Origin: Syntrophomonadaceae bacterium
GTDB taxonomy: Bacteria; Bacillota; Dethiobacteria; DTU022
Length of the DNA: 61,006 bases
Assembly: GCA_007130825.1 (NCBI GenBank)
Contig: SLRT01000060.1
Coordinates: 1-61,006 of the forward strand
Direction of reading: 5' to 3'
In this document: piece by piece, positions 1-61,006 of the stretch
Position numbering within the stretch: position 1 is the stretch's first letter
Layout: the number at the start of each line of letters is the position of its first letter
Made by a program: the position numbers and the translations under genes
Notes under the pieces: generated by a model
Database searches by the model: none
What the model was told of the DNA's origin: nothing
The model's input: the letters and a program-made list of their open reading frames with translations, nothing else

Positions 1-351
1 ATTATTGCCGGTCTGGCGGCTACCGAAGTTGAAGGAGTTTCATCGATGAGCGGCGGCATTGCCGGTGGAATTGCCGAAGTGCTGGGTCGTCGTAACCTGT
101 CTAAAGGAATAAAGGTTGAAGTAGGCACAGAAGAGGCAAAAATTGATATTTTTATCATCGTGGAGTACGGATCGCGTATTCCCGACGTGGCCTGGGATAT
201 CCAGGAAGGGGTTAAAAAAACGGTCGAGGATATGACCGGTTTGCATGTAACTTATGTTAACGTTCATGTCCAGGGCGTTCACTTCCCCCAGAAGGAAAAT
301 GAGCAAATAGAAGCAGAAACAGTTGAAGTGGAAGAAACCAACCAGATCTAG
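1..351 (+). CDS. asp23: Asp23/Gls24 family envelope stress protein, 5' end outside window
   Basis: The reading frame is open from base 1, so the N-terminus lies upstream; 116 C-terminal residues are visible. They contain the Asp23 pattern: a Gly-rich SGGIAGGIAEVLGRR stretch, a hydrophobic strand IDIFIIVEYGSRIPDVAWDIQ, and an amphipathic segment ending VTYVNVHVQGV, followed by an acidic tail. Proteins of this family are abundant cytoplasmic proteins held at the membrane by AmaP, which is encoded next. In Clostridia and Bacilli the gene usually lies upstream of nusB, as here. The family assignment is from motif recognition; the role in envelope stress is known from other Firmicutes, not shown here. 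Confidence 0.9.
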   Translation: MIAGLAATEVEGVSSMSGGIAGGIAEVLGRRNLSKGIKVEVGTEEAKIDIFIIVEYGSRIPDVAWDIQEGVKKTVEDMTGLHVTYVNVHVQGVHFPQKENEQIEAETVEVEETNQI

Positions 352-386
352 ATTGATGTGTTTTATACTGATAAGGGGGAATAAAC

Positions 387-917
387 ATGAAAGCGGTAGT
401 GCGTGTGATCATGGTATTTTTGGGGCTTTTGTTTGTCGGCGCCGGCCTTTTCCTGTTCGCTATAAACTACGACCTGATCCCGCAACTTAGACTGGATATG
501 CCCGCATGGGCAGATGAAAACGTCGTGCTTGCAGTCGGAGCAGCCCTGCTGCTTATCGCCCTGATCCTGTTTTCGCTGGGTTTACGGAAATCGCGAAAGC
601 CGGCTACAGCCGTGCTTAAAGGAAGCGAATATGGCGAAGTGCAGATCTCGATTACAGCTATCGAGAATATGGTCCTGCGGGTAGTGCAGCAAACCAAGGG
701 CATAAAAGATGTCAGCAGGTCGGTTTCTTTTACCCCGGACGGGTTGGTTGTTCAGGTCCGGATCAGGGTCCTGCCCGATGTTCCCATGCCCGGAGTAACC
801 AGTGAATTGCAGTCTAAAGTCAAGGAATATGTCGAAGAGATTACCGGCATAACCGTCCATGAGGTAAAGGTTGATGTCGAAAACATTGTCGTAGACCAGG
901 CTCAATCCAAAAAATAG
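387..917 (+). CDS. amaP: Alkaline shock response membrane anchor protein AmaP
   Basis: This 176-residue protein has two predicted membrane segments (about residues 7-28 and 45-64) and a cytoplasmic Asp23-like domain (about 80-170) ending in a VHEVKVDVENI strand. The layout matches AmaP, which recruits Asp23 to the membrane. It starts at ATG 387 behind AAGGGGGAA and lies 35 bp after asp23. The small DUF2273 protein that often sits between these genes is absent. An 8-bp GC hairpin (980-987 with 1013-1020) follows in the gap before nusB. Function is inferred from domain layout and gene order. Confidence 0.85.
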   Translation: MKAVVRVIMVFLGLLFVGAGLFLFAINYDLIPQLRLDMPAWADENVVLAVGAALLLIALILFSLGLRKSRKPATAVLKGSEYGEVQISITAIENMVLRVVQQTKGIKDVSRSVSFTPDGLVVQVRIRVLPDVPMPGVTSELQSKVKEYVEEITGITVHEVKVDVENIVVDQAQSKK

Positions 918-979
918 AACTTGTAACCGGATATAACGGAAAGTATCGCCGGTCTATGACAAACCGCTTGGTTCGCGAT

Positions 980-1020
980 CGGCAGGCAGCGGGGAAAGAT
1001 CCCGGGAAGCGCGCCTGCCG
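980..1020 (+). repeat. Intergenic hairpin between amaP and nusB
   Basis: CGGCAGGC at 980-987 pairs exactly with GCCTGCCG at 1013-1020, and GGGG/TCCC can pair within the loop. No T run follows, so it is not a classical terminator. A TATAAT hexamer at 1022-1027 sits just downstream but has no recognisable -35 at the right distance. It may be an RNA processing or attenuation hairpin. Confidence 0.45.
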
Positions 1021-1080
1021 CTATAATAGAAACAATACCAGCCTGCGGCGAACAGTTTGCAGCACGGAGGTACTAACCCA

Positions 1081-1497
1081 TTGTCCCGTCGTTTAGCCAG
1101 AGAAGTCGCCTTCACCGCCCTGTTTCAGGTTGATGTGGGCCGGTGCAGAACAAAAAATGCATTGATGCGTTCTATGGAAGGCTACAATTTCAACAGCGAA
1201 GAGGAGCAATTTATCACTGATCTGCTCACCAACACCGTTGAGCATCAGGATTATCTCGACGAAATAATTAAAAAATACCTGGTTAAGTGGGAGCTGGAGC
1301 GGCTTTCTGCGGTTGATAGAAACTTGCTGCGGCTGGCCTTGTATGAAATCCTCTACCGGGCCGATATTCCCCACGCGGTATCGATCAACGAAGCTCTGGA
1401 GCTGGCTAAAAAATACGGAAGCACCGGGGAAGCGGTCGGTTTCATTAACGGTGTTTTAGATCGTGCAGTAGGAGAAGCTTTTGATCGAGAAACCTGA
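1081..1497 (+). CDS. nusB: Transcription antitermination factor NusB
   Basis: The product is 138 residues, the usual NusB size, and begins LSRRLAREVAFTALFQVDVG. It carries the hallmark C-terminal pattern in which ...VDRNLLRLALYEILY is followed by IPHAVSINEALELAKKYG and a final FINGVLDR. NusB is an all-helical RNA-binding protein that pairs with NusE (S10) on boxA RNA during rRNA antitermination. I place the start at TTG 1081 because GGAGG (1066-1070) lies 10 bp upstream; an in-frame TTG at 1057 would place that site inside the gene. The stop overlaps the next gene by 17 bp, suggesting translational coupling. Confidence 0.95.
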   Translation: MSRRLAREVAFTALFQVDVGRCRTKNALMRSMEGYNFNSEEEQFITDLLTNTVEHQDYLDEIIKKYLVKWELERLSAVDRNLLRLALYEILYRADIPHAVSINEALELAKKYGSTGEAVGFINGVLDRAVGEAFDRET

Positions 1498-2443
1498 GCG
1501 GCGTCTGTATTTAGGTCTGGATACATCTGCATATACGACATCACTGGCTGTTGTAGATCAGGATGAAAGGCTTGTCTTCGACAGCAGGATGCCCCTTTCT
1601 GTTCAAGAGGGCAGTTTGGGTCTGCGTCAATCAGAGGCAGTTTTTTCGCATATCAAGAACCTTCCCTGCCTGTGGCAAAATGAGCCGGAAATACTTAAAG
1701 CGGGTTCGCTGACTGCTATTGCTTCGTCAGCCCGGCCGCGGCCGGTTGCCGGTTCATACATGCCCGTTTTTAAAGTAAGTGAGGCCTTTGGTTTGTTTCT
1801 TGCGCAAACCATGGGCCTTAATTATTTATCTTCCTCGCACCAGGAAGGCCATATTTTTGCCGGTTTATGGTCGGCCGGTTTGCAGGCCGGCTGTTACCTG
1901 GTTATTCATCTTTCCGGAGGCACAACCGAGATTGTTTCCACTGCGGAAAAAAGCCCCGGCTGCTTAAACTTGAACCTGCTGGGCGAAAGCGCCGATCTAA
2001 ACGCCGGCCAGTTTATCGATCGTTTGGGCCGGGCTATGGGCCTTGATTTTCCGGCCGGTCCGCAGCTGGAGAAACTGGCCGAAAGCGGAGGTCAAGACGC
2101 AATCAGGCTGCCGGTAGCGGTCCGGGGCAAGCAAATCAGCTTTTCCGGACCGGCCAGCCAGGCAGAACGCCTGATCGATCAAGGCTGCCGCCGGGAAGAT
2201 CTGGCCCGGGCGATTGAAGTTTGTATCGCCGATTCGCTGACTGCGGCAGTCAATCATTTGTCCCGCCAAACAGACTGCGACTACATTGTGCTTGCCGTCG
2301 GGGGTGTAATGGCCAACCGGTTTATCCGAAAACGTTTGCAGAAAAATCTTGCGGGCCGGGATCTGTTTTTCGCCAGTCCCGAGTACGCTTCCGATAACGC
2401 GGTGGGCCTGGCCGTGCAGGCCGCACGCCGCTTTAAAACTTAG
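1481..2443 (+). CDS. Kae1/TsaD-like (peptidase M22 family) paralogue
   Basis: This 320-residue protein has the ASKHA fold of the TsaD/Kae1 family: an N-terminal GLDTSAYTTSLAVVD phosphate loop, an S-HQEGH segment where TsaD has its metal-binding HxxxH, a glycine-rich HLSGGTTEIV loop and a C-terminal AVGGVMANRFIRKRL nucleotide loop. It is not canonical TsaD, because the surrounding consensus of the t6A enzyme is poorly kept. In Clostridia such copies are annotated as O-sialoglycoprotein endopeptidase-like, with no proven activity. The start TTG 1481 lies inside the nusB 3' end behind TAGGAG. Family is clear; substrate is unknown. Confidence 0.75.
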   Translation: MIEKPERRLYLGLDTSAYTTSLAVVDQDERLVFDSRMPLSVQEGSLGLRQSEAVFSHIKNLPCLWQNEPEILKAGSLTAIASSARPRPVAGSYMPVFKVSEAFGLFLAQTMGLNYLSSSHQEGHIFAGLWSAGLQAGCYLVIHLSGGTTEIVSTAEKSPGCLNLNLLGESADLNAGQFIDRLGRAMGLDFPAGPQLEKLAESGGQDAIRLPVAVRGKQISFSGPASQAERLIDQGCRREDLARAIEVCIADSLTAAVNHLSRQTDCDYIVLAVGGVMANRFIRKRLQKNLAGRDLFFASPEYASDNAVGLAVQAARRFKT

Positions 2444-2651
2444 ATAAAAATTATCGCTAAAGTTACGTACTATTAAAACTCTAAAAGGAATTTCTCAAAA
2501 CATGGCGAAGTTATCATGGATTGAGTGTACAGTTAAAGGCTGGGCCTTAAGCGTATATATTAACTACAGATGGAGGGAGGATGCGTGAAAAGTATCACGA
2601 ACTTTAACCGGGGAGGTAGGTTAAGAAATTTCTTTAGGGAGAGAGGGAAAA

Positions 2652-4613
2652 ATGTCCAAGGTATTTTTTAGCAGCTGGAATGGTAAATTAAACGATGAAC
2701 GAAATAAGAACAGTGATCAAAGGATGGACCTGGAAAAATTGGATATACCCTCTCAGCTTGAAGGCGATGATTTAAAGGCCTTTATTGGCTGGGCGGGTTT
2801 AGTGATTGTGGATCCGGAATTAAATGTGGTCGAAGCTTTAAAAGAATACTTCAAGAATGTCCAGCAGGAATCTTGCGGCCGCTGTATTCCCTGCCGGGCC
2901 GGCAGTAAAGTAATCACCGACCGGTTGGAAAAGTTGATTGCAGGCAAAGGCAGCGAAAAAGACCTGGTCTTTTTAAAAGAGATCAGCCAGCTGATTAAGG
3001 ACAGTTCGCTTTGCGAACTGGGAATGTCTTCACCGGTTCCCCTGCTGCACGCTCTGGAACACTTCGCAGAAGACTTTTCCGCTTATTTAAAAGAAGACCG
3101 GCCTGCAGGGGGCAATGGTCTGGCTTACCGGCCGATTTTGACTGCGCCCTGCCGCAACGGTTGTCCTGCTCATATCAATATCCCCAAGTATATCGAATCA
3201 ATCAAAGAAGGCAATTATGAAGAAGCTCTGGCGGTGAACCGGGAAAAAACGCCGCTGGTCGGCACCCTGGGAAGGGTTTGTGTCCACCCCTGTGAATCAA
3301 ACTGTAACCGTCAACCTTATGATCAGTCGCTGTCGATCAGGCTCTTAAAGCGTTTTGCCGCAGATTTCGGGGCTAAAAACGATTACGATAAAAAAAATGA
3401 ACTTCCCAGGCCGGCTGCTGATGCCGATAAGGTCGCTGTTGTCGGCGCCGGCCCGGCCGGGCTGAACGCTGCTTACCAGCTGGCTCAAAAAGGTTATGCC
3501 GTGACTATTTACGAGGCTCTGCCCGTAGCCGGGGGCATGCTGGCGGTCGGGATTCCCAGCTACCGCCTGCCCCGTGATATTCTTAATGCGGAAATCGGGC
3601 TGGTGGAAAGCCTCGGTGTGGAAATAAAGTATAATATGCGGGTCGGGGTAGATATAAGCTTAGATAAGCTCTGGGATGAAGGCTACAAGGCGATATTTAT
3701 CGCCAACGGCCTGCACGAAAGCGCGACCATGGGCTGCCAGGGTGAAGATGCCGGCTACAAGGGTTTTATACCCGGCGTAGAGTACCTGCGCAAGATGAAT
3801 CTTGGTGAAAAAGTCGATCTGGGCGACAGGGTCGCCGTTATCGGCGGCGGAAACGTGGCCATGGACTGTGCCCGTTCTGCTTTGCGACTCGGGGCGAAAG
3901 AAGTTAACCTGATTTACCGCCGCAGCCGGGCGGAAATGCCGGCCAACGAGGCGGAAGTGGATGCCGCTGAAGAGGAAGGGGTTATATTTCACATGCTTTC
4001 CAACCCGACCTGCATCCTCGAAGAAGGCAGTTGTGTCAGCGGCCTGCAGTGCATCAGGATGAAGCTCGGTGAACCCGATGAAAGCGGAAGGCGCCGACCG
4101 GTACCGGTGGAAGGATCCGAACATGTCCTGGAGGTAGATACGGTTATCCCGGCCATCGGCCAGGTAGCTGATTATTGTTACATGACCCCGGACTGCGGAC
4201 TGGAGCTGACTAAAAAAGGAACCCTGGTGGCAGATTCGCAAACCATGGCTGCTGACGCTCCCGGTGTATTTGCCGGAGGTGATGTTGTCCTCGGCGCCGC
4301 AACAGTAATCGAGGCGATCGCTTCGGCCAACCGCGCCGCTGAAGCAATTGATAACTATATTAGGACCGGAAAGAGCAGCGTGGAGTCACAACTAGTGCAG
4401 GAAAGGCATGTAGAAAAAATAGGGGTTTATAAAGAGGAAGTAGTGCCGGAAATGGTCGGGGGAAGAGCCCGCCTGGAAGAAGAAGTATGCCCGGTTCAGG
4501 AAAGGTTACAGGGTTTTGCTGAAGCAGAACTGGGCTTTAAAAATCCATCAGAAGTGATCACCGAAGCGGAACGCTGCATCAAGTGTTTACGCCTGGGTCT
4601 GGCCATTTTATAA
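2652..4613 (+). CDS. SfrB-like NADPH oxidoreductase beta subunit (NuoF C-terminal Fe-S domain fused to GltD/NfnB-type flavoprotein)
   Basis: The 653 residues hold three parts. Residues about 40-150 resemble the C-terminal 4Fe-4S cap of NuoF (SCGRCIPCRAG plus a fourth Cys in SLCELGM), but the FMN/NADH-binding body of NuoF is absent. Residues about 165-230 form the Fe-S helical domain of glutamate synthase small subunits (CRNGCPAHINIP, GRVCVHPCESNCNR). The rest is a two-dinucleotide flavoprotein with VAVVGAGPAGLNAA for FAD, VAVIGGGNVAMDCARSA for NAD(P) and a C-terminal FAGGDVV...VIEAIASANRAAEAI. This layout matches SfrB of the Geobacter NADPH-Fe(III) oxidoreductase. It starts behind a purine-rich site and runs 21 bp ahead of its NuoG-like partner. 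The physiological acceptor is unknown. Confidence 0.78.
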   Translation: MSKVFFSSWNGKLNDERNKNSDQRMDLEKLDIPSQLEGDDLKAFIGWAGLVIVDPELNVVEALKEYFKNVQQESCGRCIPCRAGSKVITDRLEKLIAGKGSEKDLVFLKEISQLIKDSSLCELGMSSPVPLLHALEHFAEDFSAYLKEDRPAGGNGLAYRPILTAPCRNGCPAHINIPKYIESIKEGNYEEALAVNREKTPLVGTLGRVCVHPCESNCNRQPYDQSLSIRLLKRFAADFGAKNDYDKKNELPRPAADADKVAVVGAGPAGLNAAYQLAQKGYAVTIYEALPVAGGMLAVGIPSYRLPRDILNAEIGLVESLGVEIKYNMRVGVDISLDKLWDEGYKAIFIANGLHESATMGCQGEDAGYKGFIPGVEYLRKMNLGEKVDLGDRVAVIGGGNVAMDCARSALRLGAKEVNLIYRRSRAEMPANEAEVDAAEEEGVIFHMLSNPTCILEEGSCVSGLQCIRMKLGEPDESGRRRPVPVEGSEHVLEVDTVIPAIGQVADYCYMTPDCGLELTKKGTLVADSQTMAADAPGVFAGGDVVLGAATVIEAIASANRAAEAIDNYIRTGKSSVESQLVQERHVEKIGVYKEEVVPEMVGGRARLEEEVCPVQERLQGFAEAELGFKNPSEVITEAERCIKCLRLGLAIL

Positions 4614-4634
4614 CCGAGGGGAGGGTATAAAAAA

Positions 4635-6656
4635 ATGAAAACAGTAAACTTACAAATTGATGGCAAGAAGATATTTGCTGAAGAGGGCACGACTATTCTG
4701 GAGGCGGCCCGGCAGAACGGAATCGATATTCCCACTTTATGCTACCACCCCCGGTTGGCACCGCTTGGCCATTGCCGTGTCTGTATCGTTGATATCGAGG
4801 GAATCGACAAGCCGGTAACGTCCTGCGATAATCCGGTCGCCGCAGGCATGGTGATTGCGACCGATACGCCGGAAATTCAAGAAATGCGTAACCAGATCCT
4901 GGTCTTGTCTTTATCGACTCATCCGTACAAAGACTGCCTGACCTGTGTGCGAACCGGTACATGTGAATTGCAGGAGAAGGCATATAACTTCAAGGTCGAC
5001 CTGCCCGAACAGCTCGAGCAGGAAATACCGACGGAAAAATCTGCAGACAATCCTTACATCGTCCGCGACGAGGAAAAATGCATTCTTTGCGGCCGCTGTA
5101 TCCAGGTTTGCCGCAGCGGGCCGGGCTGTTTTGTCTACAGCATGATCGGCAACGGGGTTAACACCCGGGTGGTTCCCTACCGTGACGGTAAGGTGGTTTC
5201 CATGGAAGAAGCAGGCTGTATATTCTGCGGACAATGCGTCGATGTATGCCCGGTAGCGGCTTTAACTGAAACGGGCAGAACCGCCGGAGGAAGAGAATGG
5301 GAATTGCTGCAGGCACCCGGGGTCTGTGTCGAATGCTCGCTTGGCTGCACCCTGGAAAGGCAGGCCTCCGGCGACGAACTGATCAAGGTAACCGTGCCCG
5401 CTGAAGGGGATAAAGTCAGCTGGCTCTGCAAAAAAGGCAAGTTTGGTGTCCATGAACTTGATCCCAAGCCGGCCGCAGCGCCGCTTTTACGCCAGGGCAA
5501 TGAATATAAAGAAATACCTTATGACGAGGCTGTTAAGCAAACTGCCCGGACTTTGCTCGATATTAAAAAGAACTCCGGCCCGGGCGCTGTAGCCGTCCTT
5601 GCTTCCGGAAAACAAAGCAACGAGGAAGGCTACCTGCTGCAGAAACTGGCCCGCTCCGTTTTAGGTACCGCCAACGTTGACCTCGGGGTTGAAAAATCCT
5701 GGGCGCAGGCTTATCAGGGTATGCTGAAAATAACCGGGGGCGGAGTTTGCGGACCGACACCGGCATCAATGCAGGAATGCGAAGCGATCATCGTGATCGG
5801 ATCGGGGCTCGATGAAAGCCATCCGGTAGCAGCGATGGCCGTTCAGCAGGCGGGGCGCTTCGGCGATGCGGTTATTGTCCGCCTGGCCGGCGGAAATGAT
5901 CAGAGCAGCGCCTGGGAAGAAATTAATATAACACCCAGGCCCGGTGGTGAAGCCGCCGCGCTTGAAGGAATAACCGCAGCTATCCGGGGCAAAGACGTAT
6001 CGAAAGCGGCCCGGGAGGCTGGAATTACTGCCGATGAATTAAAAGCGGCCGCCGGACAGTTGTCGAAAATGAGAAGCTGTACTGTGGTCAGCTCCTCATT
6101 CTTTGACTCTGCCGATGAAAAACAAATCGAAGCTCTGCTCAGCATGGCTGAAGCGAGCGGACAGCTTGAGCGCGGACGCAGTGAACTACTGCTCCTGTCC
6201 CGCTTCAGTAATGCGGCCGGAACAATTGTGCTCGGCGGGTCGCCGCTTTTCGGTCCGGGTTTTACGGCTTTAAACGGCGAAGCCGGCCTTAACCGCGAAG
6301 AAATTGCCGCGGCAGCAAAAGAAGGAAAGGTCAAAGGGGTGCTTAGTATCGGAAATGGCTTTGCTGACGCGAAACCAGGCGGCCTGGAATTTCTGGCTTC
6401 CTCCTGCCTTGTCCGTGAGGAAGCGCCGGAAAATGCCGACCTGCTGCTTCCCGCCCAGCCGGCTGTCCGAAAACGAGGCGCTTTTACCAATTCCTCCGGG
6501 CAAACCTGTTTTAATGAAACGGCCCTGCCAGATGCGCGCAATCAGCCGGAAGACTGGAAGTTGATCTGTGATCTGGCCGAGGCTATGGGCGAAAAGTGGA
6601 ACTATACTTCCCTGGAGGATATCCGGGAAGAAATGCGCGAGCTGATACCCGGTTAA
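4635..6656 (+). CDS. SfrA-like / NuoG-like iron-sulfur subunit of an NADPH oxidoreductase
   Basis: Read in order, the 673 residues contain a 2Fe-2S ferredoxin domain (PTLCYHPRL...HCRVC), a His-Cys 4Fe-4S domain (HPYKDCLTCVRTGTCELQ), two 4Fe-4S motifs (CILCGRCIQVC and CIFCGQCVDVC), the molybdopterin-family Fe4S4 domain (CVECSLGC...WLCKKGKFG) and a shortened molybdopterin-oxidoreductase body. In formate dehydrogenases a Sec or Cys ligand follows; here the matching region (ARSVLGTANVDLGVEKSW) has none, so I read it as an electron-transfer subunit like NuoG or SfrA. A strong GAGGGGAGGG site precedes ATG 4635. It probably works with the product of 2652-4613. Confidence 0.78.
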   Translation: MKTVNLQIDGKKIFAEEGTTILEAARQNGIDIPTLCYHPRLAPLGHCRVCIVDIEGIDKPVTSCDNPVAAGMVIATDTPEIQEMRNQILVLSLSTHPYKDCLTCVRTGTCELQEKAYNFKVDLPEQLEQEIPTEKSADNPYIVRDEEKCILCGRCIQVCRSGPGCFVYSMIGNGVNTRVVPYRDGKVVSMEEAGCIFCGQCVDVCPVAALTETGRTAGGREWELLQAPGVCVECSLGCTLERQASGDELIKVTVPAEGDKVSWLCKKGKFGVHELDPKPAAAPLLRQGNEYKEIPYDEAVKQTARTLLDIKKNSGPGAVAVLASGKQSNEEGYLLQKLARSVLGTANVDLGVEKSWAQAYQGMLKITGGGVCGPTPASMQECEAIIVIGSGLDESHPVAAMAVQQAGRFGDAVIVRLAGGNDQSSAWEEINITPRPGGEAAALEGITAAIRGKDVSKAAREAGITADELKAAAGQLSKMRSCTVVSSSFFDSADEKQIEALLSMAEASGQLERGRSELLLLSRFSNAAGTIVLGGSPLFGPGFTALNGEAGLNREEIAAAAKEGKVKGVLSIGNGFADAKPGGLEFLASSCLVREEAPENADLLLPAQPAVRKRGAFTNSSGQTCFNETALPDARNQPEDWKLICDLAEAMGEKWNYTSLEDIREEMRELIPG

Positions 6657-6725
6657 GCAATTACTTCCGGACATATAATTGACGGCCGGAGATTAGATCA
6701 GTTAACCGGGAGGTATAAAGCAGAA

Positions 6726-6797
6726 ATGCCCGGCTGCCTGCAGCAGCAAATCAACGTTGCCCAGGCAGCCGGGCCCAGCTGCAAACATTATGGATGA
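6726..6797 (+). other. Possible 23-codon leader ORF with internal hairpin ahead of xseA
   Basis: ATG 6726 lies 12 bp after GGGAGG (6708-6713) and opens a 23-codon frame whose stop TGA 6795-6797 overlaps the second and third codons of xseA (ATG 6790). Within it CCCGGCTGCCTG (6729-6740) is an exact inverted repeat of CAGGCAGCCGGG (6762-6773). Translation through this hairpin could expose the xseA start, which lacks a good site of its own. This is inference from layout; the peptide itself resembles nothing I know. Confidence 0.35.
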
Positions 6798-8016
6798 GCA
6801 CTTGACGGTTTTAAATGTTTCCGAGATCAACCGCTACGTGAAAGGGTTGATTCAAAATGACCCGCGCCTGCGTGATTTATGGGTGAGGGGGGAGATCTCC
6901 AATTATAAACACCACCGCTCCGGACATATGTACTTTACGGTAAAAGACAGCTCATCTTCTCTGCGCTGTGTTTTTTTTCGCCGCGAAAATATGCGCTGTA
7001 TTTTTCAGCCGGCCGACGGTATGGATGTAATTTTACACGGAAACCTGTCGGTATACGAGCCGGGCGGTATTTACCAGCTTTACGTGCAGGAAATGCAGCC
7101 GGCCGGGATGGGTTCGTTGTTTGTTGCTTTCGAGCAGTTAAAACATAAATTGGAAGCAGACGGCCTGTTCAGGGCTGAACATAAAAAAAAGCTGCCGCTT
7201 GTTCCCCGAAAAATCGGGTTGATTACCTCGCCAAGCGGAGCGGCCCTGCAGGATATTTTAACTACGATCAAGAAACGTTTTCCCCATGTTCACCTGCTGG
7301 TCGTTGAAAGCCTCGTCCAGGGAGCCGGGGCAGCGGCCGATATTGTCCGGGCCCTGGATCTGCTGAATACAATGGAAGATATCGATATAATTATTCTCAC
7401 CCGCGGCGGCGGTTCGCTCGAAGATTTGTGGCCGTTTAATGAGGAAATAGTCGCCCGGGCTATTTACCGTTCATCCAAGCCGGTTGTTTCGGCGGTGGGG
7501 CATGAAACTGATTTTACCATAGCCGATTTCACTGCCGATGTAAGGGCGCACACTCCGACGGAAGCGGCAGCGGCGGCGGTGCCAATTTATGATGAGCTGC
7601 TGTTGGATATCGGTCAATTACGCAACCGGGCCGGCCTGGCCCTGCACAACCGGGTGCAGCAGGAAAAGCAGCGGCTTGACCATGTAGTCGGTGAACGATT
7701 TTTCCGCCGGCCGCGGGAACGGATCAAAGTATTGCGGGACTCTCTGGAAAATAACGAGACGAAACTGCGGCGGGAGATTGTGCGTGTGCTGCAGTTGAAG
7801 GGGATCAAGCTGACCGCCCTGGTTGATAAGCTGGAAAGCTACAGTCCTCTGAAAGTGATGAGCCGGGGTTACAGTTTTTGCCGCGACGGGCAGGGTCGCA
7901 TTATCCGCTCGATTAAAGATATCCGCATTGGCCAGCTGCTGCATCTGAGTTTCAAGGACGGAAAAGCCGAATGCCGCGCTGAAAAGGTTGAGGAGGACTG
8001 TATCGTTGACCGATAA
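6790..8016 (+). CDS. xseA: Exodeoxyribonuclease VII large subunit
   Basis: The 408-residue product matches XseA. An N-terminal OB-fold (VSEINRYVKGLI...LWVRGEISNYKHHRSGHMYFTVKD) is followed by the catalytic domain with IGLITSPSGAALQDIL, the DIIILTRGGGSLEDLWPFNEE block and SAVGHETDFTIADFTADVRAHTPTEAA, then a long helical region. With XseB it degrades single-stranded DNA into oligonucleotides. I choose ATG 6790 because the protein then begins close to the conserved OB domain; an in-frame TTG at 6757 would lie inside a hairpin. The ribosome site at 6790 is weak, which fits coupling to the short leader frame at 6726. Confidence 0.95.
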   Translation: MDEHLTVLNVSEINRYVKGLIQNDPRLRDLWVRGEISNYKHHRSGHMYFTVKDSSSSLRCVFFRRENMRCIFQPADGMDVILHGNLSVYEPGGIYQLYVQEMQPAGMGSLFVAFEQLKHKLEADGLFRAEHKKKLPLVPRKIGLITSPSGAALQDILTTIKKRFPHVHLLVVESLVQGAGAAADIVRALDLLNTMEDIDIIILTRGGGSLEDLWPFNEEIVARAIYRSSKPVVSAVGHETDFTIADFTADVRAHTPTEAAAAAVPIYDELLLDIGQLRNRAGLALHNRVQQEKQRLDHVVGERFFRRPRERIKVLRDSLENNETKLRREIVRVLQLKGIKLTALVDKLESYSPLKVMSRGYSFCRDGQGRIIRSIKDIRIGQLLHLSFKDGKAECRAEKVEEDCIVDR

Positions 8017-8275
8017 AAAAATTGAAGAGATGACTTATGAAGAAGCGGTAAAGCGATTGGAAGAAATCGTCAGCCGCCTGGAAAATGCCGAAATACCCCT
8101 GGAGGAATCGCTGTCTTCTTTCCAGGAAGGAATTGCCCTTTCCCGTTACTGCCGGGAAAAACTGGCCGAAATCGAATACCGGGTGGAATACCTGCTTAAA
8201 GAAGAACAGCAGCAGTCTTTTGATCTTGAAGGCGGCAAGACAGGGGAGAATAATGGTGATGGAGACGAAAAATGA
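8006..8275 (+). CDS. xseB: Exodeoxyribonuclease VII small subunit
   Basis: The product has 89 residues with the XseB signature: MTYEEAVKRLEEIVSRLENAEIPLEESLSSFQEG and ending in a charged tail. XseB forms a helical bundle bound to the C-terminal region of XseA. The start TTG 8006 lies 9 bp after AGGAGG (7991-7996) and overlaps the end of xseA by 11 bp; an in-frame TTG at 7988 would sit ahead of that site. The stop overlaps the ATG of ispA (ATGA), so xseA, xseB and ispA are translationally linked. Confidence 0.95.
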   Translation: MTDKKIEEMTYEEAVKRLEEIVSRLENAEIPLEESLSSFQEGIALSRYCREKLAEIEYRVEYLLKEEQQQSFDLEGGKTGENNGDGDEK

Positions 8276-9156
8276 TCGATATTGATCAATACCTGGATGA
8301 GAAAAGAAAGAAGGTCAACCGGGCCTTAAAAAAATTCCGGGCGCAGTCCGGACCGGCTGCGGTCATCGATGCGATGAACTACAGCCTGGAAGCCGGAGGA
8401 AAACGGCTCAGGCCGATTCTTACCCTGGCGGTTGCCGATACCCTCGGTTCAGAAGATGATTCGATTATCGACGTGGCCTGCGCTTTAGAGCTTGTGCACA
8501 CCTACTCTCTGATCCACGATGATCTTCCGGCCATGGATGACAGCGACCTGCGCCGGGGAAAGCCAACCTGCCACAAGGTTTACGGCGAAGCAATCGCTGT
8601 TTTGGCCGGTGATGCTTTGCTGACCCTGGCTTTTGAGGTTCTCGGCAGCTACGGCCGGCAGGAAGGGTATGCCGGTAAGGCGATAAAAATTATTGCCGAA
8701 CTGTCCGGGGCATCCGGGGTACGGGGTATGATCGGCGGGCAGGTTCTCGATCTTGAAGCCGAAGGTAAAGAATTGACCAGGGCCGAAGTAGAGGATATCT
8801 CTGCGAAGAAAACCGGTGCCCTGCTGCGCGCGGCAGTCATTTGCGGAGCTATAGCCGCCGATGCCAGTTTAGAAGAACAAAAAATACTCAGCGCTTATGC
8901 TTCCAATATCGGAACCGCTTTTCAGATTACCGATGATTTGCTTGATCTGGAAAGCAGCGCAGAAGAATTAGGCAAACCGGTTGGAGCGGACCGGGAACGC
9001 TTTAAACCGACCTACCCGGCAGTCATCGGCCCGGAAGAGGCCAGGCGGGAAGCGGAAATATTTTATCAGCAATCGGTTGCATCGTTAAGAAACCTAAACC
9101 AGCCTGCGGAGCTGTTACAGGAACTGGCCCGGAAGCTTGTTTTTCGGAAAAAATAA
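8272..9156 (+). CDS. ispA: Polyprenyl diphosphate synthase (farnesyl diphosphate synthase type)
   Basis: The 294 residues contain the two aspartate-rich motifs of trans-isoprenyl diphosphate synthases, DDLPAMDD (first) and DDLLD (second), plus GGKRLRP and the KKTGALLRAA segment typical of bacterial IspA. It condenses dimethylallyl or geranyl diphosphate with isopentenyl diphosphate to make farnesyl diphosphate for quinone, undecaprenyl and membrane lipids. It overlaps xseB by 4 bp. It lies with dxs in the same neighbourhood, interrupted by the noncoding RNA at 9295-9871. A small 6-bp hairpin (9167-9172 with 9179-9184) follows the stop but has no T run. Confidence 0.94.
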   Translation: MIDIDQYLDEKRKKVNRALKKFRAQSGPAAVIDAMNYSLEAGGKRLRPILTLAVADTLGSEDDSIIDVACALELVHTYSLIHDDLPAMDDSDLRRGKPTCHKVYGEAIAVLAGDALLTLAFEVLGSYGRQEGYAGKAIKIIAELSGASGVRGMIGGQVLDLEAEGKELTRAEVEDISAKKTGALLRAAVICGAIAADASLEEQKILSAYASNIGTAFQITDDLLDLESSAEELGKPVGADRERFKPTYPAVIGPEEARREAEIFYQQSVASLRNLNQPAELLQELARKLVFRKK

Positions 9157-9259
9157 GGGCTCTAGTGCCATACTACAATATGGCGCAGTAATTTAAGCGT
9201 TTATGATACCGTCTGTCTTTTTAAACTGGCAGTCGAGCCGAAATATAATCCCCGGCGTG

Positions 9260-9288
9260 TTGTTTGTAAACAAAGGTTGTGCTATGAT
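9260..9288 (+). promoter_or_regulatory. Sigma-A promoter for the OLE RNA
   Basis: TTGTTT at 9260-9265 is separated by 17 bp from TATGAT at 9283-9288. Transcription would begin near 9295, about ten bases ahead of the 5' arm of the RNA's closing helix. The 103 bases between ispA and this promoter contain only the small hairpin noted with ispA. The promoter means that the RNA could be made independently of the upstream operon. Confidence 0.75.
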
Positions 9289-9294
9289 ATGGTA

Positions 9295-9871
9295 CTGAAG
9301 ACAGCATAAGTGGTGCAGTATTCTAGTTGGCGCTCCTTTTCGAAAACGGGCCTAAAAATCCGTTAAGGGCACATCGATGAAGTTCCTGGTGGTGGCCGCC
9401 GACGCCCAGTCGGGGGCTGCTGCTGGGAGTTAAGAAGGATGGGGCGATCTACAATGGCATGTAGGCGTTGACCCTGCCTTCGTGGAGACCCAATGTCCGT
9501 GGCGTATTGTTCACAAAAACAAAAGGTTACGGCTTGGGCATGAACCTGCATGCGGTGCGAAGCTGTGTGCAGTGTAGCCTGCCTTGAGTGGAAAGGGTGG
9601 AGGAGATTAATCTTTCTCTTAAACCCTTTCTGCAAAAGAGGCTAGGAAAGACAAGGCGCCAGGGAGGAAATCTCCTAGACTGCTCTCGAAGGAGAGGCAG
9701 GCCAGGGATTAAAGTGTGAGCTGAGTGGTAATCCAGCTCCGCCGGTGGTGACACGGCGGGGATAGTCTTAAAAGGGAACTGCCGGCTCGGCAACGAGAGG
9801 TGATTATCCGGGAAATCCTGCTGGACCTAAGCCGCAAAGTTTACCTGGCCTGTCACCACTTATGTTTTTTT
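9295..9871 (+). ncRNA. ole: OLE (ornate large extremophilic) RNA
   Basis: About 575 bases between ispA and a small membrane protein gene hold no credible protein frame but strong RNA structure. CATAAGTGGTG (9305-9315) pairs perfectly with CACCACTTATG (9854-9864), closing the whole element, and seven T residues (9865-9871) follow as a terminator tail. Internal hairpins include 9737-9744 with 9754-9761 (eight pairs including one G-U) and 9680-9687 with 9692-9700. Length, position between ispA and dxs, and the adjacent oapA gene match the published OLE RNA of Bacilli and Clostridia, a membrane-associated ribonucleoprotein RNA linked to Mg2+, cold and alcohol stress. I did not align it to the family model; ends are inferred from promoter and helix. 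Confidence 0.85.
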
Positions 9872-9889
9872 CTACAAAGGTGATATAAT

Positions 9890-10468
9890 TTGGCAGATAA
9901 AAGAAAAAGTCGTCGCCGGATCCGCTGGATATTTGTTATCTCAATTTGGACATTTTTTTTAGCTGTTGCGCTCAGCTTTTTATCACATTATTTTTTAAAT
10001 GAAATAGAGTCAATTGCCGCTTCTTTTTTGATTTTACTGCTGGTCGTTTTAATCGGGATTATTTTTGACCTGATCGGCACCGCGGCGGCGGCAGCTGATA
10101 TCGGGCCTTTAAACGCCAAGGCTGCCCGCAGGGTCAGCGGAGCAAAATGCGGAGTCAATCTAGTCAAAAATGCAGAGCGGGTTGCAACTTTTTGCAATGA
10201 TGTCGGCGGCGATATCAGCGGTATAATCAGCGGCACGCTGGTGACTGTAATCGTTTTCAAGCTGGTGGTGAACTTTTCTCATCATCAGGAAGAATTCTAT
10301 CTCGGTATCCTGCTGACCGCATTGATTGCCGCTTTGACAGTCGGAGGTAAAGCATGGGGTAAAATTATTGCGATCAATTATTCGACCGAAGTGATCCTTT
10401 TTGTCGGTTCGGTGATCACTAAACTGCTCCGACCGTTTGGCTGGGTTTATAAAAGTGGTAATAACTGA
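9890..10468 (+). CDS. oapA: OLE-associated membrane protein OapA
   Basis: This 192-residue protein begins with a basic stretch (KRKSRRRIR) and has about four hydrophobic helices (residues 12-30, 42-66, 115-128 and 139-155 roughly). The second helix runs into DLIGTAAAAADIGPLNAKAARRVSGAKCG, reminiscent of the DUF21 domain of CorC/CNNM magnesium transporters, to which OapA has been compared. OapA binds OLE RNA at the membrane. Start TTG 9890 lies 5-6 bp after AAAGGTGAT and 19 bp after the RNA's T run. The same transcript may continue into dxs, 8 bp downstream. Identification rests on size, topology and its place beside the RNA. Confidence 0.85.
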   Translation: MADKRKSRRRIRWIFVISIWTFFLAVALSFLSHYFLNEIESIAASFLILLLVVLIGIIFDLIGTAAAAADIGPLNAKAARRVSGAKCGVNLVKNAERVATFCNDVGGDISGIISGTLVTVIVFKLVVNFSHHQEEFYLGILLTALIAALTVGGKAWGKIIAINYSTEVILFVGSVITKLLRPFGWVYKSGNN

Positions 10469-10476
10469 GAGGTGGT

Positions 10477-12372
10477 ATGATGGAAGGTGTGCTCGGCGGT
10501 TTGAAACTGCCCGATGACTTAAAAGGCTTGGATGCGGATCAATTAAATGATGCTGCTTCTGAAATGCGTGAATATATGATTAAAACAGTGGCCGAAAACG
10601 GCGGCCACCTGGCGGCAAGCCTGGGGGTTGTCGAATTGGCCCTGGCTTTGCATAGTTATTACCACAGCCCGAAAGACCGCATTGTCTGGGATGTCGGTCA
10701 CCAGAGTTATCCGCACAAGTTACTGACCGGCCGGTGGAAACATTTTCCCACTTTACGCCAGTTCGAGGGTTTATGCGGTTTTCCAAAACCCGCTGAAAGT
10801 GAACATGACCCTTTTCTTACCGGTCACAGCAGCACTTCGATATCGGCGGCGCTCGGTCTGGCCCTGGCCCGCGATTATAACGGTGATGATTACAAGGTCA
10901 TCGCTGTTATCGGCGATGGCGCTTTAACCGGCGGCATGTCTTTTGAGGCCCTGAATCACGCCGGACATATCAAGGCCGACCTGCAGGTTATCCTTAATGA
11001 TAATGAAATGTCAATCAGTTCAAACGTGGGCAGCCTGTCCGCGTACCTGGGGCGCATCCGCTCCGATCCGAAATATTCCCGGCTGAAAAACGATTTCGAG
11101 AGTTTTGTCAGCCGTGTACCCTTGATCGGCAGCAAGGCTGTCGACTTTGCGGAAAGAATAAAGGGTGGCTTAAAATACATAGTCATGCCGGGGATGATTT
11201 TTGAAGAACTGGGGTTTACCTATTTCGGTCCGGTCGACGGGCATAATGTAACAGCAATCAAAAATATTCTCAAACAGGCCGATAAGATGAAAGGGCCGGT
11301 TTTGGTCCACGTGGTTACAGAAAAAGGGAAAGGTTATCATTATGCCGAGCGATCACCGGAAGTGTTTCATGGTATCGGTCCCTTTGACTTGAATAACGGC
11401 CTTCCGCTCAAAAAAAAGAAAGGTTCTTCCTATACTGAAATATTCGGACAGACCCTGATGCAGTTAGGCCGGCAAAACAATAAAGTGATGGCCATAACCG
11501 CCGCGATGACCGGCGGCACCGGCCTTGGGGCATTCGCCCGTGAATTTCCGGACCGGTTTTATGATGTCGGTATTGCCGAACAGCATGCGGTTACCCTTTC
11601 TGCCGGTTTAACTGCCGGGGGGATGCGGCCGGTCGTGGCTATCTACAGCACTTTTCTGCAGCGCGCCTACGACCAAATTTTACATGATATTTGTCTGCAA
11701 CACCTGCCTGTTGTTTTTGCGGTTGACCGGGCCGGCATAACCGGTGAAGATGGTGAAACCCACCAGGGGCTTTTTGACTTAAGTTTTCTGCGTAATATTC
11801 CGAACATGTCGATCATGGCCCCGGCCAATGAAGATGAACTGCAGCACATGCTGGTAACCGCACTGGATTATGACCGCGGCCCTGTTGCCGTGCGTTATCC
11901 CCGGGACAAGGGGGAAGGGGTGGAACTTGCTCAGCCGCACCCTATTCCCTGGGGCCGTGGTGAGTTGCTCAGGCCGGGCGAAGACTTATTGATTATTGCC
12001 GCCGGCACGGTGGTTAACTCTGCTGTGCAGGCTGCCGACCGGCTTTTTTGGCAGGGGATAAAAACAGCAGTAATCAATGCCCGGTTTGTTAAACCGCTTG
12101 ATGAGGAACTGATAATAAACTGGGCCCGGAAGTGCAGCCGCATAATTACTGTCGAAGAAAACGTTTTAGACGGTGGGTTCGGCAGCGGGATTTTGGAGTT
12201 ATTTGAAAAACAAGGCCTCTTTTTGCCGGTAAAGCGTTTGGGTATTAACGACCGGTTTGTTGAACACGGAACCAGATCAAAACTGCTTTCCTGCTACAAC
12301 CTTGATACCGAAGGTATTTATAATGAGGCCCTGGCTTTCGCCGGGGAAAAGGCCGTGAAAAATCAGAGTTGA
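10477..12372 (+). CDS. dxs: 1-deoxy-D-xylulose-5-phosphate synthase
   Basis: The 631-residue protein has full family length and the thiamine diphosphate motif GDGALTGGMSFEALNHAG (from about residue 147), the substrate-pocket HGHSS-like segment DPFLTGHSSTSIS, and the transketolase-type DVGIAEQHAVTLSAGL and DRAGITGEDGETHQG blocks. It condenses pyruvate and glyceraldehyde 3-phosphate, the first step of the methylerythritol phosphate isoprenoid route, which is completed by the IspH domain encoded at 28946. GAGAGGTGGT precedes two adjacent ATG codons (10477, 10480). The stop overlaps tlyA (TTGA). Confidence 0.97.
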   Translation: MMEGVLGGLKLPDDLKGLDADQLNDAASEMREYMIKTVAENGGHLAASLGVVELALALHSYYHSPKDRIVWDVGHQSYPHKLLTGRWKHFPTLRQFEGLCGFPKPAESEHDPFLTGHSSTSISAALGLALARDYNGDDYKVIAVIGDGALTGGMSFEALNHAGHIKADLQVILNDNEMSISSNVGSLSAYLGRIRSDPKYSRLKNDFESFVSRVPLIGSKAVDFAERIKGGLKYIVMPGMIFEELGFTYFGPVDGHNVTAIKNILKQADKMKGPVLVHVVTEKGKGYHYAERSPEVFHGIGPFDLNNGLPLKKKKGSSYTEIFGQTLMQLGRQNNKVMAITAAMTGGTGLGAFAREFPDRFYDVGIAEQHAVTLSAGLTAGGMRPVVAIYSTFLQRAYDQILHDICLQHLPVVFAVDRAGITGEDGETHQGLFDLSFLRNIPNMSIMAPANEDELQHMLVTALDYDRGPVAVRYPRDKGEGVELAQPHPIPWGRGELLRPGEDLLIIAAGTVVNSAVQAADRLFWQGIKTAVINARFVKPLDEELIINWARKCSRIITVEENVLDGGFGSGILELFEKQGLFLPVKRLGINDRFVEHGTRSKLLSCYNLDTEGIYNEALAFAGEKAVKNQS

Positions 12373-13205
12373 AACGGACCGGGCAAAAACACCGCCTTGA
12401 TCAACTCCTGCACAGGCGCTATCCGGAATTGAGCCGCAGCCGTGTGCAATCAGAAATCATGGCCGGAAATGTGCTGGTCGACGGCTCCAGCTGCGATAAG
12501 CCGGGTACCCTGGTGTCAGAAAATGCCGCAGTACAGCTTTTAGAGCCCGACAATCCGTATGTTAGCCGCGGCGGCCTGAAGCTGGAAGGCGCTTTGTTTG
12601 ACCTTTCAATCGCGGTCAAAGATCTTGTTGTCCTCGATGTCGGTGCTTCGACCGGCGGTTTTACCGATTGCCTGTTAAAAAAAGGGGCCGGACTGGTTTA
12701 TGCCCTGGATGTGGGTTACGGGCAGCTTGATTTTAGCCTGCGTAACAACCCCAGGGTTGTGCTTATGGAGCGCTTTAATGTTCGCCGGCTCAAAACACAT
12801 GATATTCCAACCGTGCCGGATCTGGCCGTAGTTGATGTTTCTTTTATTTCACTGGCCAAGGTTTTACCGGTTCTCGGCCAGTTGAAAGTTACGTCTGTCC
12901 TGGCGCTGGTTAAGCCGCAATTTGAAGCAGGCCGCCGGGAGGCGGGGAAAGGCAAAGGGGTAATCCGCGATCCGGACCTGCACCGCAGGGTGTTAACGGA
13001 AAATGTGGCCGCAGCTTTGGAAATTGGTTATTACTGCCGGGGAATGACTTTTTCAAAATACCCCGGTCCTAAAGGCAACCTGGAATTTTTTATATATTAT
13101 GCCGACCAGAAAAAAGAACCAGGGTTTTGTCAACATGACTATACTGCAGAGGCAGCCCGGGTTGTCGAGCAGGCCCATAGTTTACTTTTAAAGGAGAAAA
13201 AGTAG
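12369..13205 (+). CDS. tlyA: TlyA family rRNA (cytidine-2'-O)-methyltransferase
   Basis: The 278 residues comprise an N-terminal S4 RNA-binding domain (LDQLLHRRYPELSRSRVQSEIMAGNVLVDG) and an FtsJ-type methyltransferase domain with the SAM loop VLDVGASTGGFTDCLLKKGA, an LVKPQFE block and a PGPKGNLEFF segment. TlyA enzymes 2'-O-methylate 16S and/or 23S rRNA. Start TTG 12369 overlaps the dxs stop, and the gene keeps the usual dxs-tlyA-nadK-recN order of Clostridia. The earlier hemolysin label of the family is historical. Confidence 0.93.
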   Translation: MKRTGQKHRLDQLLHRRYPELSRSRVQSEIMAGNVLVDGSSCDKPGTLVSENAAVQLLEPDNPYVSRGGLKLEGALFDLSIAVKDLVVLDVGASTGGFTDCLLKKGAGLVYALDVGYGQLDFSLRNNPRVVLMERFNVRRLKTHDIPTVPDLAVVDVSFISLAKVLPVLGQLKVTSVLALVKPQFEAGRREAGKGKGVIRDPDLHRRVLTENVAAALEIGYYCRGMTFSKYPGPKGNLEFFIYYADQKKEPGFCQHDYTAEAARVVEQAHSLLLKEKK

Positions 13206-13281
13206 GCTGTTAAGAAGGATATCCGGCTGAAGCGAAGAATCTACGGATACGTTCGGCTGAAGGAGGACAACGATTAACCGG

Positions 13282-14133
13282 ATGAAGGATCTAGGAATAA
13301 TTCCCAACTGGCATAAGCATAATACCGCCCTGGTTGTTGATAAAATAAAATCTTTTTTTCAGCAGCGCCGCATTCCCCTGCGAATCGTCGCCGGTGACCA
13401 GGCTGATTTTTACAGCGGTGTATCTCTTGCCGAGCAGCTTTCCGGACTGTACGATAAACTGGCAATGATTATTGTCGTCGGCGGTGACGGCACTATTCTC
13501 CGGGTAGCCCGGGATCTTGCCGATTGGAATTTGCCTGTTTTGGGGATAAATCTTGGGCACAAGGGTTTCCTGGCCGAGATTGAAGTCGAGCAGATGGAAC
13601 GCTTTCTGCAGTATATCGCCACGGAACAATATGATTTTCAGGAGCGGATGATGCTGGAAGCGCTTTTGTACCGTAAAGAAAAGCAACTTGGTTCTTACCT
13701 GGCCCTAAACGATATTGTCGTGGCCAGGGGACCGTTTTCCCGCAATATAAAAGTGGATTCATTTATCAATAACGATTTTATGGAAAGTTATTCCGGGGAC
13801 GGCGTGATTATCGCCACTCCCACCGGTTCAACCGCTTATTCGCTTTCTGCCGGCGGCCCGATCGTTAATCCGATCATGGAACTGTTTGTAATTACTCCCA
13901 TTTGTCCGCACAGCCTCTATAATCGTTCGGTGATCATTAGCGGGACTGATACGATGAGTTTAAGGGTCGATTCCCGGCAGGTCGAGGTTGTTTTGACGGT
14001 TGACGGTCAGGTGCGTTTTACTCTTGAAAGTGATGATCAGATCATCGTTCGCCGGGCGGAACAAAAGGTCAAGCTGGTTTGTTTCCATGAAAACTCCTTT
14101 TACCGTTTACTGCATCAAAAATTAAAGGCTTAA
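13282..14133 (+). CDS. nadK: NAD kinase
   Basis: The 283-residue product has the kinase motif VVGGDGTILRVAR (about residues 65-77), NLGHKGFLAEIE, and the NAD-binding SGDGVIIATPTGSTAYSLSAGGPIVNP. It phosphorylates NAD to NADP, which would feed NADPH-using enzymes such as the SfrAB-like complex. The AGGAGG site (13261-13266) lies 15 bp before ATG 13282, which is long. An in-frame ATT at 13273 would be 6 bp away and would add three residues. The argR gene commonly found between nadK and recN is not here. Confidence 0.95.
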   Translation: MKDLGIIPNWHKHNTALVVDKIKSFFQQRRIPLRIVAGDQADFYSGVSLAEQLSGLYDKLAMIIVVGGDGTILRVARDLADWNLPVLGINLGHKGFLAEIEVEQMERFLQYIATEQYDFQERMMLEALLYRKEKQLGSYLALNDIVVARGPFSRNIKVDSFINNDFMESYSGDGVIIATPTGSTAYSLSAGGPIVNPIMELFVITPICPHSLYNRSVIISGTDTMSLRVDSRQVEVVLTVDGQVRFTLESDDQIIVRRAEQKVKLVCFHENSFYRLLHQKLKA

Positions 14134-14155
14134 TTTTCGCGGGAGGCACGAGTGA

Positions 14156-15868
14156 ATGCTTTTTGAACTGCGGGTATCCAACTTCGCCTTGATCGAAGAT
14201 CTTAACTTTAATTTTAATCCCGGTTTAAATATTCTAAGCGGTGAAACCGGAGCCGGTAAATCCATTGTGATTGGAGCGATAAACCTGCTTCTGGGCGAAC
14301 GGGCTGCCGTGGAGCAAATTCGCCAGGGCAAAGATTCCGCTTACGTCGAAGGCGTCGTCGGCTATAATTCCCTGCAGCAAAGTGAAATAGACAGCCTGCT
14401 GGAAAAGGCCGAAATAGAAAAGAATGACGAACTGATTATTGCCCGGGAGCTTTATCGCAACGGGCGCAGTGTGGCCCGGGTCAATGGCCGGGCAGTTCCG
14501 GCTTCATTTTTAAAGGAAATAGGCAAATACCTGGTCGATCTGCACGGGCAGCATCAGCACCAGTCTCTTTTGCGTCCGGAAAAACATCTCGAACTGCTTG
14601 ATTCCTTTGGCGATGAAAGAATCGGCGACTCCCGCGACAGGGTGGAAAAACTGTACAAGAAGAGGCAGGATTTAAAAAAAGAGCTTTCCACACTGGGCAG
14701 CAACAGCGCTGAGCGTGAGAGACGCCTGGATGTTTACGCGTTCCAGTTTAATGAAATAAATAATGCGTCACTGCAGCCGGGCGAGGATGAAGAGCTGAAA
14801 AGGCGGGAAAAAGTACTTGCCAATGCGGAAAAAATATGGAGCATCACAGCCGAAGTTTACGCTGATATCTATAGCGGCAGCGATGACGGTTTGGCCACAG
14901 CGATCATTGACCGCCTTAATAAATCGCGAAGCCTGCTGGCTGAAGTGGTAAATATTGATCAAAACCTCGCTCCATTACTGGATCTGCTGGAAAGCACTTC
15001 CGCGCAGTTGGACGACGTATCTCACGAGCTGCGTGATTATCAATCCAAACTGGAATTTGATCCCTCGGAGCTGACCATGATCCAGGATCGCCTCAATTTG
15101 ATCAATAGTTTGAAACGAAAATATGGTTCTACGATTGAAGAAGTCATGAATTTCGCCGGACAGATTGAAGAAGAGATGGAGCGGCTGCAAAACAGCGAAG
15201 CGATGGCTGAAAAGCTGGAGCAGGAAATTGATGCAGTTGAAACAAGTCTTGGCGAAGAGTGTCTGCGTTTGCGCGGCCTGCGCCGGGAAACAGCGAAAAC
15301 CCTGGAAGGGCTGCTGGAAGATTGTTTGCAGGAACTGGCCCTGCCCAATGCCCGGTTCGCGGTCAGTTTTACTGAAAAAGAAGAGTTTTCCCCGAAAGGG
15401 ATGGACCAGGTAGAGTTTCTTTTCAGCGCAAACCGGGGTGAAGAGGTTAAACCGCTGGCAAAAATAATTTCCGGTGGAGAGGTTTCACGGGTAATGCTCG
15501 CTTTGAAAACCATCCTGGCCCGCCAGGATCTTATCCCGACCCTGATATTTGATGAGGTCGATGCCGGCATAGGAGGAACGACAGTCCAGGCTGTGGCTGA
15601 AAAACTGGCCCAGCTGTCCGGACACCACCAGGTTATGTGTGTCACTCACAGCCCGCAGATCGCCGCCATGGCTGATTGTCATTACAGCCTGTACAAGGAA
15701 ACCGTCGCTGATCGGACTTTAACCAAATCTGCGCTGTTATCTGCAGAAGAAAGGCGGGAAGAACTGGCGCGTATGCTTGACGGGGCGGGAATCGACCAGG
15801 TCAGCCTCAAGCATGTCGATAATGTCTTGGAAAGGGCCAGGCAATTTAAGGAAAAATCAGCCGGCTGA
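14156..15868 (+). CDS. recN: DNA repair protein RecN
   Basis: This 570-residue SMC-like ATPase begins MLFELRVSNFALIEDL, has the Walker A LSGETGAGKSIVIGAI at about residue 26, two coiled-coil arms, the ABC signature IISGGEVSRVMLALK and Walker B TLIFDEVDAGIGG, then CVTHSPQIAAMADCHY. RecN tethers DNA ends during double-strand break repair. GGGAGG lies 8 bp before ATG 14156, 22 bp after nadK. The length is usual for the family and all ATPase motifs are intact. Confidence 0.96.
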   Translation: MLFELRVSNFALIEDLNFNFNPGLNILSGETGAGKSIVIGAINLLLGERAAVEQIRQGKDSAYVEGVVGYNSLQQSEIDSLLEKAEIEKNDELIIARELYRNGRSVARVNGRAVPASFLKEIGKYLVDLHGQHQHQSLLRPEKHLELLDSFGDERIGDSRDRVEKLYKKRQDLKKELSTLGSNSAERERRLDVYAFQFNEINNASLQPGEDEELKRREKVLANAEKIWSITAEVYADIYSGSDDGLATAIIDRLNKSRSLLAEVVNIDQNLAPLLDLLESTSAQLDDVSHELRDYQSKLEFDPSELTMIQDRLNLINSLKRKYGSTIEEVMNFAGQIEEEMERLQNSEAMAEKLEQEIDAVETSLGEECLRLRGLRRETAKTLEGLLEDCLQELALPNARFAVSFTEKEEFSPKGMDQVEFLFSANRGEEVKPLAKIISGGEVSRVMLALKTILARQDLIPTLIFDEVDAGIGGTTVQAVAEKLAQLSGHHQVMCVTHSPQIAAMADCHYSLYKETVADRTLTKSALLSAEERREELARMLDGAGIDQVSLKHVDNVLERARQFKEKSAG

Positions 15869-15897
15869 TAGCCCGGTAACCCGGGGGAGGGTTTGCA

Positions 15898-18024
15898 ATG
15901 CGGCTTGAAAATATGATGACCAGTGATTTTGCCACGTTGCGACCAGATAACAGCCTGCGGTGTGCGCTTCAACGGCTGCGCAACAGCCGGCGTGACGGTT
16001 TGCCTGTGTTGAACGGAGACGGCTCGCTGGCCGGGATTTTTACCAAGACGAACCTTTATGATGCCCTGCTTAAAGACAGCAGCCTGGATCAACCGGTCGA
16101 GCCGTTTTTCAACCGTAATGTGGTCAAAATAGCCAAAGATCTTACATATGATCAAGTAATCGATGCTGTCCACCGGATTCCGGTTGGAACCGGAGTAGTC
16201 GTCGATAAAAACGGCATGGCAGTAGGCCTGTTTACCAAGGTGGAACTGATCACATCGTTGTTTAAGGAAGAAAGAATGCTTAATACCAGGTTGAAAGCGA
16301 TGTATCAGGCTATGCACAATGCTTTGATTTCAGTTAACGAAGAAGCCCGGATCAACTTTATAAACCGAGCGGCGGAACAGCTTTTTGACATTAAATACAG
16401 GCAGGTAAAAAATCGGCTGCTCGGGGAAGTTTTACCCGGACTGGATATGGATGCAGTCCTTGGCCGGGGACTGGTCGAGATCGGGGTTAATTATACTACC
16501 GGCAAAGCAACAACCATGGTGAATAAAACGCCGCTTGTTGATAATAAGCGGGTGGTCGGCGCGATCGCAATATTTCAGGACATTACCGACCTGGAATCGA
16601 TTGCGCAAGAAATGGAGACGGTAAAAAGGCTCAACCAGACCTTGCGAGCGGTGCTGGATATCGGCTATGACGCCCTGGTGGTCGTCAATGAAGAGGGTCT
16701 GGTTGTCCTGGTCAATAGCATTTTTTTGGATTTTGTCCGGCTTAAACAAAAAGCGGTAATTTACCGGCCGATCAGCGAAGTGCTTGAAAACAGCCGGCTG
16801 CATATCGTGGCCAAGACCGGTATTCCCGAGCTTAATGACATTCAGTTTATCGGCGGCAAACCGTACGTGGTTTCAAATCTGCCGATTGTCAGGGAGGGGC
16901 AGATTATCGGCGCTGTCGGTAAAATAAGTTTCCGCCGTGTCGAAGAACTGCGCGACCTGGCCCAAAAGCTGGAAGCTATGGACAGCAGACTGACCCACTT
17001 CCAGGAAGAGTTAAAAAAAGCGCGGTTCAGGCAGCGTCCTTATCGTTTTGCAGATATTATTACCCTTAACCAGGCCACACAGGACGTAATCCAGGAAGCC
17101 AGGCAGGCGGCACAGGGCCTTTCAACAGTCCTGGTCAGCGGCGAAAGCGGTGTCGGTAAAGAATTGGTGGCCCAGGCCATCCATCAGTCCAGCCCGCGCT
17201 GCGATGCTCCTTTTGTCAAGGTAAACTGTGCCGCGATTCCCGAAAATCTCCTTGAATCGGAATTTTTCGGCTATGTGCAGGGAGCATTTACCGGCGCTCA
17301 GCCGGGAGGCAAACAGGGCCTGCTTGATATGGCCGATGAAGGGACGCTTTTTCTTGATGAAATCGGCGACATGCCCCTGTCGCTCCAGGGTAAATTGCTA
17401 AGGGTTTTGCAGGATCAGACCTTTGAACGGGTTGGCGGAACCTCGACGATAAAAGTGGACATCCGCTTTATCGCCGTAACTAATCAGGACCTTGAACAAA
17501 AAGTCAGGGAAGGCTATTTTCGCCGGGATCTTTTTTATCGCCTGAATGTGATCGCGATTCATATCCCGCCGCTGCGGGAACGCCTGGAAGACATACTGCC
17601 CTTGGTTCATGCTTTTTTTCGTAAATACAACGATATTTTCGGTATGCAGGTCAGCGATATTTCATCCGAAGCTCTCGCGGCCTTTCGCGCCTATTCGTGG
17701 CCCGGAAATGTGCGGGAACTGGAAAATGTTGTCGAACGGGCCATGAATTTTACCAACGAAAATATAATTGCGATCGAACACTTGCCGCCGCATTTGCGCC
17801 GCGGCGGGACCGGACAAAAGCTTCAGGAAAACAGTAAAGCAGCAGGAGAAGGAAGGGTTGAAAAAACAATCCCTGCTTTCCGTTTTAAACGTGAAGAGCT
17901 GGAACGTGATACGATTCTTGCGGCCCTGCAGCAGAGCGGCGGAAACAAGAGCGAGGCCGCCCGTTATCTTGGTATGAGCCGCTCATGGCTTTATGAAAAA
18001 ATCAATCGGCTTGGCATCAAATAA
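15898..18024 (+). CDS. Sigma-54-dependent transcriptional activator with CBS and PAS sensor domains
   Basis: The 708 residues begin with a pair of CBS domains (1-125), which commonly bind adenine nucleotides. Two PAS-like regions follow (about 135-225 and 245-345), then a short coiled coil and the AAA+ domain: Walker [13 protein letters not shown] near 415, the sigma-54 contact loop GAFTGA near 462 and Walker B LFLDEIGD near 484. A Fis-type helix-turn-helix ([22 protein letters not shown]) ends the protein. GGGGGAGGG precedes the ATG. An acyl-CoA dehydrogenase gene starts 15 bp downstream, so both probably share a transcript; no -24/-12 site fits in that gap. Its targets are not visible here. 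Confidence 0.9.
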
Positions 18025-18039
18025 CCGGGAGGACATGAC

Positions 18040-19185
18040 ATGGATTTTGAGCTGACCACGGAGCAATTAAACATGCAGCAAATGGCCCGCGAATATGTGG
18101 AAAAAGAAGTAATTCCGGTAGCCGCGGAATGTGACGAAAAAGAGGAAATGCCGGTTGAACTTGTCCGCCGGATGGTTGCCGAAGGTTTTTCGACCATTGC
18201 TATCCCGGAAGAGTATGGCGGAGCCGGCATGGATGACGTCACTCTTTGCCTGGTTAACGAAGAACTTGGCCGTGGCTGTGCCGGTATCGGCACCGGGGTG
18301 GGTGCTAATTCGCTGGCAGCTTTACCCATCCTGTTGGCCGGAAGTGAAGAACAGAAAAATAAATACCTGAATGATATTTGCAGCGGCAAACTGGCTTCGT
18401 TTTGCTTAACCGAGCCGAACGCCGGATCAGACGTAAGTTCAATATCAACCACAGCCATTAAAAACGGTTCCGAATATGTTATTAATGGTAGTAAATGCTT
18501 TATCACAAATGGGACCTATGCCGATTATTATGTCGTCTTTGCCCTGATTAATCCCCAAAGGGGAGCGCGGTCGCTTACCCCTTTTGTGGTGGAAAAAGGG
18601 ACCGACGGGTTAGATGCAAGCAGAAAAGAGCGGAAAATGGGCATTCGCGCCAGTAACACCGCGGAAGTCGTTTTCAATGAAGTACGCGTTCCTGAAGAAA
18701 ACATGTTAGGTAAAGAAAGCGGCGGTTTTAGAACCGCAATGGAAACATTTGATATATCCAGGCCGATGATTGCCGCACTGGCCGTAGGTCTGGCCCGGGC
18801 TGCTTACGAGGCTGCAGCGCAGTATGCCCGGCAAAGGGTCCAGTTTGGCAAACCGATAATCCAGCAGCAGGCAATCCAGTTTATGCTGGCTGACATGGCC
18901 ATGGAAATTGAAGCGGCACGCTTTCTTTATCTGCGGTCGGCCGGGATGGTCGGTAAAAAAGATAAGCGGATTTCTGCTTTTTCGGCAATGTCTAAAGCAT
19001 ATGCCGGGGATATGGCCATGCGGGTGACAGTCGACGCCTTGCAGATCCTTGGCGGCTACGGCTATACCAGGGAATACCCCCTGGAAAAGTATATGCGTGA
19101 TGCTAAGATTATGCAGATTTATGAAGGAACCAGCCAAATTCAAAGATTGATCATCGCCAACAGCATTATTGGCGGTAAACTTTAA
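18040..19185 (+). CDS. Acyl-CoA dehydrogenase (short/medium-chain type)
   Basis: At 381 residues this is a full-length FAD acyl-CoA dehydrogenase. It shows FCLTEPNAGSDVSSISTTA (FAD and substrate site), the second-domain MGIRASNTAEVVFNEVRVP, the helical-domain ARQRVQFGKPIIQQQAIQF and the C-terminal LQILGGYGYTREYPLEKYMRDAK with IYEGTSQIQRLIIA, whose Glu is the catalytic base in butyryl-CoA dehydrogenases. It would oxidise an acyl-CoA to the enoyl-CoA, passing electrons to an electron-transfer flavoprotein not encoded in the window. A GGGAGG site precedes it, and it follows a sigma-54 activator gene by 15 bp. Chain-length preference cannot be read. Confidence 0.92.
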   Translation: MDFELTTEQLNMQQMAREYVEKEVIPVAAECDEKEEMPVELVRRMVAEGFSTIAIPEEYGGAGMDDVTLCLVNEELGRGCAGIGTGVGANSLAALPILLAGSEEQKNKYLNDICSGKLASFCLTEPNAGSDVSSISTTAIKNGSEYVINGSKCFITNGTYADYYVVFALINPQRGARSLTPFVVEKGTDGLDASRKERKMGIRASNTAEVVFNEVRVPEENMLGKESGGFRTAMETFDISRPMIAALAVGLARAAYEAAAQYARQRVQFGKPIIQQQAIQFMLADMAMEIEAARFLYLRSAGMVGKKDKRISAFSAMSKAYAGDMAMRVTVDALQILGGYGYTREYPLEKYMRDAKIMQIYEGTSQIQRLIIANSIIGGKL

Positions 19186-19198
19186 CTGCGGGGTGTTA

Positions 19199-19756
19199 AT
19201 GATTAAAAAACAACTTCAGGAGCACACATTATCCACCAGTTATCTCTACCGGGGCAAGATAATTAATGTGCGCCAGGACCGGGTAAAAGACTACCGGGAT
19301 AAAGTAGCTTTTCGCGAAGTGGTCGAACACCCGGGCGCGGTTGCTATCCTGGTCATTAACGAACAAAAGGAAATCATTTTAGTCAGGCAGCATCGGCAGC
19401 CGGCCGGAGAAATCCTTCTTGAAATACCGGCCGGTAAAATTGAGCCGGATGAAGATCCGATTGCCTGCGCCCGGCGGGAACTGCTTGAAGAAACCGGGTT
19501 GAAAGCGGCCAGGTGGAAAGAGCTGGTCTGTTTTTACCCGTCACCGGGATTTTGCGATGAAAAGATACGTCTTTACCAGGCCGAAGAGCTGACCACGGCT
19601 GTTTCACCTACCGCCGATCCTGATGAAAATATCTCAGAAGTGAGCATACCTTTACCTGAGGCGGGGAAGATGATATCAGACGGGCGGATTAAAGACGGCA
19701 AAACAATTATCGCCATCCAATTTGCCATGCTTACCGGGGAGCGTACTTGCGAATAA
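19199..19756 (+). CDS. nudF: Nudix hydrolase, ADP-ribose pyrophosphatase type
   Basis: The 185 residues carry a complete Nudix box, GKIEPDEDPIACARRELLEETGL, preceded by the ADP-ribose pyrophosphatase features VEHPGAVAILVIN and VRQHRQPAGEILLEIPAG. Enzymes of this group cleave ADP-ribose to AMP and ribose 5-phosphate. I take ATG 19199 as start, because it gives the family-typical beginning and lies just after GCGGGGTG; an earlier in-frame start at 19169 would overlap the acyl-CoA dehydrogenase. It is followed by xerD, an order common in Clostridia. Confidence 0.9.
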   Translation: MIKKQLQEHTLSTSYLYRGKIINVRQDRVKDYRDKVAFREVVEHPGAVAILVINEQKEIILVRQHRQPAGEILLEIPAGKIEPDEDPIACARRELLEETGLKAARWKELVCFYPSPGFCDEKIRLYQAEELTTAVSPTADPDENISEVSIPLPEAGKMISDGRIKDGKTIIAIQFAMLTGERTCE

Positions 19757-19841
19757 ATTGCAACTTTTATAAATATTTAGCAGGTTTTTTCGCAGCGCTG
19801 TTGAACTATAATATATATTTTGATGTGAGGATTATGCCGTA

Positions 19842-20729
19842 ATGCAAAAACAGTTAGAAGAATATACTAATTATCTTACTGTCGAAAAAGGGTTGGCCAA
19901 AAATACTTTGGAGTCCTACCAGCGCGACCTCCTTAAATTTATTGCTTTTATCAATAAACACAAGATTAACAGTCCGGAAAAGATCGATAGCGAGACTATA
20001 AACTTGTTTCTGGGTGAGCTGAAAACCAACCACAGCGCGACCTCGACCATCTCTCGCACCATAGCTTCAATAAGGTCTTTTTTTAATTTTTTACTAAACG
20101 AGGGCATTATAGATCATAACCCGGCGCTCGAACTGGAGTCGCCGAAGATCGAAAAAAAACTGCCCCGGGTTTTGACCACATCAGAAATAGATCGACTCCT
20201 CGGTCAGCCCAAGGCTGGTGATCAAAAAGGTTTAAGAGACAAGGCGATGTTGGAACTGCTCTATGCCTCCGGAATTCGTGTCTCTGAGCTTATCGACCTT
20301 AATCTCAGTGATTTTGATCCCCGGGTCGGTTACCTGCGCTGTAAAGGTAAGGGACAGAAAGAACGAATTGTTCCCATCGGTTCGGTTGCTATCAATTCTG
20401 TGAATGAGTACATGAACAACTCCCGGATAAAATTGTGCAAAAACAACGGGGAAGTAGCCCTGTTTGTCAATCAACACGGCAATCGCATGACCAGGCAGGG
20501 TTTCTGGAAAATACTAAAGAAATATGCATTTAAATCCAAAATTGACGGTGAGATTACTCCCCATACCATACGTCATTCTTTTGCCACTCATCTGCTCGAA
20601 AACGGAGCAGATCTTCGCTCAGTCCAGGAAATGCTCGGGCATTCTGATATTGCGACCACCCAGATCTACACCCAGATTACCAGAAAGAAAATTAAAGAAG
20701 TCTATGAGAAAGCCCATCCCCGGGCCTGA
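19842..20729 (+). CDS. xerD: Tyrosine recombinase XerD/XerC family
   Basis: The 295-residue protein has an N-terminal SAM-like core-binding domain (YTNYLTVEKGLAKNTLESYQ) and the catalytic domain with Arg in ASGIRVSELIDL, HTIRHSFATHLLE, the GHSDIATTQIY block and its Tyr nucleophile. It resolves chromosome dimers at dif sites with a partner recombinase. Length and motifs fit XerD rather than a phage integrase, and there are no mobile-element signs nearby. A TATAAT hexamer (19807-19812) lies upstream, but its -35 is poor. Confidence 0.9.
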   Translation: MQKQLEEYTNYLTVEKGLAKNTLESYQRDLLKFIAFINKHKINSPEKIDSETINLFLGELKTNHSATSTISRTIASIRSFFNFLLNEGIIDHNPALELESPKIEKKLPRVLTTSEIDRLLGQPKAGDQKGLRDKAMLELLYASGIRVSELIDLNLSDFDPRVGYLRCKGKGQKERIVPIGSVAINSVNEYMNNSRIKLCKNNGEVALFVNQHGNRMTRQGFWKILKKYAFKSKIDGEITPHTIRHSFATHLLENGADLRSVQEMLGHSDIATTQIYTQITRKKIKEVYEKAHPRA

Positions 20730-20867
20730 AACTAGCGCTTCAGCGGTAACTGTAAAAATAACAATTCATTTTAAAATATGAAAAGCAAAACCGGGAATAC
20801 TCCGGGAAAATTATTATTATTTTGCCGGCAGTTTAACCCGCAGTTAATTAAAAACGGGAGTCGTTCG

Positions 20868-23570
20868 GTGAACTTAATAATAACGCATAAAAACGGAGAC
20901 TTTGATGCTTTGGCAGCAGTTGTCGCCGCTTCAAAGCTTTTTACCGGCAGTGCGGTGATCGTCCCGGAACCTTTACAGGCAAATGTTCGCTCTTTTATTA
21001 ACCTTTATCGTGACCTGCTGCCGATCAGTGATCCAAAAGATATTGCAGGAGAAATTAATTCGATTGTGGTCATTGATACAAACCAGAAAGAGCGCCTGGG
21101 AAAATGGGCCGATCTCCTGGAGCGGGCCGGGCAGATAAAAGTATTCGATCACCACCCGGGGGAAGAAGACCTGGGAGCGGATCAGGCCAGAATTGAGGCA
21201 GTCGGGGCGACAACAACCTTACTGCTGGAAGAAATCATCAAAAGAAATATTAAATTCACCGAGTTTGAAGCGACCCTGTTCGCGCTTGGTATTTATGAAG
21301 ACACCGGATGCCTGACTTACGATATTACAACCAGCCGCGATGTCCGCGCTTTGGCTTATCTATGGGAAAGAGGGCTTAATTCCAGCCTGGTGCAGGAATA
21401 CCTCCGTACACCCCTTTCAGACACCCAGAAACAATTACTGGAAAGTTTAATTGAAAACAGCGAATTATACGAATTAAATCAGCGCCGGGTGTTGATCAGC
21501 ACTACAGCGCTCGACGAATATGTCAGCGGAGCATCAGTAATTATTCAGCTTATTGATGAGATCGAAGATGCCGGATTAACGATAATAATTGTGCAGATGA
21601 CCGGTAATATTTATCTTGCTGCCCGCAGCAAAGAAAACGATCTCGATTTGCTGGAATTACTGGCCCCTTTTGATGTTAAAGGTCATCCCGCAGCTGTCTC
21701 AGCGCATTTCAAAGGAGTGGAAGTGGCTAAACTCAAAAAAAGCGTTCTCGAATTTCTAAAAAGTTATCTTCCCCCGGTTATTACCGCTGAAAAGGCGGCT
21801 TCAAAACCGGTTTTTACCGTTAAAAGCGATACCAGCATTAATGAGACCGATCAACTGCTTGCCGAGCGCTGTTTTCAGGGCTGTCCGGTTCTCGGAGAAT
21901 ACGAAGAGCTGGTCGGGATAGTTTCCCGCCGCGACCTGCGTAAAGGTTTGCGCAGTGATCTCGGCCACGCCCCGGTAAAGGGATTTATGACCCGCCGGCT
22001 GATTACCGCTTCGCCCGATCAACCGCTGAATGAACTGCGCCGGTTAATGGTCGAGCATAATATCGGCCGGGTGCCGATTGTTAACCGGGAAGGCAGGCCG
22101 GTGGGCATAGTGACCCGTTCCGATATTTTGAAACATATCAGCTTCCTGGACAGGCAGGGGCGATCCCTGAAAGAAAATAAATCAACCGAACCGCCGGGTG
22201 GTTTTAAAGCGGAGAGCGATAATAATAAAAGTGAAAGCGGGCATGATCATTGCGGCAAAAGCGCTACAAATAACCTCAGTTCCCTGTTAAACAGCGAACT
22301 GCCGGCCCGGATGCATAAATTGCTCTTGCTGATCAAGCAGTTGGCCGGACAGGAAAATGTGCATGTTTATCTGGTCGGAGGAATAATCCGCGACTTACTG
22401 CTTGGCCATCCTCCGGAAAAAGATCTCGATTTTGTGGTCATCGGCGATGCCGTGGCTTTTACTTTTAACCTGCAGAAATTGCTGGGCGGTGCTGTCAGGC
22501 ACTTTGAAAAGTTCGGCACAGCCTCCCTGCACCTTGACGACGGGTTGAGGCTTGATCTGGTAACTGCGCGCAAAGAATTTTATACATCCCCGGCTGCTCT
22601 GCCCCGGGTGGAGAGATCGAGCTTAAAAAATGATCTTTTCCGCCGCGATTTTACTATAAACACTATGGCCTGTTCATTGGCCGCGGATGATTTTGGCCTG
22701 TTATATGATTATTATAACGGGCGAAAGGATTTGAGGGACAAATTGATCCGGGTCCTTTATAAGCTGAGTTTCGCCGACGATCCCTTGCGTATTTTAAGAG
22801 CCGTGCGTTTTGAACAGCGTTATAATTTTGCTATTGAACCGGAAACACTGAACCTAATTTACAATGCGGCGCAGCGTAAAATTTTGGAAAAAGTAAGCCG
22901 GCAGCGTTTAAACCAGGAATTGCGGATGATCTATAACGAACCTTCTCCGCTAAGTATCCTGAAGCGTTTTGCGCAGCTAAACGTATTTTCCTTTCTCTAT
23001 CCCTGCGCAAAACCGGATGAAGAGACCTGGCATCTTTTAGACAGGATCGAAAAGATTATAAAGTGGATTAACCGGCAGGAGTGGAAGCAAAAGCCCGATC
23101 CGGAGCTGTTATATTTAAGCGGCCTTTTGTTCAGTTTGGATTCTGTTGAAAGGTCTGCTATAATAAGAAAGCTATCTTTATCCCGGGAAAGAGCTTCGAT
23201 AGTATTGAGCGCCTGCCAGGAGGTCCCCGCGGTGCTTGAAAAGTTGAACCGAAAAGCTCTTAATCCCAGCACGGTTGTCGGTTATCTTGAACCACTGCCC
23301 GTAGAAGCCGTGTTGATCGCTTTAGCGATGGCTGAAAGTAAAGTGGCCAGGGATCATCTGAAAAATTATATGGGAGCGCTAAAATATATCCGTCCCAGTT
23401 TAAAGGGCAGTGACCTGAAAAAGCTGGGCCTGGAACCAAGCCCGCGTTATCAAAAAATAATCGCAAGCCTCAGGCAGGCGCTTTTGGACGGAAAAGTGCG
23501 CACCCCGCAGGAAGAACTTGATTACGTGATCAACTACCTGGAAGCAGATAAGAGGAAGGAGGAATATTAA
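20868..23570 (+). CDS. DHH-CBS-tRNA nucleotidyltransferase fusion (A-adding/CCA-type)
   Basis: Counting from GTG 20868 (GGGAG 7 bp upstream) the protein has 900 residues. Residues 1-300 are a DHH/DHHA1 phosphoesterase module (NLIITHKNGDFDALAA, VVIDTNQ, VFDHHPGEED). A pair of CBS domains follows (about 310-430), then a charged linker. A class II nucleotidyltransferase head starts near 500 with LVGGIIRDLLLG and its metal-binding KDLDFVVIGDA, followed by the RRDFTINTMA and ILRAVRFEQR segments of tRNA nucleotidyltransferases. Related fusions act as A-adding enzymes in other bacteria. An ATG at 20778 would add 30 unrelated residues. Whether it adds A only or full CCA cannot be read. Confidence 0.85.
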   Translation: MNLIITHKNGDFDALAAVVAASKLFTGSAVIVPEPLQANVRSFINLYRDLLPISDPKDIAGEINSIVVIDTNQKERLGKWADLLERAGQIKVFDHHPGEEDLGADQARIEAVGATTTLLLEEIIKRNIKFTEFEATLFALGIYEDTGCLTYDITTSRDVRALAYLWERGLNSSLVQEYLRTPLSDTQKQLLESLIENSELYELNQRRVLISTTALDEYVSGASVIIQLIDEIEDAGLTIIIVQMTGNIYLAARSKENDLDLLELLAPFDVKGHPAAVSAHFKGVEVAKLKKSVLEFLKSYLPPVITAEKAASKPVFTVKSDTSINETDQLLAERCFQGCPVLGEYEELVGIVSRRDLRKGLRSDLGHAPVKGFMTRRLITASPDQPLNELRRLMVEHNIGRVPIVNREGRPVGIVTRSDILKHISFLDRQGRSLKENKSTEPPGGFKAESDNNKSESGHDHCGKSATNNLSSLLNSELPARMHKLLLLIKQLAGQENVHVYLVGGIIRDLLLGHPPEKDLDFVVIGDAVAFTFNLQKLLGGAVRHFEKFGTASLHLDDGLRLDLVTARKEFYTSPAALPRVERSSLKNDLFRRDFTINTMACSLAADDFGLLYDYYNGRKDLRDKLIRVLYKLSFADDPLRILRAVRFEQRYNFAIEPETLNLIYNAAQRKILEKVSRQRLNQELRMIYNEPSPLSILKRFAQLNVFSFLYPCAKPDEETWHLLDRIEKIIKWINRQEWKQKPDPELLYLSGLLFSLDSVERSAIIRKLSLSRERASIVLSACQEVPAVLEKLNRKALNPSTVVGYLEPLPVEAVLIALAMAESKVARDHLKNYMGALKYIRPSLKGSDLKKLGLEPSPRYQKIIASLRQALLDGKVRTPQEELDYVINYLEADKRKEEY

Positions 23571-23571
23571 G

Positions 23572-24219
23572 ATGATTTTCGGTCAGGATCTGACTGTTAT
23601 TGCCGCGCGCATACCGGTTTTACTGATCGTAATAACGGTTCATGAATTTGCCCATGCCCGGATGGCTTACCATTTCGGCGATAGCACCGCGCAGAGGCAG
23701 GGACGGATGAACCTTAACCCGATAAATCACCTTGATCCGATCGGATCTTTGATGATTCTGCTGGTCGGCTTCGGTTGGGCCAAGCCGGTGCCGATCAACC
23801 CGATGAATTTTAATCAGTACCGTTCAGGCTTACGCTGGGTATCTTTTGCGGGGCCGATGAGTAACCTGATCTTCGGTTTTTTCAGTTTACTGCTTTTTTC
23901 AATTATAATGAACAGCGCCCTCCTGGCAAACCAGGAGGTCTATAGAATCTTCAATATATTCATGAGCCAGTTAATTATGATTAATATCTACCTGGCCCTT
24001 TTTAACTTGCTGCCGATTCCCCCGCTGGATGGTTCCAAGATTCTGATGTCTTTTCTTTCAGATGCCAATCTTGGGCTTTACCAGCAGCTTGAGCGTTATG
24101 CGCCTTTGATTTTGATCGGGCTGATAATTACCGGGGTGCTGGGTGGGATAATTTTTCCGCTGGCGCAAGCAGTTTTATCTTTTTATACTTTAATAATCAG
24201 CTTTATTCCCGGTTTATAA
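23572..24219 (+). CDS. Site-2 protease family (M50) membrane metalloprotease
   Basis: The 215-residue integral membrane protein has the zinc motif VHEFAHARMAYHFGD (HExxH) near residue 24 and the third-ligand motif NLLPIPPLDGSKI near residue 147. It also has the conserved RMNLNPINHLDPIGSLM and FGWAKPVPINP blocks, and 4-6 hydrophobic helices. It belongs to the compact M50 group without a PDZ domain (YwhC-like), whose substrates are mostly unknown. AGGAAGGAGG precedes ATG 23572, which follows the nucleotidyltransferase stop almost directly, so the two are co-transcribed. Confidence 0.88.
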   Translation: MIFGQDLTVIAARIPVLLIVITVHEFAHARMAYHFGDSTAQRQGRMNLNPINHLDPIGSLMILLVGFGWAKPVPINPMNFNQYRSGLRWVSFAGPMSNLIFGFFSLLLFSIIMNSALLANQEVYRIFNIFMSQLIMINIYLALFNLLPIPPLDGSKILMSFLSDANLGLYQQLERYAPLILIGLIITGVLGGIIFPLAQAVLSFYTLIISFIPGL

Positions 24220-24252
24220 CCAGGCTAAAGATTACAGGGAGGACAGCAGCAG

Positions 24253-25239
24253 ATGGAAAAAAAGACAGTGTTTTCAGGAATTCAGGCCTCGGGTTCCCTG
24301 CATTTGGGAAATTATTTGGGAGCTATCCGTAACTGGGCATCGATGCAGTACGAGTACAACAATTACTTCTGCGTGGTTGATCTGCATACGATCACCATTT
24401 CCCAGGATCCTTCCACCCTGCGAGCGAAAATCAGGGAGGTGGCCGGACTGCTTTTTGCTGCCGGCATTAACGAAGAAAATTCGGTAGTTTATATCCAGTC
24501 TGAGGTCAAAGAGCATTCCGAATTAGCCTGGATTTTAAACTGTATAACCCCGTTAGGCTGGTTACACCGGATGACCCAGTTCAAGGAAAAATCAGAAACC
24601 CAAAAAGAAGAAGTAAGTGTCGGTCTTTTTGATTACCCGGTTTTACAGGCAGCCGATATCCTGCTTTATGATGCCCATCTGGTTCCGGTGGGAGAAGATC
24701 AGCGGCAGCACGTGGAACTTTGCCGGGATATTGCTCAACGCTTTAATTATCGATATGGCCAGGTTTTTCTTCCGCCTGAAGCATTTATAGCTCCTTTTGG
24801 GGGACGGGTTATGGGCCTTGCCAATCCCGATAAAAAAATGAGCAAAAGCGAAGAAAAACAGGAAGATTCGATCTCCTTGCTCGATTCACCGGATCAGATT
24901 CGCGGTAAGATTAAGAAAGCGACCACCGATTCATTACGGGACATTCGTTTTAATCAAGAGCGTCCCGGCGTCAATAACCTGTTAACAATCTACCAGTTGT
25001 TAACTGAAAAAAATCAGGAGGAAATCGAAAATCACTTTGCCGGTAAGTCCTATAAAGACTTAAAGGAGCAGTTGGCCGAGGTAGTGATAGAAAGCTTGCG
25101 TCCCCTGCAGGAGCGTTACAATGAGCTGACCGGAGAACAAGGCTGTCTAGAGGAAATGCTAGCAAGGGGCGCTGAGCGGGCCGGAGCCCAGGCGGAAAGA
25201 AAAATACGCCAGGTCCAGGAGTCGATGGGTCTGCGCTAA
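24253..25239 (+). CDS. trpS: Tryptophanyl-tRNA synthetase
   Basis: The 328 residues have the class I motifs SGSLHLGNYLGA (HIGH type) and MSKSEEKQED (KMSKS) near residue 195, with GEDQRQHVELCRDIAQRFN typical of bacterial TrpRS. It charges tRNA-Trp. Only 33 bp separate it from the upstream protease gene, with a GGGAGGA site, so there is no room for a T-box leader. Regulation is likely from the upstream operon. Confidence 0.97.
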   Translation: MEKKTVFSGIQASGSLHLGNYLGAIRNWASMQYEYNNYFCVVDLHTITISQDPSTLRAKIREVAGLLFAAGINEENSVVYIQSEVKEHSELAWILNCITPLGWLHRMTQFKEKSETQKEEVSVGLFDYPVLQAADILLYDAHLVPVGEDQRQHVELCRDIAQRFNYRYGQVFLPPEAFIAPFGGRVMGLANPDKKMSKSEEKQEDSISLLDSPDQIRGKIKKATTDSLRDIRFNQERPGVNNLLTIYQLLTEKNQEEIENHFAGKSYKDLKEQLAEVVIESLRPLQERYNELTGEQGCLEEMLARGAERAGAQAERKIRQVQESMGLR

Positions 25240-25320
25240 ATATTTTCCTGCTCCGGGGTATAAATTTATCTGTTTAACGGTTTTGATCAAACAATACCAT
25301 CTGCTGATATTTGCGATTCC

Positions 25321-25356
25321 TGTTACAATCCAGGCGGTAATCTACCAGGCGGTAAT
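25321..25356 (+). promoter_or_regulatory. Possible extended -10 promoter followed by a 12-bp direct repeat, upstream of scpA
   Basis: TGTTACAAT at 25321-25329 fits an extended -10 element, but no convincing -35 lies 17 bp upstream. Directly after it CCAGGCGGTAAT occurs twice, at 25330-25341 and 25345-25356, a 15-bp period. The repeats would cover the transcription start, so they may be a regulator site or simply a small duplication. Confidence 0.35.
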
Positions 25357-25381
25357 TTAGGTAATTTAAAGGAAGATTTTG

Positions 25382-26197
25382 ATGGTGCAGCAAGAAGAAT
25401 ATACAATCAAGCTTCCGACTTTTGAAGGGCCTTTTGACCTTTTGTTTCATTTAATCAAGAAGGCCGAGGTCGATATTTGGTCTATTTCAATTGCCGATAT
25501 TACAGAACAATACCTGGCATACCTGCAGTCGATGAAAGAGTTAAATTTAGATATAGCGAGTGAATTTTTAGTTATGGCCGCGACCCTGCTCCGCTTGAAA
25601 TCGAAACTGCTGTTACCGCGCGCACCGCGGTCGGAGGAAATGGAAGAAGAGGAAGAACTGTTTGAGATCAACACTGCTGAAGAGTTATTTCAACGCCTGG
25701 AAGAATACCGGCTTTTTAAAGAGGTTGCCCATTACCTGCAGCAGAAGGAGGAAGACCAGAAAAAAGTATTTTTAAGATCCACCGGGGGACAAAAGGTAAT
25801 GGTTTTTACTCAGCAGGAGTCGGTTTATACAATCTGGGAAGGCGCCCACCACCTCAGTGATATTATGCAACGGTTCGCCAGGGTCGCTTTAGCAGGCGAA
25901 TATATGCCCGCTTTTAGCGCGGTTGAAGATTTCGTTATTTCCCAAAAGGCCGACTATATACAATCTGTGCTGAACCAGAAAAAACGGGCGATGCCGATGA
26001 AAGCCTTTGTTACAAAGACCGGTCTGTGGGATATTATCGTCGTATTTATTGCCCTTCTCGAAATGTCCCGCCAGGGTAAGGTTAATCTTTTACAGGAAAA
26101 ACCGTTTGGAGCCATACTGGTTTCATTAAAGCCGGAATCGGAAATGGTGGAGAAGGAGGGTGAAAGTGGAGAAAGAACAACAAAAAAAGACTATTGA
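25382..26197 (+). CDS. scpA: Segregation and condensation protein A
   Basis: The 271-residue product has the ScpA (kleisin) N-terminal motif FEGPFDLLFHLIKKAEVDIWSISIADI, an LDIASEFLVMAATLLRLKSKLLLP helix that binds the SMC neck, and the C-terminal winged-helix IIVVFIALLEMSRQGKVNLLQ. With ScpB and SMC it forms the bacterial condensin. I use ATG 25382 with GGAAG 6 bp upstream; an adjacent in-frame TTG at 25379 is too near that site. Its 3' end overlaps scpB by 32 bp. Confidence 0.95.
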   Translation: MVQQEEYTIKLPTFEGPFDLLFHLIKKAEVDIWSISIADITEQYLAYLQSMKELNLDIASEFLVMAATLLRLKSKLLLPRAPRSEEMEEEEELFEINTAEELFQRLEEYRLFKEVAHYLQQKEEDQKKVFLRSTGGQKVMVFTQQESVYTIWEGAHHLSDIMQRFARVALAGEYMPAFSAVEDFVISQKADYIQSVLNQKKRAMPMKAFVTKTGLWDIIVVFIALLEMSRQGKVNLLQEKPFGAILVSLKPESEMVEKEGESGERTTKKDY

Positions 26198-26735
26198 AGC
26201 CCTGCTTTTTCTAAGCGAAGAACCGGTAAAACCGGATAAATTAGCGGTGGTTCTTTCAGCCGCCCCCGAAGAGGCTGAAGCGATGGTCCGCGAACTGCAA
26301 GAAGATCTTTTCTCCGCCGGCCGAGGATTACAGGTGTTTGAAACTGCGGGCGGTTACCAGATGGGCACCCTTCCCGAACTAGCTCCTTACCTGGAAAAAG
26401 CTTTCAGTGAAGATATTTCCAGCAATTTATCCAATGCGGCGCTGGAAGCGCTGGCTATCATTGCTTACAAACAGCCGGTGACCAGGATTGAAATTGAATC
26501 AATTCGGGGAGTCAGAAGTAAACATGTCCTCGAAAATTTGGTTAAAAGAAAACTGATAAAAATTAGCGGTCGAAAAGATGGGCCGGGAAGGCCGATTTTA
26601 TATGGAACTACTGCCGATTTTCTGAAATATTTCGGTTTAAAAGATCTCGGTGACCTTCCTCAGCTAGAGGTGGAGGAAGAAGAAACAAAAACAGTGCAGC
26701 AGGACGAAGCGGACGATAATTCTGCTCAGGCCTAG
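26166..26735 (+). CDS. scpB: Segregation and condensation protein B
   Basis: The 189 residues form the two winged helices of ScpB: TIEALLFLSEEPVKPDKLAVVL at the start, then LEALAIIAYKQPVTRIEIESIRGV and KRKLIKISGRKDGPGRPILYGTTADFLKYFGL. ScpB dimers regulate the SMC-ScpA ring. GTG 26166 lies 5 bp after GGAGGG; the in-frame GTG at 26160 overlaps that site and is unlikely to be used. The acidic C-terminal tail is common in the family. Confidence 0.95.
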   Translation: MEKEQQKKTIEALLFLSEEPVKPDKLAVVLSAAPEEAEAMVRELQEDLFSAGRGLQVFETAGGYQMGTLPELAPYLEKAFSEDISSNLSNAALEALAIIAYKQPVTRIEIESIRGVRSKHVLENLVKRKLIKISGRKDGPGRPILYGTTADFLKYFGLKDLGDLPQLEVEEEETKTVQQDEADDNSAQA

Positions 26736-26773
26736 CGTGAGTTTATCAGTTTTTTTAAAATGGAGTTTTGATT

Positions 26774-27493
26774 ATGCGCCTGGCAAAATATTTGGCTAAA
26801 GCCGGTGTATCCTCGCGCCGCCGGGCCGAAAGTATTATCAGGCAGGGCCGGGTTCGAATCAACGGTACAATCGCTGATCAGCCCCAGGCCAGGGTCGGGG
26901 AAGGCGATTCTGTAACTGTTGATGGTAAACTGATCGGGCCTGTTGAAAAAAAAATGTATCTGCTTCTAAATAAACCACCCGGTTATATTTCCACGGTTTA
27001 TGATACCCATGACCGCCCGACGGTAATGAATTTGGTTGAAAATATTGAACTCCGCCTTTATCCGGTGGGCAGGTTGGATGCAGACACCAGTGGTGTGCTG
27101 TTAATGACCAATGACGGGGAGCTGGCCTACCGGCTGACCCATCCCCGTTACCGGGTTAAGAAAATTTACCATGCCCGGATCAGCGGCCTGCCGGGTGGTG
27201 ATAAGCTCAAGCAGCTGCGTAAAGGAATTCTTGTCGACGGGGAAAGAACAGCGCCTGCAGCTGTGCGGGTGTTGAAAACTTCCGGTCATCACAATACTGC
27301 TCTCCTGGAGATAACCCTTACTGAAGGCAGAAAGCGACAGGTTAAAAAAATGTGCGCGGCAATTGATTGCCCGGTAACTGAACTGCGCCGGGTAAGTTTT
27401 GCCGGGTTGAGCACCGGAGACCTGCCTGAAGGGGCATACCGTTTCCTGACAGAACAGGAGATAAAAGATCTGTACCAACTGGTCGATCTATAA
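26774..27493 (+). CDS. rluB: 23S rRNA pseudouridine synthase RluB family
   Basis: This 239-residue protein has an S4 domain (MRLAKYLAKAGVSSRRRAESIIRQGRVRINGT) and the RsuA/RluB catalytic motif VGRLDADTSGVLLMTNDGELAYRLTHP with its Asp, then EGRKRQVKKMCAAI. It probably makes a pseudouridine in domain V of 23S rRNA. ATG 26774 is chosen over the in-frame TTG 26768 because it gives the family-typical start. It lies after scpB in the order seen in many Firmicutes. Confidence 0.93.
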   Translation: MRLAKYLAKAGVSSRRRAESIIRQGRVRINGTIADQPQARVGEGDSVTVDGKLIGPVEKKMYLLLNKPPGYISTVYDTHDRPTVMNLVENIELRLYPVGRLDADTSGVLLMTNDGELAYRLTHPRYRVKKIYHARISGLPGGDKLKQLRKGILVDGERTAPAAVRVLKTSGHHNTALLEITLTEGRKRQVKKMCAAIDCPVTELRRVSFAGLSTGDLPEGAYRFLTEQEIKDLYQLVDL

Positions 27494-27593
27494 TCGCTTT
27501 GCCGATCTTGCAAATTATCAATATTAATGAGAGAATAGAAATGCTTTTAACCGGAAGCCGCAGAGACTTAAAGCTGAAACTTCAGGGAGCAAA

Positions 27594-28271
27594 ATGTCTC
27601 AAAAAAACAACTATCCTAAAATTGCTATCGACGGCCCGGCAGGAACCGGAAAAAGCACGGTTACCCGTGAGGTGTCCCGTCGCTTGAGACTGAAATATTT
27701 AGATACCGGGGCCATGTACCGCGCCATTACCCTGAAATTGTTACGTGAAAAAGTGGATTTATCCGATGATCAGGCGCTTGAAGATATTTTGCAAAGAACT
27801 GTGATCAAACTTAACGACAAACAGGAAGTTTTTCTTAATGGTGAAGATGTAACTGAAGAAATCCGCGGAGCTGCGGTGAATAAAATGGTTTCCCCGGTAG
27901 CGGCTATTTCACGGGTTCGCCGGCGGCTGGTTGAAATGCAAAGAGCAATCGCTGCAGAATCTGGCGGGATTGTCATGGAAGGACGAGACATCGCATCTAA
28001 AGTGATGCCGGATGCAGATTTTAAGTTTTACCTTGATGCCACCCTGGCGGAAAGGGCCAGGCGGCGCTGGAAAGAACAAAATGATAAAGGGATTATTCTC
28101 TCGGGTGAAGAAGTTATGGCAGAGATAAAAAACAGGGACAGTATCGATTCGAAAAGAGACGATTCTCCGCTGACCAGTGTGTTTGACGCGATAGTAATTG
28201 ATACTACCAGTATGGATTTTGAAGCAGTGGTAGATAAAATTGTAGATACTATAAGCGCTGATTTGCCCTGA
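27594..28271 (+). CDS. cmk: Cytidylate kinase
   Basis: The 225 residues have the P-loop AIDGPAGTGKSTVTREVSR, the CMP-binding YLDTGAMYRAIT and VMEGRDIASKVMPDADFKFYLDA, and the lid R residues in ERARRRWKEQ. It phosphorylates CMP and dCMP. GGGAGC lies just before ATG 27594. The 100 bp between rluB and cmk contain no convincing gene. Confidence 0.96.
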   Translation: MSQKNNYPKIAIDGPAGTGKSTVTREVSRRLRLKYLDTGAMYRAITLKLLREKVDLSDDQALEDILQRTVIKLNDKQEVFLNGEDVTEEIRGAAVNKMVSPVAAISRVRRRLVEMQRAIAAESGGIVMEGRDIASKVMPDADFKFYLDATLAERARRRWKEQNDKGIILSGEEVMAEIKNRDSIDSKRDDSPLTSVFDAIVIDTTSMDFEAVVDKIVDTISADLP

Positions 28272-28290
28272 AAAAAGCCAGGTGAATAAT

Positions 28291-28896
28291 TTGCTTTATC
28301 AACTTGTACGCTTATTTTTTGCCATAGTACTAAAAATACTATATCGACCGAGGGTGCATGGATCAGAATACATCCCCAAGCGCAAGCCGTTTATTATTTG
28401 CTCTAACCATTTGAACTGGTTGGATCCTTTGACGGTGGGAATTTCACTCCCGGCCGGTTACCGGATTCACTTTATGGCCAAGAAAGAGTTGTTCAGTAAT
28501 TTCATTTTTTCTTACCTGCTTCGTAAAACAGGGGCCTTTCCGCTAAACCGTAAAAGCGCTGACTATGCGGCGATGAGGAAGTCTTACCAGCTTTTACAGG
28601 ATCGGCAGATTGTGGGTCTTTTCCCGGAGGGGTCCCGGAGTAAAAACGGAAAACTGCAAAAGGCTTATCATGGAGCAGCTTTGATTGCCGCTCGCAGCGG
28701 AGTGCCGATTTTACCGGTGGCTATCGCCGGGCCTTACCGACTTTTTAAGCCCCTCGATGTTTTTATCGGACCGCCTTTCGTTTTGCCTCCACTGACTTAT
28801 AAGCAAAAAGCGGAAAAGAAGGCCCAACTGGAAGAAATGAGCGGCTGTATAATGGAGCATATCAGAAAACTGCTCCCTGGATGTCAAAGCAGGTAG
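28291..28896 (+). CDS. plsC: 1-acyl-sn-glycerol-3-phosphate acyltransferase (PlsC family)
   Basis: About 201 residues with the acyltransferase motif I CSNHLNWLDPL (HX4D), motif III FPEGSRSKNGKL and motif IV VPILPVAIAGPY, plus an N-terminal hydrophobic segment. It acylates lysophosphatidic acid at the membrane. TTG 28291 has AGGTGA 5 bp upstream; an in-frame GTG at 28282 overlaps that site and would add three residues. It works after the PlsY-type enzymes encoded at 34039 and 36445. Confidence 0.9.
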   Translation: MLYQLVRLFFAIVLKILYRPRVHGSEYIPKRKPFIICSNHLNWLDPLTVGISLPAGYRIHFMAKKELFSNFIFSYLLRKTGAFPLNRKSADYAAMRKSYQLLQDRQIVGLFPEGSRSKNGKLQKAYHGAALIAARSGVPILPVAIAGPYRLFKPLDVFIGPPFVLPPLTYKQKAEKKAQLEEMSGCIMEHIRKLLPGCQSR

Positions 28897-28945
28897 AATA
28901 AAGCCGGTAGTATTTTATGCTGGTTAAACAAGTTGGAGTGATCTT

Positions 28946-31096
28946 TTGCAGGTTCTATTGGCTGAAAAGGCCGGTTTTTGTTCCGGCGTAAACAGAGCGA
29001 TTAACCATCTTCTGGATCAGGTTTCACAGCAGGGAGGCGGTTCGACCCTGGGTCCACTGGTCCATAATAATGAAGTTGTCGATTATCTTGAACGACATTT
29101 TATCATTTCGGTTGATCAGCCGGAAAAAGCGATGGGTTCATTTTTAGCAGTGCGCACGCATGGAGTGACCCCCGAGATGCTTAACAGGCTGTATCAGCAG
29201 GAAAATATAAACGTGATAGACTTGACCTGTCCGCGGGTCCAGAGCGTCCAAAAAAAAGCAGCCCTGTTGCGCAGCAATGGCTGCAAGATAATCATTTTTG
29301 GCAATGCCGAACATCCCGAGGTGCAGGGTTTGATAGGCTGGGCCGGAGGGGATGCTACGGTTGTTTCATCATTGAAGGAATTGGAACAACTTGAAATTAA
29401 GCCCTTTTCAGGATTAATTGCCCAGACAACCAGTGACCCCGAATTATATGAACAGGTCAAAGAAATATTTATTAAAAAGAACCCTGAAGGACGAGTCTAT
29501 AATACCCTCTGTCCGGAAACAAAACTCAGACAGGAAGAAATCGTGAATCTGGCACAACGGGTTGAAGCGCTGGTGGTGGTTGGCAGCGAATCCAGCGCTA
29601 ATACAAAAGCCCTTTATGATTGTTGCCGGCAGCTAAAACCATCCTGCCGGATAACTAATGCAAGGGAGTTGAAGCATTCTTTTTTAAGGCAATACCGGGT
29701 TATCGGCGTAACAGCCGGAGCCTCAACTCCCCCCTGGACGATTAAGGAGGTCGTGGAGAGAATGGAGAATGAGAATTTGGAAGTTAAGAATGAGGATCAG
29801 TTTAATTTTGACATGGAAGTCACGGTAGCCCAGGTAGGTGAACAGGTCAAAGGAAAAGTAGCCCGGGTTACCGAGGAAGAAGTTTATGTCGACATCGGCG
29901 CTAAAACCGAGGCTATTCTTCCGGTCACAGAAGTCCATCTTGACGAGGGGAAAGAATTAGCGGATATTTTTACCCCTGAAGACGAAGTCGAGGTGACTGT
30001 TATGGAGACAGACGATCAAGAAGGTAAAGTAGTCGTCTCGCATAAAAGGCTGGCCAGGGATAAGCGGCTGCAGGAAGTTGAGCAGGCCCAAAGTGAAGGT
30101 GAGGTTTTAGAAGGCCGGGTCAAACAGGTTGTTTCCGCCGGCCTGGTGATTGATTTAGGCTCCGGCGTTGAAGGTTTTATGCCCGGTTCCCTGGTTGATA
30201 TCAAGTATATACCTGATTTTAATGAATTTAAAGATCAACATCTCCAGTTTAGGGTCCTGGAGTTCGATCGTGAAAAGGGAAAAATAATCTTAAGCCGAAA
30301 AATAATCATGGAAGAGGAAGCTGCTCAGAAGAAAGAGGAAACCCTTAACTCAATCGAGGTCGGCTCCACTATTACCGGTACAGTAAAACGGCTGACCAAT
30401 TTTGGCGCTTTTATCGATGTGGGAGATATTGATGGACTGGTCCATATATCGGAACTATCCTGGGAAAGAGTCGGCCACCCCAGTGAAGTCTTAAAAAACG
30501 GCGATAAAGTGGAGGTAAAAGTGCTGGAGGTCACCCCGGAGAAAGAAAGGATCAGTTTAAGTATCCGGAAAACTCAACCAGATCCCTGGAGTAAAGCGCT
30601 CGATGAACTGGAAAGCGGCCAGTTAATAACCGGTAAAGTTACCCGCCTGGTTAATTTTGGTGCTTTTATAGAAATTAAACCGGGTGTGGAGGGCCTGGCC
30701 CATATTTCACAGCTGGCTGACTATCATGTTAAACATCCTTCGGAAATATTAAACGAAGGAGAAGAAACGGAAGTCAAAATACTTGAAGTAAAGCCGAAAG
30801 CAAAGCGTATCAGCCTGAGCGTGAAGGATGCCCGGGGAATTATGGCTGCTCCTGGAAACCAGGGAGACAACGAAACCGAAAACGGCAATGTCACTTTAGG
30901 AGATGTCTTCGGAAATCTTTTTAGCGACCGGGAATCTGCGTCGAACGAGATAGAACAGGCAGATACTGAATCGGCAGAAAAAGTGACTTTTGAAACAGAC
31001 GAAGAAACAGCACAAGAAGTAACGGAACAAAACGAAGCAGAAGAAGAACAGGAAACAGAATTGGGAGAAGAAAAAGAAGATCGCAGTAAAGATTAA
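28946..31096 (+). CDS. ispH: IspH (HMBPP reductase) fused to ribosomal protein S1
   Basis: One 716-residue frame joins two proteins. Residues 1-270 are IspH with its three cluster cysteines, Cys12 (AEKAGFCSG), Cys95 (DLTCPRV) and Cys189 (TLCPETK), plus VVVGSESSANT. This reduces HMBPP to isopentenyl and dimethylallyl diphosphate, the last step of the pathway begun by Dxs. From residue 273 four S1 domains follow (about 290-365, 383-455, 470-545 and 555-630), then an acidic tail. Such ispH-rpsA fusions occur in many Clostridia. The start TTG 28946 lies behind TTGGAGTG. A TGG-rich internal ATG at 29762 could in principle start a free S1, but I see only a weak site there. Confidence 0.95.
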   Translation: MQVLLAEKAGFCSGVNRAINHLLDQVSQQGGGSTLGPLVHNNEVVDYLERHFIISVDQPEKAMGSFLAVRTHGVTPEMLNRLYQQENINVIDLTCPRVQSVQKKAALLRSNGCKIIIFGNAEHPEVQGLIGWAGGDATVVSSLKELEQLEIKPFSGLIAQTTSDPELYEQVKEIFIKKNPEGRVYNTLCPETKLRQEEIVNLAQRVEALVVVGSESSANTKALYDCCRQLKPSCRITNARELKHSFLRQYRVIGVTAGASTPPWTIKEVVERMENENLEVKNEDQFNFDMEVTVAQVGEQVKGKVARVTEEEVYVDIGAKTEAILPVTEVHLDEGKELADIFTPEDEVEVTVMETDDQEGKVVVSHKRLARDKRLQEVEQAQSEGEVLEGRVKQVVSAGLVIDLGSGVEGFMPGSLVDIKYIPDFNEFKDQHLQFRVLEFDREKGKIILSRKIIMEEEAAQKKEETLNSIEVGSTITGTVKRLTNFGAFIDVGDIDGLVHISELSWERVGHPSEVLKNGDKVEVKVLEVTPEKERISLSIRKTQPDPWSKALDELESGQLITGKVTRLVNFGAFIEIKPGVEGLAHISQLADYHVKHPSEILNEGEETEVKILEVKPKAKRISLSVKDARGIMAAPGNQGDNETENGNVTLGDVFGNLFSDRESASNEIEQADTESAEKVTFETDEETAQEVTEQNEAEEEQETELGEEKEDRSKD

Positions 31097-31352
31097 GCAG
31101 CCGGCGGCAAAAGGGGTTTAAATACCCGGATTGTATCGAACAGGCCGGTTTATCGGTTTAACCCGGATTTAATATTTTGGCCGGTGAATTTATCTGCTGG
31201 CGATAATTAAGTTACTGATTCCCGGATCCGTCATAATTTTAAAATAAGCCTGCAAGCTGCTGTAAAAGGGGCGGACTTTTCGTTCGTCCTTTTTCGTTAA
31301 TAAATATATGTACTGTTTAAAGCTGTAATGCGAGAAAAAAAGAGGTAAGTTT
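31097..31352. other. 256-bp gap with a weak terminator-like structure
   Basis: No gene is supported here. Around 31265-31298, AAAAGG can pair with CCTTTT and GGAC with GTCC, and the structure ends in a T run. This is an imperfect hairpin that may end the long transcript finishing with the IspH-S1 gene. A clear promoter for the next gene is not visible. Confidence 0.35.
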
Positions 31353-32708
31353 ATGACTGTAAAGCACGGACATTTGGTGGAAAGGGTGACAAGCGGTTCC
31401 CCGGCGGAAGCTGCCGGTATAAAAGCGGGATGGCGGCTGCTTCGAATTGATAACCAAACAATCGGTGATATTATCGATTATAAGATCTTTGAAGCCGACG
31501 AAGAACTGCGCCTGTTGATGATGAACGATCAAGGCACACTGCGCCGAATAAAGATAAAGAAACCAGCTGCAACTCCGCTGGGTATGCAGTTTGACCCTCC
31601 GACCATTTCCAGGCTGCAGCGCTGCCGGAACCGGTGTATTTTTTGTTTCATCGAGCAAAATCCACGGGGTTTACGGGCGCCTCTATATATCAAGGACGAT
31701 GACTACCGCTTATCCTTTCTTTATGGAAACTTTATTACCCTGAACCGGCTGACGGATTCTGAAATTGCCAGAATCATCAGGTTGCAGCTGAGTCCGCTTT
31801 ATGTATCGGTACAGACAACAAACCCGGAATTACGCCGGGTTATGTTCAATTCAAAACATGCTGATCGGGGCACAAATAATTTAAAACGTTTGGTTAAAGC
31901 AGGTATTCGTTTCCATGCCCAAATAGTACTCTGCCCCGGTTATAATACCGGAGCGGAAATGGAGCGGACAATCAAAGAACTGGATCTTATGGGCACGAAC
32001 ATTCTTAGTGTTGCCCTTGTACCGGTTGGACTGACCGGTTATCGTTCCTGTTTGCCTCAGCTGCAAAGGTTTGATTCATGCGGAGCTGAAAAGCTGATTG
32101 AGCGGGTGAACAATATGCAAAAAGGCTTTTTGCAAACAAGGGGCAGCCGTTTTGTTTTTGCTGCTGATGAATTTTATAACTTGGCCGGTTTGCCTTTGCC
32201 TGCGGGTAATGCATATGAAGATTTCCCCCAATTAGAAAACGGTGTCGGTTTGGCCCGGCAGTTTATGGATGAACTAGAGGAGATAGAAAACTGGCAGTTA
32301 AAAGCACTGCCCGGCAACCTTTCTGCAACAGTTGTTTCGGGACTGGCTGCTGAACCCCAGTTGAAGAAACTGGTTGCAGTGTTCGAGCAAATTAAAAAGT
32401 TAACCGTTAACCCGCTATTAGTAAAAAATCTTTTTTTCGGTGAACAGATAACAGTTAGCGGCTTACTGACCGGAAGCGATCTGCTCGCCGCCCTGGAAGG
32501 AAAAGAGCCTGGTGATGTAGTATATATACCGGCAGTATTACTTAAAGAAAATAGCAGCCTTTTCCTTGATGACCTGGCGCTTTCCGACCTTGAGCATGTA
32601 CTGCAGGTTCCTGTATGCCCGGTGAGCGGGCCGCTGGAACTTATTAAAAATATTTATGAAAAAGCCGGCCAATTAGCTTCTGATCAAAAAAGGAGACGAC
32701 CTAGTTGA
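31353..32708 (+). CDS. DUF512 family protein with PDZ and radical-SAM-like motif
   Basis: The 451 residues begin with a PDZ-like domain (VERVTSGSPAEAAGIKAGWRLLRIDNQ). A Cx3Cx2C motif, CRNRCIFCF, near residue 92 is followed by YIKDDDYRLSFLYGNFITLNRLTDSE, and the C-terminal half contains the DUF512 region with a VSGLLTGSDLLAALEG block. The family is conserved beside der in Clostridia and in Cyanobacteria and is annotated as an Fe-S oxidoreductase of unknown substrate. It overlaps der by 4 bp, so they are co-translated. A link to ribosome maturation is a guess from this neighbour only. Confidence 0.85.
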   Translation: MTVKHGHLVERVTSGSPAEAAGIKAGWRLLRIDNQTIGDIIDYKIFEADEELRLLMMNDQGTLRRIKIKKPAATPLGMQFDPPTISRLQRCRNRCIFCFIEQNPRGLRAPLYIKDDDYRLSFLYGNFITLNRLTDSEIARIIRLQLSPLYVSVQTTNPELRRVMFNSKHADRGTNNLKRLVKAGIRFHAQIVLCPGYNTGAEMERTIKELDLMGTNILSVALVPVGLTGYRSCLPQLQRFDSCGAEKLIERVNNMQKGFLQTRGSRFVFAADEFYNLAGLPLPAGNAYEDFPQLENGVGLARQFMDELEEIENWQLKALPGNLSATVVSGLAAEPQLKKLVAVFEQIKKLTVNPLLVKNLFFGEQITVSGLLTGSDLLAALEGKEPGDVVYIPAVLLKENSSLFLDDLALSDLEHVLQVPVCPVSGPLELIKNIYEKAGQLASDQKRRRPS

Positions 32709-34039
32709 GTGAAAATATAATCGCTATAGTCGGGCGACCCAACGTGGGAAAATCAACCCTGTTTAACCGGCTGACCGCTGCCCGGACTGCAATTGAAGAG
32801 AAGATGCCGGGGGTGACCCGGGATCGGTTATACGGCCTTACCGACTGGCGCGGACACAACCTGGTCATTATCGATACCGGTGGTATTACCTTTGGCAGCG
32901 AAGACCAGTTGACCACCCAGGTACAGCGCCAGGTTAACCTGGCTGTAGAAGAGGCAAATTTGATCATCTTTCTTCTTGACGGCAGGGAAGGCCTCACCGC
33001 CCTGGATAAAGAGGTTGCCGAGATGCTCAGGAAAAGTGGAAAAACTGTTATTGTGGCGGTCAATAAACTTGATGTATTTTCTATGGAAGATGATCGTTAC
33101 AATTTTTACAGCCTTGGTTTCGGCGAACCGGTGGCAATCTCTGCTTCGCATGGCCGGGGAATCGGGGAACTGCTCGACCTTGTTTATAACAACCTGGGCG
33201 GCGGCCAGGACGTCAGCAGCCCCGATTTGGAAGATCTGGTTAAGGTAGCGGTAATCGGCAGGCCAAATGTAGGCAAATCATCAATGATTAATACCCTGCT
33301 GGGCAAAGAAAGGGTGGTGGTCAGTCAACTGCCGGGAACGACGAGAGAAGCTGTAGATACCCACTTCCGGTATAAAGATCAGCCCTGCATGTTAATCGAT
33401 ACCGCCGGAATGCGGCGCAAAAGCAAAGTTAAAGACGCTGTGGAATATTACAGTGTTGTCCGTTCGCTGAAAGCTGTGCGAAGAGCTGATGTCGCCCTGC
33501 TTTTGATTGACGGTGAAAGCGGCATTACCGAGCAGGATCAGAGGCTGGCCGGTTATGTCGATCAGGAGGGAAAAGGATTGGTCCTGGTCGTTAACAAATG
33601 GGACCTGGTGCGGGACCGGGAAAATGCCCGCCAGTTATTTCTGGCGGAACTGAAGCGGAAGTTCAGCTTTGTCGCTTACGCCCCGCATATTTTTATTTCT
33701 GCCCTGAGCGGCTGGAGGTTGGATAAATTATTTCCGCTTGTCATGCAAGCCTGGCAGGAACAGCACAAACGTATTCCCACTGCGCTTTTAAACGAACTTT
33801 TGGAAGATGTGCTTGCAGTTAATCCCCCGCCGGCAGTTAAAGGTAAACGGGTTAAGATCTATTATGTGACGCAGCCGGAAGTTAAACCGCCGAAATTTGT
33901 TTTTTTTGCAAACGAACCGGAATTGATCCATTTTTCTTATCAACGTTACCTGGAAAACCGGCTGCGCGAATCGTTTAACTTTAGCGGGACTCCTATCGTT
34001 ATCAAATTCAAAAAAAGGGAAAGGAGAGGTGATAACTAG
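32705..34039 (+). CDS. der: Ribosome biogenesis GTPase Der (EngA)
   Basis: The 444 residues hold two tandem GTPase domains, each with VIGRPNVGKS or its equivalent (residues 7-14 and 182-190), DTGG/DTAG switch motifs and NKLD/NKWD specificity motifs, then the C-terminal KH-like domain (VKIYYVTQPEVKPPKFVFFAN). Der acts in 50S subunit assembly. The start TTG 32705 lies about 9 bp after AAGGAGA. The stop overlaps plsY (TAGTG). Confidence 0.97.
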   Translation: MSENIIAIVGRPNVGKSTLFNRLTAARTAIEEKMPGVTRDRLYGLTDWRGHNLVIIDTGGITFGSEDQLTTQVQRQVNLAVEEANLIIFLLDGREGLTALDKEVAEMLRKSGKTVIVAVNKLDVFSMEDDRYNFYSLGFGEPVAISASHGRGIGELLDLVYNNLGGGQDVSSPDLEDLVKVAVIGRPNVGKSSMINTLLGKERVVVSQLPGTTREAVDTHFRYKDQPCMLIDTAGMRRKSKVKDAVEYYSVVRSLKAVRRADVALLLIDGESGITEQDQRLAGYVDQEGKGLVLVVNKWDLVRDRENARQLFLAELKRKFSFVAYAPHIFISALSGWRLDKLFPLVMQAWQEQHKRIPTALLNELLEDVLAVNPPPAVKGKRVKIYYVTQPEVKPPKFVFFANEPELIHFSYQRYLENRLRESFNFSGTPIVIKFKKRERRGDN

Positions 34040-34626
34040 TGCCTTATCTTATTTTAATTGCAGCTTATTTGCTCGGATCGCTTCCTTTTGGTTATATCCT
34101 GACCAAAATGAGCCGGAAAACAGATATCCGGAAATATGGCAGCGGTAATATTGGAGCGACTAACGTCTTAAGGGTTTTTGGCTGGCGTGCTGCCCTGCCT
34201 GTTTTTATCCTCGACCTGGCCAAAGGGCTAATTGCTGTCCTGCTGGCCAAAGCAGTCAGTGATATTATGGCCATTTACCTGCTGGCCGGCTTTTTGGCCA
34301 TGTTCGGGCACAGCTTTCCAATCTACCTGCGGTTTAAAGGCGGAAAAGCTGTTGCCACATCTATCGGAGTGCTGAGCGCGCTTTCCGGTTGGGTTACTTT
34401 AATTGTGATTGTTTGTTTTCTTTTAATTTTATATTTTACCCGTTATGTATCACTGGGTTCAATTACTTCGATGCTTGTATTGCCCCTGCTGTTTTGGCTG
34501 CTGGGATTTGGCCTGCCTTACATATTATTCGGAATTGCCGCTGCTTTGCTGGTAATAGTCCGCCATCATGAAAATATCGGGCGCTTGTTAAAGGGAACAG
34601 AATCAAAATTCGGAAAGAAAGGTTGA
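34039..34626 (+). CDS. plsY: Glycerol-3-phosphate acyltransferase PlsY
   Basis: The 195-residue membrane protein has all three PlsY motifs: LGSLPFGYI with YGSGNIGATNVLR, FKGGKAVATSIGVL, and the C-terminal HHENIGRLLKGTESK. It transfers acyl groups from acyl-phosphate to glycerol 3-phosphate, the first step of phospholipid synthesis. GTG 34039 overlaps the end of der and lies behind GGAGAGGTGAT. A divergent second copy lies at 35867-36445 on the other strand. Confidence 0.95.
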   Translation: MPYLILIAAYLLGSLPFGYILTKMSRKTDIRKYGSGNIGATNVLRVFGWRAALPVFILDLAKGLIAVLLAKAVSDIMAIYLLAGFLAMFGHSFPIYLRFKGGKAVATSIGVLSALSGWVTLIVIVCFLLILYFTRYVSLGSITSMLVLPLLFWLLGFGLPYILFGIAAALLVIVRHHENIGRLLKGTESKFGKKG

Positions 34627-34632
34627 TCCGCT

Positions 34633-35835
34633 GTGATTAAAAAAGAACTGCTTGAACTTTTATTTGAAGCAGCCAGTATTCAACGCTGGAACGATCACAT
34701 CCGGCCTGAACACTTTACCGAACTGGACAAACAAGCCCATAAAATGGTTTACGCTTTTGTGCTGGCAAAAATTGAAGAAGCCGACCATGGAACCGACATT
34801 GACTGGGTGCGCCTGATTGAAGGGGGGTTATTCGAATTCCTGCACCGGATTATCCTGACCGATATTAAGCCGCCGGTTTATTATAAGCTGATGGCCGAAA
34901 AGGGAGAACAGCTCAATAGCTGGGTGATGGAAAAACTGGAAGAAAAGGTCCCCGGTTTAAGGGGTTCACGGGTCGATTTGCTTGCCAGGATGGAACAATA
35001 CTTTTCATTATCCAAACGGGCCAATCTCGAAAAAAAGATTTTACAAGCGGCCCATTACCTGGCTACAAACTGGGAGTTTAAGATTATCTACCGGCTTAAC
35101 GAGGGGCTTTTTGGCCTGGAGGAAACAAAAGCGGCTATCGCCAACCAGATTGAAGAACACTATGATTTAGCCGGAGTACAAAAGCTTTCCCTGGGCAAAA
35201 AGACCAGCAATTTTTTGGATCTGGTCGGGCAGCTGCGCTTTCAACAGCGCTGGGCGCAATCACCGCGGGTGCCTAAAACTTCAGTTATGGGCCATATGTT
35301 AATAGTGGCCATGATGAGTTATCTTTGTTCAGTTGAATTTGAAGCTTGTCCGAAAAGAGTCTATAACAACTATTTTGCCGCCCTGTTTCATGATTTGCCC
35401 GAGGTGCTGACCAGGGATATCGTTTCACCGGTCAAAAGATCCGTGGCCGGAATTGAAGAGATAATCAAGGAAATTGAGCACAGGCAGCTCGAAGAGAGGA
35501 TTTTTCCCCTGCTGCCGGTTGAATGGCATGATGAACTGCGCTACTTTACTGCAGATGAATTTACCGGCAGGATTATCGACAATGAGCAGATCAGGGCTGT
35601 CAGCTCTGAAGAAATCAGCAGGCATTACAACCATGATCGCTTTTCCCCGCTGGATGGTGAAATAATTAAGGCCTGCGACCAGCTGGCGGCATACATCGAA
35701 ACTTTTCTTTCTATTTCACACGGTATTAAATCTTACCACCTGGAAGAAGGAAACCGCCAGCTTTACAACCGTTACCGCGAACAGGTAGTGGCCGGAATAA
35801 ACTTTGGCCTGCTGTTTAGCTATTTTAAAATCTAA
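34633..35835 (+). CDS. HD-domain hydrolase, YfbR/HDDC2-like
   Basis: The 400 residues include an HD-type metal site in the middle: a His in KTSVMGHMLIVAMMS, the paired FAALFHDLPEVLTRD (HD) and a later conserved Asp region with CDQLAAYIETFLS. This arrangement resembles the YfbR 5'-deoxynucleotidase group, but the protein is about twice as long and its N-terminal 200 helical residues are not a domain I recognise. It begins at GTG 34633, 6 bp after plsY. Substrate unknown; a nucleotide phosphohydrolase is the likeliest guess. Confidence 0.7.
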   Translation: MIKKELLELLFEAASIQRWNDHIRPEHFTELDKQAHKMVYAFVLAKIEEADHGTDIDWVRLIEGGLFEFLHRIILTDIKPPVYYKLMAEKGEQLNSWVMEKLEEKVPGLRGSRVDLLARMEQYFSLSKRANLEKKILQAAHYLATNWEFKIIYRLNEGLFGLEETKAAIANQIEEHYDLAGVQKLSLGKKTSNFLDLVGQLRFQQRWAQSPRVPKTSVMGHMLIVAMMSYLCSVEFEACPKRVYNNYFAALFHDLPEVLTRDIVSPVKRSVAGIEEIIKEIEHRQLEERIFPLLPVEWHDELRYFTADEFTGRIIDNEQIRAVSSEEISRHYNHDRFSPLDGEIIKACDQLAAYIETFLSISHGIKSYHLEEGNRQLYNRYREQVVAGINFGLLFSYFKI

Positions 35836-35866
35836 GTTGTTCTAACATAAAAAGCAAGGAACAGGG

Positions 35867-36445
35867 TTACTTTAATTTTCTGCGGCCCTGTTTGTACGCT
35901 TTATAGTCGGGGATATGCTTGATGACAATTATCGCCGCCAGGGCCAGGCCAAAAAGCGCCCAGTCCCACTGCAGGTACCGCAGATATAATACAAGCGGTA
36001 TGCTTAAAGCAGCGCTTCCAAAAGCTGTATTGATATCCCTGAGAATAACCGCTAAGATTAAAGCGGCCAGGATTACGTAGAGGATGCTCAGCGGAGAAAG
36101 GACAATAAAAACCCCCAGGGTTGTAGCCAGGCCTTTGCCGCCCTTAAACTTCAAAAAAAGACTGTAATTATGACCCAGCACCACGAGCAAACCGCATATA
36201 AATATAACCCACAGCTCGCCGCTTAATGCCGAAGCCAGAATTATTGCCAGCGCTCCTTTGCCTGTATCACATAAAATAGTTATGAATCCGGGCAGAAAAC
36301 CGGCAACCCGGTAGGCATTGATGCCCCCGACATTTCCTGAACCTGCCTTGCGGATATCGACTCTTTTGGAAAAAATACTGAACAGGTAAGCTGATGGAAA
36401 AGACCCAAGCAGATAGGCGAAACCGATGGTTAATATGTCTGTCAT
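35867..36445 (-). CDS. Second PlsY-like glycerol-3-phosphate acyltransferase
   Basis: This 192-residue membrane protein is clearly of the PlsY family (LLGSFPSAYLFSI, AGSGNVGGINAYRVAG, FKGGKGLATTLGV). Several canonical positions differ: GNVGGIN replaces GNIGATN, and the C-terminal HHEN motif is replaced by VIKHIPDYKAYKQG. I set the start at ATG 36445, behind AAAGGAG; an upstream frame extension has no site. It faces the HD gene convergently. It may be a paralogue with altered substrate or regulation rather than the housekeeping enzyme. Confidence 0.85.
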   Translation of the reverse strand: MTDILTIGFAYLLGSFPSAYLFSIFSKRVDIRKAGSGNVGGINAYRVAGFLPGFITILCDTGKGALAIILASALSGELWVIFICGLLVVLGHNYSLFLKFKGGKGLATTLGVFIVLSPLSILYVILAALILAVILRDINTAFGSAALSIPLVLYLRYLQWDWALFGLALAAIIVIKHIPDYKAYKQGRRKLK

Positions 36446-36553
36446 TGTATGTTCTACTCCTTTATAAAAGACTTCTCTGCTGCCGGTTGGACTCCTGCTT
36501 TGAATGTGAACAGGCGTATAAATCAACGCCTAAATATTTAGGGTTTTGACTTG

Positions 36554-36582
36554 TTGACAATTTGAATGCCTTGGATTAGAAT
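36554..36582 (+). promoter_or_regulatory. Sigma-A promoter for tRNA-Pro
   Basis: A perfect TTGACA (36554-36559) is spaced 17 bp from TAGAAT (36577-36582), placing the start about 20-25 bp before the tRNA. The surrounding 36446-36612 gap also holds a small 6-bp hairpin (36512-36517 with 36526-36531). Confidence 0.85.
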
Positions 36583-36612
36583 GATGTAAGAATTAAAAAG
36601 CTTAATTAACAT

Positions 36613-36689
36613 CGGGGCGTAGCGCAGTTTGGTAGCGCGCTTGACTGGGGGTCAAGAGGTCGAAGGTTCAAATCCTTTCGCTCCGACCA
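36613..36689 (+). tRNA. tRNA-Pro (anticodon GGG)
   Basis: The 77 bases fold as a cloverleaf. Acceptor CGGGGCG pairs with CGCTCCG (one G-U). The D arm contains AGCGCAGTTTGGTAGCGC and the anticodon stem CTTGA/TCAAG encloses CTGGGGG, giving anticodon GGG for proline codons CCC/CCT. The T arm is AGGTTCAAATCCT. The CCA end is encoded, and seven T residues follow. Confidence 0.97.
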
Positions 36690-36777
36690 TTTTTTTGTAA
36701 AGGAATAATCAGGGAGGTGGTGCCGGGAAAACACAGGGAATTAAATTGATTGAGAAAGGAAGGGATGTGCCAGGTTT

Positions 36778-37572
36778 ATGAAAAAAAAATTAATAATAGG
36801 CATCGCACTGACCGTAGCATTTATGTTTATCCTTGCCCTGCCTGTTACAGCCGCTGATTATAAACATACCCGGACCAGTTTCAGGTATATAGGAGATATC
36901 TTCCATGAAAAAGATATTGAGTATTTTGGCGGGACAGGCACTTTTTTTGTGCAGGGATTTGGAGAAGCCAGTGGCAGCCATCATGCTCATACAGTACGGT
37001 ATCCCGACGGTGACAGCAAGATTAATGTCAATATGAATATGCGCGGGCAAACCGATGCTGATTACGCCGAGATCATCGCCCGGGAAGAAGCAGATATTTT
37101 AGCCCATGTTCAAGAAAGGCGCGAACAGGCAATTGCTGCCCTGAACGCACGAAAAGAAACTTCGCCGGGAATGACCGGGGAAGAATATGCTGCTGAGTTG
37201 AGAGAAATCAACGCTTACTTTGATGAACTGGTTGCTGAAATCATCGAAAGCTACAGTGAAGCAAAAAAGAATGTGCGAATTCTAAACTCAAATACATTGC
37301 GAGATAATAGAGCAGCAGTCAGAGTCGGCGTGGACATGGATCCCGGCGAAAGCGGTTTTATCAGGCAAAGAGTTGCTTCTTACAGTGGTTCCGATCGGTA
37401 CCTCAATATCAGAAGCCATTTTGAGAATACCGGCGGTACTACCAAGCGTGATCTGTCAATTGATGGTTTTGTCAGTGAAAGAATGCACGTAGAAGGATAT
37501 GCGAAAGTCTGGGAATCTTCTACGGTGCAAGAGGGAAATACTAAAACCGGTTGGTGGGATCACAAACCTTAA
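36778..37572 (+). CDS. Secreted protein of unknown function
   Basis: I do not recognise this 264-residue protein. It begins with a classical signal peptide (MKKKLIIGIALTVAFMFILA, with likely cleavage after VTAA near residue 26), then a region rich in beta-type segments containing HHAHTVRYPDG. The centre is a charged helical stretch (about 90-165) rich in Glu, Ala and Arg. The C-terminal part is hydrophilic with no cysteines noted. There is no lipobox, so it is likely exported free. It is a single-gene unit between tRNA-Pro and a good terminator; its ribosome site is unclear (GGAAGGG, about 14 bp upstream). Confidence 0.75.
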   Translation: MKKKLIIGIALTVAFMFILALPVTAADYKHTRTSFRYIGDIFHEKDIEYFGGTGTFFVQGFGEASGSHHAHTVRYPDGDSKINVNMNMRGQTDADYAEIIAREEADILAHVQERREQAIAALNARKETSPGMTGEEYAAELREINAYFDELVAEIIESYSEAKKNVRILNSNTLRDNRAAVRVGVDMDPGESGFIRQRVASYSGSDRYLNIRSHFENTGGTTKRDLSIDGFVSERMHVEGYAKVWESSTVQEGNTKTGWWDHKP

Positions 37573-37597
37573 ATAAAATTTCATAGTTATTTTTATA

Positions 37598-37643
37598 AAG
37601 AAGAGGCCGCAGGTTAAATAATACCGGGGTCTCTTCTTTTTTT
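37598..37643 (+). terminator. Intrinsic terminator after the secreted protein gene
   Basis: AAGAAGAGGCC (37598-37608) pairs with GGTCTCTTCTT (37628-37638), eleven pairs including one G-U, and further T residues run to 37643. The last of these Ts is the first or second base of the -35 of the next promoter, so terminator and promoter abut. Confidence 0.85.
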
Positions 37644-37670
37644 GACATGAAAATTTATACTGAGTATAAT
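37642..37670 (+). promoter_or_regulatory. Consensus sigma-A promoter for the aminomutase gene
   Basis: Both hexamers are perfect: TTGACA at 37642-37647 and TATAAT at 37665-37670, with the ideal 17-bp spacer. This is the strongest promoter by sequence in the window. It implies high expression of the gene at 37717 unless a repressor acts; no obvious palindrome overlaps it. Confidence 0.9.
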
Positions 37671-37716
37671 ATACACGCTGGCTGATAAATAAAATTTTGA
37701 GAGGTGTCGCATTATA

Positions 37717-38955
37717 ATGGCAGCAAACAAAAGCTTGGAAGAAAAGCAAAAGATTGCCCATGAACGATCTGATGAGTTGAAAAATGCTGTAAGCGATTAC
37801 CGGGAAGCGCTGCAAAAGATGCCGATCGGCTTTGAGCGCTGGCCGCAAATCTTAGAAAACCAGAAAAGGATTAAGGAGTATTTCAAAGCTTCTGAGCAGG
37901 ACTGGGAAAACTGGCGCTGGCAGTTAAAGAACCGTATTACCACTATAGATGTCTTAAAAGAGCTTTTGCCGCTGGACAAACAGGAATTAGACGAAATCGA
38001 TAAAACCGGTTCACGTTACCGGTGGGCGGTTTCACCTTATTATTTGAGCTTGATCGATCCCGACGATCCCGATGACCCGGTAAAAAAACAGTGCATCCCG
38101 ACCATAAATGAATATATCGATCAGGAAGGCTATGACGATCCAATGGGCGAAGAATATACATCGCCTACTTCTGCTGTTACCCGCCGCTACCCTGACCGCC
38201 TGATTATCAAGGTTACCAATCAATGTGCGATGTACTGCCGTCATTGCCAGCGGCGAAGAGGAATTGGGGAAAAGGACCTGGCTACTCCGCGTGAAGAACT
38301 GGAAGAAGCAATTGATTATGTTCGTAATAATGAAGAAATCCGTGATGTTTTGCTCACCGGAGGAGACGGACTGATGCTTGATAATCAGACCGTAGCCTGG
38401 CTGTTGGAAGAACTGGACAGCATTCCTCACGTTGAAATCAAGCGCTTCGGTTCGCGGACCATGGTCACAATGCCCCAGCGGATCGATGATGAACTATGCC
38501 GGATTTTTTCTGAACATCTGCCCCTGTATGTAATTACGCATTACAACCATCCCCTGGAAGTAACTCCCCGCGCCCGGGAGGCCTGTTTTAAACTGGCCCG
38601 CTCCGGTGTAAGCATGGGCAACCAGACAGTACTGCTAAAGGGAGTAAATAACGATCCATTCGTAATACGTAAACTAAACCAGGATTTATTGAAAATGATG
38701 GTTCGGCCATACTTGATCTTTCATGCCAAGGCAGTAAAAGGAACATCGCATTTCCGGACCAAGGTTGAAGAAGGCATTGAAGTCATGGAGAAGTTGCGTG
38801 GATATACCTCCGGCCTGGCAATCCCGAACTTTGTAGTCAATGCCCCGTTTGGTTTAGGCAAAACACCGATGCTGCCGGAGTACCTGATCAGTATGGGCAA
38901 GGATTATTTAAAAATACGGACCTGGGAAAACAAGGTTGTGCATTACGATAATTGA
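37717..38955 (+). CDS. eam: Glutamate 2,3-aminomutase (KamA family radical-SAM enzyme)
   Basis: The 412 residues form a KamA-type radical-SAM enzyme: cluster motif CAMYCRHC (Cys170, 174, 177), LTGGDGLML, and the PLP lysine Lys382 in FGLGKTP. In lysine 2,3-aminomutase two Asp residues bind the substrate's side-chain amine; aligned by eye, these are Lys338 (in FHAKAVKGTSHFRT) and Asn375 (in FVVNAPF). The published glutamate 2,3-aminomutase has the same Lys/Asn pair with the same 37-residue spacing. The enzyme should make beta-glutamate, a compatible solute, from L-glutamate with SAM, PLP and a 4Fe-4S cluster. GAGAGGTG precedes ATG 37717. Lysine activity is the main alternative. Confidence 0.82.
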   Translation: MAANKSLEEKQKIAHERSDELKNAVSDYREALQKMPIGFERWPQILENQKRIKEYFKASEQDWENWRWQLKNRITTIDVLKELLPLDKQELDEIDKTGSRYRWAVSPYYLSLIDPDDPDDPVKKQCIPTINEYIDQEGYDDPMGEEYTSPTSAVTRRYPDRLIIKVTNQCAMYCRHCQRRRGIGEKDLATPREELEEAIDYVRNNEEIRDVLLTGGDGLMLDNQTVAWLLEELDSIPHVEIKRFGSRTMVTMPQRIDDELCRIFSEHLPLYVITHYNHPLEVTPRAREACFKLARSGVSMGNQTVLLKGVNNDPFVIRKLNQDLLKMMVRPYLIFHAKAVKGTSHFRTKVEEGIEVMEKLRGYTSGLAIPNFVVNAPFGLGKTPMLPEYLISMGKDYLKIRTWENKVVHYDN

Positions 38956-38986
38956 GGCCTGAGGTTTAGCCGCGCACGGGACCCTT

Positions 38987-39163
38987 TTAAAACAGCGAAT
39001 TATTTTCTGCCCGGACAGCGGCGCTGCGGATCCCGGTTTGTAAAATGACAATTGTTTTAAGTTTGCCGGTAACCGGGCAAAGTTTCACCAAATGTTTCCC
39101 GTCAGTCATATCTCCAATAACGGCTGTTTGCCCCATGTTAAATACCAGATTCATATTATTCAT
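38987..39163 (-). CDS. Possible small protein, unknown
   Basis: This 58-codon frame starts at ATG 39163 with AAAAGGG about 10 bp upstream. Its codons look plausible (VFNMGQTAVIGDMTDGKHLV, then a CPVTGK segment). It fills most of the otherwise empty 38956-39371 stretch. I know no family for it, and no promoter is evident on this strand, so it may be chance. Confidence 0.35.
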   Translation of the reverse strand: MNNMNLVFNMGQTAVIGDMTDGKHLVKLCPVTGKLKTIVILQTGIRSAAVRAENNSLF

Positions 39164-39269
39164 GGCGACAACCCTTTTTTGTATTGTCCGCAACCACGCT
39201 TTATTGCCAGTGAATTATTAAATAGCGCGAATACCGGCATAAGCGGTCCGGATTCTTTTAAATTCTTCC

Positions 39270-39322
39270 TTGTTCATTGACTTTTGTTGTTCATTGAAAT
39301 TTTGTTCTCATTTTGCTACAAT
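39270..39322 (+). promoter_or_regulatory. speD promoter with an overlapping 11-bp direct repeat
   Basis: TTGAAA (39294-39299) and TACAAT (39317-39322) are 17 bp apart. TTGTTCATTGA occurs at 39270-39280 and again at 39287-39297, a 17-bp period, and the second copy overlaps the -35. The repeat may be a regulator site controlling polyamine synthesis. The rest of the 38956-39371 gap holds only the small minus-strand frame. Confidence 0.7.
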
Positions 39323-39371
39323 AAATTGTGGTGGTTTTATTTTGTAAAATAGATATAAGGAGGCATCAGAG

Positions 39372-39755
39372 ATGAGCGCTTTAGGCCGTCATATTTTAGC
39401 TGAGTTTTACGGTTGTCCCATGGAAACATTAAGCGATCAGGAGCAGATTAAGCGGTCCATGATAACAGCTGCTCTTGAGGCGGGAGCTGAAGTAAAAGAA
39501 ACAGTTTTTCACCAGTTCAGCCCGCAGGGTGTTAGTGGTGTTGTGGTTATATCAGAATCACACCTGGCTATTCATACCTGGCCTGAATTCGGGTACGCTG
39601 CAGTCGACGTCTTTACCTGCGGGCAAACAGTTGATCCATGGGTGTCATGTAATTATTTGAAACAAGCTTTTTCGGCCCAGAATATGTCGGCCCGGGAAAT
39701 AGAGCGCGGCATTTTTGATGTCCAGGTGGAATATAAGCCGGCAGCAAATTACTAA
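39372..39755 (+). CDS. speD: S-adenosylmethionine decarboxylase proenzyme (SpeH type)
   Basis: The 127-residue protein is a short bacterial AdoMet decarboxylase. It has the self-cleavage site [14 protein letters not shown] with Ser63 (source of the pyruvoyl group), His68 and, in the TCGQT block, Cys83. These positions equal those of the Thermotoga enzyme. It supplies decarboxylated SAM as aminopropyl donor for the enzyme encoded next. AAGGAGG lies 8-9 bp before ATG 39372. Confidence 0.96.
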
Positions 39756-39828
39756 GTTCTACCTGGGTTTAACCTGTGGCTATGACTTTAGAACTGCAGC
39801 TTAATATTATGCCGGGGAGGAATCGTAA

Positions 39829-40737
39829 ATGCCTTCTGAAAAGCATAAGTGGTACATCGACCAGACTTCTCGCGGTACGGCTCATATGTATGGGATTGAA
39901 TATTACATAAAGAGCTTGCAAACTCAGTATCAGCAAGTGGAAATAGCTGATACTGAGTTTTTCGGACGAATTTTAATTTTAGACGGTAAAGTACAATCTG
40001 CTGAGAATGATGAATATATTTATCATGAGGCGCTGGTTCATCCGGCAATGCTGATCTGTCCGTCACCTCGGCGTGTCCTGGTAATAGGAGGAGGCGAAGG
40101 GGCTACCCTGCGCGAGGTTCTTAAGCACCCGGATGTTGAACAGTTGATCATGGTAGATCTTGATCAGGAAGTAGTGAAACTTTGCCGGGAATATTTAAGC
40201 CGGTGGCACCAGGGCAGTTTTGATGATAAACGGGTCGAACTTATCTACATGGACGCCCGTAAATATCTGGAAAAAGAGAAAAATACTTTTGATGTGATCA
40301 TCAGTGATGTTCCTGAGCCGGTTGAGCAGGGGCCGGCTTTAAAACTGTTTACTACGCAGTATTTTGAATTAATAAAAGGCTGCCTCGCAGAAAAAGGCGT
40401 TTTTGCGCTGCAGGCCGGAGATTCCAGCCTGCCTTTTATTGAATCACACAGCGCAATCAATAATACAATTATAAGGGTAATGCCTTTTGTGCAGCCATAC
40501 CGGTCTTTTGTACCTTCATTTAATACAGAATGGGGTTTTATTCTCGCCTCTGCATACCCGTCGCAGTTACCCCCTGCCGATGAATTCAATCAGTTGATAG
40601 CAGACAGGAATTTAGATTTACACTATTTCGACGGAGAAACCGCCGGAGCCATGTTTGCTCTGCCCAAAGATATGCGCAGGCGATTAGAAGAAGAAACAAC
40701 GGTTATTGATGACCGCAACCTGCTAACAATTTACTGA
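39829..40737 (+). CDS. speE: Polyamine aminopropyltransferase
   Basis: The 302 residues form a spermidine-synthase fold: LDGKVQSAENDEYIYHEALVHPAM, the cofactor loop VIGGGEGATLREVLKHP, and an acidic VDLDQEVV turn. Two features lean toward the Thermus SpeE/thermospermine-synthase branch rather than E. coli type spermidine synthase: GGEG instead of GGDG, and SDVPEPVEQGPALKLFT where putrescine enzymes have an acidic STDP loop. The acceptor could therefore be spermidine, agmatine or putrescine. It is 73 bp from speD with a GGGGAGG site. Which polyamine is made cannot be decided here. Confidence 0.85.
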   Translation: MPSEKHKWYIDQTSRGTAHMYGIEYYIKSLQTQYQQVEIADTEFFGRILILDGKVQSAENDEYIYHEALVHPAMLICPSPRRVLVIGGGEGATLREVLKHPDVEQLIMVDLDQEVVKLCREYLSRWHQGSFDDKRVELIYMDARKYLEKEKNTFDVIISDVPEPVEQGPALKLFTTQYFELIKGCLAEKGVFALQAGDSSLPFIESHSAINNTIIRVMPFVQPYRSFVPSFNTEWGFILASAYPSQLPPADEFNQLIADRNLDLHYFDGETAGAMFALPKDMRRRLEEETTVIDDRNLLTIY

Positions 40738-40760
40738 CCATAAAGCGATGGGGGATATTG

Positions 40761-41219
40761 ATGAAAACAAGAGAACAAACATTTTTAATGGTTAAGCCCG
40801 ATGGCGTCCAACGGGGGCTGGTTGGAAATGTGATTAGCCGCTTGGAAAACAAGGGATTAAAGCTGGTGGCGATGAAAATGATCCATATTCCTGCCGATCT
40901 GGCTGCACGGCATTACGAAGAACATAAAGGGAAACCTTTTTATGATGGACTGATTGAATTTATAACTTCATCTCCGGTCGTGGCTATGATTTGGGAGGGC
41001 GATGACGCCATCGCGATGGTTCGCGCTATCGTCGGCGCCACCGATCCCCGAAAAGCTGACACCGGAACCATACGCGGAGATTTGGCCGTATTTATGGGCA
41101 AAAACATTGTCCATGCTTCCGATATGCCCGAAAGTGCCGCCAGAGAAATAGGACTGTTTTTCAACGATAAAGAAATTTTAGCCTACAGCCTGCCCCACGA
41201 AAGTTGCCTTTACGAATAA
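40761..41219 (+). CDS. ndk: Nucleoside diphosphate kinase
   Basis: The 152 residues begin EQTFLMVKPDGVQRGLVG and carry the active-site block NIVHASDMPESAAREI with the phosphorylated His, plus GATDPRKADTGTIRGD. It balances nucleoside triphosphates. I take ATG 40761; an in-frame TTG immediately upstream lies closer to the GGGG site. The gene ends the speD-speE-ndk run, closed by the terminator at 41271. Confidence 0.97.
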   Translation: MKTREQTFLMVKPDGVQRGLVGNVISRLENKGLKLVAMKMIHIPADLAARHYEEHKGKPFYDGLIEFITSSPVVAMIWEGDDAIAMVRAIVGATDPRKADTGTIRGDLAVFMGKNIVHASDMPESAAREIGLFFNDKEILAYSLPHESCLYE

Positions 41220-41270
41220 CGGTTTTAATAGGTTTTAATAAAGGTTAACAAATATAGGTCAAAAAAACAG

Positions 41271-41296
41271 GCGGCCGAATATCCAGGCCGCTTTTT
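41271..41296 (+). terminator. Intrinsic terminator after ndk
   Basis: GCGGCC (41271-41276) pairs with GGCCGC (41286-41291) across a nine-base loop, and five T residues follow directly. It ends the polyamine-ndk transcript. Confidence 0.85.
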
Positions 41297-41387
41297 GTTG
41301 TTCGAAATATCTGGCCGTTCTGTTTTAACGGCCCAAATTGAAACTTAACTTTATGAGAGCTTTATATTAAATAATCGCATTTAAGGC

Positions 41388-41416
41388 TTGCACACAAGAA
41401 GAATATCGCTTATAAT
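41388..41416 (+). promoter_or_regulatory. Promoter of the zinc-ribbon/ferredoxin operon
   Basis: TTGCAC (41388-41393) and a perfect TATAAT (41411-41416) are 17 bp apart. An Rrf2-type operator begins six bases after the -10, covering the expected start site. Confidence 0.85.
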
Positions 41417-41421
41417 ATATA

Positions 41422-41436
41422 TAACTAATATAGTTA
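41422..41436. promoter_or_regulatory. Rrf2-type operator, copy 1
   Basis: TAACT-AATAT-AGTTA is a 5-5-5 inverted repeat just downstream of the -10. Its arms match those of the repeat at 43331-43345 in front of the rrf2 gene (shared pattern TAACY-N5-RGTTA). Occupation would block transcription of 41460-42860. Confidence 0.65.
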
Positions 41437-41459
41437 GTATCAAAGGTGGTGTCTTGATT

Positions 41460-42086
41460 ATGTTTGCGACCAAGTGTCCCGGGCAAGACATGCGTTACTG
41501 GACCGCAGATGATGTCAGTGAAGAAAAATGTCCACAGTGCGGCGAAATGATTGAGTTTTTCAAAACCGATATTCGTCTGCGCTGCCGCAACTGCAAGACC
41601 AGGGTGGCGAACCCCCAATTTGACATGGGCTGTGCTCAATGGTGCGCTCACGCTGAAATGTGCCTCGGTCCCGGCGTAAAGGGATTACAAAATAAATCTT
41701 ACAAAGATATACTGGTGGAGGAGTTTGAGCAATTATCCGGTGGGTGGACTGAAAGTGTTGCCCTGGTAAAAGATATAATTGGACAGGCTGAAAATAAATG
41801 CCGCCGGGATAATGTAGATATGCTGCAGGTTGTTGCCAGTATTGTGATTGTCGCCCTGGTAAAACTAAATATTATTACCGACGCGGATGCCTTTTTACAA
41901 GAACTAAAGCAAAAACATTCATTTCCCCCGGAAGCGCTGAAAGAAATCCGGATGATAGTGGAAATAATTTTAGAAGGTAAGCTGCCAGAAAGCGGCAAAA
42001 AAGAGCCAGAAAAAGAAATTATGGCAAATATAATTAATGAAGTATTTAATGAGCAGGATAAAGAGTTTACTGACCTGCATCAATAA
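41460..42086 (+). CDS. Zinc-ribbon protein of unknown function
   Basis: The 208 residues begin with a cysteine-rich module: CPGQDMRYW, then CPQCGEMIEFF...RCRNC, a typical zinc ribbon or rubredoxin-like knuckle, and CAQWCAHAEMCLGPG. The rest is helical, with a hydrophobic stretch LQVVASIVIVALVKLNII, and has no motif I can name. Similar CPGQD-type modules occur in conserved proteins of anaerobes, often beside Rrf2 regulators. ATG 41460 follows AAAGGTGGTG; earlier in-frame codons overlap the operator and promoter. It is co-transcribed with the ferredoxin gene 30 bp downstream. Confidence 0.7.
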   Translation: MFATKCPGQDMRYWTADDVSEEKCPQCGEMIEFFKTDIRLRCRNCKTRVANPQFDMGCAQWCAHAEMCLGPGVKGLQNKSYKDILVEEFEQLSGGWTESVALVKDIIGQAENKCRRDNVDMLQVVASIVIVALVKLNIITDADAFLQELKQKHSFPPEALKEIRMIVEIILEGKLPESGKKEPEKEIMANIINEVFNEQDKEFTDLHQ

Positions 42087-42116
42087 TCCTGTGTATTTAT
42101 AAGGGGGAGTTGAAAA

Positions 42117-42860
42117 ATGAGTAAAGTTAAAAGAAAGATTATTACTATTGATGAAAACAAATGCGACGGCTGCGGGCTGTGTATTCCTTCCTGCGAAGAA
42201 GGCGCTTTGCAGATTATTGACGGCAAAGCAAGGCTGGTTAAAGATGTATATTGCGACGGGTTGGGCAACTGCCTTGGAGAGTGTCCCCAGGGGGCGATAA
42301 AGATGATTGAACGCGAAGCCGAACCATTTGATGAAAAAGCAGTGGAAGAACACCTGGAGAAGCTGAAAAGAGAAGGCGGAAGCGAACTGGATGACAAAAT
42401 CCGCTGTGGAGGCAGTGCGACACGCGATATCAGCAGGTTTTCTGAAACTGAGAAAAAAACTGAAGCGGTAAGCGATCAGCAAAGTGCAGTGGAAGCAGAG
42501 TTAAGCCACTGGCCGGTGCAGCTGCACCTGGTTTCACCGGAAGCCCGCTTTCTGCAAAACCAGGACTTGCTGATTGCCGCCGATTGTGTTCCTTTTGCCT
42601 GTGCCGACTTTCATCCCCGTTTTCTGGCCGGCCGCGCTCTTTTAATCGGATGTCCCAAGTTGGATGATGTCGATACATACCACGACAAACTGGTTGAGAT
42701 ATTTAAAAGAAACAATTTAAAAAGCATTAACCTGGTGCACATGGAAGTGGGCTGTTGTTTCGGTTTATCCCGCCTGGTCCATTCAGCCTTGCAGGAGGCC
42801 GGTATCGAGATTCCCGTAACTGAAACTATAGTCGGCGTAGATGGCAGCATCAGACAGTAA
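42117..42860 (+). CDS. 4Fe-4S ferredoxin-type protein
   Basis: The 247 residues have an N-terminal two-cluster ferredoxin domain (CDGCGLCIPSC, then CDGLGNCLGECP) followed by a linker and a C-terminal domain with further cysteines (ADCVPFACADFH, IGCPKLDD, VGCCFGLSRL). The last part suggests additional metal or cluster binding. Proteins of this kind are common in anaerobes and lack an assigned reaction. It follows the zinc-ribbon gene and would be controlled by the Rrf2 operator at 41422. Redox or Fe-S stress is a reasonable but unproven role. Confidence 0.8.
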   Translation: MSKVKRKIITIDENKCDGCGLCIPSCEEGALQIIDGKARLVKDVYCDGLGNCLGECPQGAIKMIEREAEPFDEKAVEEHLEKLKREGGSELDDKIRCGGSATRDISRFSETEKKTEAVSDQQSAVEAELSHWPVQLHLVSPEARFLQNQDLLIAADCVPFACADFHPRFLAGRALLIGCPKLDDVDTYHDKLVEIFKRNNLKSINLVHMEVGCCFGLSRLVHSALQEAGIEIPVTETIVGVDGSIRQ

Positions 42861-42893
42861 ACCGCTGCTGGTTAAACCGCAGTCTCAGATGGT

Positions 42894-43307
42894 TCAATTA
42901 TCCTTTGAAGCTTCTTCTGCGAGGTCTTTTATGGAGACATCTTCCAGAACAGAAAGCATACCCTGCTGGGCCCTGGACCATATTCCCCTCAGGGAGCAGT
43001 GTGTTTTATCCTGGCAGGGAGTATCATTGAAGAGGCAGCGGGTTATAGAAATCGGGCCGTCAATTTTTTCAATGACCTGTCTTAAATATATGTTTGACGG
43101 GTCGCCGGTCAACGTGATTCCACCGGCGGGTCCCCTGCTGCCGCTGGTCCAACCGGCTTGATTTAAAATTGCAAGCAGTTGAACGACCAGGTTTACCGGT
43201 ATTGAACGGTTTCGGGCTATTTCTTTGCTGGTAATGACCGATCCCCGGGGATAGGAGGCTAATTCAGTCAAAATTATTATTGCATATTCAGCTTTTTTAG
43301 TAATCAT
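42894..43307 (-). CDS. Rrf2 family Fe-S transcriptional regulator
   Basis: This 137-residue protein starts MITKKAEYAIIILTELA, the classical Rrf2 winged helix, with the wing SGSRGPAGGITLTGDPSNIYLRQVIEKIDGP. Cys91, Cys98 and Cys104 (C-x6-C-x5-C) match the cluster ligands of IscR, NsrR and RsrR-like members. ATG 43307 lies after AAAGGGGCC. It is convergent with the ferredoxin operon and its own promoter has the same operator as that operon, so autoregulation plus control of 41460-42860 is likely. The signal could be cluster status, nitric oxide or redox. Confidence 0.9.
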   Translation of the reverse strand: MITKKAEYAIIILTELASYPRGSVITSKEIARNRSIPVNLVVQLLAILNQAGWTSGSRGPAGGITLTGDPSNIYLRQVIEKIDGPISITRCLFNDTPCQDKTHCSLRGIWSRAQQGMLSVLEDVSIKDLAEEASKDN

Positions 43308-43329
43308 ATTTCGGCCCCTTTAAATATAA

Positions 43330-43346
43330 ATAACCAGGTTGGTTAT
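43330..43346. promoter_or_regulatory. Rrf2-type operator, copy 2
   Basis: ATAACCAGGTTGGTTAT is an inverted repeat with 6-bp arms and a 5-bp centre. It touches the -10 of the rrf2 promoter and has the same spacing as the copy at 41422. Confidence 0.75.
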
Positions 43347-43375
43347 ATTATATTTCAAGAGCCCGGGGCAGTCAA
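43347..43375 (-). promoter_or_regulatory. Promoter of the rrf2 gene
   Basis: On the minus strand TTGACT (43375-43370) and a perfect TATAAT (43352-43347) are 17 bp apart, and the operator follows the -10 directly. Confidence 0.85.
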
Positions 43376-43403
43376 CCGGTATAGTTATTCCTTATATTGT
43401 TCT

Positions 43404-43431
43404 TTGAATTTGCACTAATATGTATTATAAT
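43404..43431 (+). promoter_or_regulatory. Promoter of the nfeD gene
   Basis: TTGAAT (43404-43409) and TATAAT (43426-43431) are 16 bp apart. It is divergent from the rrf2 promoter, about 30 bp away. Confidence 0.65.
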
Positions 43432-43472
43432 TATATCAGTATGGTTTGCAAATAATTAGAAAAGGTCGTTGA

Positions 43473-44858
43473 TTGAAAGTGAAAATGAAACAATTAGCTA
43501 AGATTTTTACAACCGCCTTAGTTTTAATATTTATATTTGCCGGCCTGGCTTATACAAACCCGGTCAGCGCCGATGTTGAGCCTGGTGTTAACGATGAACA
43601 GCAGCCGGTGTATGTGGCTGAGCTGGAAGGGGCTGTCACTGCCGGGCAAAACACCTTCCTGCACCGGCAGGTGGAAAAAGCCAGGGAAGTGGATGCCCAG
43701 CTGTTTATTCTGGTATTGAACACCCCCGGCGGGCTGGTTGACGCGACCCTGAAGATGAATGAACTCTTTTTAAACGCCGAAATGCCGATCGCCGTACTTG
43801 TCGCGCCGTCCGGGGCAATCGCCGGTTCAGCCGGGGCTTTTATCCTGGTTTCATCAGATATAGCAGCTATGGCTCCGGGAACAACAGTCGGCGCCGCTCA
43901 ACCGGTAGCAATTTCACCGGAGGGAACACAGGAAACCGATGAGAAAACCGTTCAGTTTTACTCTGCCCATTTACGAAGTATGGCCCGTGAACAAGGCCGT
44001 CCGGAAGATCTGGCTGAAAAATTTGTCACAGAAAACCTGACTCTCAATGCCAGGGAAGCCCTGGAAGAAGGAATGATTGAATACCTGGCCGGCAGTGTAT
44101 CTGAATTGATGGATGAGCTCGACGGAACAGAAATAGAAAAACAGGGTGTAACATATGCCTTAAATACCGCCAATGCAGAAATCCAGAGGGATGAAATGAC
44201 CCTTTCCGAACGACTGCAAAACTGGGTCAGTGATCCCCAGATTTCTTTTTTGGTCCTGATGGCCGGCTTTCTGGGCATTTACTTTGGTTTGAGTGCGCCG
44301 GGGACCATAGTTCCCGAAGTAAGTGGGCTGATATTGCTTATTCTCGGTATATACGGCCTCGGGCTGTTTGACACCAATACCACCGGCATAGTGCTGATTT
44401 TACTGGGCGCCGGTTTAATTGCAGCTGAAATATTTACCTCCGGTTTTGGCATTCTCGGTATTGGAGGAGCAGCTTCACTCGCAGCCGGGGCAATATTGCT
44501 GCCCATGGAACCCCTGATGGCCAGTGATTGGTACACTACTTTCCTGATTACGGTTGTGGGGACTGTCCTGGGTTTACTGCTGATTGTCCTCGTAGTGGCC
44601 CAAAGAGTGATTCAAAGCCGCCGTACGTATACCGGTGGCAGTACATATTTTAAGCCGCCGGAAAAAGGCGTTGCCGCTGAAGATTTAAAACCGGAAGGAA
44701 TGATCAGGGCCCGGGGAGAATTATGGAAGGCGCGCAGTGAAGACGGCAGCACTATTCCAGCCGGAAGCGAAGTTGAAATAGTTCGCGCTGAAACCTTAAA
44801 ACTGTGGGTTCGCCCCCTGCAGGAAAAACAACCGCACTCTGATCATAAAAGCGAATGA
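43473..44858 (+). CDS. nfeD: NfeD family membrane-bound serine protease (long form)
   Basis: The 461 residues have a signal segment (about 8-34) and a ClpP-like protease domain with NTPGGLVDATLKM and PSGAIAGSAGAFILVSSDIAAMAPGTTVGAA. Four or so membrane helices follow (about 250-385), then a C-terminal OB-fold NfeD domain (GMIRARGELWKARSEDGSTIPAGSEVEIV). Long NfeD proteins pair with slipins; the archaeal 1510-N enzyme cleaves stomatin C-termini. The slipin gene lies 72 bp downstream. The TTG start lies 6 bp after AAAGGT; GTG 43479 and ATG 43485 are alternatives. Confidence 0.92.
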   Translation: MKVKMKQLAKIFTTALVLIFIFAGLAYTNPVSADVEPGVNDEQQPVYVAELEGAVTAGQNTFLHRQVEKAREVDAQLFILVLNTPGGLVDATLKMNELFLNAEMPIAVLVAPSGAIAGSAGAFILVSSDIAAMAPGTTVGAAQPVAISPEGTQETDEKTVQFYSAHLRSMAREQGRPEDLAEKFVTENLTLNAREALEEGMIEYLAGSVSELMDELDGTEIEKQGVTYALNTANAEIQRDEMTLSERLQNWVSDPQISFLVLMAGFLGIYFGLSAPGTIVPEVSGLILLILGIYGLGLFDTNTTGIVLILLGAGLIAAEIFTSGFGILGIGGAASLAAGAILLPMEPLMASDWYTTFLITVVGTVLGLLLIVLVVAQRVIQSRRTYTGGSTYFKPPEKGVAAEDLKPEGMIRARGELWKARSEDGSTIPAGSEVEIVRAETLKLWVRPLQEKQPHSDHKSE

Positions 44859-44930
44859 CAGACTGTTACATTATTAATAAGCATACAAAACAAGTTGGCA
44901 AGCTTTAATATTATTCATTAAGGAGGTTTA

Positions 44931-45746
44931 ATGAAGATGCAAGAAATTTTTGGTGATGTCGGTTTGTATATCCCTATACTGGTAATTGTTTTTCTGTTTC
45001 TTACTTCAGCAATCAAGATCGTCCGTGAATACGAAAGGCTGGTAGTATTTCGCCTCGGGCGCCTGATTGGTGAAAAAGGTCCGGGTTTTGTATTAGTCAT
45101 TCCAATTGTCGACAAGCTAGTGCGCATCTCGCTGCGGATTATCACCCTTGACGTTCCGAGTCAGGAAGTCATCACCCGCGATAACGTAACAACCAGTGTA
45201 AACGCTGTAGTTTATTACCGGGTAGTCGAACCTAACCGCGCGGTTAACAATGTCGAGGATTTTAAAATGGCTACTGCTCAACTGGCCCAGACTACTCTGC
45301 GCAGTGTAGCCGGTCAGGCCGATCTTGATGAACTTTTATCGGAAAGAGAAAAGTTAAATTCCAAGATACAAGGTATCTTGGATGAAGCAACCGACCCATG
45401 GGGCATCAAGGTTACGGCAGTGGAAATTAAAGATGTAGTTATACCGGAATCGCTGCAGAAGGCTATATCAAGACAGGCAACCGCTGAAAGAGAAAGAAGG
45501 GCTGTTATTGTTCAGGCTGACGGAGAAAGAGAAGCCGCCGGAAGAATTGCTGAAGCAGCTAAAACTTTAGCTGCCCAGGAAGGCAGCTTCTACATCCGCT
45601 TATTGAGAACCCTGCCCGAAATTGCCAGTCAACAGGGGAATTTAATTGCATTTCCCCTGCCTATCGAATTAAGGCAACTGCTGCCTGACCCATTTAAAGC
45701 AGCCATTGAATTAACAGAAGAACAAAAAAAAGATGATGAAGAGTAA
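44931..45746 (+). CDS. Slipin (stomatin/prohibitin family) membrane protein
   Basis: The 271 residues have one N-terminal membrane helix (about 12-30), then the SPFH domain: REYERLVVFRLGRLIGEKGPGFVLVIP, TLDVPSQEVITRDNVTTSVNAVVYYRV, and KVTAVEIKDVVIPESLQKAISRQATAERERRA. A helical tail follows. Slipins form membrane microdomain scaffolds and partner with the upstream NfeD protease. AAGGAGG lies 4 bp before ATG 44931 and 10 bp before ATG 44937, so either may be used. Confidence 0.93.
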   Translation: MKMQEIFGDVGLYIPILVIVFLFLTSAIKIVREYERLVVFRLGRLIGEKGPGFVLVIPIVDKLVRISLRIITLDVPSQEVITRDNVTTSVNAVVYYRVVEPNRAVNNVEDFKMATAQLAQTTLRSVAGQADLDELLSEREKLNSKIQGILDEATDPWGIKVTAVEIKDVVIPESLQKAISRQATAERERRAVIVQADGEREAAGRIAEAAKTLAAQEGSFYIRLLRTLPEIASQQGNLIAFPLPIELRQLLPDPFKAAIELTEEQKKDDEE

Positions 45747-45768
45747 ACCCTATGATCAATAAATTATC

Positions 45769-46689
45769 ATGATCCGGACGGGTGAACAAAAAACAATACC
45801 TTACCAAACAGCGTTTGTGATAAATCCTGCCGCTGGTGGAGGAAAAGCCGGACGGGTCTGGTTAAAAATTGAATCCTTGTTAAAACAGACCGGGCAGCAG
45901 TACCGGGCCTATTTTACCCGTTTTGCGGGTGAGGGTAGCGGGCTTGCTGCCCGGGGTGTGCTTGATGGCGCCGAACTGGTTGTGGCTGTCGGCGGTGATG
46001 GTACGCTGAGAGAGGTCATCAACGGACTGGACTTGAATGATAATATCTTTGGCGTAATTCCTGCCGGAACAGGGAACGGCTTTATCCGCTCATGCGGTAT
46101 CCCGCTTCACTGGCATAAAGCTTTACAGGGACTAGCCGAATGGAACCCCCGCCAGATTGATATCGGCACTGTTAATGGAACTTACTTTTTAAATGTGGTC
46201 GGAATGGGGTTTGATGCTGCAGTCGCCAGAGCGGCTGCAGCCAAATATAATAAACTGAGCGGTTATTTGGCCTATCTAGCCGCTTTTCTGGATCAAATAG
46301 CTTTATTTAAGCGCTTTTGCTGCCGTGTTAAATGCAACGGCCTTTATTTTGAAGATAATCAAACACTGCTGGCTGTTGTGGCCAACGGTTCATATTACGG
46401 CGGCAAGTTATGTATTGCTCCTCAGGCGGTTATTGACGATGGCTATTTAGATCTTTGCCTGATCAGGAAACGAAATATTCCGGAGCTTGCTGCTTTGGGG
46501 GCCAGGGTTGCCTTAAAAAAACATATCGAAAGCCGGGCATTAATTAAGTTCAAAGGTCAAAATATTTGCCTGGAAGACGCTCAAAGAGTTCCTGTCCATA
46601 TTGACGGTGACGTGGTCGAATTGCCGGCGCTTGAGATTTGTGTAAAGCCGGGGGCTTTGCATATTTTGGCCCCGCGACGGGAAACTTGA
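45769..46689 (+). CDS. Diacylglycerol/lipid kinase (YegS/DagK family)
   Basis: The 306 residues show the family motifs: FVINPAAGGGKAGRVW, VVAVGGDGTLREVINGL and VIPAGTGNGFIRSCGIP, then DIGTVNGTYFLNVVGMGFDAAV and a C-terminal VHIDGDVVE. It likely phosphorylates diacylglycerol or another lipid alcohol, recycling lipid head-group products. The ribosome site before ATG 45769 is weak, and the gene follows slipin by 22 bp, so coupling is possible. Substrate not determinable. Confidence 0.9.
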   Translation: MIRTGEQKTIPYQTAFVINPAAGGGKAGRVWLKIESLLKQTGQQYRAYFTRFAGEGSGLAARGVLDGAELVVAVGGDGTLREVINGLDLNDNIFGVIPAGTGNGFIRSCGIPLHWHKALQGLAEWNPRQIDIGTVNGTYFLNVVGMGFDAAVARAAAAKYNKLSGYLAYLAAFLDQIALFKRFCCRVKCNGLYFEDNQTLLAVVANGSYYGGKLCIAPQAVIDDGYLDLCLIRKRNIPELAALGARVALKKHIESRALIKFKGQNICLEDAQRVPVHIDGDVVELPALEICVKPGALHILAPRRET

Positions 46690-46779
46690 TTAATTCAACA
46701 TGACAACAACGATTATAACCGCCTGTGGTTAATCGGTAGAGGAAGTCATGTAAATTATAAGTGAATTTTTCTTAACCTA

Positions 46780-46808
46780 TTGATAAGTTCTTAAAGAGTA
46801 GTTATAAT
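46780..46808 (+). promoter_or_regulatory. Promoter for tRNA-Leu
   Basis: TTGATA (46780-46785) and TATAAT (46803-46808) are spaced 17 bp, with the tRNA beginning 22 bp after the -10. Confidence 0.85.
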
Positions 46809-46829
46809 AACATGGCAGGAACAAAACAG

Positions 46830-46916
46830 GCGAGCGTGGCGGAATGGCAGACGCGCTAGGTTCAGGACCTAGTGGGCTTTACGCCCGTGGAGGTTCAAGT
46901 CCTCTCGCTCGCACCA
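46830..46916 (+). tRNA. tRNA-Leu (anticodon CAG)
   Basis: The 87-base class II tRNA has acceptor GCGAGCG/CGCTCGC and anticodon stem CTAGG/CCTAG around TTCAGGA (anticodon CAG). It also has the long variable arm TGGGCTTTACGCCCG, T arm GAGGTTCAAGTCCTC and an encoded CCA end. Confidence 0.97.
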
Positions 46917-46924
46917 GGTAAACA

Positions 46925-46963
46925 AGGGGCTTAACGGGTTTTAGACATGCCTGGAAAGCCCCT
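46925..46963 (+). terminator. Terminator-like hairpin after tRNA-Leu
   Basis: AGGGGCTT (46925-46932) pairs with AAGCCCCT (46956-46963). The following tract is AT-rich with five T residues about 12 bases later rather than immediately, so termination efficiency is uncertain. Confidence 0.45.
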
Positions 46964-47092
46964 AAATTATACCTTTTTGACACCAGTTTTAAATAAGACG
47001 AGGTTTCATGTTGTAATATATACTCCTTAACAGCAGGTTGTGCTGTATCTTTAATTAAGGCATCTTTAAATCACTCACTGCTGTTAAGATTA

Positions 47093-47120
47093 TTGCTTTG
47101 CAACTTCTTTATGGTAAACT
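47093..47120 (+). promoter_or_regulatory. Weak candidate promoter for the universal stress protein gene
   Basis: TTGCTT (47093-47098) and TAAACT (47115-47120) lie 16 bp apart, about 35 bp before the start codon. Nothing else stands out in 46964-47156. Confidence 0.45.
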
Positions 47121-47156
47121 TAAAGCAGATAATTACTTTTGAAAGGGAGCGTTAAT

Positions 47157-47615
47157 ATGAAAATATTAGTATGTACGGATGGTTCGGAGCAAAGCCAAAA
47201 AGCCTTAGAAAAGGCTGCCGTAATCGCTGAAGGATGTAATGTTGATGAAGTAGCCATAATTTATGTTTATGAAGACAAATTGGATTTTTCTCCTTTAAGA
47301 CACAATGGAGAATCGACCATAACAGAAGAAGACATAGAGCGATTTAGAAAGCTTAACGAGGAACATAAAGAAGAAAGGAAAAAGATCTTATCAGAAGCCT
47401 TAAAAATATTTGAAGGAAAAAATATCACCACGCGTACAATTTTTGAAGAAGGTCATCCGGCCCATACTATTGTTAATATAGGCTGCGATGAAGGATTTGA
47501 CATGATTGTTGTCGGCAGCAGGGGGAGGGGTGGTTTGAAAAAAGCGTTTCTGGGCAGTGTAAGCAGCGCTGTAGTTCAAGAAGCGAAAAATTGCAGTGTA
47601 CTGACAGTAAAGTAA
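47157..47615 (+). CDS. Universal stress protein (UspA family, ATP-binding type)
   Basis: The 152 residues form a single Usp domain: MKILVCTDGSEQSQKALEKA at the start and the ATP-binding VVGSRGRGGLKKAFLGSVSSAVVQ near the end (G-2x-G-9x-G-S pattern). Usp proteins are small cytoplasmic stress-response nucleotide binders. ATG 47157 follows GGGAGC by 6 bp; an in-frame TTG at 47139 would include that site. It is a monocistronic unit facing a convergent membrane protein gene. Confidence 0.92.
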   Translation: MKILVCTDGSEQSQKALEKAAVIAEGCNVDEVAIIYVYEDKLDFSPLRHNGESTITEEDIERFRKLNEEHKEERKKILSEALKIFEGKNITTRTIFEEGHPAHTIVNIGCDEGFDMIVVGSRGRGGLKKAFLGSVSSAVVQEAKNCSVLTVK

Positions 47616-47777
47616 GAATTTAGGATGACAGCAGGTTGATTCTGATCGAGCGCTTTCCATTTTACAGCCACTGTTACCGGTGTCATTAACCCGGTTCTGC
47701 ATTGTGGTTGTAAATTTATTTGAAGCATTCGACATTAAAAGGAATCCTTAACAGCCTAAAAAGTTTCGAAAGCGGGC

Positions 47778-48164
47778 CTAAATTAAACCTCTCACCAAGA
47801 ATACTATCCCGATAAGCAATAATAATATCGAAATAGGGCCGGTTACGATCATAAACAGCTTGGAATCTGAAATTCGATGTGAACCAATCCAGGCAAAATC
47901 TGCAGGCCCTCTCATTACAGCACCCCAGTAGTTCAACGTGATACCACTTACAAGGGCCGCGCCGCCTAAACCCCAAAGAGCGCTGCCGGCAATCGCGCTG
48001 AGGATTATCCCAAAAACACCACCAAGCGGGCCGAGTGGAAGCAAATCAAAAAGCAGTAAGAGTCCTACGGCCAGGGCATAGGAAATTGGCGGCAAATCAA
48101 GTAAAAAAAAGGCAAAAGTAAAGACGGCAATTGATAATCCGAATAAGAGTAATTTACCAAACAC
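47778..48164 (-). CDS. Small membrane protein of unknown function
   Basis: The 128 residues contain three or four hydrophobic helices (about 4-22, 28-48, 50-76, 105-125) and no motif that I recognise. GTG 48164 has GGGGAGG 8 bp upstream, which supports translation. It lies downstream of the glycosyltransferase gene on the same strand (170 bp apart) and may be co-transcribed. No function offered. Confidence 0.65.
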   Translation of the reverse strand: MFGKLLLFGLSIAVFTFAFFLLDLPPISYALAVGLLLLFDLLPLGPLGGVFGIILSAIAGSALWGLGGAALVSGITLNYWGAVMRGPADFAWIGSHRISDSKLFMIVTGPISILLLLIGIVFLVRGLI

Positions 48165-48334
48165 TGTGTTTTCCTCCCCTCATTTAGTAGACCTGGTAGT
48201 TATACCTGAATATTCTTTATTATGAATATGTAAAGCTCCTGCCTGTCTGCAGTATATGCTTTTTTCTGTCCTGGTATTACAGGCAAAGCTGATCGAAATA
48301 GGAAGCCGGTTACTTTCCAGATGGCGGGAAATCT

Positions 48335-49570
48335 TTAAGACAGGCGGTTAAAAAAATCGATGTGCTGAGCGGCGATAGCATCCCAGGTAAATTTTTCATA
48401 GACGGTTTTTAAACCGTTTTCAATAAGGTTTTTTCTTAAAGAATTATTTTTTAAGATCTTATCGATAGCCAAAGACATTTCTTCGGTGTTTTTCGGGTTA
48501 ACGGTCATGGCGTCTTTATCATGATTAAGAAAATGCCTGATCCCACCAAGCGAGGTGACCACAACAGGAGTGCCGCAGGCCATAGCCTCGATTACTGTCA
48601 TACCGAAGGGCTCAAAGCGGGAAGATAGAACAAAGACCCTGGCGTTGCGGTAATAAGGGGCCATCAACTCGTCGGGAACGTAACCTGGCAGTAAAACCCG
48701 GTCCTGCAAATTATAGCTTGTGGCTATCTCCATAAGTTCATTTTTAAGATCGATTTCCGGCTGTTTTGGATTTTTGGAACCGCCGCCGATTACCAGGCAA
48801 AGGTCAGGATTTTCAGGAGCAAGAAGGGCAAAGGAGTGGACCAGTAAATCAAATCCTTTGTTATGATCTATCCGGGCCAGGGCCAGAATATAGTTTTCAG
48901 GCAGGCCTGTTTCAGGTTCGTTTTCTCCTTCCTGAAGCGGGTGAAAAACTTCTATATCCACTCCCGGAGGTATGATGACCATGTTTTCATTTTCAAAATC
49001 ATAATAATGTTTGTAATTATCATACTCGGCCTGACTGGTCGCTGTAATGCCGCGGGCATGCTGAAAGATAACTTTTTCCCGGGCTATTCGCTCTTCAAAA
49101 TGAAACATTTCTTCAGCTCCGCTAACATCCTTGAACCTTTCTTTTTTCCAGGCGCCCAGAGAATGAGAAGTATGCACAAACCAGTGGTTAAAGCGGGCTG
49201 CGATTTTCATGGCCACATAACCGGCATCCCAGTAATGTGAATGAAATATATCGTATTCCAGGCCGTTTTTGACAATATAGCGCTCCATATTATCCACCAG
49301 TTCATCCAGGACAGGCAACAGTTCTTCTTTCGGTATAAATTCGTCCGACCCGGCGGGTATCCGGACAACGCGCACATCTTCATTTACCGCTTCTTCCGGT
49401 AATCTTCCTTCAAAATTGCGGGTAAAAATATCGACCTTGTAACCTTCCCTCCGGGCCAGGGCCTTGGCCAGTTCAAGCACATATACCACCTGACCGCCCG
49501 TATCAGTTGCCCCGAGCAAAGGTTTGGGGTCAAAATATCCGTGCACACTTAACATAGCAACTCGTTTCAT
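48335..49570 (-). CDS. GT4 glycosyltransferase, sucrose-phosphate synthase-like
   Basis: The 411-residue retaining glycosyltransferase has the sucrose-synthase-group N-terminus (SVHGYFDPKPLLGATDTGGQVVYVLELAKALA), a HSHYWDAGYVAMK acceptor region, the donor-site LALARIDHNKGFDLLV and the catalytic RFEPFGMTVIEAMACGTPVV (EX7E). Relatives include sucrose-phosphate and mannosylfructose-phosphate synthases, which make compatible solutes. No phosphatase domain is attached. I set the start at ATG 49570, behind AAAGGAG (11 bp); the ATG at 49597 lacks a site. The adjacent kinase-like gene (49675-50319) is on the same strand. Products cannot be assigned. Confidence 0.82.
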   Translation of the reverse strand: MKRVAMLSVHGYFDPKPLLGATDTGGQVVYVLELAKALARREGYKVDIFTRNFEGRLPEEAVNEDVRVVRIPAGSDEFIPKEELLPVLDELVDNMERYIVKNGLEYDIFHSHYWDAGYVAMKIAARFNHWFVHTSHSLGAWKKERFKDVSGAEEMFHFEERIAREKVIFQHARGITATSQAEYDNYKHYYDFENENMVIIPPGVDIEVFHPLQEGENEPETGLPENYILALARIDHNKGFDLLVHSFALLAPENPDLCLVIGGGSKNPKQPEIDLKNELMEIATSYNLQDRVLLPGYVPDELMAPYYRNARVFVLSSRFEPFGMTVIEAMACGTPVVVTSLGGIRHFLNHDKDAMTVNPKNTEEMSLAIDKILKNNSLRKNLIENGLKTVYEKFTWDAIAAQHIDFFNRLS

Positions 49571-49600
49571 CGATTTATTAGCTCCTTTCTCTTCCATGGT

Positions 49601-49628
49601 GGATCATGATGGATGGATCATGATGGAT
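49601..49628. repeat. Perfect 14-bp tandem duplication
   Basis: GGATCATGATGGAT occurs twice head to tail at 49601-49614 and 49615-49628. Each unit contains the palindrome ATCATGAT. It lies between the P-loop gene and the glycosyltransferase gene, just upstream of the latter on the minus strand. Confidence 0.8.
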
Positions 49629-49674
49629 GTTGAAATGTTTAACCGGTGCTCTGCAGCCGCCAGGGATGTGCTGT

Positions 49675-50319
49675 TTATACGGCATTTTCGTTTTCCGGCG
49701 GAGGTATGATAATATCTGCTAATTTTTTGTGTTCAGAAATGATCTCATGTTCAATAGAAAGTACTTTTTCCAGAAAAGCGGTTGCCGAATCCCGGGAGCG
49801 CGCCAGCCTGGACTTCTTTGTCTGCCGGTAATCGCGGTTGATGAAAGCTTTCAAATCAGCATTTTTCAAGATAGTGGTATATGTGCCTTCAACAATGACA
49901 ACGGTAATCTCATCGACCGCAACAGTTTCCTCAGTAATACGGTCATCATCGAAAATTACCAGCGGCTTGGTAATAACAGCCGTGTCGCCTTTTTTTATGT
50001 CCGCAATATTTTTTTCAATGGTATCGAGTTTTACCTCCTGCGGGCCTACCCGGTTAATATTCTCCAATCTTTTATTATGGTTTGTTTTTGGCGGATACAC
50101 AAAATAATCATCCTGCTGCAGTATTAGAGCATTATTCCCCGCATCGGCACAAAGTTCGGCGAGCACTGCCGCAGTTTCAGATTTTCCACATCCTGATTCG
50201 CCGGCAACTGTAACCACAACCGGTGTTTCCAGATCTTTTAGTTTTTCTTGCAGTATTTTAAAAATAACAGCAGCGCTTTTACGATGATATTCGGTTATGA
50301 GCAACTTGTCACCGATCAT
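49675..50319 (-). CDS. Uridine kinase/phosphoribulokinase-like P-loop protein
   Basis: The 214 residues have the Walker A VAGESGCGKSETAAVLAEL, a uridine-kinase-like LQQDDYFVYPP segment, VIVEGTYTTIL (Walker B type) and a basic region RQTKKSRLARSRD typical of the phosphoribulokinase/uridine kinase lid. ATG 50319 lies 9 bp after GGAGG. It is upstream of the glycosyltransferase on the same strand, so it may phosphorylate a sugar, glycerate or nucleoside used in that pathway. Family is clear; substrate is not. Confidence 0.78.
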   Translation of the reverse strand: MIGDKLLITEYHRKSAAVIFKILQEKLKDLETPVVVTVAGESGCGKSETAAVLAELCADAGNNALILQQDDYFVYPPKTNHNKRLENINRVGPQEVKLDTIEKNIADIKKGDTAVITKPLVIFDDDRITEETVAVDEITVVIVEGTYTTILKNADLKAFINRDYRQTKKSRLARSRDSATAFLEKVLSIEHEIISEHKKLADIIIPPPENENAV

Positions 50320-50460
50320 TTCCAGGCCCTCCGGGTGTAAAATTCATATTATACAAACAAATAATTAATTCAACTAGTTGGTGCAAAAACCCTTTTCTAA
50401 ACGATACAAATTATTTATAGCCGTAAATATTTAACGCAGAACAAATTCATAATATTGCGG

Positions 50461-50489
50461 TTGCATTGCCGGCCGGCAATTGCTACGAT
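50461..50489 (+). promoter_or_regulatory. Thiolase promoter with a 16-bp palindrome in its spacer
   Basis: TTGCAT (50461-50466) and TACGAT (50484-50489) are 17 bp apart. ATTGCCGGCCGGCAAT at 50465-50480 is a perfect palindrome lying almost wholly between them, where a repressor would exclude RNA polymerase. The 50320-50669 intergenic stretch otherwise holds nothing that I can name; the leader to the start codon would be about 175 bases. Confidence 0.7.
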
Positions 50490-50669
50490 ATACTACAGGT
50501 TGTAAAGATATTATATGTGGTGATGGATAATTATAGCTTTTTCCACAGCAGCATGGAAATCATGTTAATTTGCAGGGTATCAACGAAAACCGGCGAATAT
50601 AATAAGTAAACGAATTTAGATCATTTGGGTGGTTTATTGGATAAATCACCCATTAATATGGAGGTCAGT

Positions 50670-51851
50670 ATGAGCAGTGAAGCTGTAATAGTCAGTGCGT
50701 TTAGAACTGCGGTAGGAACTTTCGGCGGTTCGTTGAAAAGCACAAGCGCGGTCAAACTGGGCAGCCTGGTTATAAAAGCTGCCCTTGAAAAATGCGGCAT
50801 TAAGCCGGAGCAGGTTGATGAGGTGTTGATGGGCTGTGTTCTTCAGAGCGGGCTGGGGCAAAATGTCTCCCGCCAGGCAGCTTTGAAAGCAGGTTTGCCG
50901 GTAGAAGTACCGTGTACGACCATTAATAAAGTTTGTGGTTCAGGCTTAAAAAGCATCACTACAGCCGCAACAGCAATTGCGGCCGGTGAAGCTGATATCA
51001 TTGTCGCCGGTGGAACAGAAAATATGAGCGCTTCGCCTTATGCCCTTACAGGCGCCCGCTGGGGCCAGCGAATGGGAGATGCCAGTGTTGCTGACTTGAT
51101 GATTAAAGATGGCTTGAACTGCGCTATGGGCGATTATCATATGGGAATAACAGCGGAAAATATAGCCGAAAAGTATGCTGTTACAAGAGAAATGCAGGAT
51201 AAATTTGCCCTGGCCAGCCAGGAAAAAGCTCATGCGGCCATCAAGAATGGTCGTTTCAAAGAAGAGATCGTTCCGGTTTTAGTGCCGCAGCGCAAAAAAG
51301 ATCCGCTCGTTTTTGAAGTAGATGAACACCCGCGGGTGACTTCAGCGGAGGCCCTGGCTAAACTTCGCCCGGCTTTCAAGAAAGACGGGACGGTAACAGC
51401 CGGGAATGCTTCTGGAATTAACGACAGTGCGGCTGCGGTGCTGGTTATGAGTCTCGAAAAAGCATCCGCATTGGGCTTAAAACCACTGGCTCGTATCCGC
51501 AGCTACGCTTCGGCTGGAGTTGATCCTTCTTTAATGGGAACCGGACCGATTCCGGCTACCAGCAAAGCTCTCACCCTTGCAGGCTGGTCAGTCGATGATT
51601 TAGACCTGGTTGAAGCCAACGAAGCCTTTGCCGCCCAGGCTCTGGCGGTGATAAAAGAGCTGGCATTTGATCCGGACAAAGTAAATGTTAACGGGGGAGC
51701 GATTGCCCTTGGCCACCCGATTGGAGCCAGCGGAACAAGAATATTAGTGACCTTGCTGCACGAAATGATTAAAAGGGAGTCAAAGCGTGGTTTGGCGACC
51801 CTTTGTATCGGCGGTGGTCAGGGTATCGCCTGCACTGTTGAAAGAGTTTAA
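50670..51851 (+). CDS. thlA: Acetyl-CoA acetyltransferase (thiolase)
   Basis: The 393-residue thiolase has the acyl-enzyme cysteine Cys89 ([10 protein letters not shown]), His349 ([12 protein letters not shown]) and Cys379 (LCIGGGQG), the same numbers as in the well-studied Zoogloea enzyme. It condenses two acetyl-CoA or cleaves acetoacetyl-CoA in fermentation or beta-oxidation. ATG 50670 has GGAGG 5-6 bp upstream; the in-frame ATG at 50625 has no such site. It is 21 bp from argF and may be co-transcribed. Direction of use depends on the organism. Confidence 0.95.
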
Positions 51852-51872
51852 TAACAAGGAGGTTGCTTAATA

Positions 51873-52805
51873 GTGGCATTAGATATGAAGGGTAAGGATA
51901 TTATTTCAATTCATGATCTTAGCCGGGAAGCAATAGATCAGATTCTTGCTACAACCGAAATTCTTAAAATGAAGCAAAAACTCGGTGAGCTGTACCACCC
52001 ATTAAAAGGCAAGACCATGGGGATGATTTTTCAAAAATCATCAACCAGGACCAGGGTGTCTTTTGAAGTGGGCATGTGGCAGCTGGGTGGTTATGCCTTG
52101 TTTTTAAGCGCTAATGATTTACAGCTTAAGCGTGGTGAAACTATTGCCGATACGGCCAGGAACCTGAGCCGATACCTCGATGGTGTTATGATTCGTACTT
52201 ACTCCCACCAGGATCTAGTTGATTACGCCGAGTACAGTACGATCCCGGTCATTAATGGTTTGACCGATTTACTGCATCCATGCCAGGTTCTTTCTGATAT
52301 ATTTACAATCAAGGAAAAGAAACAAGTCCTGGAAGGTCTTAAGCTTGCCTATATCGGCGATGGTAACAATATGGCCCATTCCCTGATGTTTGGGACGGCA
52401 AAGACGGGTATGCACATTACTATTTGTTCTCCTTCCGGTTTTGAACCGGATCCCGAAATAACGCGATTATCGAGGTTGGATGCCGCCAAGACAGGAGCAA
52501 CTATTACTATTGAAGACGATCCTTTTCAAGCGGTTCAAAAAGCTGATATAATTTATACTGATGTCTGGACCAGCATGGGCATGGAGGATGAACAAGAACA
52601 AAGGATGCAAAGCTTCTCCCGCTACCAGGTTAATGGGGCTTTGCTTGAAAAAGCGAAAGAAGATGCTTTGGTTATGCACTGCCTTCCTGCCCACCGGGGC
52701 GAAGAAATTACCGATGAAGTTGTTGACGGTCCCCGCTCCATTGTTTTTGACCAGGCTGAAAACCGGCTGCATCTTCAAAAAGCGATTATGGCGCTGGTAA
52801 TTTAA
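51873..52805 (+). CDS. argF: Ornithine carbamoyltransferase
   Basis: The 310 residues have the carbamoyl-phosphate motif KSSTRTRVSFE (about residue 55), HPCQVLSDI (about 134) and the ornithine-side DVWTSMG plus HCLPAHRGEEI (Cys about 269). These separate it from aspartate carbamoyltransferase. It makes citrulline for arginine synthesis, or the reverse for arginine fermentation. GTG 51873 lies 9 bp after AAGGAGG. Its place between thiolase and the activase is unusual; no other arginine gene is in view. Confidence 0.95.
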   Translation: MALDMKGKDIISIHDLSREAIDQILATTEILKMKQKLGELYHPLKGKTMGMIFQKSSTRTRVSFEVGMWQLGGYALFLSANDLQLKRGETIADTARNLSRYLDGVMIRTYSHQDLVDYAEYSTIPVINGLTDLLHPCQVLSDIFTIKEKKQVLEGLKLAYIGDGNNMAHSLMFGTAKTGMHITICSPSGFEPDPEITRLSRLDAAKTGATITIEDDPFQAVQKADIIYTDVWTSMGMEDEQEQRMQSFSRYQVNGALLEKAKEDALVMHCLPAHRGEEITDEVVDGPRSIVFDQAENRLHLQKAIMALVI

Positions 52806-52857
52806 TAATCTTACCGTTAAAGTAATTTTCAACAGCATTTAAAAGTGAGAGGTTGTT

Positions 52858-55800
52858 ATGACGAAAAAAGAACAAGCTATTATACCTGCAATCAAAATCG
52901 GTCTTGATATCGGCGTTTTTTCTGCCAAGGGAGCACTGATCGAAAATGATAAAATTAAGAAAGTTAAATTCCCGACTGCGGGCCGTCCCGTTGAAGCGGC
53001 CAAGCGGTGTATTGACGAACTTGTCGGCGAAAAAAAGGATTATAAAACAGTCGGGATAGGTGTGATGGGCCAAAACTCAAAGCTGGTCGCTGAAAGCCTT
53101 GGTCTTAACCCTTTGCTGGAAATCGAAGCTCTACAGGCCGGCCTTTATCATCTGAATGTTAAAGCCGATTATGTTTTGTCACTGGGTCATGAAAACATAC
53201 ATTATCTTGAGCTGGACGAACAGGGCCAAATCAGCTACTTCAGCCGTAACGGGCAATGTGCAGCCGGCAGCGGTTCTTTTTGGTACCAGCAGGCAACCAG
53301 GATGGGTTATAACGATCGTGAACTGGCGGAAATTGCAGTAGAAGCGGAATCGGCGGTTCCTATATCGGGCCGCTGTGCTGTTTTTGCCAAATCGGACATG
53401 ACTCATGCTATCAACGAAGGAGCAACTCAAAGCGCAGTTTCGGCCGGAATGGGCAGGGCCCTGGTAGAAAACGTGGTGACCAGCGTGGCCCAAAACCGTT
53501 TCCAGGGTCCCGGCTTGCTTCTTGCCGTCGGGGGAGTGGCTAACAACCGGGCAGTTATTAAATACCTGGACGAGTTTGTGCGCAGGGAAAATATTACCTT
53601 GTCGATTCCTGAAGATCATGAGTATATCAATGCTATCGGTGCTGCCGTTAAAGGCGTCCCCATGAATTCATCGTCTATATTTAATAAAGAATTTGCAACT
53701 CCCCGATACGAGCCGGAATCCCCGCTGCCTCCGTTAAAACCGGAGCAGGTCTGTTACCTCGAAGATAATCCGTTTACCGGTAAATATGATCTTACCCGGG
53801 TTTACCTCGGCGTAGACTGCGGATCTGTATCGACAAAATGTGTCCTGATTGATAACTGCGGACGACAAATTGGTGGTGTTTACCTGCCGACAACCGGACG
53901 TCCGGCCCTGCAGGTCCTTGAACTGATGAAGCAGGTAGAAGATAAATATGGTTCCTTGATTGGCAGCGTTCCGATAGTGGCCTGCACAACCGGTTCAGGG
54001 CGGTTTTTGTCCCAAAAAATATTAAATGCGGAGTACGCCGTTGACGAAATTACCTGCCAGGCAGAAGGCATCAAAAATATTTTCAGAGATGAAGACAGCC
54101 TGTCGATTATTGAAATTGGCGGTGAAGACTCCAAATTTATTCAGCTGCATGACGGGATACTTTTCGACTACAACATGAACCCGGTCTGTGCTGCCGGAAC
54201 CGGTACTTTTTTGGAAAACCTGGCTGAACTGCTCGGGATTAAAATTAAGGAAGAGTTTTCCGCAAAAGCTTTTGCAGCCAATTATGCAGTTGATCTCGGC
54301 GATATCTGCACTCTTATCTCCCAGTCAATCCTGGCCTCTGCTTCGGCCAGGGGTCTCGCCCTGAATGAACAATTAGCCAGCCTGGCCTACTCCTCGGCAC
54401 AAAACTATCTCAGTAAAACAGTGGATAAGCGGCCTTTAACCGGGAAAATTGTTTTTGCCGGCGCCACTGCTAAAAACCATGCGTTGGCCGCTGCGCTTGC
54501 GGCCATATGTGAAAAAAACGTCTATGTACCCTCTGAGCCGGAGTTAACCGGCGCGCTTGGCAGTGCCCTGGTGGCCAGGCAGTTTCATCAGCGGGGGCAA
54601 GAAAGCAATTATTCATTTCGGGATTTAGCGGCGGTTAGCAAGTTTAACAACAGTAAAAAACCCTGTAAGGCAGAATGCAAGCATGAACATAATTGTGTGC
54701 TTAATGTAATCAGCTTTAATGATGGCAACAAGTTTATTTATGGTGACCGCTGTGGACGCTATTCCGGTATTGAAAAAAAAGAAGAACAGACCGGATTGCC
54801 CGATTATGCAGCAAAACGAAAGGAAATACTTAACCGGGCTGCAGGAGAAAGTATAAGCCAGGGTCCCCGGGTCGGAATTGCCCGCTGCGGCCTTTACTTT
54901 GATTATTTTCCTTTCTGGGCTGCTTTTTTACGCAAACTGGGCTGTTCTGTGGTGCTGTCTGAAGAAACAAGCGCAGAAACCCTGCACAAGGGTAAAATAA
55001 TGCTTGATTCAGAAATGTGTTACCCGATGAAAGTAATTATCGGTCATTACCAGGAACTGAAAGAAAAAGATCTCGATTTTATTTTTCTTCCGGAAGTGGT
55101 GAACACAGAAGAACTGCCCTGGGCTCCCCAGTGGCCCCGTTCTTTTGTTTGCCCTTTGCTCCAAACATTACGGGGCACGGTGGAAAATTCGATAAGCCTC
55201 GAACCGGAAAGAGTGCTTTATGCCCAGCTTAATTATATAGATGGTTATGAGGGTATCAAAGAACAGCTGGAGCCGCTGGCAAAAAAAATTCTCGGCGCAA
55301 ATTACAGAAAAGAACTGGTAGAGGATGCAGTACAGGAAGCCTACAGCGCCCAGGATTACTTCCGGAAAGGCATTGTTTCTGCCGGAGAAGCAATGTTTGA
55401 AGATCTTAAGCACAACCGGGATTCGGCGGCAGTGGTATTTTTAAGCCGAAGCTATACGCTTTACGATGAATTTATATCGAAAAAATCGATGCGTTATGCC
55501 CGGCAGAGCAAGTTAATGGCTGTTCCGCACGAATTTTTTACGATATATCTGCAGGCGTGGTATACAGGTGAAATTAACTCTCCATATCTTGATCCTTATC
55601 GAGATGAATTTAAAGCTTACCTTGAAGAGCATGTTAACCGAATGGAAAATATTTACCCGGCACAGCTGCAAAAAATACTTTCATCAGTTATCCTGGTTAA
55701 TTTCCTGAACAGTAAATCTGAAGAAACCGGTTTGCCGCAAATTAATATGATCTTTTTAGATCCTTTCAAATGCGGGCCCAATGCAATGCTGCGCCACTTT

Positions 55801-57228
55801 TTGAATGATATGACCAGCTATCTGCGCCTGACGCTCGATGAACATACTGCGGCCGCGGGCATGATTACCAGGCTCGAAGCTTTCAGGAATACCTGTCTGT
55901 CCAAAGAAGAGATCCACGCACCGGTTATGCATTCATCTGCTACACGCAGGATTGACCAAAATGACTGGAATAAAATACTAATTCCCGAACCCACGCTTCA
56001 CTCTGATGTTTTTGCGGCAATGTTCAGGAGTCGCGGGATCGAAGCCGAGGTTTTACCGCGGGGTAAGGGCGGTGATCTTTCGTTGGCTCAACGCGTTGTT
56101 AACGGAGAGGAATGCCTGCCCTTTATCCAAAACCTGCAGGATTATTTGCAGTACCTGCAGACAAACGGTGGCGGTGATAATGGCGAAGTATTCTTTCAGG
56201 GCTGGGCCTGCGGTCCCTGCCGCTACGGCCTTTATGCTCCGGCACAGTCCCTGGCCGTTAACAGGGCCGGTTTCGGTGAACGTAAAGTGTGCGCCATAAA
56301 ATTTTCTGATATAAGCAAACGCTGTGGCTACACGTTCGTGGTCGGTATTTATAACGCTATGCTGGTCATGGATCTGCTCTATAAAATGCTGCACAAGGTT
56401 CGACCCTACGAATTGGAACCGGGCGCAGCCGAGAAACTTTTTAATCATTACAGCAGTAAACTTTTTGATCTGCTGGAAAATTACAAACTTCCGCTGACCA
56501 GCCTGGTAAGTGGAAGTTACAGAAAACCGCTCGAAAAACTGGTCAAGGAAGCGGCGGATGATTTTGGGCGCGTGCCGGTCGATAATACCGTAAAACCGAG
56601 GATTTTGCTCGGCGGTGAATTTTACGTGCGTATTGATGATCGCTGTAACCAGGCGGTAATCAAAAAAATAGAGGAGGCCGGAGGCGAGGTTTGCCTTGCC
56701 CCGACGACTGAAATATTTAGCTATACCATTTATATTGATTATCATGAGGCCCTGCAGGCATTTAAATTGAACCGCAGAGCCGCCGACTATATTAAGCAGG
56801 CCCTATATTCCATCCTGAGCAAAATAGCGCATCGTGACGAAGTTGCCCTGGAAAACGCAGCCGGGCCGCTGCTTGAAGACCTGCATGAACCTGCACCCTG
56901 GGAGATTATGGAGCACGCCGTAAAATATGTTTCCAGGCATTACGGCGGTGAACCGCCGATGACGATCGGGCGTTCTGCTGCTTTTGCCCAACGGGACCGG
57001 GTTACAGGGGCCATCTTTGTCGCCCCGTTTACCTGTATGCCCAGTTCAGTGGTCGAAGCGCAGCAAAGACCTTTGCAGGAAGAACTGGGTATTCCGGTAG
57101 TTACCATTTACTACGACGGAAAAGAAAATACCAACCGCGACGAGTTGGTCGAAGGACTGGTCTTTCAGGCCCGGCAGAAACTTAACGGCGATCGGCCTGC
57201 TCCAGGCAGACAACATCCGCGACCCTGA
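52858..57228 (+). CDS. Giant 2-hydroxyacyl-CoA dehydratase activase/DUF2229 fusion
   Basis: One 1456-residue frame holds two ASKHA activase domains (about 13-285 and 318-590). Each has a CAAGSGSF or CAAGTGTF loop and a second cysteine segment (GRCAVFAKSD; DICTLISQS) corresponding to the bridging-cluster ligands of HgdC-type activators. A Cys-rich stretch (CKAECKHEHNC) follows at about 602, then the DUF2229 and COG3581-like dehydratase-type regions from about 670 to the end. Such proteins are widespread in anaerobes. HgdC activators use ATP to drive an electron into 2-hydroxyacyl-CoA dehydratases or benzoyl-CoA reductases. GAGAGGTTGTT precedes ATG 52858. Substrate unknown. Confidence 0.88.
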   Translation: MTKKEQAIIPAIKIGLDIGVFSAKGALIENDKIKKVKFPTAGRPVEAAKRCIDELVGEKKDYKTVGIGVMGQNSKLVAESLGLNPLLEIEALQAGLYHLNVKADYVLSLGHENIHYLELDEQGQISYFSRNGQCAAGSGSFWYQQATRMGYNDRELAEIAVEAESAVPISGRCAVFAKSDMTHAINEGATQSAVSAGMGRALVENVVTSVAQNRFQGPGLLLAVGGVANNRAVIKYLDEFVRRENITLSIPEDHEYINAIGAAVKGVPMNSSSIFNKEFATPRYEPESPLPPLKPEQVCYLEDNPFTGKYDLTRVYLGVDCGSVSTKCVLIDNCGRQIGGVYLPTTGRPALQVLELMKQVEDKYGSLIGSVPIVACTTGSGRFLSQKILNAEYAVDEITCQAEGIKNIFRDEDSLSIIEIGGEDSKFIQLHDGILFDYNMNPVCAAGTGTFLENLAELLGIKIKEEFSAKAFAANYAVDLGDICTLISQSILASASARGLALNEQLASLAYSSAQNYLSKTVDKRPLTGKIVFAGATAKNHALAAALAAICEKNVYVPSEPELTGALGSALVARQFHQRGQESNYSFRDLAAVSKFNNSKKPCKAECKHEHNCVLNVISFNDGNKFIYGDRCGRYSGIEKKEEQTGLPDYAAKRKEILNRAAGESISQGPRVGIARCGLYFDYFPFWAAFLRKLGCSVVLSEETSAETLHKGKIMLDSEMCYPMKVIIGHYQELKEKDLDFIFLPEVVNTEELPWAPQWPRSFVCPLLQTLRGTVENSISLEPERVLYAQLNYIDGYEGIKEQLEPLAKKILGANYRKELVEDAVQEAYSAQDYFRKGIVSAGEAMFEDLKHNRDSAAVVFLSRSYTLYDEFISKKSMRYARQSKLMAVPHEFFTIYLQAWYTGEINSPYLDPYRDEFKAYLEEHVNRMENIYPAQLQKILSSVILVNFLNSKSEETGLPQINMIFLDPFKCGPNAMLRHFLNDMTSYLRLTLDEHTAAAGMITRLEAFRNTCLSKEEIHAPVMHSSATRRIDQNDWNKILIPEPTLHSDVFAAMFRSRGIEAEVLPRGKGGDLSLAQRVVNGEECLPFIQNLQDYLQYLQTNGGGDNGEVFFQGWACGPCRYGLYAPAQSLAVNRAGFGERKVCAIKFSDISKRCGYTFVVGIYNAMLVMDLLYKMLHKVRPYELEPGAAEKLFNHYSSKLFDLLENYKLPLTSLVSGSYRKPLEKLVKEAADDFGRVPVDNTVKPRILLGGEFYVRIDDRCNQAVIKKIEEAGGEVCLAPTTEIFSYTIYIDYHEALQAFKLNRRAADYIKQALYSILSKIAHRDEVALENAAGPLLEDLHEPAPWEIMEHAVKYVSRHYGGEPPMTIGRSAAFAQRDRVTGAIFVAPFTCMPSSVVEAQQRPLQEELGIPVVTIYYDGKENTNRDELVEGLVFQARQKLNGDRPAPGRQHPRP

Positions 57229-57532
57229 TCGCCCGGCACCGGCCGGATTCTGCAGCCAAAATGATTGTGCCGGTTGCCGGGTCGCCGCGCAGGGGTATAC
57301 CGCTGTATGCCTGCCGCCCGTTTTCAGTTAAGACGGTAATGGTGATGGCTTGTTTATTTGCGAGAGCCTGTTCAAGAATTTGCTGCCGCTGCTCCTGCTC
57401 CTGTTCATCGGGAACAGGACGGCGGTGTTTTTGATCCCAGCGGCTTTTTGCGTCATGGCGCTGCAGGCTGCCGCGGTGTTCGGGCAGCATCATTTTACTG
57501 CAGCTAAACTGTTGATTAAACTTTCGGCTCAC
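57182..57532 (-). CDS. YolD-like protein
   Basis: This 116-residue protein contains MMLPEHRGSLQRHDAK near its start and a C-terminal barrel-like part (TITVLTENGRQAYSGIPLRGD...IRVADVVCLEQ), the pattern of the YolD family found beside UvrX-type Y-family polymerases. GTG 57532 overlaps the polymerase stop (GTGA), so the two are co-translated. Its 3' end overlaps the end of the convergent activase gene by 47 bp. YolD proteins are thought to modulate the polymerase; the exact activity is not known. Confidence 0.75.
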   Translation of the reverse strand: MSRKFNQQFSCSKMMLPEHRGSLQRHDAKSRWDQKHRRPVPDEQEQEQRQQILEQALANKQAITITVLTENGRQAYSGIPLRGDPATGTIILAAESGRCRAIRVADVVCLEQADRR

Positions 57533-58761
57533 GAGTCATGTCCTCCGATCTTTTCGGACCGTTGGAAAAATTGTGCGCCCGGCGTTAGTGAGGAGGCCCG
57601 GAAGATGCTGGTTTTACCGAAACGTTCACGCACCCGGTCAACTGCCCCGGTTAAAATCTCTTCCTGCTCGCAGCGCTCGGAGAACCTGATCTGCAGTTGA
57701 CGGTAAACGGTCAGACCGGTCAAGCTTATACCGACCGCGCGGAGCGGTTTTCTGTCCCAGTGCTTGCGGAAAACCCGGAGCACTGTCGGGTAAATATCCA
57801 TGACCGAGGCGGTCGCCTCCGGCAGTTTTTTCTGGCGCGCGAAACCGGTCGGGTGATCGAAGTCGGACCCTTTGCAATAAAGGTGGACAGTGGATCCTAT
57901 TTTCCCCTGGCGGCGGGTTCTGAAGCATACTTCCTCGGTCATTTCCAGTAACACCAGTTCGATCTCCTCCTGTTTCCGGTAGTCCCTGGGCAGGGTCGCC
58001 GTATGGCCGACCCCTTTTTGTTCATGAATCGCCTCCGGCTGAACAGTGGAATGATCGATGCCGTGAGCATTGAGCCAGAGGACTTCTCCGTTTATGCCCC
58101 AGCGCCGGCGGAGCATTTCCCGCGGCAGCCCGGCCAGGTGGCCAATGGTCCGCACACCAATACGGTAAAAGTTGCGTTCCATGCGGTGGCCAACACCGAA
58201 AAGAGAGCCGACCGGCAGGTTCCAGGTGCAGGGGGCATAGTTGGCGCTGTTCAGCTCAAAAAAAGCATCCGGGCTTTTTTTGGCAAAGCAGTCACAGGCC
58301 ATTTTAGCCTGGAGCAGGTTTTCACCCATGCCGATGCGGCAGCGTATCCCGGTTTCTTCCCAAACCTGCCTGTTCACAGCCGCGGCGATTGCTTCCGGTG
58401 GGCCGAAAATATTTTCCAGGCCGGTAAGATCAAGAAACTGTTCATCGATAGAATAAGGGAGGACCCGGTCGGTGAACTGCTCAAAGATCCTGGTTATGTG
58501 CAGTGAATAGTCAATATAGGTCTGCATATGGGGATGGATAAAAATAACCCAGGGGCACATGCGCCTGGCTTCCCAGGCCGGCTGCCCGGTTTTAATCCCA
58601 AAGGCCTTGGCCTCGCGGCTGGCGGCAAGGATTATTCCATGACGCAAAGCAGGATCACCGCAAACAGCAACCGGCTTACCGCGTAAAGAAGGGTTACAGC
58701 TTGTTTCTACGCTGGCATAAAAGGATTCCATGTCGGCCAGAAAAATAACTTTTGCGCGCAT
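57529..58761 (-). CDS. Y-family (UvrX/DinB-type) lesion-bypass DNA polymerase
   Basis: The 410 residues have the Y-family catalytic blocks IFLADMESFYASVE and YSIDEQFLDLTG with the metal-binding Asp and Glu residues, the fingers segment CGDPALRHGIILAASREAKAFGI, a helix-hairpin-helix thumb (GVGHRMERNFYRIGVRTIGHLA) and the C-terminal little-finger domain. It belongs to the UvrX/YqjW branch associated with YolD. I set ATG 58761, 9 bp after AGGTGA; an upstream TTG touches that site. A LexA-type box at 58783 suggests SOS control. Confidence 0.9.
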   Translation of the reverse strand: MRAKVIFLADMESFYASVETSCNPSLRGKPVAVCGDPALRHGIILAASREAKAFGIKTGQPAWEARRMCPWVIFIHPHMQTYIDYSLHITRIFEQFTDRVLPYSIDEQFLDLTGLENIFGPPEAIAAAVNRQVWEETGIRCRIGMGENLLQAKMACDCFAKKSPDAFFELNSANYAPCTWNLPVGSLFGVGHRMERNFYRIGVRTIGHLAGLPREMLRRRWGINGEVLWLNAHGIDHSTVQPEAIHEQKGVGHTATLPRDYRKQEEIELVLLEMTEEVCFRTRRQGKIGSTVHLYCKGSDFDHPTGFARQKKLPEATASVMDIYPTVLRVFRKHWDRKPLRAVGISLTGLTVYRQLQIRFSERCEQEEILTGAVDRVRERFGKTSIFRASSLTPGAQFFQRSEKIGGHDS

Positions 58762-58782
58762 GATAACCAATCACCTGTTTTG

Positions 58783-58796
58783 CGAACTAGTGTTTG
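58783..58796. promoter_or_regulatory. LexA/DinR-type SOS box
   Basis: CGAACTAGTGTTTG fits the Gram-positive LexA consensus CGAAC-N4-GTTCG with one change. It lies 22 bp before the polymerase start codon and 9 bases after a TATAAT -10 on the minus strand (58810-58805), so it should cover the transcription start. The -35 is weak. Confidence 0.7.
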
Positions 58797-58810
58797 CATG
58801 ACTTATTATA

Positions 58811-59150
58811 CACCCCCGCCGATAAAAAGAAAAGAGGAAATTACGAACTCATGTTTAACGCTTTCTGCTTATTTTCTGACAAATCTTCTGGTTAATCCGG
58901 ATAAGCGTAAAGCAGGCGTTTTTTTTACAAATATCAATACAAATTAGACTGCATCTATTATAATTAATAGTAACGGATCTGCCTGTCATGATACTGTTCT
59001 TGACAAAAAGAAATCGTAAGCCACAAATTACCAGACCTGTTTGCCGGTTAATCCGGAGTTGATAATTATCCGCTTCTGCTGTTTTTGGTGGTGGACGAGC
59101 TGCGCTAAAAGAGATAATAAGTGGATAATAATTGAAGGAGATCTTTTGAA
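58811..59150. other. Intergenic stretch with nothing nameable
   Basis: Between the SOS-controlled polymerase promoter and the YqeC-MocA gene I see no supported gene, tRNA or terminator. The sequence is AT-rich; a 103-codon minus-strand frame here lacks a ribosome site and coding character. Confidence 0.5.
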
Positions 59151-60539
59151 ATGAAACACCTGTCAATTGACCGTTCTTTAGTCATAAATGTTCCGGCTAT
59201 CATCGCTTTCTACGGGGCCGGCGGAAAAACCACGCTGATGTTAAAACTTGCCAATGAAATGACTGCCTTGGGGCATAAAGTTCTCCTGACCACTACAACT
59301 AAGATATTTAGCCCACCGGAAATACCTCTTTTTTGCGATCATAATATTGAACACAAGGTTCAATCATTGCAAGAGCATTTTAAGCACAGCGATACTGCGG
59401 TTCTTGGCAAAAAAATGCTTCCCGGCGGGAAAATAGAGGGCCTGGAGCCTGCTTCTATTGAATACCTGCGTAATAAATTAGCGGTATCGGTTCTTGTCGA
59501 AGCCGACGGAGCGAAAAAAATGCCGATCAAGGGCCATGCTGCCTATGAACCGGTGCTGCCGGCGTCTTCAGATTTGATCATTTCCTTAATTGGCGCTGAC
59601 GCTCTTGGTGCCGCTTTAACTCCAGCTTCTGTTCACCGCCTGAAAGAATATTTACAGGTCACCGGCGCTGAAGAAGGAGACTTGATTACTGAAAAGCTAA
59701 TTGCCGATACTTTCAAGCATATGTTCAGGATTGGCCGTAACCAGGCGCCCCGGGCCCGGATCTTTTCTGTTCTTAATAAAGCTGACTTGCTGCAAAAACC
59801 CGGACCGAGCGCACTAAAAATAGCTAAATTTTTATGTAAAGAGCATAATCGTCCTGAACGCTTTCTACTTACCGAGGGAACCGGCCTTAACCCGGTTACA
59901 ATAACATTAAACTTAGATCCAGAAGAACATTTTGCTTCCGTTTCGTGCGTAGTCCTGGCCGCGGGTGAATCTTCCCGTATGGGCCGCGCTAAGCTTTCAC
60001 TTCGGTCGGGAAATAAAACAATACTGGAACAAACTCTTACCCAGGCCGCCGGTTCCGGACTCAAAGATATCGTGGTTGTAACCGGCCCTGAAAGTCCCTG
60101 CTCGGAAACAATTAAAGCAAGCGGGTTTAAACTGGTTGAAAACCCAATTTACAAAACCGGTATGGCCAGCTCTTTAAAGGCCGGACTGAATGCGGTTGAT
60201 ATAACAGCGCAGGGAGTTATTTTCGCCCTGGCCGATCAACCGCAGGTGCCCTCAGAAATATACAGCTCGCTTTATAAAAAGTATAACACTCATCTTTCGT
60301 TATGCACTTTCCCGGTCTATAGGGGCCAAAGGGGCAATCCGGCTCTTTTTGACCGGCGGTTATGGCCGGACTTAATGAATCTGTCCGGTGATCAAGGGGG
60401 AAGAGCAGTACTAAATAATTTAAGAGACGATCAGATTGACTGCATTGAAACTAACACCCCGGCTGTGCTTTTAGATATTGACAGCCCGGAAGATTATTTG
60501 TTCTATTTAAGTTATTTAGCGAGCTCCCAGTTATTCTGA
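59151..60539 (+). CDS. YqeC-MocA fusion: molybdenum hydroxylase accessory protein and cofactor nucleotidyltransferase
   Basis: The 462 residues join two domains. Residues 1-245 match YqeC, a P-loop protein of the selenium-dependent molybdenum hydroxylase set (AFYGAGGKTTLMLKLANE, VLVEADGAKKMPIKGHA). Residues about 260-462 are a MobA-like NTP transferase of MocA type (VVLAAGESSRMGRAKLSL, ALADQPQVP, RGNPALFDR, LLDIDSPEDY), which adds CMP to molybdopterin. GAAGGAGA lies 9 bp before the ATG. The fusion links nucleotide addition to cofactor sulfuration or selenium insertion. No hydroxylase subunit is in the window. Confidence 0.85.
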   Translation: MKHLSIDRSLVINVPAIIAFYGAGGKTTLMLKLANEMTALGHKVLLTTTTKIFSPPEIPLFCDHNIEHKVQSLQEHFKHSDTAVLGKKMLPGGKIEGLEPASIEYLRNKLAVSVLVEADGAKKMPIKGHAAYEPVLPASSDLIISLIGADALGAALTPASVHRLKEYLQVTGAEEGDLITEKLIADTFKHMFRIGRNQAPRARIFSVLNKADLLQKPGPSALKIAKFLCKEHNRPERFLLTEGTGLNPVTITLNLDPEEHFASVSCVVLAAGESSRMGRAKLSLRSGNKTILEQTLTQAAGSGLKDIVVVTGPESPCSETIKASGFKLVENPIYKTGMASSLKAGLNAVDITAQGVIFALADQPQVPSEIYSSLYKKYNTHLSLCTFPVYRGQRGNPALFDRRLWPDLMNLSGDQGGRAVLNNLRDDQIDCIETNTPAVLLDIDSPEDYLFYLSYLASSQLF

Positions 60540-60685
60540 TTATATAAGTTTAGCAAAGGATTGTGTAACGCCTGCGAGATTCAAAAGCGGACACTAAAAG
60601 TAAATAATATGTATTTTTTTGCAAGATCGGTATAAAACCGTTTGTACTTATCGGAAACCTGTTCAATTGCTCTAAATGGGTTTTT

Positions 60686-60750
60686 ATGGGAAATATTAAT
60701 TTGACTCCAGGCGACTGTAGTGGTATACTCACAAGGTGGATATTTCCCAT
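60686..60750. repeat. 11-bp inverted repeat flanking a promoter
   Basis: ATGGGAAATAT (60686-60696) is the exact inverse complement of ATATTTCCCAT (60740-60750). The two arms bracket the promoter at 60701-60729. Confidence 0.85.
60701..60729 (+). promoter_or_regulatory. Sigma-A promoter of a short noncoding unit
   Basis: TTGACT (60701-60706) and TATACT (60724-60729) are separated by 17 bp. Transcription should start near 60736, just before the right arm of the inverted repeat. Confidence 0.8.
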
Positions 60751-60868
60751 TTTAAAAACGTTTACCGGGTGAAACAGGACAAAATGTTTAACTTAATTAT
60801 GATCTCAGCCACTACAAAGTATCGAATATTTTAACGAAGAAAAAAGCTCCATTATATGGGCTTTTTTT
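60736..60868 (+). ncRNA. Candidate small RNA or leader/attenuator
   Basis: About 133 bases run from the promoter at 60701 to the terminator at 60840-60868. Inside is a 16-codon frame (60784-60834; ATG after AGGAC) that could be a leader peptide. I recognise no riboswitch core. It may be a free RNA or an attenuated leader of the gene starting at 60999. No other gene is supported in 60540-60998. Confidence 0.5.
60840..60868 (+). terminator. Intrinsic terminator of the short unit
   Basis: AAAAAAGCTC (60840-60849) pairs with the GGGC and T run at 60858-60868 (ten pairs, one T-G), loop of about eight bases. Confidence 0.85.
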
Positions 60869-60998
60869 CTTCTCGCTGCAAACTGCTGATGACCAGCAAC
60901 TGTATCTTTAACCTGCAGTGAATTGTTGGTAAAATATTTTTTAGTAAAACTTTTGATCAAACAACGTTAGTAAATGATATAAATGAAGGAGATTACAT

Positions 60999-61006
60999 AT
61001 GGCAGA
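60999..61006 (+). CDS. Start of a gene truncated by the window end
   Basis: ATG 60999 follows GAAGGAGA by about 6 bp, a convincing translation start. Only two full codons (Met, Ala) are visible, so no product can be named. TTGATC at 60953 with an AT-rich TATAAA near 60978 might be its own promoter, at a poor spacing. Confidence 0.6.

Follow-up and report, generated by a model that had tools for sequence, protein, structure and literature searches.

We show here that the interval between ispA and oapA in a Syntrophomonadaceae bacterium is a complete ole gene, encoding a known kind of large membrane-associated bacterial noncoding RNA. The gene lies on contig SLRT01000060.1, of which the whole analyzed stretch of 61,006 nucleotides is referred to as the window. 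With the Rfam covariance model of OLE (RF01071; gathering cut-off, 50 bits), positions 9294-9875 of the forward strand scored 497.1 bits (E 7.2e-143) across model positions 1-616 of 616, which bears out the identity proposed in an initial annotation made from the letters alone. Nucleotides 9295-9871 fold at -256.7 kcal/mol (z = -8.2 versus shuffles). The position upstream of a gene is all that favors a different structured intergenic RNA or an oapA leader at this place, and the 497-bit match with the whole OLE model, together with the adjacency of the diagnostic partner gene oapA, makes such an RNA extremely improbable; the covariance match led us to rule it out. The same initial annotation had regarded the RNA boundaries as complete, and this is backed by the full-length match, a promoter at a conserved position, and strong covariation of the helix that joins the two RNA ends, here termed P1. 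We are confident that ole is of the full-length type in this genome, with its own sigma-A promoter, closure by P1, and its partner OapA encoded 25 nt further on. By analogy with known OLE particles, OapA should bind the RNA at the membrane. The features are compiled in Table 1.

Table 1. Features of the ole locus, in window coordinates
Feature	Position	Strand	Basis
ispA (farnesyl diphosphate synthase), upstream gene	8272..9156	+	NCBIfam NF045485, 349 bits (cut-off 275); Pfam polyprenyl_synt
Putative sigma-A-type ole promoter, TTGTTT-17-TATGAT, extended -10	9260..9288	+	Sequence; 26/26 family loci
OLE RNA (RF01071), full length	9294..9875	+	497.1 bits, model 1-616; fold z = -8.2
P1, 5' strand	9305..9315	+	Exact complement of 9854-9864; covaries in 112 distinct loci
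P1, 3' strand	9854..9864	+	Exact complement of 9305-9315; covaries in 112 distinct loci
U-tract, candidate termination site	9865..9871	+	Directly after P1; T conserved in the family
oapA ribosome-binding site, AAAGGTGAT	9876..9884	+	Sequence; 4 nt past the U-tract
oapA, 192 aa, TTG start, OLE-associated membrane protein	9890..10468	+	tblastn homologues downstream of OLE
dxs, downstream gene	10477..12372	+	TIGR00204, 855 bits (cut-off 466)

A single OLE copy is present in the window's own genome. The model matched in 78 of 100 genomes of relatives searched; the 22 genomes without a match in this search include G008, G010, G018, G032, and G035, and some of them are nearly complete MAGs. The host belongs to Bacillota, as do OLE hosts, which are often anaerobic or extremophilic. 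Another locus from the same genus (L066) lies inside contig PWGD01000061 of the MAG Syntrophomonadaceae bacterium T1Sed10_2, and a soda-lake origin is suggested by the name of the isolate together with the literature on soda lakes. OLE was reported to make up about 1% of the noncoding RNA in a soda-lake sediment metatranscriptome (PMC6704655). The likeness of the locus to the OLE RNAs of H. halodurans and C. acetobutylicum comprises the full-length model match, the conserved core segments, the oapA and isoprenoid gene neighbors, a promoter of its own, and a helix that joins both ends of the RNA. Known OLE RNAs are about 600 nt long and abundant in cells.

The neighboring genes are those expected of an ole locus. 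The initial annotation had placed ispA upstream and a small membrane protein gene and dxs downstream, and the membrane protein proved to be OapA. By tblastn, an oapA homologue lies 3' of OLE in each of the 65 whole-genome loci, among them that of the window. Of the 75 named-genome loci, which were collected via the conserved core GGGCACATCGATGAAG, 72 have one as well; two of the three exceptions have fewer than 250 bases of sequence downstream. OapA of the window contains an NDxxxD motif near residue 104, resembling the paired residues D100 and D104 of the H. halodurans protein (PMC9723947). An L7Ae-family protein, which is a candidate OapC, and bS21 are also encoded in this genome. At the ribosome-binding position of oapA, AAAGGTGAT is found in most loci of the window's family.

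The promoter suggested by the initial annotation was read directly from the sequence, with TTGTTT at 9260-9265, a spacer of 17 nt, and TATGAT at 9283-9288. A TG one base ahead of the -10 hexamer (TGC before TATGAT) constitutes an extended -10 element. Promoter hexamers spaced by 16-18 nt, with the -10 ending 11-20 nt before P1, recur at this position in every one of the 26 loci of the window's family, with TTGTCT-17-TATGAT in several close relatives and TTGAGA-17-TATAAT in others. The promoter was not listed in a scan for consensus promoters, because its -35 hexamer matches at only 3 of 6 positions. Conservation rather than the consensus scan supports this putative promoter, and the ole transcript is expected to start near 9295. 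ole was described as having its own promoter besides its membership in an operon (PMC9723947), with which the window promoter is in agreement. In family f7, -10 elements such as TACAAT, TAGAAT, and TAAAAT were observed upstream of ole, and the idea that this family lacks an ole promoter was dismissed.

P1 consists of 11 bp between CATAAGTGGTG at 9305-9315 and its exact reverse complement CACCACTTATG at 9854-9864, precisely as anticipated, and it is present in both the minimum free energy and the centroid structures of 9295-9871. Among 112 distinct loci aligned in a fixed register, 86% of the cells are paired versus 31-56% when the register is slid by 1-3 positions. Two-sided compensatory cells number 287, compared with a mean of 103 and a maximum of 136 in 300 shuffles that ignore relatedness. 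P1 is secure despite this property of the shuffles, because many pair types occur across distant lineages; strand pairs include GGAATGGT/ACCATTCC and AAGTGGAGGTT/AACCTCCACTT in addition to CATAAGTGGTG/CACCACTTATG. The OLE consensus structure in Rfam differs in that it leaves both ends unpaired, without a closing helix. Our helix is almost certainly P1 of the published OLE model, and the RF01071 entry could be updated with this covarying element.

The terminator-like 3' end is the only part of this picture that is not clearly known already. In the literature consulted, the origin of the OLE 3' end is only presumed: H. halodurans OLE resides in a large operon and is "presumably posttranscriptionally processed" (PMC9723947). 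In the window, P1 is followed directly by a T run, also foreseen in the initial annotation, in which every position from 9865 to 9871 is a T. With a U-tract scored as at least six T in eight positions, downstream positions serving as controls, and kinship among the related genomes ignored, 81% of the 26 family loci (related MAGs, phylogeny uncorrected) carry one after P1 versus 6% at control positions. The corresponding frequencies are 47% versus 5% in family f5 and 19% versus 10% for OLE loci of named genomes, and those of families f7 and f8 are near controls. With the first base of the 3' strand as position 1, T is present at positions 12-18 in 85, 96, 100, 54, 77, 77, and 85% of the loci of the window's family, and A at the corresponding mirror positions 5' of the helix in 57, 53, 46, 23, 46, 65, and 57%. 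Pairing alone cannot explain the U-tract, because T is better conserved than the mirror A. A mere extension of P1 was therefore rejected as the sole cause of the T run.

The initial annotation took the closing helix to make the 3' end a ready terminator. Retention of the U-tract in the window's family and in a related family speaks for this claim, but the stem is long-range and AU-rich beside the tract. Like intrinsic (Rho-independent) terminators, the element has a stem, here 11 bp or longer, that abuts a U-tract of seven T a short distance upstream of the next gene. It differs from them in that a GC-rich hairpin with a short loop is absent: the P1 strands are 538 nt apart, and the base of the stem is AU-rich, with about 1% GC in the family at pairs 7-9 beside the U-tract. 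A terminator scan listed no plus-strand candidate ending at 9864, and no local hairpin was found at the OLE 3' end, where local pairing of the 8 nt that precede the U-tract is only 2%; a local terminator hairpin at this site was rejected on these grounds. Ordinary hairpin-plus-T candidates exist elsewhere in the window. Thermodynamic folding, which says nothing of kinetics, predicts a pairing probability for P1 of 0.87 for free RNA with polymerase at the end of the U-tract and of 0.92 once the 3' strand is entirely free. Until the 3' strand has been synthesized, the 5' strand is predicted to be only 46% free.

Expression of oapA bears on this question. According to the initial annotation, oapA and dxs may need read-through or another start. 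Read-through into both genes is a fair inference, because a convincing promoter between the RNA and oapA is lacking in the family. The candidate considered, TATAAT at 9884-9889, was rejected: it adjoins the ribosome-binding site, the promoter scan listed no -35 for it, and most relatives do not retain it. TATAAT occurs within 40 nt after P1 in 2 of 26 loci of the window's family versus 10 of 12 loci of family f7. In f7 it is located about 20 nt beyond the point at which the P1 3' strand begins, several loci having TG-N-TATAAT (L010, L020, L024, L029, L034, L036, L039, L043, L056, and L058 carry the hexamer). Judged by its sequence, it looks like a private oapA promoter, without a counterpart in the window's family. 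Since oapA in the window begins 25 nt past P1 without a convincing promoter, it would be deprived of transcription if termination were complete. Termination of only some polymerases, with read-through by the rest, fits this arrangement, and processing of a longer transcript would fit it too.

We consider functional, partial termination by P1 possible, at somewhat less than even chances. With polymerase at the U-tract, P1 would pair the waiting 5' end with the newly made 3' strand, and its formation would release part of the polymerases. OLE RNA would then be in excess, with oapA-dxs fed via read-through. This model of release, OLE excess, and read-through is put forward tentatively. Close to an even chance is given to the alternative that OLE is cut or trimmed from an ispA-ole-oapA-dxs transcript, that P1 holds and protects its ends, and that the T run is an incidental part of an AU-rich spacer ahead of the oapA ribosome-binding site. 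Production from a polycistronic transcript and an own promoter, presumably followed by processing, is the view held for H. halodurans (PMC9723947, PMC12265935). The distance of only 4 nt between the T run and the oapA ribosome-binding site and the retention of P1 in lineages without a U-tract point in the same direction; because many Bacillaceae have P1 without a U-tract, P1 is not a terminator stem in general. Against processing stands the U-tract itself, which is conserved, lineage-restricted, far above control positions, and more T-rich than pairing needs. A variant of release by P1 is unlikely in our estimation: termination would await completion and folding of the entire OLE RNA, and OLE that is truncated or misfolded would permit read-through into oapA and raise OapA.

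The two kinds of sequence found directly past P1 divide the lineages further. The U-tract of the window's family has no equivalent in many Bacillaceae loci, which have TACATA instead. This motif (often TACATAA) is separated from P1 by a few bases in 27 of 75 named-genome loci versus 2 at control positions, mainly in Bacillaceae, and mostly begins 13-19 nt past the beginning of the P1 3' strand; its bearers include L085, L092, L104, L122, L135, L141, L152, and L177. U-tract and TACATA are nearly exclusive, with 47 loci having only the former, 27 only the latter, and 2 both (kinship ignored). TACATA could be a 3'-processing signal. By eye, five loci (L073, L145, L174, L183, and L094) seem to have an ordinary hairpin followed by T just past P1. 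In some lineages, these among them, other routes to termination downstream of OLE may have evolved. Variation of the 3' end among species is likewise seen in ModT, the raiA-motif RNA (RF03072), also a conserved clostridial noncoding RNA, of which short and long forms arise via read-through to a separate downstream terminator (PMC11706538). ModT is, however, unrelated to OLE, and the separate downstream terminator is described for ModT.

To our knowledge, the biochemical function of OLE RNAs is still not known after almost 20 years of study. The lineages with a U-tract and those with TACATA directly past P1 offer a testable split for the formation of the OLE 3' end. If termination did require an intact and folded OLE, OapA supply would depend on whether the RNA is intact. 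Should P1 terminate transcription, a single short site would determine how much OLE is made relative to OapA.

Follow-up and report, generated by a model that had tools for sequence, protein, structure and literature searches.

Transcription-attenuation leaders of metabolic operons consist of a promoter, a short leader and an intrinsic terminator, followed by an operon that lacks a second promoter. The locus described here resembles them in having a promoter, a short leader and an intrinsic terminator ahead of an operon, which probably lacks a second promoter. It differs in that we found no antiterminator, leader peptide or sensor. The SAH riboswitch (RF01057) has a similar position ahead of ahcY; its model has no match in our sequence or in 16 relatives' loci. 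The SAM-I riboswitch (RF00162) occurs in the genus studied here (10 of 12 genomes), but elsewhere in the genome, with no match at this locus. A comparative study describes SAH-responsive RNA and protein regulators at ahcY in Proteobacteria (PMC4239095).

The unit reported here is probably the 5' leader, of the attenuator type and with a promoter-proximal terminator, of a kinase-ahcY operon of the SAM cycle, as judged from its sequence and that of its relatives. The leader is of an ordinary but well-conserved kind, with a promoter, an early terminator and a SAM-recycling operon. In the mechanism that we propose, RNA polymerase would start at the extended -10 promoter (60701-60729), and most transcripts would stop about 130 nt downstream at the intrinsic terminator. 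Read-through transcripts would cover the operon of the adenosine-kinase-like PfkB gene and ahcY, so that termination would set (attenuate) the level of the SAM-recycling enzymes. Expression of the operon would then depend on read-through.

The unit and the genes that follow it

The window (the whole stretch of DNA analysed, 61,006 nt) is the entire contig C97, one of 177 contigs in a draft genome (G000). Its named close relatives are Syntrophomonadaceae MAGs with isolate labels (such as CSSed10 and T1Sed10) that resemble those of Kulunda Steppe soda-lake sediment datasets (PMC6146748). The features of the locus are as follows.

60686..60696, no strand: upstream 11-bp arm of the inverted repeat, ATGGGAAATAT, immediately 5' of the -35
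60701..60729, + strand: sigma-A-type promoter, TTGACT-17-TATACT, with extended -10 (TGG), assigned by sequence match and conservation
60736..60868, + strand: predicted transcript of the terminated leader, about 133 nt, from a putative start
60740..60750, no strand: downstream 11-bp arm, ATATTTCCCAT, containing TTTCC and matching the upstream arm perfectly
60784..60834, + strand: 16-codon frame, MFNLIMISATTKYRIF, judged not to be a conserved leader peptide
60840..60868, + strand: intrinsic terminator (hairpin and T-run), found at all 17 orthologous loci, with one compensated stem pair
60869..60998, + strand: gap of 130 nt between terminator and start codon, without a convincing second promoter
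60999..61006, + strand: start of the adenosine-kinase-like PfkB gene (8 bases), which continues on contig C153 (L003:4081-5097:-) and is followed there by ahcY
Loci L013, L014, L016 and L018-L021 of sister genus g17: second conserved stem-loop, upstream of the kinase gene

The window ends (61006) 8 bases inside the next gene. Positions 60644-61006 overlap contig C153 (L003) with 98% identity (356/363 bases), and the unmerged overlap presumably reflects two strains in the assembly. The overlap allowed us to read into the following gene, as the first-pass annotation had proposed. C153 carries this gene onward as an adenosine-kinase-like PfkB protein of 338 aa, with a sugar kinase and an adenosine kinase as its best-scoring solved-structure matches. 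The next gene on C153 encodes the adenosylhomocysteinase (SAH hydrolase) AhcY (TIGR00936, above cut-off). The third is a convergent amidohydrolase gene whose product resembles deaminases of SAH/MTA and related types and reaches no curated NCBIfam cut-off. Joining C97 to C153 is supported by relatives in which a YqeC-MobA-like gene (upstream genes named by eye), the unit, the kinase gene and ahcY follow in the same order on a single contig (L007/L023, L008/L024 and L011/L027).

Conservation of the promoter and terminator

We compared the locus in a 17-row alignment comprising the source genome twice (once per contig), eight other species of its own genus and seven genomes of g17. The promoter is seen in every aligned row. 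Counted by locus, it is present at 16 of 17 orthologous loci; the remaining contig (L017) has just 240 bp of upstream sequence and is outside this alignment, yet inside that of the terminator. Mean pairwise identity across nine own-genus species is 94-96% in the -35 and extended -10, and pairwise identity is 31-46% in the spacer, the flanks, the initial transcript, the bases before the gene and the first part of the gap. The promoter is also the sole match to TTTGAC-N15/16-TGNTATAMT in the window, searched on both strands. From the position of the -10 only, transcription would start at about 60736. A TTTCC motif, part of the downstream repeat arm, lies 13-14 nt past the -10 in seven of the nine own-genus species.

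The terminator has the form AAAAAAGCTCCAT-TAT-ATGGGCTTTTTTT, ends at 60868 and has a predicted stability of -9.7 kcal/mol. A simple scan missed it, presumably because of a one-base bulge. An intrinsic terminator is present upstream of the kinase orthologue in all 17 genomes, 130-265 nt before the start codon. Its arms are 82-92% identical pairwise in the nine own-genus species. In the own-genus alignment, the stem shows 97.7% pairing, and in 4 of 11 rows one A-U pair is replaced by G-C; because shuffles reach both values in 27 of 500 cases, pairing and covariation together give modest support. A 2-base deletion in the 5' arm distinguishes C97 from C153, and the hairpin persists (-8.8 vs -9.7 kcal/mol).

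These results bear out the anatomy given in the first-pass annotation, which had described a good promoter within perfect 11-bp arms (60686-60696 and 60740-60750), a 16-codon frame within the transcript and a transcript end at a strong terminator about 130 bases after the promoter. That reading had been staked on conservation of promoter and terminator, with covariation as a further check, and both elements are conserved across two genera, the covariation adding the modest support given above.

Association with the kinase-ahcY operon

Of 43 genomes in the family, 17 have a close kinase orthologue, and these fall in two genera (10 of the 12 own-genus genomes and all 7 of g17). The unit looks like a control region of the operon, since the arrangement is kept before the same kinase-ahcY pair in relatives. 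An upstream gene is visible at 13 of 15 loci and differs between species; by eye, there are at least three kinds (a YqeC-MobA fusion, an actin-like gene and an NADH-dehydrogenase-like gene). By comparison, ahcY follows the kinase gene at 14 of 15 loci, and the exception is a locus that ends too early.

We used an approximate promoter matrix to score the gap between terminator and kinase gene. The best score does not exceed the shuffled 95% level in 16 of 17 rows (scores of 3-9, vs 13.7-15.3 for the leader promoter). The exception is L007, where the gap scores 11.7 against a 95% shuffle level of 10.5. In a different family of the same order, two loci, L030 and L036 (L113 and L114 by coordinates), have a similar promoter 151 and 89 bp before the kinase orthologue, with no T-run terminator between the two.

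The first-pass annotation had left the choice between a regulated small RNA and an attenuator of the next gene, and of these the attenuator is better supported. The upstream gene varies, ahcY stays and most gaps show no promoter; the unit thus belongs with the operon and is likelier to be its leader than a free small RNA. A stand-alone, trans-acting small RNA of about 130 nt, which would leave the kinase operon with an unseen promoter of its own, is unlikely. The unit does have its own promoter and terminator, and TTTCC, at its near-constant distance from the -10, might mark a place near the 5' end for pairing or protein binding. Against this, own-genus leaders vary from about 41 to 197 nt between the predicted start and the terminator end and conserve little sequence, so that promoter and terminator do not enclose a conserved RNA body. 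The promoter-terminator unit occupies one locus in the source genome (two contigs of the same place), and a search with the whole leader DNA matched 1 of 12 own-genus genomes, the source genome itself. Where tested, there is a single locus per genome, always ahead of the kinase gene.

Candidate signals and the sister genus g17

If the unit is an attenuator-type leader, its terminator may respond to a signal, and we considered an operator, a leader peptide and a metabolite-binding RNA. The inverted repeat could serve as an operator, with a protein bound on either side of the promoter. The SahR operators of Proteobacterial ahcY similarly combine a SAM-cycle operon with a palindromic control site, although the SahR site is a 20-bp palindrome (PMC4239095); here, the arms lie 43 bp apart and are mostly unconserved. 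The window has 4 distinct pairs of perfect 11-bp arms separated by 20-80 bp (mean of 1.05 over 40 dinucleotide shuffles), and 49 of 3000 shuffled copies of the 460-bp intergenic region contain such a pair; on these counts, the inverted repeat alone is mildly unusual. Among the 15 other aligned species, a counterpart appears in L009 only, where a 9-bp perfect pair with different letters occupies almost the same position (shuffling p 0.0035). The repeat is thus not general. An operator would fit the L009 pair and the TTTCC position fixed downstream of the promoter in seven of nine own-genus species. It is nevertheless improbable, as arm length in the other 14 rows, including all seven of g17, does not exceed that of shuffles (p ≥ 0.2), and one match at p 0.0035 among 15 genomes is marginal.

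The 16-codon frame has an AGGA four bases 5' of its ATG, as would suit attenuation through a leader peptide. We regard this explanation as close to untenable, since other species either lack the frame or have an unrelated one. A frame of at least 8 codons that begins before the terminator is missing from L009, L013, L014 and L020. In the remaining species, the leader frames are unrelated, except for a short MFN- similarity in L012, and the L012 frame continues through the terminator. Moreover, one of the three substitutions between the C97 and C153 leaders alters an amino acid of the frame.

A third possibility is a riboswitch, in which binding of a SAM-cycle metabolite such as SAH or adenosine to the leader would switch the terminator. 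In its favor, the kinase-ahcY pair belongs to SAM recycling, g17 has two conserved stem-loops that each end in a terminator, and the Proteobacterial study places SAH-responsive regulators at ahcY (PMC4239095). Rfam scans of the window, of the leader alone and of 16 relatives' loci identified no family at this locus. The RF01057 search of own-genus genomes was silent, as was that of the control genomes. A consensus fold of six own-genus leaders contains the terminator only, without a conserved aptamer. The predicted fold of the leader in the window is no better than that of its shuffles (z -1.08). Across 15 leaders, the 5' arm of the terminator pairs upstream no clearly more than in shuffles, giving no sign of an antiterminator. 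Pairing between the leader 5' end and the remainder is at chance in 9 of 10 own-genus rows. In the tenth, L022, the 5' end is paired with its own terminator; this leader measures about 41 nt from predicted start to terminator end and is therefore too short for an aptamer. The lack of an Rfam match, aptamer and antiterminator, together with the 41-nt leader, makes a riboswitch quite unlikely. The lack of an antiterminator and of a shared structure besides the terminator, the 41-nt leader, the unremarkable leader fold and the L007 gap score also count against the attenuator reading. We also searched the full-text literature on ahcY and adenosine-kinase leaders, tandem terminators and riboswitches of soda-lake Syntrophomonadaceae; nothing on the leader appeared among the matches listed, though absence is unproven.

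It is possible, if doubtful, that these loci represent an undescribed regulated SAM-recycling leader of soda-lake Syntrophomonadaceae, with one terminator here and two tandem stem-loop terminators in g17, whose signal and mechanism would be unlike those of known SAM and SAH riboswitches. If read-through is regulated, the leader would provide an added control point for SAH removal in soda-lake anaerobes, a group known mostly from metagenomes. If it is unregulated, the unit would amount to an ordinary operon leader whose early terminator leaks.

With its two conserved elements, g17 would be the better place to seek a new metabolite-sensing RNA. The stem of the first g17 terminator is conserved and contains internal loops, and its apical part varies greatly in length. 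Because the pairs are nearly invariant, covariation speaks neither for nor against this element. The second element is a conserved stem-loop of about 100 nt that ends in a terminator about 40-50 nt before the kinase gene. Both partners change in three of its 28 pairs, a value also reached by 13 of 500 shuffles. A model of the second element matches all seven g17 genomes once each at the kinase locus; across 43 genomes, its only other matches are three weak ones on the opposite strand at those g17 places. Neither element matches Rfam. We consider the second stem-loop a candidate regulatory RNA of genus g17.

The model of the first element strongly matches the same seven g17 loci. It also has four weak matches in other genomes (G022, G009, G027 and G006), the best of which (E 2.3e-4) is at G022:C2:22966-23004 (L126), in a genome without a close kinase orthologue. 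By eye, we also looked for a permuted form of the first element (GAGAAAGAGG ... CCATTTCC) in the own genus, and dropped the idea because its model has no match at this locus.

Elsewhere in the window, a 1456-aa frame (52858-57228, + strand) presumably resembles fused activators of 2-hydroxyacyl-CoA dehydratases. The window also contains a full-length OLE RNA (RF01071, 497 bits) at 9294-9875 on the + strand.
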